This document shows positions 1 to 36,298 of a stretch of 36,298 nt of DNA, piece by piece (the first letter of the stretch is position 1; the number at the start of each line of letters is the position of its first letter). The notes below the pieces were generated by a model that did not search any database, was not told the origin of the DNA, and saw only the letters and a program-made list of their open reading frames with translations. Origin of the DNA: Planctomycetota bacterium (GTDB lineage: Bacteria; Planctomycetota; Planctomycetia; Gemmatales; Gemmataceae); contig JACOUH010000060.1 of assembly GCA_016177925.1 (NCBI GenBank), positions 1-36,298 on the forward strand, written 5' to 3'. A program made the position numbers and the translations under genes.

Positions 1-759
1 CGGGACCTGTTTGACCTCGCCGGCCGGCACGCCCTGGTGACCGGCGCCAGCCGCGGCATCGGGCTGGCCATCGCCCGCGCCCTGGGTCAGCGCGGGGCCT
101 CCGTCGTCATCACCGGCCGCAAGGAAGAGACGCTCCGGGCCGTGGCGGAAGGGCTGCGCGGCGAGGGCGTCAAGGCTCGCCCGGTCGTGTGCCACCAGGG
201 CGACCTGGCCGCCATCGGGGGCATGTTCGAGCAGCTCGACCGCGACAGCCAGGCGCCCGACATCGTGGTAGTCAACGCGGCGACCAATCCCGTCTACGGC
301 CCGCTGCTCGAACTCGAACTGCCCGCCTGGCAAAAGATTGTCGATGTGAACTTGACGGGCTCGCTGGCGACCGCCCAGCAGGCGGCGCGGCGCATGGCCG
401 CCGCCGGGAAAGGCTCGATCGTCTTCCTCAGCTCGGTCGCTGGCCTCGACCCGTTGCCGGGGCTTGGAGCGTACAGCATCAGCAAGGCGGGGCTCCTCGG
501 CCTGATGCGTGCGCTCGCCCGGGAACTGGGCCCGCGCGGCGTCCGCGTCAACGCGATCGCCCCAGGCCTGATCGAGACGCGCTTCTCCGCCGCCCTCTTC
601 GCCGACCGTCAAGCGTTCGACACCTTCATCGCGCGCACCCCGCTGGGGCGACACGGCCAACCGGACGACATTGTCGGGGCGGCAGTCTTCCTTGCTTCGG
701 ACGCATCGGCGTACGTGACCGGCCAGGTCCTCGTCGTCGACGGCGGCGGCCGCGTGTGA
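1..759 (+). CDS. SDR family oxidoreductase, 5' end outside window
   Basis: The frame is open from base 1, so the true start lies upstream; 252 residues are visible. It is a classical short-chain dehydrogenase/reductase, an NAD(P)(H)-dependent oxidoreductase with a Rossmann fold. The cofactor loop TGASRGIG lies near visible residues 15-22, an NAAT version of the NNAG motif follows, and the catalytic Ser (FLSSVAG) and YSISK (Tyr-x3-Lys) are present. The C-terminal VTGQVLVVDGG is typical of the FabG/gluconate-dehydrogenase-like SDRs. The substrate cannot be read from the sequence. The next gene lies on the opposite strand, ending about 210 bases away. Length and motifs are normal for the family (about 250 residues). 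Confidence 0.93.
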   Translation, partial: RDLFDLAGRHALVTGASRGIGLAIARALGQRGASVVITGRKEETLRAVAEGLRGEGVKARPVVCHQGDLAAIGGMFEQLDRDSQAPDIVVVNAATNPVYGPLLELELPAWQKIVDVNLTGSLATAQQAARRMAAAGKGSIVFLSSVAGLDPLPGLGAYSISKAGLLGLMRALARELGPRGVRVNAIAPGLIETRFSAALFADRQAFDTFIARTPLGRHGQPDDIVGAAVFLASDASAYVTGQVLVVDGGGRV

Positions 760-845
760 GGGGACCTTTTGATAGCGAACGCGCGGGAGGCATCAGGATC
801 GTCCGCGGCTAAATACCTCCCCGGAGAAGGGAACGTGTCGGCGGG

Positions 846-934
846 GTGGCATGCTTGGGCGGCCCGACCCGCTGACGCGGGTGCCCCGGCCGGGGGCAAA
901 GGCCAAGCCACAGTGGGCCGCCCAAGCATGGCAC
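846..934. repeat. Imperfect palindrome of the GGCATGCTT family
   Basis: Arms 846-865 and 915-934 are 20 bases each with one mismatch, and carry a core of GGCATGCTTGGGCGGCCC. The loop of about 49 bases holds a smaller GC-rich hairpin. It lies between the convergent SDR and DUF1501 genes, so it could act as a terminator on both strands, although there is no T run. A shorter relative with the same GTGGCATGCTT outer arm occurs at 28739-28769. The rest of the 760-968 gap shows nothing recognisable. Confidence 0.75.
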
Positions 935-968
935 ACGCGGGACCACTTGCCCCTTGCCTGGGAGCGAT

Positions 969-2414
969 TTAGTCTTGGCCGGCAGGCCTGGAGGGCTCCT
1001 CCAGAAGAATCGGCCGGATCGGCGTTCCCTCGCAGAGTGTGAAGGGACGATTCAGGCGGTCGTAGAGTTGCGTGTGCGGGTCGACTCCCAGGCAGTGATA
1101 GATGGTCGCAGCCAGGTCGGCGGGCGCCGTCGGACTGCTCGCCGGGTAGGCCGCGTAGCGGTCGCTGGAACCGTGGACGATGCCGCCCTTGACGCCTCCG
1201 CCGGCCAGCACGGCGCTGAAGACGTGCGGCCAGTGATCGCGGCCATCACGGCCCGCTCCCGCCCCGCCCACCACGCTCTGCCCGACGCGCGGCGTCCGCC
1301 CCATCTCGCCCGTCCACACGACCAGCGTCTCGTCGAGCAGCCCGCGCGCCGCCAGGTCCTCCAGCAACGCGGTGGTCGCCTGATCCGTCACGGGACAAAG
1401 ACGTGTTTTCAGATCGATAAAATTTCTGTTGTGCGTGTCCCAATAGACGCTGACGTTGGTGATGCCGTCGTTGGGCCAGAACACCGTGACCAGCGGCACG
1501 CCCGCCTCGACCAGTCGTCGGGCTTGCAGGACCGACTGGCCGTGCAGGTTCATGCCGTAGCGCTCGCGCAGGCGCCGGTCCTCCCGCGACAGGTCGAATG
1601 CTCGCAACACCTCAGGCGACGCCAGCAGGTCGAAGGCGCGCTCGTGATGTGCCCGCGCCGCGGACAGCTGCAGGTCTTTCTCCAGCGCTCGCACCTGTCC
1701 TTCAAGCCGACGCAGCAGGACGCGGCGGTCGCCGGTGCGTGCTAGCGGGACGTCGGCGTGTAAGTCGAAATCGCCGACGCGGTAGTCGGGCTTGCTGGCG
1801 TCGGCGTCGATGCGAAGCGGGCCGTGCAGAGGGCCGAGCCAGCCGGCCCCCTGACCATGCGACTCCTCGACAAAGCGCGGCGCCCCGTCGGGCACCTTGG
1901 GCATCATCGAGACAAACGGAGGCAGCGGGCCTTTACCGCGGCCGAGCCGGCTCAGCACCGCTCCGTAGTTCGGCCAGTCCTCGGCGATCGGAGCGCCGCG
2001 GCGGGGCACGGCATGCCCGGTCAGCGGAAAATGCGTCGCCACCGTGTGGTCGACTTCGCTGTGGGTCATCGACCGGATGAGGGCCAGCCGGTCCATCATC
2101 CGGGCGAGCCGCGGCAGGTGTTCACAGATGCGCACGCTGGGAAGACGAGTTGGGATGGTCTTGAACTCGCCGCGATACTCGGCCGGCGCCGACGGCTTGG
2201 GGTCCCAGGTATCCTGCTGTGCCGGCCCGCCCCACATGAACAGGAGAATGCACGCCCGAGCCCTGCCGCGCGGCGGCTTCGGCGTTGGCACAGGCCGCGC
2301 AGCAAGGAGTTGGGGCAGGCCAAGCCCGAACAGGCCGAGGGAGCCGGCCCGCAAGAACTCGCGCCGTCTCATCGGCGCCGCGTCGAAGAAGCCCTTACAA
2401 GCTGGCGGTCGCAT
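969..2414 (-). CDS. DUF1501 domain-containing secreted protein (Tat signal)
   Basis: This 481-residue protein belongs to the DUF1501 family, which has an alkaline-phosphatase/sulfatase-like fold and is very abundant in planctomycetes; the substrate is unknown. A twin-arginine-type signal (MRRREFLRAG, then a hydrophobic run LGLFGLGLPQLL) lies near residues 15-35, so export in folded form is expected. Typical family segments are seen: MWGGPAQQDTWDPKP, THSEVDHTVATHFPLTGH, WTGEMGRTPRV and GRDHWPHVFS. The ATG at 2414 is chosen because GTGAGGA lies about 6 bases upstream; a GTG at 2441 and an ATG at 2372 are also in frame. Unlike the DUF1501 gene at 7001, no DUF1800 partner is adjacent. Confidence 0.9.
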   Translation of the reverse strand: MRPPACKGFFDAAPMRRREFLRAGSLGLFGLGLPQLLAARPVPTPKPPRGRARACILLFMWGGPAQQDTWDPKPSAPAEYRGEFKTIPTRLPSVRICEHLPRLARMMDRLALIRSMTHSEVDHTVATHFPLTGHAVPRRGAPIAEDWPNYGAVLSRLGRGKGPLPPFVSMMPKVPDGAPRFVEESHGQGAGWLGPLHGPLRIDADASKPDYRVGDFDLHADVPLARTGDRRVLLRRLEGQVRALEKDLQLSAARAHHERAFDLLASPEVLRAFDLSREDRRLRERYGMNLHGQSVLQARRLVEAGVPLVTVFWPNDGITNVSVYWDTHNRNFIDLKTRLCPVTDQATTALLEDLAARGLLDETLVVWTGEMGRTPRVGQSVVGGAGAGRDGRDHWPHVFSAVLAGGGVKGGIVHGSSDRYAAYPASSPTAPADLAATIYHCLGVDPHTQLYDRLNRPFTLCEGTPIRPILLEEPSRPAGQD

Positions 2415-2490
2415 CGCATCCTCACCGGCTGAAGCCGTCACGTCCCATCATTTCTGAGTTTACCCGCTTTTCCCTCGCCTGTCTCGCCCC

Positions 2491-3372
2491 TCATTCCGCG
2501 TCGCCGAACTGGTGGGCGGTCACCGTTCCCGCCGGCCACTCCAGCCACAGCAGCCGCTTGAAGTGATAGTCACCGCCGACGTTGTAGCCGCGGATGCCGT
2601 TCAGCGTGTTCTCCCTCTCCCGATGCGTGTGCCCGCAGAAGGCAAAGGCGATCCGATCGGCATGGCGCGCCAACACCTCTTCCATAGCCCGATTGCCACA
2701 AAAAGCGTCCCACAAGAGGCTGTCCAGGTCGGTTGGCGGGCCCGGTCGCGGAACGCTCAACCCATAGAAAGGCGGATGATGCGTCACGACGATCGCCTTT
2801 CCCACCACGGCGAGGGAGTCGCGCAGCAAGCGCTCGAAGGTCGCCACCACTTCGGCAGTGAAGGTCACGTCATCGAGCGGCCAGCGCACGAAGTTGGCGT
2901 CGTTGTGCCGACCGCGCGTGAAGCGTTTGCTCTCCAGACGATGCAGCTCGTCGGGATAGCACTCGCGCAGCTTCTCCAGCGACCACGAGTAGTCGTACCA
3001 GTTGATCGAGCCGACCAGGGCGACGTCCGCCTCGGGCAACAGCAGCGAGCCGGCGTCGAGGTAATGAAAGCGGTGCAGCGCGGCGATCCGGGGCAGTTCC
3101 TTCTGGTAAAGCGTCAGCGAGTCGTGCTCGTCCTCGGGGAGCACCCAGACGTCGTGATTGCCGGGCACGAGCACCTTGCAACACTCCACACGGCCGAACT
3201 GTGCCAGGCAGTCACCGAACAGGACACCCGTGCCGATGTCGCCGGCCAGCAGCAGCACATCGGGCGGGTGTTCCTCGAGGTAGGAGACGAGCAAGCGCGT
3301 CGCCTCGACGCCGCGCGCCTGATGGCCCCAGTGCAGGTCAGCCGTCACCGCGATGCGCAGGGCTGTGGTCAT
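2491..3372 (-). CDS. Calcineurin-like metallophosphoesterase
   Basis: This 293-residue protein of the calcineurin-like metallophosphoesterase superfamily would hydrolyse phosphoester bonds with a two-metal centre. All the metal-binding blocks are visible: DLH (Asp12, His14), GD (Asp45), GNHD (residues 71-74), THHPP and GHTH. There is no signal peptide, so it is probably cytoplasmic. The substrate cannot be inferred; related proteins include phosphodiesterases and phosphatases. The ATG at 3372 has GGAGAGG about 7 bases upstream. The upstream DUF1501 gene in the same orientation begins 77 bases after this stop, so the two may be co-transcribed. Confidence 0.9.
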   Translation of the reverse strand: MTTALRIAVTADLHWGHQARGVEATRLLVSYLEEHPPDVLLLAGDIGTGVLFGDCLAQFGRVECCKVLVPGNHDVWVLPEDEHDSLTLYQKELPRIAALHRFHYLDAGSLLLPEADVALVGSINWYDYSWSLEKLRECYPDELHRLESKRFTRGRHNDANFVRWPLDDVTFTAEVVATFERLLRDSLAVVGKAIVVTHHPPFYGLSVPRPGPPTDLDSLLWDAFCGNRAMEEVLARHADRIAFAFCGHTHRERENTLNGIRGYNVGGDYHFKRLLWLEWPAGTVTAHQFGDAE

Positions 3373-3390
3373 CCGTCAACCTCTCCGGGG

Positions 3391-3447
3391 GTGGGGCAAG
3401 TCTCCAACTTGTCCGACTTACTCAGGCAAATTGGAAATTTGCCCCAC
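3391..3447. repeat. Inverted repeat, GGGGCAAGTTTCCAACTTG family, copy 1
   Basis: Arms 3391-3413 and 3425-3447 (23 bases) pair imperfectly with an 11-base loop. The same element occurs as a perfect palindrome at 17412-17469. Here it sits between the divergent metallophosphoesterase gene and the secreted-protein gene at 3579. The divergence between arms suggests an older copy. Confidence 0.85.
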
Positions 3448-3578
3448 GCGGCGGCGAAACACTGGTGTACGGCGCTTCGCCAGAACCGTCATTTTGCGAA
3501 ACTCGCCCCGCCCTGCGGGAGTATCGCTGCTCAGACAACCGACTCGCTCCTCATTGTATTGCCGGGAGTGCTCCGATC

Positions 3579-5315
3579 ATGCCATCCACGCGCCACCTCT
3601 TCGGCGGACTGCTCGGCCTTGTCCTGTGCGTCAGTCCGCTCCGCGCCGAGAAACCGCCGTCGCCGTTGCGACTGATCCCCGCCGAGGCCGACCTTGTCAT
3701 TCAGACCGAGGCTCCCCGCCAGCTCGTCGAGGCCGTCCTTACCCTTGACTACATCAAGAATCTGCAAAGTCTCGATGCCTTCAAGGAAGTCCTCGATGCG
3801 ACGCAGACACGCCGCTTCTTCCAGATGGTCGCCTGGTTCGAGCGTGAACTTGGCGCCTCCTGGCCGGAGCTACTCGACCGCCTTGGCGGCGGCGGGGCAG
3901 CGCTGGCCGCCAAAATCGGCGAGAATTCCCCCGCGCTGCTCGTCCTGCAGGGGACCGACGAGAAGGCCCTTCACAAGTTCGCTGACCTGCTGCTGAGCGT
4001 CATCGAGCAGGAGCAGGAGCGGCAGGGCTCGAAGGAACGCCCGGTGAAGAGCACCTACAAGGACGTCCAGACCGTGCGCATCGGCAAGGACTTCCACGCT
4101 GCCCTCGTGCAGGGCGCTCTGCTCATCAGCAACAAGGAGAAGGCGCTGCAGCGCGCTCTCGACCTCGCCGCCGGCCGTGACAAGAAGAGCTTGGCGGACA
4201 ACGCCGACCTCGCCGACGCCGCCCGGCTGCTGCCGAAAGGCACCCTGGCTTCACTGTGGCTGAACATGGACACGGTCCGCAAGCAGCCGGGCGGCGAGGC
4301 GCTCTACAAGACGCCGCGCGATCCGTTCTTGACCATCGTCCTCGGCGGCTGGGCCGACATTGCCAGCCGTGCCCGCTATGCTTGCCTTGGGGTGGTCCCT
4401 GACAAGACGGGACTGCTGGCGACCCTCCGCCTCCCCGCTGGCCGGATCGGCATGGGGCCGGACCGGGGCGTCGTCTGCCCGCCCGACGGACAGCCCGGCT
4501 CGCGGCCGCTCCTGGAGCCCAAGGGGGTCCTGTTCAGCGAGAGCTTTTACTGGGACCTGTCCGTCTTTTGGACCGACCGCATCAAGCTCTTCGGCGAAAA
4601 GAACGCGAAGAACATCGAGCAGTTCGATGAGAACTCGGGCCGCTTCCTGTCGAATTTCCGGTTCAGCAAGCTGCTGAGCCAGGCCGGCACCTATCACCGC
4701 TTCGTCGCGGTCCATCAGCCGAAGAAGGGCTACAAGAAGCAGCCCAAGACCGCCTTGCCTGCCTTCGCCTTCGTCACGGAGATGCGCAAGCCCGACGAGT
4801 TGAGCAAGGCAATGGAGACGCTCCTGCGCGGGGCGGCCCTGATTGGCGGCTCCCAGTTGGGGCTGCGGCTCGTTGAGGAGAAGCACAAGGACTGCAACAT
4901 CGTCGCCTACCGCTTCCCCGAAGACCGCGAGGTGAAGGCCGACGTCAACGACATCCGCTTCAACTTCAGCCCGACGTTCGTCCGCATCGGCAACCAGTTT
5001 GTCTTCAGTTCGACGCAGGAACTGGCCCGCAACCTCGTCGACGTGCTGCAGGCCGAGGCGAAGGGCACGGACAAGGGGGCCGCGCCGACGGAGCGCATCC
5101 GTCTCTACCCCGAGGGCGGCGCCGCGACGCTGAAGACTTTCGAGGATCAGCTTATCACGCAGACGGTCCTCACCTCGGCGGTGCCAGTCGACGAGGCCCG
5201 CGCGCAGATACGCAAACTGATCTACTTGTTGAGCAAGACGGGCGGGCTGACGCTGGAGACGACCTACGCCCCCAAGGAGTTCCACGTCGACCTCCGGCTG
5301 AGATTCACAAAGTGA
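3579..5315 (+). CDS. Secreted protein of unknown function (planctomycete type)
   Basis: This 578-residue protein matches no named family that I recognise. Residues 1-23 form a signal peptide (a hydrophobic FGGLLGLVLCVSP, then an LRA cleavage site), so it is exported. The body is a mixed alpha/beta sequence rich in Lys and Glu, with no evident enzyme motif and no membrane segment. Phrases such as GTLASLWLNMD and FVFSSTQELARNLVDVLQ recall the large planctomycete exported proteins annotated as hypothetical or DUF3352-like; that is only a resemblance. The ATG at 3579 is chosen because the signal peptide starts there; the frame is open upstream to 3201 but overlaps the divergent gene. GGGAG lies about 12 bases upstream. 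Confidence 0.8.
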   Translation: MPSTRHLFGGLLGLVLCVSPLRAEKPPSPLRLIPAEADLVIQTEAPRQLVEAVLTLDYIKNLQSLDAFKEVLDATQTRRFFQMVAWFERELGASWPELLDRLGGGGAALAAKIGENSPALLVLQGTDEKALHKFADLLLSVIEQEQERQGSKERPVKSTYKDVQTVRIGKDFHAALVQGALLISNKEKALQRALDLAAGRDKKSLADNADLADAARLLPKGTLASLWLNMDTVRKQPGGEALYKTPRDPFLTIVLGGWADIASRARYACLGVVPDKTGLLATLRLPAGRIGMGPDRGVVCPPDGQPGSRPLLEPKGVLFSESFYWDLSVFWTDRIKLFGEKNAKNIEQFDENSGRFLSNFRFSKLLSQAGTYHRFVAVHQPKKGYKKQPKTALPAFAFVTEMRKPDELSKAMETLLRGAALIGGSQLGLRLVEEKHKDCNIVAYRFPEDREVKADVNDIRFNFSPTFVRIGNQFVFSSTQELARNLVDVLQAEAKGTDKGAAPTERIRLYPEGGAATLKTFEDQLITQTVLTSAVPVDEARAQIRKLIYLLSKTGGLTLETTYAPKEFHVDLRLRFTK

Positions 5316-5326
5316 AGAAGAATTGG

Positions 5327-5472
5327 CCACAGATGAACACAGATAAACACAGATGAAGAAAGACAATAAAGAGAGAGTGAGCCTGGATCGGGTGATGGAC
5401 ACCGACTGAGGCATCTTGCTCTAGTTTTCATCCATGCCCATCTGATCTGTGTTCATCTGTGTTCATCTGTGG
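5327..5472. repeat. Inverted repeat of CACAGATGAACACAGAT type
   Basis: Arms 5327-5356 and 5443-5472 are 30 bases each with two mismatches; each arm is itself made of ACACAGATGA/ACACAGATAA units. The spacer is about 86 bases of AT-richer DNA. It fills most of the gap between the secreted-protein gene and the DUF1800 gene. Similar ACACAGATG-rich elements are scattered through many bacterial genomes. Its end is 22 bases before the DUF1800 start codon. Confidence 0.85.
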
Positions 5473-5494
5473 CTAATGTCTGAAGGGCATCAAC

Positions 5495-6904
5495 ATGGCA
5501 GATACTTCCGAAACCCGCATCGATCCGCGCTGGGCCTGGGAGGCGTATCGGCCCAACGACAAGGCGCCGTGGGACCTCAAGCGCGCCGGCCATCTCTACC
5601 GCCGGGCCGCCTTCGGCGCCACCCCTACCGAACTTCAAGCGGCCCTGAAGAAAGGGCCGCAGAAGGCGATCGACGACCTCCTCGCCGGCGGTCCCGGCCA
5701 GGATGCCTTCGACAAGCAGACGGAGCAGCTCGCCGAGTCGATCGTCCGCGTCAACAACGGCCAGCAGCTGCGCGACTGGTGGCTGTACCGCATGCTGTAC
5801 ACGCCCCATCCGCTCCGCGAGAAGTTCACGCTGTTCTGGCACAACCACTTTGCCACCAGCAACGCCACGGTGCAGAACGCCGGCTTCATGTACCGCCAGT
5901 ATCGGCTGCTGCGCAAGTATGTCCTGGGCAGTTTCGCTGAGATGCTCAAGGAGATGTCGCTGGACCCGGCCATGATGGTCTGGCTCAACGTCAAGGACAG
6001 CAAGAAGGGCAACCCCAACGAGAACTATGCCCGCGAGCTGATGGAACTGTTCTCGCTCGGCATCGGCAACTACACCGAGCACGACATCCGCGAGGCCGCC
6101 CGCGCTTTCACCGGCTGGACCTTGCAGGGCAACGACGTCGTCTACACCGAGAGCCAGCACGATCTCGGCGAGAAGTCGGTCCTCAAGCAGAAGGGCAAGT
6201 GGAAGCCCGACGACATCGTCCGCATCTGCCTGGAGGAGGACTCCGCCCCGTACTTCCTCACGAAGAAGCTGTTCCGCTTCCTGGTCAGCGAGACGATGAC
6301 GCCGTCGCGCGAACTGCTTGAGCCGCTAGCGACGTCGTTCCGCAAGAGCGGCTACGACTTCGGCGACCTGGTGCGGACGGTCCTGCGCTCGAACCTGTTC
6401 TTCTCCGACCAGGTCTATCGCACGCGCATCAAGGCGCCGGTTGACTTCGCCCTGGGCATCGTGCGCGGCCTGGAGGGCCGGATCGGCTCGACGCCCTTGG
6501 CAGGAGTGCTGGAACAGCTGGGGCAGAGCGTCCTGTACCCGCCGTCGGTCAAGGGCTGGGACGGCGGGGAGGCCTGGCTGAATGGGCAGACGCTGCTGTT
6601 CCGGCAGAACCTGGCACTGGCGCTGACCTCGACGGAGGATATCCGCTTCGGCCACCGCTGCGACCCGGCAGCGCTGGCCCGCAAGTACGGCAAGAAAGAC
6701 GACAAGGAACTGGTCGACTTCTTCCTCGACCTGTTCCTGCAGGGCGACGTCGCCGAGGAATCGCGGAGTCGCCTGTTGCTGTTCCAGGAAAAGTCCCACA
6801 AGATGAAGGTGCCGGTCTACTGGACCGCCCAGGACGCCGCCGACAACCGCGTCCGCACCCTCTGCCACCTGGTGTTGACGCAGCCCGAGTTCCAGCTCGA
6901 CTGA
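5495..6904 (+). CDS. DUF1800 domain-containing protein
   Basis: This 469-residue DUF1800 family protein is usually encoded next to a DUF1501 gene in planctomycetes and other bacteria, as it is here. Family landmarks are present: HLYRRAAFGATP near residues 31-42, MLYTPHPLREKFTLFWHNHFATSN, NPNENYARELMELFSLG and AARAFTGWTL. Its biochemical role is not established. No clear signal peptide is present at the N-terminus (MADTSETRIDPRWAWEAY), in contrast to the Tat signal of its partner. The ATG at 5495 has GAAGGG about 8 bases upstream. The DUF1501 gene follows 96 bases downstream in the same direction, after a strong hairpin. Confidence 0.92.
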   Translation: MADTSETRIDPRWAWEAYRPNDKAPWDLKRAGHLYRRAAFGATPTELQAALKKGPQKAIDDLLAGGPGQDAFDKQTEQLAESIVRVNNGQQLRDWWLYRMLYTPHPLREKFTLFWHNHFATSNATVQNAGFMYRQYRLLRKYVLGSFAEMLKEMSLDPAMMVWLNVKDSKKGNPNENYARELMELFSLGIGNYTEHDIREAARAFTGWTLQGNDVVYTESQHDLGEKSVLKQKGKWKPDDIVRICLEEDSAPYFLTKKLFRFLVSETMTPSRELLEPLATSFRKSGYDFGDLVRTVLRSNLFFSDQVYRTRIKAPVDFALGIVRGLEGRIGSTPLAGVLEQLGQSVLYPPSVKGWDGGEAWLNGQTLLFRQNLALALTSTEDIRFGHRCDPAALARKYGKKDDKELVDFFLDLFLQGDVAEESRSRLLLFQEKSHKMKVPVYWTAQDAADNRVRTLCHLVLTQPEFQLD

Positions 6905-6910
6905 CCCCCA

Positions 6911-6975
6911 GCGAGCGGGGGGCGTGAGCCCCCTGATTCGTCGGCGTAATCAGGGGGCTCACACCCCCCGCTCGC
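6911..6975. repeat. Long hairpin repeat between DUF1800 and DUF1501 genes
   Basis: Arms 6911-6938 and 6948-6975 are 28 bases with one mismatch, around a 9-base loop. The arms contain GGGGGGCGTGAGCCCCCTGATT. With so stable a stem between two genes of one likely operon, it could tune the ratio of the two products or protect upstream mRNA. There is no T run, so a classical terminator is unlikely. Confidence 0.88.
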
Positions 6976-7000
6976 CGGTCACCGCCGAAAGGGAGCTGAT

Positions 7001-8227
7001 ATGAGCCAGACGCGACGTGACTTCCTCAAGAGCACGGGCCTTGTGGCCCTGGGGCTGAACGCGCCCCTGTTCGTCAGCCGCACCGCCGCCCTCGCCGCGC
7101 CCGCCCACAAGCCCGGCGCCAGGGACACCATCCTTGTGGTGGTCGAACTGAATGGCGGCAACGACGGTCTCAATACCGTCATTCCGTTCAAGAATCCGCT
7201 GTACGCGAAGTACCGCCCGACGCTGCAGCAGTCGACTTCGCAGATCAAGAAACTCACCGACGAGATCGGGCTGCACCCGCAGTTGACCGATTTCGCCGAC
7301 CTGCACCAGGAGGGCCACCTCTGCGTCGTGCAGGGCGTCGGCTATCCCAATCCGGACCAGTCGCACTTCCGCTCGATGGACATCTGGCAGTCGGCGAGCA
7401 AGGTCGACAACCCCACCGAGGGCTGGATCGGCAAGGCACTCAGGCAGATCCCGGGAGCGCCGTCGTTCCACCTCAAGAACAGCGGCGAGCGCGCGCCGCT
7501 GGCCCTGGACGGTGCCCCGGCGCGGGTGCCGTCGATCGCCTCGCTACAGGACTTCCAGCTGCAGGTCGCCGGCGGCACCGACGCGAAGGCTCAGCGTGAG
7601 GTCATTGAGGGATCGGCCAAGCCAGGCGGCACGCGGAAGCCGGGGCTGCTCGACTTCGTGCAGCGGACCGCCTCGAACACTTACGCCAGCAGCCGTCGCC
7701 TGCAGGAGATAGGCAAGAACTACCAGCCGAAAGCGACCTACCCGCAAACGCAGCTGGCGAACAAGCTCAAGTTGGCGGCCCAACTCATCGATGGCAACTT
7801 CGGTGCCCGGATCTTCTACGTGTCGCTGGGTGGCTTCGACACGCACGCGCAGCAGGCAGGGGCACACGCCAACCTGATGCAGCAGCTATCCGGCGCCGTG
7901 GCGGCCTTCTTCAAGGACCTGTCGGCGCGCGGGCACAAGGATCGGCTGCTGGTGATGACGTTCTCCGAGTTCGGGCGGCGGGCCAAGGAGAACGGCAGTA
8001 AGGGCACCGACCACGGCTCGGCGGCGCCGATGTTCCTGATCGGCGGCAAGGTCAAGCCGGGGCTGGTGGGAGCCCATCCGAGCCTGGAGAAGATCCCGAT
8101 GGGCAACCTGGAACACCATACCGACTTCCGCCAGGTCTACGCCGCCGTCCTCGACCAGTGGCTGGGCGTCAGCAGCAAGGACGTCCTTGGTGGCGCCTTC
8201 AAGCCGGTCGGCGTGTTCAGAAGCTGA
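7001..8227 (+). CDS. DUF1501 domain-containing secreted protein, DUF1800 partner
   Basis: This 408-residue DUF1501 family protein begins with a twin-arginine signal (TRRDFLKSTGLVALG, residues 4-18), ending near AALAAPA at about residue 35, so it is exported by Tat. Conserved family stretches are VELNGGNDGLNTVIP, HFRSMDIWQSA, GFDTHAQQ and MTFSEFGRRAKENGSKGTDHG; the final Asp-His is a likely metal site of the alkaline-phosphatase-like fold. The ATG at 7001 has AGGGAG 5 bases upstream. It differs in length and sequence from the DUF1501 protein at 969-2414 and belongs to the shorter subtype that pairs with DUF1800. Confidence 0.93.
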   Translation: MSQTRRDFLKSTGLVALGLNAPLFVSRTAALAAPAHKPGARDTILVVVELNGGNDGLNTVIPFKNPLYAKYRPTLQQSTSQIKKLTDEIGLHPQLTDFADLHQEGHLCVVQGVGYPNPDQSHFRSMDIWQSASKVDNPTEGWIGKALRQIPGAPSFHLKNSGERAPLALDGAPARVPSIASLQDFQLQVAGGTDAKAQREVIEGSAKPGGTRKPGLLDFVQRTASNTYASSRRLQEIGKNYQPKATYPQTQLANKLKLAAQLIDGNFGARIFYVSLGGFDTHAQQAGAHANLMQQLSGAVAAFFKDLSARGHKDRLLVMTFSEFGRRAKENGSKGTDHGSAAPMFLIGGKVKPGLVGAHPSLEKIPMGNLEHHTDFRQVYAAVLDQWLGVSSKDVLGGAFKPVGVFRS

Positions 8228-8245
8228 CTTTCCCTTCTGAGAGCG

Positions 8246-8291
8246 AACGGCGTGGTTGTCGGGGACGATCGTCCCCGACGACCACGCCGTT
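8246..8291. repeat. 46-base palindrome after the DUF1501 gene
   Basis: The segment is a near-perfect palindrome with no loop, centred at 8268/8269; 22 of 23 positions pair and the exception would be a G-U pair in RNA. It begins 18 bases after the DUF1501 stop and is followed by a short TTTCTT, so it may end that transcript. It marks the left edge of the accessory segment. Confidence 0.85.
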
Positions 8292-8319
8292 TCTTGTGGG
8301 CGAACAGGGCCAGGCGTAT

Positions 8320-8494
8320 CGTCTCCGTTGCGGGGGGGCGGTTCGAGAAGGTATCGCCGAGTGACTTTCTCGTCCGAACCACTTGTCCGAGGCGGGACTG
8401 CCCGTGCCGCGCGACCTGCCTCTGCCCTCCAACCTGGGCCGCTATCGTCTCCTCTCGAAGCTCGGTGAGGGCGGCACGGGAACCGTCTACCTCG
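8320..8494 (+). repeat. 175-base direct repeat, left copy (kinase gene start)
   Basis: This segment matches 11506-11680 at a constant offset of 3186 bases, with about 10 substitutions and no gaps by my alignment. It includes the leader, ribosome binding site, GTG start and first 30 codons of the kinase gene. In this copy the GAGGAGGG binding site has become GAGGCGGG, and the glycine-loop GEGGMG has become GEGGTG. Similarity stops sharply at 8494. Confidence 0.92.
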
Positions 8495-8616
8495 GCGCCT
8501 GGTGGCGCGGTTCAAAACCGTGCGGGAAAGCCAGGGACTGGAGCTGGCCGAGGTGGCCGAGCGGATGCAGATCGACCCGCCGGCTCTATCCCGCTTGGGA
8601 ACGGGCAAGATGCTGA
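8404..8616 (+). pseudogene. Truncated kinase start fused out of frame to HTH gene DNA
   Basis: The first 30 codons reproduce the N-terminus of the Ser/Thr kinase encoded at 11590 (MPRDLPLPSNLGRYRLL and the glycine loop). After 8494 the kinase frame runs through DNA that in another frame encodes an HTH protein and stops at 8616. No kinase catalytic residues are encoded beyond the glycine loop, so the product, if made, would be non-functional. The substitution in the ribosome binding site and the Met-to-Thr change in the glycine loop fit a decaying copy. Confidence 0.85.
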
Positions 8617-8693
8617 ACCCCACGCTCGCAACGCTGCACAAGTGGGCGGAAGCACTCGGGCAGAAACTGGACGTCGAGTTATCGCCCGCATGA
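8502..8693 (+). pseudogene. XRE-type HTH protein lacking its N-terminus
   Basis: The 63 residues from GTG 8502 form a clear Cro/C1-type helix-turn-helix (FKTVRESQGLELAEVAERMQ, then IDPPALSRLGTGK and TLHKWAEALG), the kind used by antitoxins and small repressors. The frame is open back to 8469 but there it is kinase-derived DNA, so the original start has been replaced. No ribosome binding site precedes the GTG. The helix-turn-helix itself looks complete, so a functional short protein cannot be excluded. It lies upstream of the nucleotidyltransferase gene in the same orientation. Confidence 0.6.
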
Positions 8694-8819
8694 CCGGCTA
8701 CGCCGCTTCGCGGGTCGAGCCAGCTACTTCGTGTTGGAGGCGAGTCTCGGCCCTGTTACCATCCCTTGGTGGGGGACTTGCGCCGCCCTGTGGTTGCCAG
8801 GGGTCTTGCACGAACAACG

Positions 8820-9413
8820 ATGAATTCGACCGTCACGATGGCCTGGGAAATCCTGGACCGCATGGAGCGAGCCGTGGCCAAGGTGCGCGAACGTTTGTTG
8901 CGAGCCACCGCGGTCCTCAACAAGGCCAGCGTTCCGTACGCCGTCGTGGGTGGTCACGCAGTTGCCTCGTGGGTGGCCACCGTTGATGAAGGAGCGGTGC
9001 GCAACACCCGCGACATCGACCTGCTCATCCGCCGTGAGGACTTGCCCGCGCTCACCGCGGCTCTCGAACAAGCGGGGTTCGTGCGGGCGGAAGTCCTCGA
9101 TGGGACGATGTTCCTGGATGGCCCCGCGGCCAAGCCAAGTGAGTCGATCCATCTTCTCTTTGCCGGGGAGAAGGTCCGCGCCGAGGACCCCCTGGCGTCC
9201 CCGGAACTCGCCGCGATCGACGACCCCGCCGGCTTTCGCGTCATCACGCTTGAGGCACTGGTCCACATGAAGTTGCTGTCGAACCGCGACAAGGATCGGA
9301 CGCATGTGCGCGACCTGATCGGCGTTGGCCTGATCGACCGGGGTTGGCTCGCCCGGCTGCCGCCCTTGCTCGCCCAGCGGCTGGAAAAGATCCTCGACAC
9401 TCCAGACGGCTGA
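8820..9413 (+). CDS. Nucleotidyltransferase-fold protein (MNT/AbiEii-like)
   Basis: This 197-residue protein has the signature of the small nucleotidyltransferase superfamily: VVGGHAVASWVA near residues 43-54, then RNTRDIDLLIRR near residues 63-74 with the Asp-x-Asp pair that would bind metal. Relatives include the MNT half of HEPN/MNT pairs and AbiEii-type toxins, which transfer nucleotides to protein or tRNA targets. A helical C-terminal part follows, containing LEALVHMKL and RDKDRTHVRDLI, as in this planctomycete subtype. The start is uncertain: ATG 8820 or ATG 8844 (MAWEILDRME); neither has a strong ribosome binding site. No HEPN partner is adjacent; the truncated HTH gene upstream may be the remnant of a cognate antitoxin. 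Confidence 0.8.
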   Translation: MNSTVTMAWEILDRMERAVAKVRERLLRATAVLNKASVPYAVVGGHAVASWVATVDEGAVRNTRDIDLLIRREDLPALTAALEQAGFVRAEVLDGTMFLDGPAAKPSESIHLLFAGEKVRAEDPLASPELAAIDDPAGFRVITLEALVHMKLLSNRDKDRTHVRDLIGVGLIDRGWLARLPPLLAQRLEKILDTPDG

Positions 9414-9726
9414 CGCACGTCCGCCAAAGTGCAGAGGACGCTCGACGGCTTCGGGATCGCCGATCCTACGGTTGTCGCCGCCAACCTCCAGGCGGAAAAG
9501 CGGTGTCGCGGGAAAAACGCTGTCGCGGACCGTTTCGCAATCGTTGCCGAGTCCGGATGGCTGAGTTTATCGGCTTTGGGTGCGATGCTGTCGCGGCCCT
9601 CGCGCGCACAGCAGGCTGTGCATCGACACCGCGAAAGCAGCGCACCCGGCGCAAACGCCCGTGACTGAGAACGTAGTCATTTGACTAGCCTTGGCGACGG
9701 TTCGCACGTAGAATTACAGGGCGATC
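9414..9726. other. Intergenic stretch with degenerate short repeats
   Basis: No convincing gene is seen. The stretch holds AAAGCGGTGTCGCG (9497-9510) and a related AACGCTGTCGCGGAC (9516-9530), then a 33-base element at 9542-9574 that recurs with four mismatches at 10445-10477. An open frame from 9429 to 9668 has no family resemblance and lacks a ribosome binding site. Confidence 0.6.
9542..9574 (+). repeat. 33-base dispersed repeat, copy 1
   Basis: Matches 10445-10477 at 29 of 33 positions, with shared blocks CGTTGCCGAGTC, GGATGG and TTATCG. Both copies are intergenic and flank the first toxin-antitoxin-like pair. Function unknown. Confidence 0.7.
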
Positions 9727-9987
9727 ATGAACCTCTTCCGCATCCTCTGGGACGACCCGGATGATCCGGATGGCAACGTTCAGCACATCGCGGAGCACGG
9801 TTTGACCATCGAAGATGTCGAGGAGGTGCTGTCCAACCCGACCAGCACAGGCACGAGCGCTTCCTCGGGGCGACCGTGCGTCTGGGGCTACACGCTCGAG
9901 GGCATCTACGTGATTGTCGTCTACGACGAAATCGATCAGGACACCATTCGCGTCGTGACGGCGTATGAGGTTCCCGAATCTCGGTAA
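9727..9987 (+). CDS. Putative toxin, BrnT-like small protein (pair 1)
   Basis: This 86-residue protein has the outline of a BrnT-like or other RelE-fold small toxin: an N-terminal strand with a Trp (ILWDDPDDPDGN), the NVQHIAEHGLTIEDVEEVL helix, then SSGRPCVWGYTLEG and the strands YVIVVYDE and TIRVVTAYEV. The KHG-V-x-x-x-EA region of BrnT is echoed by EHGLTIEDVEEV. It is followed at once by a helix-turn-helix gene, the usual toxin-antitoxin order for such families. It is clearly homologous to the protein encoded at 11137-11385 on the other strand. The family assignment is by pattern only; it could instead be a separate uncharacterised planctomycete family. Confidence 0.65.
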   Translation: MNLFRILWDDPDDPDGNVQHIAEHGLTIEDVEEVLSNPTSTGTSASSGRPCVWGYTLEGIYVIVVYDEIDQDTIRVVTAYEVPESR

Positions 9988-9997
9988 GGTTCAACCC

Positions 9998-10315
9998 ATG
10001 AGCAAGAAAATCGAACGCGTGTTCCGCGAAGGCCGGCTGTCGGCGGAAGAAGTCGCTCGCGATGAGGAGGTTCGCCGCAAGGTGCAGGCGGAGTTTCCAC
10101 CCGCGGCGCCGAGCGGCAGCGCATCGGGGCGGCTGAGCCAGGCCCTCCGGGACGCCCTTCGGGCCAGCGACAAGTCAATGTATCAAATTGCGCAGGACGC
10201 CGGCGTATCGCAGATCGTGGTGTCGCGTTTCCTCTCCGGCGAACGCGACATCCGCATGGCCACGGCGGACAAGCTGGCCGAGGCACTCGGCTTGAAGCTC
10301 GCGAAAGCATCGTGA
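9998..10315 (+). CDS. XRE-family HTH protein, putative antitoxin (pair 1)
   Basis: This 105-residue protein has a basic N-terminal half followed by a Cro/C1-type helix-turn-helix at about residues 48-102 (LRDALRASDKSMYQIAQDAG, then VSQIVVSRFLSGERDI and ADKLAEALGL). It would bind DNA and probably represses its own operon and neutralises the toxin encoded 11 bases upstream. The ATG at 9998 is chosen for its MSKK start and the AAGG upstream; an ATG at 9965 overlapping the toxin gene is in frame too. The N-terminal linker with EEVRRKVQAEFPPA resembles RRTIEQEFPPV in the second pair's HTH protein, so the two antitoxins share ancestry. Confidence 0.78.
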   Translation: MSKKIERVFREGRLSAEEVARDEEVRRKVQAEFPPAAPSGSASGRLSQALRDALRASDKSMYQIAQDAGVSQIVVSRFLSGERDIRMATADKLAEALGLKLAKAS

Positions 10316-10786
10316 TCCACGGCTCATGAACGTGGCGGCGGTTACGACCGCAACGTCTTCGAGTTGGTCGAAACGCCGACGGCTTGGCTTTGCTCGGGTT
10401 CCCGGTATGAGAGCGGGAGAGACGCGTGTCGCCCGAGATCGATCCGTTGCCGAGTCTGGATGGATGAGCTTATCGCCGCGGGGTTCGCATGCTTTCACGG
10501 TATCGAGGACAGCGCCCCATGAAGTATCCCATGCCCACACTCACCCATTATCAGGATTACGAAGGATCAAATCCGCGGCCTTGGCGATTTCCTGTCAGTT
10601 ATTGACAACCCCCTCAAAAGCCTTGATGAGTACAATTACTGTCGGTATACGAGACATGTGGATTTCGAGTGAGCGTGCAATGTGCCGCTCCTTTCTGGGT
10701 CGCCAAGCGGTGTCGCGGACACCATTTTGCTTTCCCTGTTTCTTTCCGGAGGCGGTATTCCGCCATGCGGCAAGCTCGTTTCTCGC
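10316..10786. other. Intergenic stretch between the two convergent pairs
   Basis: No convincing gene is seen in 471 bases. The left third is GC-rich and carries the second copy of the 33-base repeat (10445-10477). The middle (about 10515-10690) is clearly richer in A and T than the rest of the window. AAGCGGTGTCGCGGAC at 10705-10720 repeats a motif found at 9497-9530. These traits fit old insertions or remnants of mobile DNA, but no transposase or terminal repeats were recognised. Confidence 0.55.
10445..10477 (+). repeat. 33-base dispersed repeat, copy 2
   Basis: Pairs with 9542-9574 (29 of 33 identical), same orientation. It lies beyond the end of the pair 1 HTH gene. Confidence 0.7.
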
Positions 10787-11116
10787 TTACACTTTCTCTT
10801 CCATCAGTTCGAGACGTAGCCCGAGCGCGTGGGCTACCGCCTGCACCGTCGATAATTGCGCATCCCGCCCGTATTCGAGATCGCGGACGGTGTTGGCGTT
10901 GGGAATCCCGGCCAGTTTGGCGAGCGCGTACCAGGTCAAGCCGCGGGCTTCCCTCGCCTGACGAATCCGAGCGGGGATGCCGGGGGGTGATTCCGGGCGT
11001 CCAGCACCTTCGACCGGCGGGAATTCCTGCTCGATCGTTCGCCGGATGGTCGCGTGGCGTTCTCGCTCTTCCGCCGTCGCTGGTCGCACGATTCGCTTGA
11101 ATCGCTTCTCTGCCAT
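10787..11116 (-). CDS. XRE-family HTH protein, putative antitoxin (pair 2)
   Basis: This 109-residue protein has a basic N-terminus (MAEKRFKRIVRPATAEE), a linker RRTIEQEFPPV, and a helix-turn-helix at about residues 48-105 (IRQAREARGLTWYALAKLAG, NANTVRDLEYG, TVQAVAHALGLRLEL). It would be the DNA-binding antitoxin of the toxin-like gene just upstream (11137-11385). The ATG at 11116 is preceded by AGAGGG at 7 bases. A second in-frame ATG at 11137 overlaps the toxin stop as TGATG, so translational coupling is possible. The gene is convergent with pair 1. Confidence 0.78.
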   Translation of the reverse strand: MAEKRFKRIVRPATAEERERHATIRRTIEQEFPPVEGAGRPESPPGIPARIRQAREARGLTWYALAKLAGIPNANTVRDLEYGRDAQLSTVQAVAHALGLRLELMEEKV

Positions 11117-11136
11117 GGGACTACCCTCTACTCGCA

Positions 11137-11385
11137 TCAGGGTTCGGGGACTTCATAGGCGGTGACGGGATAGATCGTGTCTGCATCAACGGCTTCATAC
11201 ACGACGATGATATAGCTGCCATCGGGCACCGTGCCGAAAACGCAAGGCGGGCGAGACGATCGGCTGACCGCTTCGCTGTCGGGGTTGGCCAGCACGAGCT
11301 CGACATCGTCAACCGTCAGTCCATGCTCTTCGACGTGTTCGACGTTGCCGCCGGGTTCTTCATTCCAGATGATTTGTTGCCACAC
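11137..11385 (-). CDS. Putative toxin, BrnT-like small protein (pair 2)
   Basis: This 82-residue homologue of the protein at 9727-9987 shares GNV-x-H, EHGLT-x-x-DVE-x-VL-x-NP, RPPCVFG and IVVYE...DTI...VTAYEVPE. The N-terminal Trp strand (QIIWNEEPGG) is also kept. The start is GTG at 11385 with a strong AGGAGG 8 bases upstream. The stop overlaps a possible ATG of the downstream HTH gene, as is common in toxin-antitoxin operons. Conservation of the RPxCVxG and VVYE segments between the two copies points to functional residues. The toxic activity is an inference from the fold outline and gene order. Confidence 0.65.
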   Translation of the reverse strand: MWQQIIWNEEPGGNVEHVEEHGLTVDDVELVLANPDSEAVSRSSRPPCVFGTVPDGSYIIVVYEAVDADTIYPVTAYEVPEP

Positions 11386-11411
11386 GGTTGCTGCCTCCTG
11401 CCTATCGGGCC

Positions 11412-11417
11412 ATTATA
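11412..11417 (-). promoter_or_regulatory. Possible -10 element for toxin pair 2
   Basis: On the minus strand this is a perfect TATAAT, about 26 bases before the GTG of the toxin-like gene at 11385. No good -35 hexamer is found at 16-18 bases, so the assignment is weak. Confidence 0.35.
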
Positions 11418-11505
11418 AGATAGTGCGCTAATGCAATGGATTGCGATAGAGGATTGTCAGGGGAAGGGCGGAAGGGCTGGGAAACCGATTTTCGTCGGCG
11501 GGTCT

Positions 11506-11680
11506 CGTCCCCGTTGCGGGGTGACGGTTCGAGAAGGTATAACAGAGTGACTTTCTCGTCCGAACCACTCGTCCGAGGAGGGACTGCCCGTGCCGCGCGA
11601 CCTGCCTCTGCCCTCCAACCTGGGCCGCTATCGTCTCCTCTCGAAGCTCGGTGAGGGCGGCATGGGAACTGTCTACCTCG
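11506..11680 (+). repeat. 175-base direct repeat, right copy (intact kinase start)
   Basis: Right partner of 8320-8494, same orientation, gap-free. It carries the functional ribosome binding site GAGGAGGG, the GTG start at 11590 and the glycine loop of the kinase. Together the two copies bracket the 3.0-kb accessory segment. Confidence 0.92.
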
Positions 11681-14600
11681 CCGAAGACACCGAGCTGGGC
11701 CGCCGCGTCGCCCTCAAGGTGCCCCACTTCGGTGAGGACGACGGCGAGGAGATCATCAAACGCTTCCAACGCGAGGCTCGACTCGCCGCCGGCGTCAGCC
11801 ACGTCAACCTGTGCCCCGTCTACGACGTTGGTCATGTCGAGGGCGTCCACTACCTGAGCATGCCCTATGTCGAAGGCACGCCCCTGTCGCGCCTCGTCGG
11901 GCACGAATGGCCGTGGGACCCGGAAAAAGCCCTCGTCCTCACCCGCAAGCTCGCCCTGGCGACGCAGGTGATGCATGACAAGGGGGTCGTCCATCGCGAC
12001 CTCAAGCCGTCCAACGTCATCCTTCGCTCGGATGGCGAGCCGATCCTCATGGATTTCGGACTTGCCCGGTCGTTCACGGCGCAGGGCCGCGGGATAACCC
12101 GGACGGGGGCGCTGGTGGGCACGCCGGCGTACATGGCTCCCGAGCAGGTGCTCGGCGAAACCCGAAAGATCGGCCCGCCCACCGACATCTACAGCCTCGG
12201 CGTCATCCTCTTCGAGCTGCTCACCGGGCAGGTGCCCTTCGAGGGGCCCCTGGCTGCCATCTACGGACAAATCCTGCACGCCCCGCCGGAGGCCCCGTCC
12301 GTGCGGCGCACGGAACTCGACGCCCAACTCGACGCGATCTGCCTGAAAGCGATGGCGAAGCAACCCCAGGAGCGCTTCGCCAGCATGAGTGACTTCGCCG
12401 CCGCGCTGGAGGCCTGCCTGCGGCGACAGGTGCCTGCTCCGTCTCCCGTCGCGGCGGGAACGGCTGCGCCCTCCGTCGCCACTCCGGAGGCATCGGGTGT
12501 CGCCACCCCCGTGCGACTGACTTGCCCGCGCTGCGGCAAGGTCGTGAAGACCCCGCCGACTGGCAAGAAGGCGAAATGTCTGTACTGCGAGACGCTGGTG
12601 GACGTCCCGTCCGAGAAGCAAACGCTGCCCAATCCGGCCGGCGCAGGGAGAAAGCCCTTGACGGGAACCTCGCCCGCGGGACGCGGGGCTCAAGTCTCTC
12701 GGCCCGCGCGGGACGATGCGGACTTGCCGGAAGTGACGGCGGCGGAAGAGCCGTCGCCGTTCGGCAAGAAGCAGATGGTCCTCGTCGGTTGGGCGACGCT
12801 GTTCAGTGTCGCCGTGGGCCTGACCGCGTGGCTCCTGCTGCGCGGCCGCAGCGACCAGACACCGCCTGGGGCCGATGATCCCGCCTCGTTGCGCCTGGTC
12901 CCCATCGTCCAGGGGGGGAGGCTCGACCTTTGGCCGGGGGCGACGACAATCCTCGAAGTGCGACTCGTGCGGCGGAACTGCCCGGGAAAGATCGAGGTGT
13001 ACCCGGCCGCACCGACCCCTGGCGTTACGATTCGTGCAGGCACCGTCGCTGCCGGGGTCGATTCCGTGACGCTGATCGTCGAAGTCGACAGCAGCGCCCC
13101 ACCGGGCGATCGGGACATCCGGCTCCTGGCGGTTGGCGACCGGGTGCGTGGCGAGGGGGCCGTGCGGCTCACAATCGCTCCCGGCTCCCGTTCCCTCACG
13201 CTCGACCCGCCGGCCCCGGTCACCCTGATGCCTGGAGAATCCCGGACGATCGCCCTACACATGCGCCGTCGGAATTGTTCGGAACACGTCGAGGTCCAGC
13301 TGGTGCTGCCGGCGTTCGGGGTTCCCTCCGGCATTACCCTCCACAATGGAAAGGTCCCGGCAGGCACCGAAGACGGAAGCCTCGAGCTGCGGGTTGAGAA
13401 AAACGCCCCATCCGGTCCCCAGATGCTCCGGCTGCGGGCCTCCGGCGGCGGCCTGAGCGCCGAGACGACCTTGCAGCTCACCATCGAGATCCGCGAGCCG
13501 CCCGCGGTGGTAGGGCCCCTGCGGCAGCGGCCCGAGGTGCTCGTGCCCGACGAGTTCCAGGTCGCCGTCCTCCGCGGACAGTTTCCGATATTACAGTTGA
13601 CGACCGAGAAGGCCGGGAATCAGGGAGCGATCCGCAACGTGTGGGTGACCGACGGCGCGGACGTGCGAGGGCCGGGCGGCGCCGGACCGGGCGGTGGGGT
13701 GGTGCTCGGTGGAAGGGCGCCGGGCGGGGGGCTCTCGGACGACCTGTTGTCGCTGCTTCGGAAAACCCCTCCCTTTGCTGCGCCCGGGGCTCGAGACCTT
13801 CGAGATCTCGGGGCCGCCCTCGAGCCGTTCACGCGGCAGCAAGGCCCGTTCTCTTCCGCGGGGCGGAACAAACTCCAGGAAGTCCCGCTCAGCAAGGCGT
13901 CGGGAAGGATGCCGGTCTACGGCGTCGTGCCGACTCGCATGGCCGTTGTCGCAGCGAGCTTTCCCTTCAAGCGGCAGGTCGAGGAGTTCAGGCGCAAGTT
14001 GCACCTACCCGACCACAACGCCGTCTTCAGCGAGCAAGTGCGCGGCGAGGAGGGGAAGAGCTGGCCATCGTTCCAGTTCGACGGCCTGGAGGTCGAACGG
14101 ATGACGCTGCGGGAAGACGGCAGCGACGGCCGGTGGCAGCCGCTCGACCTTCGCAGCGACTACCTGAAGTTTGCTCTCCTCACCAGCAGGAGCCTCGTGG
14201 CAGACGACTCGTTCTATGGGTCGCCGGTCGTCGCAGCGGGCCGCGGGCTGGTCATGCGAGTCCCCGCGCCGTTCCCCCCGGGCGGACAAGCCGCGGAGGG
14301 AGGTCTCATGATGGGGCCCATGGGCGGCGACAGCCCCGCGTTCTTCCCCGACCTGGTGAGGAGGCTGGAGAAGATTCGGCAGACACTCGAAGAGTTGAAC
14401 AAATCCGAGGGCAGCGGAATGCTTCCCACGCAGGGCCCCCGCACCGAGTTCGACCCGTTCGACCCGCATGGCAATGACGGTCCCATTTCGGCGCCGCCTC
14501 CGAGTCGACCTATCGGTCCAACCTCGCCACCCGGTGGTATCCCCGGCCCCGGCACCCCGACGAAGTCATCCGATACGCCGATCACATACTGCCTGCTGCG

Positions 14601-15450
14601 CTTTGTCGACCTCGACGTCGAGGCGGGCAAGTCCTACCGGTATCGCTTGCGCGTGCGGATGATGAACCCCAACTTCGCACCTGAGCCCGACAAGCGCAAG
14701 GATACAACGCCCGAACAGGCCCGCGACAAGGGGCTGAAGTCCGACTGGGCCCGCGTCCCGCAGACCGTCACCGTCCCGCCCGACCAGGTTGTCTATGCCC
14801 TCGACCTGCCGGACGGTGGGTATCCGTTGAACACCGCGATGAAAAAGTGGGAGCCCTGGCGCTGGACTTTTGTGGGCCCGCAGGGGTATCCGCCACCGCA
14901 GGAGAGCAGCCAGGCCGCGGTGCAGATCCATCGCTGGGTCGATAGTTACCTCGCCGACCCCGCCGACGAGAAGACGCGGCGAACCGTGGGCGAGTGGCTG
15001 GTCGCGGCGCGCGTCCTGGTCCAGCGCGGCGAGTACGTCCGCGACCCCGAATATCGTGTCCTTGTTCCTGTCAAACCGCTCGACGCTTCCGGGCACGACC
15101 TGGACACCAATCCCAAGGCGAAGCTCGGCAAGGACAAGCACCTGATGTCCGTCGACTTCGGGGACAAGTCGTTGCTCATCGACTTCGACGGTGGCCAACA
15201 GCGGTACAACAAGACCGAAGGCAGCGGCGCGACGATGAGGACGGAAGTCGTCAGTGACAGGTCCGCGGTCGAGTTGCTGATCATGCGTCCCGACGGCAAG
15301 ATGATCGCCCGCAATACCGCCGATGATGGAGAGGACAAGGAGCGGAGCGCCCGTGTCCAGGTTTTCCTCGAGCGGATCGAGAAACTGAGGTATTCTGGGC
15401 GGGGCAAACCGGGCTTTCCTGGTTCTCCCTTCGACAAGCTGGATCGCTGA
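11590..15450 (+). CDS. Membrane Ser/Thr protein kinase with zinc ribbon and large outer domain
   Basis: This 1286-residue protein is a bacterial Pkn-type (Hanks-type) kinase. Domains in order: kinase at about residues 12-275 with glycine loop GEGGMG (21-26), Lys43, HRDLKPSN (135-142, catalytic Asp137), DFG (155-157), APE (183-185) and DIYSLGVILFELLTG; a small zinc ribbon with Cys312, Cys315, Cys330 and Cys333; an acidic linker; one membrane segment at about 396-417; then some 870 residues outside the membrane, beginning with repeated Ig-like beta units (PGxxxxLxVRLVRRNCPGK and HMRRRNCSEHV). The start is GTG 11590 with GAGGAGGG 7-8 bases upstream. The S9 peptidase gene starts 18 bases after the stop, so the two form an operon. 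Its first 30 codons are duplicated at 8404. Confidence 0.93.
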   Translation: MPRDLPLPSNLGRYRLLSKLGEGGMGTVYLAEDTELGRRVALKVPHFGEDDGEEIIKRFQREARLAAGVSHVNLCPVYDVGHVEGVHYLSMPYVEGTPLSRLVGHEWPWDPEKALVLTRKLALATQVMHDKGVVHRDLKPSNVILRSDGEPILMDFGLARSFTAQGRGITRTGALVGTPAYMAPEQVLGETRKIGPPTDIYSLGVILFELLTGQVPFEGPLAAIYGQILHAPPEAPSVRRTELDAQLDAICLKAMAKQPQERFASMSDFAAALEACLRRQVPAPSPVAAGTAAPSVATPEASGVATPVRLTCPRCGKVVKTPPTGKKAKCLYCETLVDVPSEKQTLPNPAGAGRKPLTGTSPAGRGAQVSRPARDDADLPEVTAAEEPSPFGKKQMVLVGWATLFSVAVGLTAWLLLRGRSDQTPPGADDPASLRLVPIVQGGRLDLWPGATTILEVRLVRRNCPGKIEVYPAAPTPGVTIRAGTVAAGVDSVTLIVEVDSSAPPGDRDIRLLAVGDRVRGEGAVRLTIAPGSRSLTLDPPAPVTLMPGESRTIALHMRRRNCSEHVEVQLVLPAFGVPSGITLHNGKVPAGTEDGSLELRVEKNAPSGPQMLRLRASGGGLSAETTLQLTIEIREPPAVVGPLRQRPEVLVPDEFQVAVLRGQFPILQLTTEKAGNQGAIRNVWVTDGADVRGPGGAGPGGGVVLGGRAPGGGLSDDLLSLLRKTPPFAAPGARDLRDLGAALEPFTRQQGPFSSAGRNKLQEVPLSKASGRMPVYGVVPTRMAVVAASFPFKRQVEEFRRKLHLPDHNAVFSEQVRGEEGKSWPSFQFDGLEVERMTLREDGSDGRWQPLDLRSDYLKFALLTSRSLVADDSFYGSPVVAAGRGLVMRVPAPFPPGGQAAEGGLMMGPMGGDSPAFFPDLVRRLEKIRQTLEELNKSEGSGMLPTQGPRTEFDPFDPHGNDGPISAPPPSRPIGPTSPPGGIPGPGTPTKSSDTPITYCLLRFVDLDVEAGKSYRYRLRVRMMNPNFAPEPDKRKDTTPEQARDKGLKSDWARVPQTVTVPPDQVVYALDLPDGGYPLNTAMKKWEPWRWTFVGPQGYPPPQESSQAAVQIHRWVDSYLADPADEKTRRTVGEWLVAARVLVQRGEYVRDPEYRVLVPVKPLDASGHDLDTNPKAKLGKDKHLMSVDFGDKSLLIDFDGGQQRYNKTEGSGATMRTEVVSDRSAVELLIMRPDGKMIARNTADDGEDKERSARVQVFLERIEKLRYSGRGKPGFPGSPFDKLDR

Positions 15451-15468
15451 GGGAGTTCGTTCGTAACG

Positions 15469-17412
15469 ATGACAGCGCCACAAGTAGTCCCCTACGGGTC
15501 GTGGAAATCGCCGATCACCTCCGACCTCATCGTCGCCGCCACGGTCAGCCTGGACCAGGTCGTCCTCGACGGTGAGGACGTCTACTGGGTCGAAGGCCGG
15601 CCGTGGGAAGAGGGGCGCAACGTGATCGTGAAACGGACGCCGGACGGCCGTGTCAGCGACGTCACTGCAGCTCCCTTCAACGCCCGCACTCGTGTGCATG
15701 AGTATGGCGGCGGCAGTTACACGGTCGTTGATGGCGTGGTTTACTTCGCGCACTTCAACGACCAGCGTCTTTACTGCCAGGGACCAGGGGAGGCTCCCGT
15801 GCCGCTCTCGCCCCAGGCAGAGCTGCGCTTCGCCGACGCCGCCATCGACCGCCGACGGCATCGGCTTGTCTGCGTGCGCGAGGACCACAGGGCCGGTGGC
15901 CGGGAGGCAGTCAACACGCTCGTTCACCTGGCCCTGGCCGGCAATCACCCGGGCATCGAGGTGGTGACAGGCAATGACTTCTATTCGTCGCCATGCCTCA
16001 GTCCTGACGGCAAGCACCTCGCCTGGCTCACCTGGAATCACCCCAACATGCCCTGGGACGGAACGGAGCTGTGGGTGGGCGAGTTCAACGTGTCCGGTGG
16101 AGTGAAAAAGCGCCGGAAGAAGGTAGCGGGTGGTCCGGAGGAGTCCCTCTTTCAGCCGCAGTGGTCGCCCGACGGCATCCTCTACTTCGTCTCGGACCGC
16201 TCCGGCTGGTGGAATCTCTACCGCTGGCGTGACGGCCAGGTCGAGGCGGTCTGCCCGCGCCAGGCCGAGTTCGGCCGGCCGCAGTGGCTCTTCAGTTACA
16301 GCACGTACGCCTTCGCCTCGGCGGACCAGATCTTCTGCACCTTTACGGAGCAAGGCGCCTGGCGGCTCGCGACCCTCGACACCCGGAAGGGCACGCTTGA
16401 GGTTCTCGACTGTCCTTACACCGAGATCAACTACCTGCGTGCCTCGGCCGACAAGGTCGTCTTCATCGGTGGCTCGCCGACCGAGGCGCTGGCGGTGGTG
16501 CGCTATGACCTCGCTTCGCGCCGCTTTGAGGTGCTGCGACGCTCCAGTGACCAAGCGGTCGATCCGGGCTACCTATCGGTGCCACGGGCGATCGAGTTTC
16601 CGACGGAGGGCGGCAAGACGGCGCACGCCTTCTTCTACCCGCCGGTCAATCGCGACTTTGTCGCTCCGGACAGGGAGAAGCCGCCCCTGGTGGTGCGCAG
16701 CCACGGTGGCCCGACCTCGGCGACCAGTTCCACGCTGAAGCTCGACGTTCAGTTCTGGACCAGCCGCGGTATCGCGGTGCTCGACGTCAATTACGGCGGC
16801 AGCACCGGCTACGGCCGCGCCTATCGCCAGCGGCTGGACGGCGCCTGGGGCCTCGTGGACGTGGACGATTGTGTCAACGGGGCGAAGTATCTCGTGGGGG
16901 GCGGCGAGGTGGACGGTGGACGGCTGGCGGTCCGCGGCGGCAGCGCGGGAGGCTACACCACCCTGTGCGCCCTGACCTTCCGCGACTTGTTCCGGGCGGG
17001 AGCGAGTTACTACGGTGTCAGCGACCTCGAAGCGCTCACCAAGGAGACGCACAAGTTTGAGTCGCGCTACCTCGACCGGCTGGTCGGCCCCTATCCGCAG
17101 CGGCGCGACCTGTACCGCGAGCGCTCGCCGATCCATTTCACGGAGCGGCTCTCTTGCCCCGTCATCCTGTTCCAGGGGCTGGAGGACAAGGTCGTGCTGC
17201 CCAACCAGGCGGAGATGATGGTGGATGCTCTGCGGGCCAAGGGGCTGCCGGTGGCGTATGTGCCCTTCGAGGGCGAGCAGCACGGCTTTCGCCGTGCCGC
17301 GAACATCAAGCGCGCCCTGGACAGCGAACTCTACTTCTACTCCCGCATCTTCGGCTTCGGCCTGGCAGATCCCGTGGAACCCGTCCCGATCGAGAATCTC
17401 CCGCCGGCGTAG
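15469..17412 (+). CDS. S9 family serine peptidase (prolyl oligopeptidase type)
   Basis: This 647-residue protein has an N-terminal beta-propeller-like half with repeated SPDG segments ([31 protein letters not shown]) and a C-terminal alpha/beta-hydrolase half. The catalytic triad can be placed: Ser492 in RGGSAGGY, Asp573 in LEDKVV and His605 in EQHGF. Members cleave short peptides, often after Pro or as dipeptidyl/acylaminoacyl peptidases; the exact specificity is not readable. No signal peptide is seen, so it is probably cytoplasmic. It follows the kinase gene by 18 bases and is likely co-expressed. An inverted repeat begins on the last base of the stop codon. Confidence 0.93.
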
Positions 17413-17469
17413 TGGGGCAAGTTTCCAACTTGCCTGACCTGAATTGGGCAAGTTGGAAACTTGCCCCAC
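17412..17469. repeat. Inverted repeat, GGGGCAAGTTTCCAACTTG family, copy 2
   Basis: Arms 17412-17434 and 17447-17469 are 23 bases and perfectly complementary around a 12-base loop. It is the same family as 3391-3447. It starts at the peptidase stop codon and could end the kinase-peptidase transcript. Nothing else is recognised in 17470-17729. Confidence 0.9.
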
Positions 17470-17729
17470 ACTCTGAGTACCGGGTATCAAATAGTTCCTT
17501 GCCAGGCGTTTCTCGTTCATCAGGTCCTGGAACGCGAACCGTTGCTCCGCTGCGTGTCGGTGCGCCTGTGCCACAGTTGACGTTCCCCATCATGGCGGGC
17601 GAACTGACGTTGACCGTTCTGGTCAACGTGGGGGCGCAGCGCGCAACCGACTTGCTCGAATGCTGACACCGCGAGCCCGTTTCAAGAAATCCTCCAAAAG
17701 TTGATCTCACCGGCCCTCGGGAGGTCCTC

Positions 17730-18854
17730 CTACGGCGCGCGTTCCATTTCCACCGCAATGACCATCTTGTCGGGATGCGGCGGGCCCTTGCCCTGCCAGA
17801 CGAACTCCGCCTCCTCCGACGCCATCAGGAAGGAGGTGAGCACCCTCCGCCCCGGATCGTAGGTCAGGATGCCGGACAGCTTCGCTCGGACGCGGCCCTC
17901 GGTGCCGATGCCGAACGGATGGCTCAACTCCAGAGTGCCATGCAGGGAGACGCGCACTTTTTTGTCCGAAACCGTGACGGCCGTCGCGGTCAGGGAGCGA
18001 TTCAGGACGGTGCTGTCCGCGGCCCGCCAGTTGGGGCCCGGCGGGTAGAAGTACCGAAACAGCTTGTCGGCCACCTTGCCCGGAACCTCCCACGATGCCC
18101 CGGCCCGCACGTCTGCCGCGGGCACGAAGCTCCGCCACTCTTCGGCGGTCAGCTCCGCCCAGTCCTGGCTGACCCCGTAGTTCGTCCTGTGCTGCGTGAA
18201 CCGCGTCAGTACATGGAGGAACAACCCGTCCTTCTCGGACCGGCGCGGCGCGCGCTTCGGGGCGGCGCTTGCCCGCCTGGCCTCGGGCTGGCGCGGCGGA
18301 AGCCGGTCGGTTTCGATCAGCTTCTCCAGGAACGGGATCAGGATCTCGGGTTTGGAGGCTTTCTGGACCTTCAGTGTCGTTTTCAGCGTGCCGTCGGGAG
18401 CGAGGAGGTAGACGCAGACGGCGCCGCCATCCAGGTGGCGAGCCGAGCGCTCGCGGTCGACGCGGCTCAGCTCCGCCTTTTCTTCCTTCGGACGGGGGCC
18501 GAGCTGGTAGCTGTCACGCGATACCCAGACCGGAACGATATAGGCCGAAACCAGGTCGATGACGCGCTCGTTGGAGAGTGAACTCACTCTCATGTCGCGG
18601 GCGCCGTTTCAGCAGCGGCCCGTCTCGATGTTGCCGTCGTGCGTGAAGAGAAAGATCGGAATCCTCTCCTTTTCCGACAGGCGTCGCGCCTCCGTCAGCG
18701 ACGCCACCCAGGGGACCTTCTGCCACGCCTCGCTGTTACTGCGCTTGACCTGCTCGACGCGCTCGCGGATGCGAGCTTCGTCGGCCTCACCGGCCCACAC
18801 GCTGACGGCCGCACCGCACGCCAACGCGGTCAGAAAGACGATCCTTCGTCTCAT
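17730..18854 (-). CDS. Probable selenoprotein: secreted thioredoxin-like protein with Cys-Sec pair
   Basis: Read with TGA 18609-18611 as selenocysteine, this is one 374-residue frame. Residues 1-21 form a signal peptide (MRRRIVFLTALACGAAVSVWA), so the protein is exported. Residues 45-140 look thioredoxin-like: EARRLSEKERIPIFLFTHDG, then TGRC81-Sec82-NGARD and a later strand AYIVPVWVS. The C-terminal half is a basic linker plus a beta-rich region without a known family. The start ATG 18854 has GGAGGT 6 bases upstream. The halves before and after the TGA are in the same frame, with no other stop. A hairpin 18574-18591 follows the TGA. Ordinary annotation would give an 81-residue fragment and a 287-residue protein from ATG 18593. 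The alternative is a nonsense mutation in a Cys-Cys or Cys-x protein. Confidence 0.8.
18574..18591 (-). promoter_or_regulatory. Candidate bacterial SECIS hairpin (thioredoxin-like gene)
   Basis: On the coding strand the hairpin reads GAGAGTGAGTTCACTCTC: fully self-complementary arms with a practical loop of AGTT containing G and U. The loop G is about 26 bases after the TGA, inside the 16-37 base range known for bacterial SECIS elements. It lies within the reading frame, as bacterial SECIS elements do. Confidence 0.7.
18609..18611 (-). other. In-frame TGA read as selenocysteine (residue 82)
   Basis: Coding-strand context is GGC CGC TGC TGA AAC GGC. The codon follows Cys81 and is the only stop in a 375-codon frame. 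Confidence 0.75.
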
Positions 18855-18921
18855 CACGCACCTCCATGTATGCTCGGGCGGGCACACTATACCGCAACGG
18901 CCGGATGGAGGCGAGACGGGC

Positions 18922-19632
18922 TCAGCGATGCTGGGTGACGCCGACCTGGCGGCACATGTCGAGCAGCGGACAGGTCGAACACATTGGCGCGGTGCCCGTG
19001 CAGATGTGCTTGCCGAACGGCACCAACAGCGCGTTGATCTCGACCCAGTAGGGCTGCGGCAACTTCTTCTGCAAGGCCCCCATCGTCTTCTCAGGCGTCG
19101 ACTCGTGGACGAGGCCCCAGCGGTTGGTCACGCGCTGGACGTGGACGTCGACACCGATCAGAGGCAGATTGCACACGATGCCGAGTGCCAGGTTGGCGCA
19201 CTTCGGGCCGACGCCGTGGAAGGACATCAGCACGTCCGCGTCGCCCGGCAGGGTGCCGCCGAACTCGGCCACCGTTCGGCGGGCGATCTCGTGGATCTGC
19301 TTTGCCTTTGGCTCGTGGTAGTTGCAGGCGCCGATCAGCTCGTCGATCTCGTCCGGGGACAGTTTGACCAGGTCGGCAGGCGTCCGCGCTCGCGCGAACA
19401 GCTGCCGTGCCACGGGCAGCGTCACCTCGTCGAGGGTACGGATCGAGATGATGCAGGCGACCAGGATCTCGAACAGCGAGCCGTGGCCCTCCGCCGACAA
19501 CTCGAACAACGCCGCCTTGGGATAAGGACGAACGGCCTCGCGCAACCGCTCGACGGCAGTTTCCACCTCGAAGGGCCGCTTTGGTGCCGCCGCGTTCTCC
19601 TTACGGCGCCCGCCTGGTCTGCCCTTGGCCAT
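18922..19632 (-). CDS. nth: Endonuclease III, DNA glycosylase/AP lyase
   Basis: This 236-residue enzyme of base excision repair removes oxidised pyrimidines and cuts the abasic strand. The helix-hairpin-helix with the catalytic Lys (FHGVGPKCANLALG, Lys144) and catalytic Asp (GVDVHVQRV, Asp162) are present. A C-terminal iron-sulfur cluster motif has exact spacing C-x6-C-x2-C-x5-C (Cys211, 218, 221, 227). The helix usually reading LSAQTTD is IISIRTLDE here, a variant seen in divergent members. The ATG at 19632 is chosen because AGGGGG lies just before it; an ATG at 19659 would add nine low-complexity residues. The selenoprotein-like gene starts 67 bases downstream on the same strand. Confidence 0.93.
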   Translation of the reverse strand: MAKGRPGGRRKENAAAPKRPFEVETAVERLREAVRPYPKAALFELSAEGHGSLFEILVACIISIRTLDEVTLPVARQLFARARTPADLVKLSPDEIDELIGACNYHEPKAKQIHEIARRTVAEFGGTLPGDADVLMSFHGVGPKCANLALGIVCNLPLIGVDVHVQRVTNRWGLVHESTPEKTMGALQKKLPQPYWVEINALLVPFGKHICTGTAPMCSTCPLLDMCRQVGVTQHR

Positions 19633-19662
19633 GCCCCCTCCGCCGCGGCTGTCGGACAAAAG

Positions 19663-19711
19663 CCCTCTTCACTGTCCCCACTCCGCTTCGGGGAGGGGGC
19701 AGTGAAGAGGG
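19663..19711. repeat. Hairpin repeat between DUF2304 and nth genes
   Basis: Arms 19663-19684 and 19690-19711 (22 bases, three mismatches) around GCTTC. The arms contain CCCTCTTCACTG / CAGTGAAGAGGG. It separates two genes on the minus strand and may act as an attenuator or terminator. Confidence 0.7.
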
Positions 19712-19728
19712 GTTGTGGAAATCGTTCC

Positions 19729-20076
19729 TTACCGGCTGCCTTCTTCGCCCCGGCGCGCCTCCTGAATGGCAAGATGCCGAATCACCTCCGTGAGCTGTCG
19801 CTGCAAGCGCGCGCAGCGGGCGTAAAAGTAGAAGGACACCACGAGGAAGGCAAGAATGAAACTGTACGAGATGAGGTCCGCGCCGCGATTGATGCCGACA
19901 GATTGGGCAACCCTGGATGTCAGGCCCGGGTCGGCGATCGCCACGGCCGCCCCCAGCCACACACAGACGCGCAGCAGCCATGCCCCCCGCGACACAGGCC
20001 CGCGGCGAAAAAGGATCAGCTCGCGGACGATGGCCAATCCCAGGATTGTCAGCGTCACCCCCTGGAATACGTTCAT
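19729..20076 (-). CDS. DUF2304 domain-containing small membrane protein
   Basis: This 115-residue protein has three predicted membrane segments (VFQGVTLTILGLAIVRELIL, AWLLRVCVWLGAAVAIA, ISYSFILAFLVVSFYFYAR) and a charged C-terminal tail with RLQRQLTEVIRHLAI. DUF2304 proteins are routinely encoded next to GT2-type polyprenyl-phosphate glycosyltransferases, as here, and probably help that enzyme at the membrane. The start ATG overlaps the stop of the glycosyltransferase gene as ATGA, so translation is coupled. GGAGGT lies 8 bases upstream of the ATG. Confidence 0.85.
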   Translation of the reverse strand: MNVFQGVTLTILGLAIVRELILFRRGPVSRGAWLLRVCVWLGAAVAIADPGLTSRVAQSVGINRGADLISYSFILAFLVVSFYFYARCARLQRQLTEVIRHLAIQEARRGEEGSR

Positions 20077-20798
20077 CGGACCCACCTCCCTAGCAGCAGC
20101 TCGGCGACGATCTTCAGACTGTTCCAGGAACTCTGGCCCTTGGCCAGCGTGTCCTCGGTGTAACGGATCACCACCGGCACTTCGCAAAAGGACAGGTCGT
20201 GTTGCCGGATCTGATCGAGGATCTCCGAGGCGTGCGCCATGCGGTTCTGGGTGATGCGTATTGTCTGGGCCGCGCGGCGCGACAGGGCCCGGAAGCCGTT
20301 GTGGGTGTCGCTCACCTTGATCCGTGAGAAGAGGCGCGTGAACAGGACGCCGAGCTTCAGCACCAGCCAGCGCGACCGGGGCATGTCCACGGACCCACCC
20401 AAGAAACGCGAGCCCAGGGCCACCTCCACGCGGCCGGCCTGGACCGGCTCCACGAGCCGCTCAATGTCGTCCAGGCGGTGCTGACCATCGGCGTCAAAGG
20501 TGACGAGGACCTGAGCCCCCCGGGCGAGGGCAAAGTCGATGCCGGTTTGCAAAGCCGCCCCCTGACCGCAGTTGATGAGGTGGCGAAGGGCCCAAACCCT
20601 GTGATGAAGCGCCACTTCCCGCGTGTCGTCCTTCGAGCCGTCGTCGACCACCACCACGTTCTGGTAACGCTCGCACAGGCGGCGGAGCGTCTCTCCCAGG
20701 CGTTTGCCCTCGTTGTAGGCGGCGACGACCACCCAGACGTCCGGGTTGCCGGGCCGGGTTGGCGGGGGAGGAGAGGCTTCCACAGGGGCGGTGTCCAT
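20073..20798 (-). CDS. Glycosyltransferase family 2 (polyprenyl-phosphate sugar transferase type)
   Basis: This 241-residue protein has a GT-A fold, related to dolichol-phosphate mannosyl/glucosyltransferases. Visible blocks are WVVVAAYNEGKRLGETL, VVVVDDGSKDDT, HLINCGQGAALQTGIDFAL, the metal-binding Asp-x-Asp in TFDADGQH, and SDTHNGFRALSR. No C-terminal membrane segments are present; the DUF2304 protein encoded next to it may supply anchoring. The start is uncertain: ATG 20798 (MDTAPVEA) is preferred, and ATG 20852 would add 18 residues with no ribosome binding site. It likely loads sugar on a lipid carrier for cell-surface glycans. Confidence 0.9.
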   Translation of the reverse strand: MDTAPVEASPPPPTRPGNPDVWVVVAAYNEGKRLGETLRRLCERYQNVVVVDDGSKDDTREVALHHRVWALRHLINCGQGAALQTGIDFALARGAQVLVTFDADGQHRLDDIERLVEPVQAGRVEVALGSRFLGGSVDMPRSRWLVLKLGVLFTRLFSRIKVSDTHNGFRALSRRAAQTIRITQNRMAHASEILDQIRQHDLSFCEVPVVIRYTEDTLAKGQSSWNSLKIVAELLLGRWVR

Positions 20799-20978
20799 CT
20801 CGGAAACTCTTCGCGGAGAGGGAATGCTGGCGAGACGAAACAGAGATAACATAATAATCTACTGCCCGGCGGGCAGAATGCAAGCGGTTTCCACCCAAAC
20901 CACGCGGCCGAGTAGAATGTCGCCGTGTCCCGCCGCGTGCTCTGCCCGTGTGAACTCCATCGTGAGGACCGAGAAGCC

Positions 20979-21821
20979 ATGAGCCTTTTCACTCGCGAGC
21001 AATGCCTGCAGCGCCTCCGCGCCCAGGTTGCTGCCGGCCGGCCCCTTGTCGGCGGCGGCGCCGGCACCGGCCTCAGCGCCAAGTGTGCCGAGGCCGGCGG
21101 CATCGACCTGATCATCCTCTACAACTCGGGCCGCTTTCGCATGGCCGGCCGCGGTAGCCTCAGCGGCATGATGCCCTACGGCGACGCCAACCAGATCGTC
21201 CTCGACATGGCCCGCGAGGTGTTGCCGGTCGCCCGCAACACGCCTGTCCTTGCCGGCGTGTGTGGGACGGACCCATTCCGGCTGATGCCGTACTTCCTGC
21301 GCGAGTTGCAGGCGGTTGGCTTCAGCGGCGTGCAGAACTTTCCCACCGTCGGGCTGATCGACGGCCAGTTCCGCCAGGGCCTCGAAGAAACCGGCATGGG
21401 CTTCGGCCTCGAGGTCGACATGATCCGCACCGCCCGCGAGGCCGGCCTGCTCACCTGCCCCTACGTCTTCAACGAGGACGAGGCCCGCGCCATGGCAAAG
21501 GCCGGCGCCGACGTCCTGATCCCACACATGGGACTGACCACCAAGGGCACCATTGGTGCCCGTACCGCCCTGACCCTCGACGAGGCCGCCCGCCGCGTGC
21601 AGGCGCTGTGCGACGCCGCCAAGGCGGTCAACCCCGGTGTCCTCGTCCTCTGCCACGGCGGGCCGATCGCCGAGCCCGAGGACGCCCAGTACATCCTCGC
21701 CCACACCGAGGGCGTCGTCGGCTTCTTCGGAGCGTCGAGCATCGAGCGGCTGCCGACCGAAGTGGCGATCACGGGCTGCGTGCGGCGGTTCAAGGAGATG
21801 CACTTCCGACAGGGGGGGTAG
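20979..21821 (+). CDS. Phosphoenolpyruvate hydrolase-family TIM-barrel protein
   Basis: This 280-residue protein belongs to the family labelled PEP hydrolase or TIM-barrel signal transduction protein, related to the second half of plant Tm-1-like proteins. Typical segments are [20 protein letters not shown] (about residues 18-37), [41 protein letters not shown] and [16 protein letters not shown]. The true reaction is poorly established; the PEP name comes from motif similarity to PEP mutase-like enzymes. The ATG at 20979 is chosen by family alignment; GAGAAG lies 4 bases before it. It is divergent from the glycosyltransferase gene. Confidence 0.88.
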
Positions 21822-21867
21822 AGTCAACGCGGGGAGAGCTGATCCAAGCCCCAAGCGCCGGCACAGA

Positions 21868-21919
21868 CAAGCCCCAAGCGCCAGCGCGGGGACATTCCCT
21901 GGCTGACGCTTCGGGCTTG
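21868..21919. repeat. Inverted repeat of the AGCCCGAAGCGTCAGC family
   Basis: Arms 21868-21885 and 21902-21919 (18 bases, two mismatches). An extra copy of the left arm core, CAAGCCCCAAGCGCC, stands at 21845-21859. The right arm reversed, with its flank AGGGAATG, matches the element at 31159-31210. It lies between two convergent genes. Confidence 0.82.
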
Positions 21920-21929
21920 TGTCAGACCG

Positions 21930-23924
21930 TCATTGGCCCTGTTCCGCCCAGCCATGCTGGAACGGTTTCTTCTTCTCAAACAGGCGTGCTCGCTCCGCGA
22001 TTCGGGCCGTCTGCTCCAGGGCTCCAGCAGCTTCCGCTAACCCCACGGCAGCGCGGGCGGTCGCCGCGGCCCGGTCGAACTGTCCGTCCGCGGCGCAGGC
22101 AACGGCCAGCACGTCCAGCAAGTTCGGGTCGCGGAAGCTTGTTGCCCCGCACGCCTGCTCGGCGAGAAAGACGACTTCTCCGGTCGTCCAACCGCGTTCC
22201 GCCTCTGCCGCCAGGGCCAGCCGCCAGGCAAGACGGGCGGTCCGTTCGGGGAAGGTGGGATCAAGCCGCAGGCCCTCCTCGTACTCCGTTTCCGCCTCCT
22301 TGCGATGACCTTGTCGGAACAGGGCGGTGGCCAGCCGGTATCGAAATGCTGCCGATCGAGGGGCTATCTCCACAGCTCGCCGGAAGCACTCCACAGCTCG
22401 GTTCCCCTTTCCCTGTAACAGGAGAGCCAGGCCGAGGGCGTCGTGGCCGCTCGCATAGCCAGGGCCCTCCCGGGTTACCCGTTCCAGGGCAGCGACTGCC
22501 CGGTCAAGCTGCCCGGTCTTCAGCCAGTTCACGGCCTGGGCAGTCCGAAACAGACCGTCGGCGGGAAGCAGTCGAACGGCCTCCTCGAAATGGGGAACCG
22601 CTTCCTCGAAGTGCCCCAGCTTGAGATGCACCGTCGCCAGGGCGCCATGACCCCGCCCCAGGGACGGCCGCTTGGCGACCGCGTCCGTCCAGATGGAGAC
22701 GACCGAACGGTAGTCGTCGTTCCGCCCCAGAGTCAACGTGGCGAGCACGGCGACAGGGAGCACGACACAGCCCACGGCCAGCCCGCGCCGCCCCGCGCCG
22801 TCCGGGACAAAGCGGCGCAGGGCCCAGTCGCCCGCCAGCACCGCCAGAACGACGAGCGCCACCAGCGGCAGGTACATCCGGTGCTCGAAGGCCACATCGG
22901 CGATCGGCATAATGCTCGAAGTCGGCGCCAGGATGAGGAAGAACCAGGCCCCGAGGAACCCCAGCCACGGCTGGCGGTACAAGGCCCAGGCCGTCCCCCC
23001 CAGGAGGAACAGTACAAGGAGTCCGGGGATCAGACAGTCTTGCAAACGCGTTACCACGGGCCAATCCTGGTAGTCCAGGCAGAGCGAGTTCGGCCAGGCC
23101 GCCAGCCGCACATAGTAGAGGATCACACCCGCCTGCGTCATCGCGTACTGCAAGGGAGGGATGCCCTGGTAATCGAAGCCCGCATTCCCTGCCCCGGGCA
23201 AGGTGGAGGGCATCATCATTTCCACCGCCAGGAGTCCCCAGGTGGCCGCCAGCCCGACATGCAGTCCCCAGCGCTTGCGGAGCAACTCGCGGAACGAGGA
23301 TGCCAGGAACACACGATCATAGAGGAGGACCACCAGGGGCGCAGAAAACATGACCTCCTTGCACCCCATTCCCAGGGCACAGCACACGACGGCCAGCCCG
23401 TACCACCAGCCTCCGGCCGGCGAGCCCGCACCGCGCACCACGCAATAAAGGGTCAGCAGGTAAAACAGCCCCATCAGCGACTCGCACCGCTGGACGACAT
23501 ACGTGACGCTCTGCGTATTCAGGGGATGGGCCACCCACAACAGCGCAACCGCCAACGCCAGCCAGGGAGCAGAACGCTCGAAACGCCCCTGCCAGCATTC
23601 CAGCAGCAGCGTACGGCGGACGATGCCGAACAGGGCCAGGGCGGCACAGACGTGGATACCCCAGTTGACCAAGTGATACCCTCCGACCTTCAACCCCCCG
23701 GCCCAGTAGTTCAAGGCAAGGGACAGCCACACGACCCAGCGAGCAGGGGCCTGACGCAGGTAGCGAAACGGCGACGCGATGTCCAGGTTGTTTTGAATCC
23801 AGAAGGAGTCGTCGAAGACGAACGCCTTGTCAAAGCTGTTGGCGTAGGCAAGAAGTCCGACAAGGACGATCAGGGGCATCGCCTTGCGCCAGTCCACCTC
23901 CCGCCGTTGCTCCTCGCCGCTCAT
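21930..23924 (-). CDS. Multi-pass membrane protein with C-terminal TPR repeats
   Basis: This 664-residue protein starts with roughly ten membrane segments in residues 15-400 and ends with TPR units at about 430-620 (ALATVHLKLGHFEEAVPHFE, LGLALLLQGKGNRAVECFRR, LATALFRQGHRKEAETEYEE). The early loop FVFDDSFWIQNN with an Asp pair and the following topology resemble GT-C glycosyltransferases of the TMTC/O-mannosyltransferase kind, which transfer sugars from lipid carriers to proteins. The exact activity is not shown. Its ATG overlaps the stop of the upstream membrane-protein gene by four bases (ATGA), so the two are translationally coupled and probably act together. Confidence 0.87.
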   Translation of the reverse strand: MSGEEQRREVDWRKAMPLIVLVGLLAYANSFDKAFVFDDSFWIQNNLDIASPFRYLRQAPARWVVWLSLALNYWAGGLKVGGYHLVNWGIHVCAALALFGIVRRTLLLECWQGRFERSAPWLALAVALLWVAHPLNTQSVTYVVQRCESLMGLFYLLTLYCVVRGAGSPAGGWWYGLAVVCCALGMGCKEVMFSAPLVVLLYDRVFLASSFRELLRKRWGLHVGLAATWGLLAVEMMMPSTLPGAGNAGFDYQGIPPLQYAMTQAGVILYYVRLAAWPNSLCLDYQDWPVVTRLQDCLIPGLLVLFLLGGTAWALYRQPWLGFLGAWFFLILAPTSSIMPIADVAFEHRMYLPLVALVVLAVLAGDWALRRFVPDGAGRRGLAVGCVVLPVAVLATLTLGRNDDYRSVVSIWTDAVAKRPSLGRGHGALATVHLKLGHFEEAVPHFEEAVRLLPADGLFRTAQAVNWLKTGQLDRAVAALERVTREGPGYASGHDALGLALLLQGKGNRAVECFRRAVEIAPRSAAFRYRLATALFRQGHRKEAETEYEEGLRLDPTFPERTARLAWRLALAAEAERGWTTGEVVFLAEQACGATSFRDPNLLDVLAVACAADGQFDRAAATARAAVGLAEAAGALEQTARIAERARLFEKKKPFQHGWAEQGQ

Positions 23925-25657
23925 CGTTGCTCCCTCTTCCGGACATTCGGCTGGCGGAGCGGTTCCTTCCGCAGGGCGATGAACAAGCTGCCGCCGGGGC
24001 TTCGACCGGCACTCTCGTTCTCATTCCGCACGACTTGCCAGGCCGAATCCTTGTCGAGAAAATCTGCGAGTTTCGCATCCGCTCCTCGCTCCAGGACCAC
24101 CAGGTTGACCCGATAGCGGTCGAGTACCTCCCACCACCCCGGGCCACCTGCCAGTGCGTTCAGAACGTCGTCCCAGTGGTCGGCGGAAAAGAGGTGTGGC
24201 TGCATGTAGGCAAGCACCGGCATCCTGTCGGCAGGAAGGGCCCAGACGAGGAAACCGCCCAGTGTCTCGCTGGCCAGGATTCGTCCCTCGAACTGCCCTC
24301 CTGGATAGTGCTTCTGGAGGCCCTGGGCCAGGTCCGGCAACCACTGGCCCGGGTCCTCTTCTCCCCGCAGTTCCTCGGCCAGCCGCCAGGGTGTGCCCCT
24401 GGAAACGATCCGTTCCAGGGCGGGCGGGTGCCCCCGCATCAGCCACTGGACCGGCGAGGACCAGATCAGGGACACCACGATCAGCAGACCAGCCACCAAT
24501 GTCTTGCGAAAGCTGAGGACACTCTGGTAGCCGGCGATGCCGAAGCGCTCCCGGATGGCGGGCCATTCGGACAGCGCCAGCCAGTGTGCAATCGCCACCC
24601 ACCAGGCCAGCATCCCTCGCCAGACACAGGCCGCAAGCGCGAACCCGACTGCCAGCAGGACCTGTGCCACGGTGAGCGGCCGCGGACTCAGGGCCTGGCT
24701 GACGATCAGCAAGATCAACGGGACGAGGAACAGCCAGTGCATCCACAGCCCGAGGCGGAAGTCCACGGACTGCCAGCCGTTCAGCGTCGCCGTGTTGGGA
24801 TCGCGCGCGAGTTGCCAGAGGTCCGCGTACAGTCGTGGTCCTGAGGGGTTGAGCATGGTCGTCCCAACCGAGAGCGCCAGCGCCAGCAGCAAGCGCCTCC
24901 CCGGCACGTCGGCCCACCCCGCCTCGACGAGACGGCCGATCAGGAACACCGCCAGAACGGCTAGCCCCAGGGTAAACGACCAGTGCATGTTCGCCCACAC
25001 GGCCATCAGCAGGGGCACGCCGAGGACCGCTCGGCGCGACAGCACCGGACGGCTCAGGGCAAGCAGCAGGCAGGCGAAGAAAAACTCTCCCACCACCCGC
25101 GGGCTTTGCACGCTCGATGTCAAGAGCGTCAACAAGAAGATGAGAGCGATGCCGGCGCAGGCAAGCGGCATCGATGCGCTGACGCGCCGAAACGCGATCA
25201 GAAGCACGGCCAGGGACGCCACGGCGAGGAGCGCGTGCCCCACCCGCAACATCTCGACGCCGCCCGCCATCCGGCGTTTCTCGTCCCCCCCAGCTAGCAT
25301 CTCGCCGACCCTGTACAACGCGTGGTAGCCGACCTCGGTGAGCCAGGATGAAGAGACAGGGCGATCCGGAGCGGCAAAGGGGGTGAAGGGATCTCCGTGA
25401 GGCAGGCTGCCGTGCTCTGCCGTCCAGCGCCCCAGGGCCAGGTGCCCCCAGACGGCGGGGTGGACCAGCGGCTGGGCGCTGAGGTAGAGCAGCGCGAATG
25501 CCAACAGCCCGGCCGCGACGACATGACTGGCGCGCAGATAGTACGGGGCCAGGGGAGAGTTCGGGTCCGTGAAGTCGAAGCCGGCCCCCAGCGGGGCGTC
25601 CGCCGGCTCTGGCTTCGCGGCCCCGGCCGGTTCAGCCTCGGGGTTCGGAGGATTCAT
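23921..25657 (-). CDS. Multi-pass membrane protein of unknown function
   Basis: This 578-residue protein has a Pro/Ala-rich cytoplasmic start (residues 1-40), then about ten hydrophobic segments up to residue 400 (VVAAGLLAFALLYLSAQPLV, HALLAVASLAVLLIAF, ACAGIALIFLLTLL and others), and a soluble C-terminal domain of about 170 residues. The loop after the first segment (WGHLALGRWTAEHGSLPHGD) resembles loops of GT-C-type transferase relatives; no catalytic motif can be assigned. The downstream gene overlaps by four bases. Coupling with a TMTC-like protein suggests a role in surface glycosylation; this is inference. Confidence 0.82.
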   Translation of the reverse strand: MNPPNPEAEPAGAAKPEPADAPLGAGFDFTDPNSPLAPYYLRASHVVAAGLLAFALLYLSAQPLVHPAVWGHLALGRWTAEHGSLPHGDPFTPFAAPDRPVSSSWLTEVGYHALYRVGEMLAGGDEKRRMAGGVEMLRVGHALLAVASLAVLLIAFRRVSASMPLACAGIALIFLLTLLTSSVQSPRVVGEFFFACLLLALSRPVLSRRAVLGVPLLMAVWANMHWSFTLGLAVLAVFLIGRLVEAGWADVPGRRLLLALALSVGTTMLNPSGPRLYADLWQLARDPNTATLNGWQSVDFRLGLWMHWLFLVPLILLIVSQALSPRPLTVAQVLLAVGFALAACVWRGMLAWWVAIAHWLALSEWPAIRERFGIAGYQSVLSFRKTLVAGLLIVVSLIWSSPVQWLMRGHPPALERIVSRGTPWRLAEELRGEEDPGQWLPDLAQGLQKHYPGGQFEGRILASETLGGFLVWALPADRMPVLAYMQPHLFSADHWDDVLNALAGGPGWWEVLDRYRVNLVVLERGADAKLADFLDKDSAWQVVRNENESAGRSPGGSLFIALRKEPLRQPNVRKREQR

Positions 25658-25748
25658 GGTCCGCGACAGGCCGAAACGAGAAACGAGTCCAGCGTCCGAT
25701 CGTCGTGTAGCCGCGAGCCTCGGGCGAGCGTGACGCTCAGGACTTTGC

Positions 25749-25855
25749 GACCCAACCCCTCCCCCCGGCCCCCTCCCCGAAACGGAGAGGGGGAGACAGA
25801 CAGGGATTGCACCCCCTCTCCTTGCAGGGGAGGGGGCCGGGGGAGGGGTTGGGTC
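25749..25855. repeat. Long C/G-rich inverted repeat
   Basis: Arms 25749-25778 and 25827-25855 are 30 and 29 bases, identical apart from one extra C, with cores of GACCCAACCCCTCCCCC and its complement. The loop contains a second pairing, CCCCGAAACGGAGAGGGGG. It stands in the 230-base gap between two minus-strand genes, where it may end the WD40/PPC transcript. Confidence 0.88.
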
Positions 25856-25886
25856 CGGTGGTCCTCACGCTGCATCGTTGGCGCGA

Positions 25887-28800
25887 TCATCTTACGACTT
25901 TCAGGAGCACCGACCGAGCGGCATGCTCGGTGTTGTTCTGTTCGTGACGCGCCAGCACGACGAAGGGATGCTCCGTCGGCCGCACCCACGGCTCACAGTA
26001 GATCTCGATGGTCCGCGTCGACTCGCCGGGAATGACCAGGATGCCGTTCAGTCCGACGTCGAGCACGCGGACGCCGTGCGGCAGACCGCGCACGTCGAGC
26101 GGCACACGTCCCTTGAAGCCGTTGCGCCGTTCGATCCGTACCGTCAGGCGCACCTTCCCGCCGGGCCGCACCGTCACCTCCGCTTGTTCCGTCGTCGTGA
26201 CGAGGACGCCGGCCGGCACGACGCGCGGCAGTCCCCCCGTCGCCTCGCGCACCACGTCCTTGCCCGCAATCCGGGCACGGGCCACGAGCTTCAACGGGCT
26301 CCCCTTCACCGGGCTCGATGCCCCTGCCTCGGCGTACAGCGCGAACGACGTGCTGGTCTCACCGGCGGGAATGCTGGTCGCCGGGGCACGGAAACCAGGC
26401 GGAAGGTTCTCGATTTTAAGAGCGATCTCCTCCTCGAAGCCGTCGCGGCGGTCGACGTTGACGCTCACCGGGAGGGCACCGCCCTGCCAGACCGCGGGCG
26501 CCGGTGGGTTGAAGCTGACGCTGAAGTCGGGGCGCGGCCGGCGCAGTGTCAGACGGTAGGCGTGCTGGTTGCTGCCCTGGCCGCGGGCATCGCTGATGCG
26601 CACCTGATAGTCGCCGTCGGCCGGCGGGTCGAAGCGCAGGAACGAGTCCTTGCCGAAGCGCGCGCCGCCGTCGTCATTGCGATAGAAGAGAGTGACGAGC
26701 GGCAGGCCGTTGGGCGGGAACGGCGCCCCCGGCGGATGGAGCGTCACCTTGTACATCGGCGTCCCCATGCTGAGCTGCCCCGGCGTCGAACCGAGGTAGC
26801 CCTTGCGCCGCCCGCCCTCGCTGAAGAACTGGCAGTCGTCGTCGGGGTTGCGCGGCAGGGTGTGGATGCGGAGCAACTCGCTGCCGACATAGAGGTAATC
26901 GTTGATCGCCAGCTCGCCCCACGTCTCCAGGCGGATGCCCGGTCCGACGGAATCGTGGTCACGGAAGGTTGTGTAGGTCTTCGCCACGCTCCGCAGCACC
27001 GCCCACGGCACCGGGTTCCCTTTACCATCCTGAATCTCGATGAAGGAGTCGAGCGGCGAGCCAAGGCGGCGAGCCTCCACGTCCAGCAGCAGCGGTTCTC
27101 TCTTCTTCGCCGTGAAACGCCAGGTGTCGGACGCCCCGGCGGTGCGGAGGCGGCCGTCGGCTGTCGCATCGAGGGGGATCGTTCCCACCACAGGTTTCCC
27201 CTCGTGCCACGGCTGTGACAGCCGTGGTACCACGTCGGGGAACTCGCCGACGACCACGCTCGCCTCGCCGAGTGGTTTGCCCAGCGAAGTCGACAGCGGC
27301 AGCGGCACGCGCGAGCCGACGGCGGCGTCAGGAGGCACCTTCACCTTGACGGAGCGGAGATCGCCCAGATGGACGCCCTCGACGGCGACTTCCGCCTCGC
27401 CGCCGCGGCGCACGCCAAGCGGAAAGACGGAAGTCACGACGGGGACTTTCCCGACGTGCAACCGATAGGTGGCACCCCCGCGATAGTCGCGGTCGCGCAC
27501 CCCAAGCGCGTAAGTCCCGGCCGCGGCGCAGGTATGCCCCAGGACGCTGCTGGTGCTCTCGGCCAGGGTTTGCCCGTCGGGACCGACCAGTTCGAGGACT
27601 GGCTCCAACACTCCACCGTTCGACTTCTGCACCAGCACGCCGACCTGCTGTCCTTCCTTCGCCTCGAAGCGGAACCAGTCGACCTGTCCGGCCCGGTCAA
27701 GGGCCCCGACGACGGTGGTCGACAGGACGATCTTCTGCCCCGTGCGCGGCGAGTCATTGGGCTCAACCTCTGTCGTCGCGTCGAACAGGTCAACGGTAAA
27801 CGGCAGCGCCTTCGACTCGCCGGCCTCGTTCTTCAGCTTGACCTGGTAGACACCGGCCGGCGTGTCCGGCGGGAACGTCAATCGGAAGCGGGCGGGGCCG
27901 GTCCCGCCAGACTCGCCCCGCTCTCGCGTCGCCGTGACGCCGGGGTAGCTGACGACCACTCCCATCACGGCGTCGGGTCGGTCGACCTCGAAGGTGACGG
28001 CCAGCGGCTTGCCGCGCGCCCCGGCAGTCGGGCTGAGTTTCTTCAGCACGGGCGGCTTCGGCTTGATCGGCAGCGGCTGAGCCTGGACCTTGCCTGTCGT
28101 GGCCTCGAGCAGGACGAGCGCCCCGTCGTAGCGGCCGATGGCGAGCTGCTGCTGATCGGGCCGAACGGCGAGAGCGAGCGGCGTCTCCGGCTGGAGGTCG
28201 TAGACCTTGTGCTCGATCATCCTCTCGGCGTCCCACGCCTTGCAGCGGCGATCCTCGCCCAGCGAGTAGAGCGTCTTGCCGTCCGTCGCGTAGACCAGGC
28301 GCGTCACCGGCCCCTCGTGGGCGAAGACGGAATGGACGATCCGTCCCCCGTCGCGGTCGACCTGCCAGACGCGGATGCTCTTGTCGACACCGCCCGCCGC
28401 GACGTGTTTGCCGTCCGGGCCCCAGGCGACCGCGTAGACCCAGTCGGTCGACTCGCCGAGCGAGTAGAGGCGCGTGCCGGTGGCGACGTCCCAGACCTTG
28501 ACGGTACGGTCGGCCGAGGCGGAGGCGAGGAGCTTGCCGTCCGGACTGAACGCCAGGCCATAGACCGCATCGCTGTGGTCCTTCAGGTCGCGCAACAGTT
28601 TGCTCGTCCCAACGTCCCAGAGCTTGACAAGACGATCGTAGCCGGCGGTTGCCAGCATCTTGCCGTCCGGGCTGAAGATCGCCGCGTAGATCGCATCGGA
28701 ATGCCCCTTCAGAAGGGAAGCAGTTTGGGCGCGGGGGGGTGGCATGCTTTCGCCGCGAAAGCATGCCACACGGCCGACGGGATAGAGCAGCAATTCGCCG

Positions 28801-29411
28801 GCAGTGCCGACCTCGCCACCGGCCACGGCGAGGTGTCCCCCCGAGCGGCTGAAGGCGAGCACCGTCACTTTTCCGCCGGGCCCGGCGAGGCGTCCGCGGA
28901 CTTCGCCGTCCTTGGGATCGATCAACAGTACCTCGTGCTGACCGCCGGCCGCCAGGGTGGCGCCGTCGGGGTCGTAGGCGAGGGCGGCGACCGGGGCCGC
29001 GAGCTTCCGCCGCGCCGCGATGGCCGGCAGCAGCACGCCGACGGAAGAGGTGTCATCCTTGGCACCGGCGGCGATCCAGGTGCGCAGGACGGGGATCTCT
29101 TCGGGTTTGGGGTGCTGTTTCGCCCTTTTGGGAGGCATCTTGGGTGCTGCCTTGCCTTCGACCATGAGGACGATGCGGCTCTCGTTCGGCTTGCCCGGCA
29201 TGAGCACGGCGCCGTTGTCGCCGCCGGCGAGAAGGCCCTTGTAGCTGTCGAGGCTCAGTCCGCCGTCGGGGTCCGTGGCAGGGTGGCACTCGACGCAGTA
29301 GCGGGCGAAGAACGGCCGGACCTGTTTGGCGTAGCTGGGCGCCTCCTGGGCCGGCGCGGACACGGTAATCAGCAGCAAGGCGGGCAGAGGGATCGCGGAG
29401 CGGCGGTTCAT
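25887..29411 (-). CDS. Secreted cytochrome-like, WD40 and PPC multidomain protein
   Basis: This 1174-residue protein has a signal peptide (residues 1-22, ending PAQ). Next comes a planctomycete cytochrome-type domain with heme motif CVECH (39-43) and a later KMPPK that may supply the second heme ligand. WD40 repeats follow at about 140-430 (DHSDAVYGLAFSPDGKLLAS, DRTVKVWDVATG). After that come Ig-like and PPC (pre-peptidase C-terminal) segments, for example DRAGQVDWFRFEAKEGQQVG, then DGDYQVRISDARG. This architecture is typical of planctomycetes; its role outside the cytoplasm is unknown. Residues around 215-225 are encoded by a perfect palindrome (28739-28769) that looks like an inserted repeat. 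The DAHP synthase gene lies upstream, on the same strand. Confidence 0.9.
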   Translation of the reverse strand: MNRRSAIPLPALLLITVSAPAQEAPSYAKQVRPFFARYCVECHPATDPDGGLSLDSYKGLLAGGDNGAVLMPGKPNESRIVLMVEGKAAPKMPPKRAKQHPKPEEIPVLRTWIAAGAKDDTSSVGVLLPAIAARRKLAAPVAALAYDPDGATLAAGGQHEVLLIDPKDGEVRGRLAGPGGKVTVLAFSRSGGHLAVAGGEVGTAGELLLYPVGRVACFRGESMPPPRAQTASLLKGHSDAIYAAIFSPDGKMLATAGYDRLVKLWDVGTSKLLRDLKDHSDAVYGLAFSPDGKLLASASADRTVKVWDVATGTRLYSLGESTDWVYAVAWGPDGKHVAAGGVDKSIRVWQVDRDGGRIVHSVFAHEGPVTRLVYATDGKTLYSLGEDRRCKAWDAERMIEHKVYDLQPETPLALAVRPDQQQLAIGRYDGALVLLEATTGKVQAQPLPIKPKPPVLKKLSPTAGARGKPLAVTFEVDRPDAVMGVVVSYPGVTATRERGESGGTGPARFRLTFPPDTPAGVYQVKLKNEAGESKALPFTVDLFDATTEVEPNDSPRTGQKIVLSTTVVGALDRAGQVDWFRFEAKEGQQVGVLVQKSNGGVLEPVLELVGPDGQTLAESTSSVLGHTCAAAGTYALGVRDRDYRGGATYRLHVGKVPVVTSVFPLGVRRGGEAEVAVEGVHLGDLRSVKVKVPPDAAVGSRVPLPLSTSLGKPLGEASVVVGEFPDVVPRLSQPWHEGKPVVGTIPLDATADGRLRTAGASDTWRFTAKKREPLLLDVEARRLGSPLDSFIEIQDGKGNPVPWAVLRSVAKTYTTFRDHDSVGPGIRLETWGELAINDYLYVGSELLRIHTLPRNPDDDCQFFSEGGRRKGYLGSTPGQLSMGTPMYKVTLHPPGAPFPPNGLPLVTLFYRNDDGGARFGKDSFLRFDPPADGDYQVRISDARGQGSNQHAYRLTLRRPRPDFSVSFNPPAPAVWQGGALPVSVNVDRRDGFEEEIALKIENLPPGFRAPATSIPAGETSTSFALYAEAGASSPVKGSPLKLVARARIAGKDVVREATGGLPRVVPAGVLVTTTEQAEVTVRPGGKVRLTVRIERRNGFKGRVPLDVRGLPHGVRVLDVGLNGILVIPGESTRTIEIYCEPWVRPTEHPFVVLARHEQNNTEHAARSVLLKVVR
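28739..28769. repeat. Perfect palindrome inside the WD40/PPC reading frame
   Basis: Arms 28739-28753 and 28755-28769 are 15 bases, perfectly paired about one base. The outer GTGGCATGCTT is shared with the intergenic repeat at 846-934. It encodes roughly VACFRGESMP on the minus strand, between WD40 segments, without breaking the frame. Confidence 0.85.
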
Positions 29412-29423
29412 GGCATTACTCCG

Positions 29424-29543
29424 GCGAACGGCCGGCGTCAGCCGGCTGGTGCATCATCCAGTCTCTGACTGCGTGGCGTACCAGCCGGCTGACGCCGGCC
29501 GTTCGCCCGTCAGTTGACCAGCCGGCTGACGCCGGCCGTTCGC
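29424..29543. repeat. Three copies of a 27-base GCCGGCTGACGCCGGC element
   Basis: Copy 1 at 29424-29450 is inverted relative to copies 2 (29480-29506) and 3 (29517-29543); all three have the same 27 bases. Copies 2 and 3 are direct repeats, each followed by a GTCAGTTGA-like tail, and the tail of copy 3 contains the last codons and stop of the DAHP synthase gene. The group fills the gap between the WD40/PPC and DAHP synthase genes. Confidence 0.9.
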
Positions 29544-29547
29544 CCGG

Positions 29548-30564
29548 TCAGTTGATCGTGCGGCCCAGCGGCTCGGCGAGGCGACGCAGCCAATCGAGCA
29601 GCCGGCCGAAGCCGGCGAAGTTGAGCGACTGGGCACCGTCGGAGAGAGCGCGGTCGGGGTCGGGGTGGACCTCGATCAACAGGCCGTCGGCGCCGGCGGC
29701 GAGCGCAGCCAGCGCCATTGCCGGCACGTAGTCGCGCTTGCCGGTGCCGTGGCTGGGGTCGACCAGGATCGGCAAGTGCGACAGGTGCTTGACCGGCGGA
29801 ATCACCGACAGGTCGAGCGTGTTGCGGCTGTGGTCCGAGAACGTGCGGACGCCGCGCTCGCACAACACGACATTGTAATTGCCGCCGGCCATCACGTACT
29901 CGGCGGCCATCAGCCACTCTTCGAGCGTCGCCGACAGGCCCCGCTTGAGCAGCACCGGCTTGGACGTCAGGGCGACGCGCTTGAGCAGACTGAAGTTCTG
30001 CATGTTGCGCGTGCCGATCTGGATGATGTCGGCGGCCTGCTCGACGGCATCGGCGTTGTCGGTGTCCATCAGCTCGGTGACGACCCCGATGCCGGTACGC
30101 TGCCGCGCTCGGGCAAGGATCTCCAGGCCCTCCAGACCCATGCCCTGGAAAGAGTAGGGACTGCTGCGCGGTTTGAACGCGCCGGCCCGCATCAGCCGCA
30201 CTCCCTTCGAGACGAGGAAGTCGGCCGTGCGCAGGATCATCTCCTCATTCTCGACCGAGCAGGGGCCCGCGATAAGCGTGAACGTGCCGGGCCCGACCGT
30301 CGTCTGCGTCGTGCGGACATACGTATCGGCGGCGTGCATCTCACGGCTGGCGAGCTTGTAAGGCTTGGTGACGCGGAGCAACTCCTCGACGCCCGGCAGC
30401 ACCTCGAGCGAGCGCGGATCGACGGCGCTGAGGTTGCCCGTGATGCCAATCGCCGTGCGCGTTGAACCGGGCATGGGGTGCGCCGTCAGGTTCATGCGCC
30501 GGATGGCGGCGACGACGGCGTCGATCTGTTCCGCCGTGGCTTGGCGGTTCATGACGACGAGCAT
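29548..30564 (-). CDS. aroF: 3-deoxy-7-phosphoheptulonate (DAHP) synthase, type I-beta
   Basis: This 338-residue enzyme catalyses the first step of the shikimate pathway, joining phosphoenolpyruvate and erythrose 4-phosphate. Residues 1-70 form the small ferredoxin-like regulatory domain of this subtype (MLVVMNRQATAEQIDAVVAA). The barrel follows with AGPCSVEN, the phosphate-binding KPRSSPYSFQG, LMDTDNADAVEQAADIIQIG, VLLKRG and the metal-site VDPSHGTGKRDYV. Length is exactly that usual for the family. The ATG at 30564 has AGGAG 8 bases upstream; the frame is open further upstream but without family similarity. The symbol aroF is the usual one for this subtype in many genomes. Confidence 0.95.
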   Translation of the reverse strand: MLVVMNRQATAEQIDAVVAAIRRMNLTAHPMPGSTRTAIGITGNLSAVDPRSLEVLPGVEELLRVTKPYKLASREMHAADTYVRTTQTTVGPGTFTLIAGPCSVENEEMILRTADFLVSKGVRLMRAGAFKPRSSPYSFQGMGLEGLEILARARQRTGIGVVTELMDTDNADAVEQAADIIQIGTRNMQNFSLLKRVALTSKPVLLKRGLSATLEEWLMAAEYVMAGGNYNVVLCERGVRTFSDHSRNTLDLSVIPPVKHLSHLPILVDPSHGTGKRDYVPAMALAALAAGADGLLIEVHPDPDRALSDGAQSLNFAGFGRLLDWLRRLAEPLGRTIN

Positions 30565-30800
30565 GGAGGAGGCTCCTCTCGCTTTCTCCTCTCGCGAAGG
30601 AGAGGGAGGAAGAATGCGTCGGCGGGCGCTATTGTGTGAGGATAGCAGGCCAGACGCGCCGAAGCAAAACGACTCCGCCCACAACTCGGTGGTTCCGCGC
30701 TGGAGCCGATTCTGGTGAAAGGGAACCTTGAAATCTGCAATCGAAAATCTACAATCGAAAAATCTCCACCAAATGCCCCTGAGAGGAAGGAGAATAGTGG

Positions 30801-31145
30801 ATGAAGAGACCGGCGCAAATCCTGTTCCTGGCAGTGCTCCTAGCGGGATGCACGGACCGAGGCGGGAAGAACGTGCCCCCCAACCGTCCGGAGAAGGACG
30901 TTCAGGCGTACGTGACGATCTATGTCCCGGGAATGACCTGAGCGTCTTGCCCGGACGCGGTCCAAGGCAAGTTAGCCGCTCTACCGTGGGTAGAGTATCG
31001 CACGATCGAGCCAGACGGGGAAACGAAGCAGGTCAAGTTCGGGGTCAACGATAGGAAGAGTTTCAGCGTCGAGGCGCTGACCGAGGCGCTGGGGCCGCGT
31101 TATGGCAAGGGGATGGAAGTCGTCCAGGGCCCCGAGCCGAAATGA
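30801..31145 (+). CDS. Probable selenoprotein: heavy-metal-associated (HMA) lipoprotein
   Basis: Read with TGA 30939-30941 as selenocysteine, this is a 114-residue protein. Residues 1-17 form a lipoprotein signal with lipobox LLAGC (Cys17), so it should be anchored outside the cytoplasm. Residues 37-105 are an HMA (MerP/CopZ-like) domain: VTIYVPGMT, Sec47, A-S-Cys50, PDAVQGKLAALPWVEY, then KQVKFGV and SVEALTEALG. In the family the motif is GMTCxxC; here Sec replaces the first metal-binding Cys exactly. The frame continues to TGA 31143 with no other stop. ATG 30801 has AGGAG 8 bases upstream. A two-part hairpin follows the TGA. Ordinary annotation would miss the gene or call a 46-residue fragment. 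No metal transporter is adjacent. Confidence 0.85.
30939..30941 (+). other. In-frame TGA read as selenocysteine (residue 47)
   Basis: Context is GGA ATG ACC TGA GCG TCT TGC, i.e. G-M-T-Sec-A-S-C. It is the only stop before the final TGA and occupies the position of an invariant metal-binding Cys. Confidence 0.82.
30946..30971 (+). promoter_or_regulatory. Candidate bacterial SECIS hairpin (HMA lipoprotein gene)
   Basis: The lower stem CTTGCC (30946-30951) pairs with GGCAAG (30966-30971). A small internal loop (C against AA) separates it from an upper stem GGAC (30953-30956) with GTCC (30960-30963), closed by a GCG loop whose first base is G. That G lies 16 bases after the TGA, at the short end of the known range. 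Bulged stems with a G in the apical loop are typical of bacterial SECIS elements. Confidence 0.75.
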
Positions 31146-31158
31146 ATCCTGCCGCACC

Positions 31159-31210
31159 AGCCCGACGCGCCAGCAAGGGACGACTTTAATCCTCGCTTGC
31201 GCGTCGGGCT
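31159..31210. repeat. Inverted repeat of the AGCCCGACGCGCCAGC family
   Basis: Arms 31159-31174 and 31195-31210 (16 bases, one mismatch). It stands between the convergent HMA-lipoprotein and PPC-protein genes and could terminate both transcripts. Core and flank AAGGGA relate it to the element at 21868-21919. Confidence 0.85.
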
Positions 31211-31220
31211 AATCAACCGA

Positions 31221-33566
31221 TCACTTCTTGAGCACGCTGAGGGTGAAGTTGGGCGACAGGCGCGTTGCGTTGCCGGCCGCCGTCGCGATGCCGGCGACCT
31301 GGACGTCCGCCTTGTTGCCCGCCACCGCATTGCCCGCCGCCGTCACTTCGACCTCCGCGACAACCTGTCCCTGTGCGATCGTCGCCTTGGTGGCGCTCAC
31401 GTTCGCCGGCAGGTTGCGCACCTCCACCACGATCGGCCCCTGGTAGGTCCGTCGCGTCGCCGTCACCTTCAGTTTTGCCTTCGCCCCCGTCGCCAGTTGC
31501 AACAGCGCCGGCTCGACCTTGAGATCGAAGGGCACCAGGGCGAGGACCAGGGACACGGGGGTCGTGTTCGCAGATACGTCGGCGCCCTGGAAGCGAGCCC
31601 GGCCGGTGAAGGTCACGCCGAACTGTCCGGGGGGGGCTTTGGGCACCGGGACAAACTGCACCTTCACCTCGTTCTGTCCCTTGGGAATGTTCTTCAGCAT
31701 GGGCTTGACGGTCGGCGGCAGGCCGGCGACGCCCAGTACAATCTCGTCGACGAAACCGGGAGTGCGAATCGCCGTCACGGTCGCGGTGATCGGCTGGCCC
31801 GGCATTGTCTGCGGGGCGTCAAATTTCGCGGCCAGCGTGAACGGCGGCTTCAACTTGATCGCCACGCCAAGGTTGGTCTCGTACTGCGGCGGCGGATACG
31901 GTAGGTTGGCGAGGGTCAGGTTCAACACGCTCCTGGCCGTGGCGGTCCGCACCACCGTCTTGCCGGCGACCGTCGCTTTGCCCTGGATGAGGAAGGGCAT
32001 CGGCCCCATTTGTGCGTCCGGTTTGACGGTGACGGTCAGCGTTGCCACGGGCGCCGCCGGGTTCGGCGCCGCAGTGGCCGGGATGGTCACCTTGCCGGTC
32101 AGGTTCGGGCTGCCAAGGACGCTCACCTCGATCGGGGCCGCGAACTCGCGGCGCGTGAGGAAGATCGGCGTCGAGAACGTCCCACCCGGGGCGGCGTCGA
32201 AACGGTCCAGCCGCACGGAGATGTCGAAGCTCGGCTCGTAGGGCGCAATCGTCAGGTGATAGGTCTCCTCCGGTCCGCCCCAGTAGTGCAGGTGCTCGAC
32301 GGCCAGCACCAGGTCGCCGTCGGCTGGCGCGGTGTAGTCGATGCGCGGCGGCAGCGCTGGATTGTTCGTTGCCAGTTGCCCGCCCTTGGCGTCCTTGAGG
32401 ACCATGTAGACCTCGGTTGGCGAGAACCACTCCTGCGTCTGCGCCTCGATGGCGATCCGCTGTCCCTTCTTGAGTGCGAAGACGTAGTGATCGACGTCTC
32501 CCTTCTCCAGAAAGCGCCCGCTCACGCCGCACGGCATCTGAACGCGTGTCGCCTTGGCCAGCTCGTTGTTCGGTTCCTGTTCTGTCACTTCGTTCAGGTC
32601 GCTCAGCGCCAGGGCGACCGGCCAGCCGTGCAGTCCGCTTGCGCCCTTCGGGGCCAGCCAGAGCGTGTGGATCAGCGGATCGCTGGGGGCAGCCACATCG
32701 ACGGCGGCAACGCCCTCGACGGCCGGGCCGGCAAAGGCAACCTTGGTCTTGCTGCCGCGCTTGACGGCGAGCGGATAAGGGGTGGTAGCGCAAGGGAAAT
32801 CGCCGATGCGCAGGCGATAGTGGAAGTCAGGACCGCCGTGGTAGGAGACGTCGCGCACCTCGACGAGGTAGTCGCCGGCCTCCTTGAAGGTGTAGGTCAG
32901 GCGCGGGTCGGTCTGCAGGCCAGGGGCGTCGTTGCTGTGCCCGCCGGACAGTTCGTGGCCTTGCGCATCGTACAGTTGCAGCTGCGGGTCAAAGGCACTG
33001 CCCAGGCGCCGGCCGAGCACGTCGAAGCTCAAGCGCTGCCCGGCCTTGACCGACACCTTAAAATAATCACTGACCTCTGCGTCGGCACGACCGACCACAA
33101 CGCACGGCACCTTCACGGCCTGGGCGGTGCTGGCGGCATGGTTGGTGGCCTCCTCCATCACCTGGGGTAAATCGTCGATGCAGAAGGGACGCAGGTTCGA
33201 CATGCCGCGCGTCGTCGCCAGCCGAAGGCTATGGAAACCCAGTTCGGCGTTCGCGTGTACCTCCAGCACGACACGCAACTTGGCGTTGTCCTTGCCGTTA
33301 TTCGCGTCCGTGGGGATCGTCACCTTGGCGGGGAAGCTGGTCCACAGCCCCGTCGGCTCGGCCAGGTTGGTCCCGGTCAGCGTCAGTTCGAGCTTCGTTC
33401 CGCGCTGCATGCCGAGCGGGACGACCGGGGCGAGCGTCGGTGCCTGCGGGTTGGCTGGCAGGGGCGGAGCGGGCACCTGGGCGCCGCTCCGCGCGGCCGG
33501 CAGTGCGAGGGCGGCGGCGCAGCTGAGGGAAATCAGAGATAGGAAGACTGGTCGCTTGACAAACAT
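31221..33566 (-). CDS. Secreted PPC-domain protein
   Basis: This 781-residue exported protein has a signal peptide at residues 1-29 (SLISLSCAAALALPAARSGA). At least two PPC (pre-peptidase C-terminal-like) beta domains are visible: about 145-250 (VSDYFKVSVKAGQRLSFDVL, TYTFKEAGDYLVEVRDVSYHG) and about 335-440 (GDVDHYVFALKKGQRIAIEA, DYTAPADGDLVLAVEHLHYWG). The C-terminal 330 residues are Ig-like beta units rich in Pro and Val. No enzyme motif is evident. In architecture it matches the C-terminal part of the protein at 25887-29411 and probably belongs to the same surface-protein class. The start ATG 33566 begins the signal peptide. Confidence 0.88.
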   Translation of the reverse strand: MFVKRPVFLSLISLSCAAALALPAARSGAQVPAPPLPANPQAPTLAPVVPLGMQRGTKLELTLTGTNLAEPTGLWTSFPAKVTIPTDANNGKDNAKLRVVLEVHANAELGFHSLRLATTRGMSNLRPFCIDDLPQVMEEATNHAASTAQAVKVPCVVVGRADAEVSDYFKVSVKAGQRLSFDVLGRRLGSAFDPQLQLYDAQGHELSGGHSNDAPGLQTDPRLTYTFKEAGDYLVEVRDVSYHGGPDFHYRLRIGDFPCATTPYPLAVKRGSKTKVAFAGPAVEGVAAVDVAAPSDPLIHTLWLAPKGASGLHGWPVALALSDLNEVTEQEPNNELAKATRVQMPCGVSGRFLEKGDVDHYVFALKKGQRIAIEAQTQEWFSPTEVYMVLKDAKGGQLATNNPALPPRIDYTAPADGDLVLAVEHLHYWGGPEETYHLTIAPYEPSFDISVRLDRFDAAPGGTFSTPIFLTRREFAAPIEVSVLGSPNLTGKVTIPATAAPNPAAPVATLTVTVKPDAQMGPMPFLIQGKATVAGKTVVRTATARSVLNLTLANLPYPPPQYETNLGVAIKLKPPFTLAAKFDAPQTMPGQPITATVTAIRTPGFVDEIVLGVAGLPPTVKPMLKNIPKGQNEVKVQFVPVPKAPPGQFGVTFTGRARFQGADVSANTTPVSLVLALVPFDLKVEPALLQLATGAKAKLKVTATRRTYQGPIVVEVRNLPANVSATKATIAQGQVVAEVEVTAAGNAVAGNKADVQVAGIATAAGNATRLSPNFTLSVLKK

Positions 33567-33716
33567 GCTGTTCCTCGGTCGGCGGGGGGCTCAGGGGGTA
33601 AAAAAAGGTCCAAAGCGACACCTCGTTGTGGCACGCGGGTTTTCCCTGTGCTAAGGTGTCGATGGGGCATTTGGTGATGATAGCTGGCCCGCCGGACCGG
33701 GGAAAGCACAAATCGG

Positions 33717-33785
33717 AAGGATGAAGGATGAAGGATGAAGGATGAACAAAACTTGTTCATCCTTCATCCTTCATCCTTCATCCTT
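33717..33785. repeat. Heptamer (AAGGATG) array forming a perfect hairpin
   Basis: Four AAGGATG units on one side (33717-33749) and their exact complement (33753-33785) give 33 perfect base pairs around a 3-base loop. It lies between the divergent PPC gene and FHA-GAF-HD-GYP gene, ending 18 bases before the latter's GTG and just before its ribosome binding site. Confidence 0.92.
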
Positions 33786-33802
33786 TCCTGGAGGGGGTCG
33801 CT

Positions 33803-35410
33803 GTGAAGCGGTGTATCCGCTTAAAAGGTCTCAACGGGTCCATCAAGGGCCGGTGCTGGGAGTCGCCTGACCTCCTCCGGGTCGGTCGCCTCGACCCGCT
33901 CGAGATCGTGCTCGACGACAACTCGGTCAGCCGCTACCACGCAGAGATACGCATGACCGAGCGGGGCTGGCGCATCCGCGACCTGGGCAGCACCAATGGC
34001 ACGCGCCTCAACGGCGTCCGCCTGGGCACGGGGCAGTGGCCGCTGCAGGAGCGCGACCTGCTGCAATTCGGCGAGGTCGCGGTCGTCGTCGAGGCCCTCG
34101 TCGACCAGCACGCTCCCGAGCCCGAGCACGCGGGCGACAACATGCGTATCGAGGCGACCTCGCGCTCCTCGTGGGACGAGGCCCTCGCGCACCTGGCCTT
34201 CGATAGCGACCGCCGCCCGCGCGCCGGCGAACAGCTGCTGGCCCTGGTGCGGGCCGGCCATCATCTCGGCCACATCGAGCGGGAGGAAGAGCTGCTGCAG
34301 TCGATCTTGCAGGACGCTGTGTGCGTCCTCGACGCTCAGCGCGGCGCCATCGTCCTCGCCGAGGGCTCCGACCCCGAGGGCGGGTGGGCGCTCAAGCTGC
34401 GGACCTGGGTGACCGGGCGCGGCGAGCCGCGGTCCGTCGTCGCGGGCCGCCCCTTCGACGAACTCGGCAGCGTGCAGAACGTCATCGACCGCCAGGGGAC
34501 CGGCGGGCGCTTCAGCTTCAGTCAGAGCCTTGCCCAACGGTCGTTCTCCAAGGGCGAGTCGATCCTCTGCCACCGCGTCGAGGAGGACCCGGAGCTGGCG
34601 CTGGCCAAGAGCATCGCTGAGGGAGCGATGGCGTCGGTGTTGTGCGTGCTGCTCCGCACCCCGCGGAAGCGCCTGGGCGTCCTGCACCTGGACCGCGGTC
34701 CCTGGCAGAAACCGTTCAGCCAGGACGACCTGGACCTGGCCGACGCCCTGGCCGCGAACGTCTCCGCGGGCATTGAGAGCGCCCAGCTGCTGCGCCGGCA
34801 GCGGGACCTCTTCCTGGAGACGATCACGACGCTGGCCCAAGCGGTCGAGTTGCGCGACGAGTACACCGGCGGCCACACGCACCGCGTCACGGCGTTCTCG
34901 ATGCTGCTGGCGCAGAAGCTCGGCATGTCGGATGCCGACCTGGAACTGATCCGCACCGGCACGCCGCTGCACGACATCGGCAAGATCGGCATCGCCGACG
35001 CCATCCTCGGCAAGCCGGGCAAGCTGACCGACGAGGAGTTCGAGGAAATGAAGTCGCACACGGTCAAGGGCGACGAAATTGTTGCGACCATCCGCGACTT
35101 GCACCCGATCCGTCCGATCGTTCGTTCGCACCACGAGCGCTGGGATGGTCGGGGGTATCCCGACAAGCTGGTTGGCGACGCGACCCACCCCCTGGCGCGG
35201 GTGGTGGCGGTCGCCGACGCCTTCGACGCAATGACGTCCGACCGTCCCTATCGCAAGGGCCTGCCGGTCGAGGTCGCGTTCGGCGAGATCGAGAAGGGCC
35301 TGGGCAAGCAGTTCGACCCAACCTTCGGCGCTGCCTTCCTGTCGATGCGGGAGACAATCATTCAGGAGATGCGCCTCCACGCCGCCGCCCCGACCCCCAA
35401 GAAACGATGA
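33803..35410 (+). CDS. FHA-GAF-HD-GYP signalling protein
   Basis: This 535-residue cytoplasmic regulator has an FHA domain at residues 1-100 (VGRLDPLEIVLDDNSVSRYH, DLGSTNGTRLNG), which binds phosphothreonine. A GAF domain follows at about 150-320 (LQDAVCVLDAQRGAIVLAE, VLCVLLRTPRKRLGVLHLD). The C-terminal HD-GYP domain has His358, HD (390-391, in LHDIGKIG), His443-His444 and GYP (451-453), the residues needed for cyclic di-GMP hydrolysis. It may therefore link Ser/Thr kinase signalling to c-di-GMP levels. The start is GTG 33803 with GGAGGG 8 bases upstream. A stable hairpin stands directly before the ribosome binding site. Actual phosphodiesterase activity is inferred from intact motifs. Confidence 0.93.
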   Translation: MKRCIRLKGLNGSIKGRCWESPDLLRVGRLDPLEIVLDDNSVSRYHAEIRMTERGWRIRDLGSTNGTRLNGVRLGTGQWPLQERDLLQFGEVAVVVEALVDQHAPEPEHAGDNMRIEATSRSSWDEALAHLAFDSDRRPRAGEQLLALVRAGHHLGHIEREEELLQSILQDAVCVLDAQRGAIVLAEGSDPEGGWALKLRTWVTGRGEPRSVVAGRPFDELGSVQNVIDRQGTGGRFSFSQSLAQRSFSKGESILCHRVEEDPELALAKSIAEGAMASVLCVLLRTPRKRLGVLHLDRGPWQKPFSQDDLDLADALAANVSAGIESAQLLRRQRDLFLETITTLAQAVELRDEYTGGHTHRVTAFSMLLAQKLGMSDADLELIRTGTPLHDIGKIGIADAILGKPGKLTDEEFEEMKSHTVKGDEIVATIRDLHPIRPIVRSHHERWDGRGYPDKLVGDATHPLARVVAVADAFDAMTSDRPYRKGLPVEVAFGEIEKGLGKQFDPTFGAAFLSMRETIIQEMRLHAAAPTPKKR

Positions 35411-35548
35411 ACTCAGCCATCGGCTGTCGGCTCTCGGACTCGCCTTGCCCGCGGTCAGGCTGGCCGTTATGATCCTCCCCCGTGGCGGAAGGACCAAGCC
35501 TCCGCCCTCTGCCCCGGTAGCAGTCTCTCTGATGGCTCGTTTGACTCT

Positions 35549-35722
35549 CCACGCCTCCCCGCGCCCGCAGAGGAGGCGTGGCCACATTGAAGCAGGGATG
35601 AGAGAGTGCCACGTGACTGCCACCGTCTCTACTCCACGCGTCCCTTCGCCCAGAGGGACGCGTGGCCGCATTCCCTCTGGTCACGGAACAGAGAGAGAAG
35701 GTGCCACGTGACTGCCACCGTC
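35549..35722 (+). repeat. Tandem duplication around the lpxD start
   Basis: Two units, each a hairpin (arms 35549-35558/35572-35581 and 35634-35645/35654-35665) followed by a spacer and the same 22 bases at 35606-35627 and 35701-35722, offset 95. The second 22-base copy contains the lpxD GTG start and first codons; the first copy leads nowhere. The hairpin arms share CCACGC(C/G)TCC. The remaining part of the 35411-35707 gap shows no gene. Confidence 0.82.
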
Positions 35723-36298
35723 CGCGAGCTGACGGAACTGGTTCGCGGTCGCCTCCACGGAGACGGCGACGTACTGATCCGTGACGCCCGCTCCCTCGGC
35801 GAGGCCGGCGCTGGCCACATCACCTTCGTTGAGAACGACCGGCAGGCCCGCCACCTGGCCGCTTGCCGCGCTTCCGCGGTCGTCGTCCCCGAAGACCTGC
35901 CGGTAAACGACCTCACCGTCATCCGCGTCGCCCACCCCCTGAGCGCGTTCATTACCATCGTCGAACACCTGCGGCGGGGTACCCGCGCCAGCGCGACCGC
36001 TGGCACGATGTCCGGCGAGGGCGAAACGCCGCTGGGCGTCGACCCCCGCGCCGTTGTCCACTCCAGCGCAGTCCTTGGCGAGGGCGTCAGCATCCACCCC
36101 TTTGTCAGCGTTGGCGAAGGGACGGTCCTCGGCGCCCGCTGTCGTCTCTACCCCGGCGTCGTCGTCGGCCGCCACTGCCGACTCGGCGATGACGTGACGC
36201 TGTACCCCCATGCCGTCCTGTACGATGACTGCGTGCTCGGCGACCGCGTCATCGTCCATGCGCACGCTGTCCTGGGCGCCGACGGCTTCGGCTACCGC
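35708..36298 (+). CDS. lpxD: UDP-3-O-acylglucosamine N-acyltransferase, 3' end outside window
   Basis: The frame is open to the last base; 197 residues of the usual 340 or so are visible. It catalyses the third step of lipid A synthesis, N-acylation of UDP-3-O-acyl-glucosamine, in the cytoplasm. The N-terminal uridine-binding domain (TVRELTELVRGRLHGDGDVL, ITFVENDRQARHL) is followed by hexapeptide repeats of the left-handed beta-helix (GVDPRAVVHSSAVLGEGVSI, VGEGTVLGARCRLYPGVVVG) and the typical HAHAVLGADGFGYR. The start GTG 35708 is preceded by GAGAGAAGG. Its presence indicates an LPS-type outer membrane. The region before the start is a tandem duplication. Confidence 0.93.
   Translation, partial: MTATVRELTELVRGRLHGDGDVLIRDARSLGEAGAGHITFVENDRQARHLAACRASAVVVPEDLPVNDLTVIRVAHPLSAFITIVEHLRRGTRASATAGTMSGEGETPLGVDPRAVVHSSAVLGEGVSIHPFVSVGEGTVLGARCRLYPGVVVGRHCRLGDDVTLYPHAVLYDDCVLGDRVIVHAHAVLGADGFGYR

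Follow-up and report, generated by a model that had tools for sequence, protein, structure and literature searches.

The gene and its product

The window, that is, the whole stretch of DNA that was analysed (36,298 nucleotides), was contig C408 (JACOUH010000060.1) of the genome of a Planctomycetota bacterium of the Gemmataceae (GCA_016177925.1). It contained a small gene, the product of which was predicted to be a lipoprotein with an HMA domain and selenocysteine (Sec) at its metal site (Table 1). The frame starting with ATG 30801 was interrupted solely at codon 47, giving VPGMT-U-AS-C, and was translated as MKRPAQILFLAVLLAGC-TDRG...VTIYVPGMT-U-AS-C-PDAVQGKLAALPWVEYRTIEPDGETKQVKFGVNDRKSF..., which confirmed the claim of the first-pass annotation that a lone internal TGA occupied the position of the first Cys of GMTCxxC. 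The lipobox proposed in that annotation could be read directly in the sequence as LLAGC (consensus [LVI][ASTVI][GAS]C), but the Pfam lipobox models scored below threshold.

Table 1. Features of the Sec-HMA lipoprotein gene in the window, followed by its paralogs on other contigs of the same genome
Feature	Position	Strand	Details
Sec-HMA lipoprotein gene	30801..31145	+	114 codons, one internal TGA, terminal TGA 31143-31145
Predicted signal peptide up to lipobox LLAG-C17	30801..30851	+	direct sequence reading; lipobox-type G-C in most homologs
In-frame TGA, residue 47, putative Sec, first metal-site ligand	30939..30941	+	TGA at this column in 51/69 aligned genes, Cys codon in 18/69
Hairpin of the first-pass annotation	30946..30971	+	lower stem CUUGCC/GGCAAG, upper GGAC-GCG-GUCC
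TGC, Cys50, second ligand	30948..30950	+	TGA (Sec) at this codon in 25 relatives
Hairpin B, proposed SECIS	30979..30995	+	CUCUACC-GUG-GGUAGAG, over codons L61-P62-W63-V64
Paralogs on contig C75			two in tandem, GMYU-ARG-U and LTU-LA-U
Paralog on contig C72			GMHU-PGS-C
Paralog on contig C372			GMTU-PVG-U

The Pfam HMA model (PF00403) spanned residues 39-97 with an E-value of 4e-7 and 30.7 bits against a gathering cut-off of 24.8. An AlphaFold2 model, built from a 46-row alignment with Cys substituted for Sec, had a mean pLDDT of 86 and values of 94-97 over residues 31-110, and the order of its strands and helices was that of the ferredoxin-like HMA fold. The closest fold in the PDB was oxidised MerP (1osd), with a TM-score of 0.82 on the target. 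By sequence, the family profile also matched the HMA domains of Cu-ATPases, MerP and CopZ.

Selenocysteine machinery of the genome

The Sec machinery presupposed by the first-pass annotation was found in the draft genome (7.35 Mb, completeness estimate 83%). A selB gene scoring above the cut-off adjoined selA on contig C393, selD was present on contig C471 (L097) with an internal TGA of its own, and two tRNA-Sec genes with the anticodon TCA were located (L015:1501-1596 and L016:1501-1596; contigs C322 and C15). Additionally, contig C72 carried two DUF3179 genes with an in-frame TGA in the known selenoprotein motif SWUPLCQ (L157:2214-4120 and about 4280-5313), one of which was fused to a DsbD membrane domain. 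Judging from this gene content, Sec decoding is very likely active in the organism.

The presence of two different tRNA-Sec genes within one genome was unusual. The two SWUPLCQ genes lay near a Sec-HMA paralog on C72, which may represent a selenoprotein cluster.

Paralogs and homologs

The first-pass annotation had treated the gene as a lone case. It belonged instead to a family whose members have one or two Sec residues, and four further Sec-HMA lipoprotein genes with TGA at HMA ligand codons were detected in the same genome (Table 1). Dozens of matches were obtained from the 95 genomes of the bacterial family that were searched, and their internal stops were nearly all TGA. Among 69 aligned motif-bearing genes, part of which had been fetched for carrying TGA, there were 26 of the U..C, 25 of the U..U and 18 of the C..C type. 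In the Gemmataceae, about 50 homologs were intact and carried TGA at the codon of the first ligand. The nearest relatives of the window gene included both Sec forms (L041, 53% identity) and Cys forms (L084, 43%), and Cys was aligned to residue 47 in L084, L085 and L086, as the first-pass annotation had anticipated for a true selenoprotein. Breaks of the frame at other places, which that annotation associated with a pseudogene, were not the pattern seen: the frames of relatives were broken at the Cys-ligand positions, nearly always by TGA.

The dN/dS ratio behind the TGA was 0.05-0.26 in 10 of 12 close pairs, the two higher values being 0.88 (L046/L067) and 0.39 (L057/L044). A selA gene above the cut-off was recorded in 85 of the 95 genomes. 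Among the matches listed, zero TGA-HMA genes came from the near-complete genomes without selA (G032, G039, G049 and G094), and completeness was below 90% in each of the few selA-lacking genomes that did have TGA-HMA genes. Judged on sequence, the gene is a member of a selenoprotein family and not a pseudogene, given the roughly 50 TGA homologs, the Cys alignment and the purifying selection behind the TGA. The comparison likewise supports the view that the UGA of codon 47 is decoded rather than terminating, and that it stands where relatives have Cys.

Near-identical lipoproteins were also found in related genomes of another planctomycete family (L109 versus L119 and L133), with TGT as the first ligand codon in one and TGA in the others; this difference resembled a recent exchange between Cys and Sec. 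A second Sec-HMA subfamily (L010:1083-1433, L037, L060:769-1110 and L076) was set apart by additional residues separating GM from the UxxU site and by the lack of hairpin B. A gene of this subfamily adjoined a GMxU gene in L010, L060/L141 and L152.

RNA hairpins downstream of the UGA

The RNA of the window gene was folded as two neighbouring hairpins. The first (30946-30971) had been described in the first-pass annotation and did fold as described there, with an energy of -12.7 kcal/mol that was equalled by 10 of 200 shuffles. The distance from the TGA was 5 nt to the start of its stem and 15 nt to its GCG loop. This hairpin was not conserved in relatives, many of which had a GUGCG...CGCAC hairpin (A) in its place and in a different register. 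The conserved element was the second hairpin (B, 30979-30995), which had been overlooked; its energy was -10.8 kcal/mol, and only 1 of 200 shuffles was equally good. Of the five RNA folds computed in this comparison, that of L064 was set aside because its input sequence truncated the hairpin.

Over 36 genes, 97.6% of the cells of the hairpin B helix were paired, against 59.9% for hairpin A, and double changes were observed in 4 of the 7 pairs of hairpin B. The 36 genes were members chosen for an LPWV-like motif, so the 97.6% was favoured by the choice, while the compensatory changes were unaffected; in a set of 49 distinct Sec genes not selected for LPWV, pairing of the hairpin B helix was 83.1%. 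Variant stems included CUUUACC/GGUAAAG, CCUUACC/GGUAAGG, CUUUGCC/GGCAAAG and GUCUGCC/GGUAGAC, the third of which turned Val into Ala, and in some members Trp was replaced by Cys or Gly with the G of the loop retained. Of the genes encoding LPW[VA], 30 of the 34 with Sec had a perfect hairpin B stem, compared with none of the 5 with Cys (p = 2e-4, a value that is optimistic because the genes are related). The codons CTA/TTA made up 2.1% of the Leu codons and GTA 2.0% of the Val codons in the other genes of the window, and each of the genome's four LPWV paralogs contained these rare codons. Such data support the proposal that hairpin B is under selection at the RNA level and is associated with Sec.

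The core TACCGTGGGTA was found in four copies in the genome, one in each LPWV Sec-HMA gene. Hence, hairpin B is not regarded as a SECIS serving the genome at large. When the hairpin was searched for together with ATGNNNTGA 37-40 nt upstream in 84,980 species, 22 loci were obtained, and 22 of 22 were Sec-HMA genes of Planctomycetota. Across the other 94 genomes, the 11-mer alone was not commoner than the control and many of its copies lay outside Sec-HMA genes; therefore, specificity required the full hairpin together with the upstream TGA. An Rfam search of the window gave no matches.

The GUG loop of hairpin B started 44 nt after the UGA in the window gene and 47 nt after it when the ligands were one residue further apart. 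The published model of the bacterial SECIS has a spacing of 16-37 nt, although some elements fall outside this range (PMC13188914). Because its spacing exceeds the usual range, hairpin B is treated here as a proposed SECIS. Like the canonical bacterial SECIS, it is a hairpin within the coding sequence downstream of the UGA, with a loop of 3 nt starting with G; unlike it, hairpin B was near-identical across planctomycete families and was found here only in HMA genes.

It is possible, but doubtful, that the hairpin at 30946-30971 (or hairpin A of the relatives) is the SECIS and that hairpin B is otherwise employed, for example in ribosome slowing or for a second UGA. A loop at 15 nt is near the published range, the divergent members L064-L079 had no hairpin B and carried only the upstream GUGCG-GUC-CGCAC with changes on both sides, and in Sec/Sec genes hairpin B lay 35 nt after the second UGA. 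However, genes with a single, first UGA retained hairpin B, the upstream hairpin of the window gene was in another register and not conserved, and the pairing of hairpin A was far below that of hairpin B. Hairpin B thus stays the preferred candidate, though not a universal one, because the divergent members have the upstream hairpin only. The recoding signal seems to have moved during evolution, since those divergent members with one UGA and without hairpin B have a canonical hairpin.

Proposed function of the protein

It is very probable that the gene encodes an exported, lipid-anchored HMA selenoprotein, in which Sec is inserted at the UGA under the guidance of downstream hairpins and forms part of a soft-metal site. 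We propose that tRNA-Sec and SelB would insert Sec at UGA 47, guided by the downstream RNA hairpins and chiefly by hairpin B. The signal peptide and lipobox would then place the domain in the periplasm, attached to the membrane, where U47 and C50 may together bind soft metals in the manner of MerP/Atx1. Selenolate is ionised at neutral pH and is softer than thiolate. In the proposed scheme it would trap a metal ion, Hg(II), Cu(I) or Ag(I), and then hand it on or hold it, and a shift of metal choice by Sec is a reasonable prediction.

The sequences give hints of mercury or copper for the family; genes for MerR, a MerT-HMA fusion and an RND pump were located about 5.5 to 10 kb away from the C72 paralog. 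The neighbours of the window gene were a DAHP synthase and a PPC-domain protein on the other strand. As the adjacent genes included no recognised metal gene, any metal named for the window gene would be a guess.

Alternatively, the protein could be a selenoprotein with a redox site at the envelope, serving selenenylsulfide exchange or the reduction of peroxide instead of metal carriage. We regard this as unlikely. Most selenoproteins are redox enzymes, thiol oxidoreductases also have UxxC pairs, and the contig of the C72 paralog bears DsbD-type and DUF3179-DsbD proteins. However, the same contig has the MerR and MerT-HMA genes, the fold and the sequence are those of HMA/MerP, and in the characterised HMA domains that are known both Cys residues are metal ligands.

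Two further explanations were rejected. A pseudogene or sequencing error, with the TGA as a true stop and decay behind it, would be compatible with the small size of the gene, its lone TGA and the draft state of the assembly, but is rendered highly improbable by the intact relatives with TGA in the same column, the low dN/dS, the covarying hairpin and the lack of listed TGA-HMA matches in the near-complete selA-less genomes. Reassignment or suppression of UGA to another residue (Cys or Trp) would equally leave the frame open, but is just as improbable given the tRNA-Sec and selAB of the genome, the Cys of the compared homologs at this position, and the other genes of the window, which were translated normally under table 11.

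It is somewhat more likely than not that the Planctomycetota have a phylum-deep family of envelope lipoproteins, present in several copies per genome, with one or two selenolates as metal ligands per HMA site. In this reading, a SECIS peculiar to the family and placed at 44-47 nt would impose LPWV on the protein through the RNA, as suggested by the covarying pair that changes Val to Ala and by the replacement of Trp with Cys or Gly where this is compatible with the loop.

Relation to known systems

Sec-containing proteins of the HMA type have already been predicted. The UxxU metal-binding (seleno)protein NF041115 was first reported from an Olavius algarvensis symbiont (PMC13188914). It shares with the present family an HMA-type domain with Sec at ligand positions, and has two Sec residues as do 25 genes here. 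However, its model of 74 positions covers only the HMA part of the lipoproteins, and all five Sec-HMA proteins of the genome scored 22-54 bits against a cut-off of 95; the window protein, with 21.9 bits and UxxC instead of UxxU, falls outside this model. A MerP-like selenoprotein and putative mercuric transport proteins with Sec were recorded in the GOS survey (PMC2398784), and Sec has also been predicted in other heavy-metal-associated proteins, including the MerT/CopZ selenoprotein NF045683 and a UxxC P-type ATPase (PMC13188914). Those are transporters, ATPases or single survey entries, and NF045683 gave 14-44 bits, where it matched, against a cut-off of 375.

MerP (TIGR02052, 1osd) and CopZ/Atx1 have the same fold and GMTCxxC loop, and MerP is also extracytoplasmic, but they are soluble proteins with Cys, whereas the proteins described here have a predicted Sec and a predicted lipid anchor. 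The five proteins of the genome scored 27-61 bits with TIGR02052 against a cut-off of 92.55 and the window protein 31.5 bits, which places it outside the MerP equivalog.

The five proteins were far below the cut-off of every NCBIfam model matched, and the words lipoprotein and planctomycete are absent from a 2026 review of prokaryotic selenoproteins. The family is therefore called new in its lipid anchoring, the number and spacing of Sec residues (U2C, U3C, U2U, U3U), the copies per genome and the dedicated distant hairpin. The combination of the lipoprotein family with its RNA signal was not found in the literature searched, the coverage of which was incomplete, so that an earlier mention is possible.

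To our knowledge, Sec is known mostly from redox enzymes and has hardly been studied as a ligand of captured metal. Cys/Cys, Sec/Cys and Sec/Sec sites occur here in related genomes on a well-studied metallochaperone fold, which makes it possible to test directly how selenium affects the choice and transfer of metal. Hairpin B offers a clear case of an RNA signal dictating protein sequence and probes the maximal UGA distance for the action of a bacterial SECIS. Ordinary annotation would truncate or miss the Sec-HMA lipoprotein genes.

Elsewhere in the window, two small gene pairs in opposite orientation, each resembling a BrnT-type toxin and a helix-turn-helix partner, were recognised by eye alone at 9727-10315 and 10787-11385.
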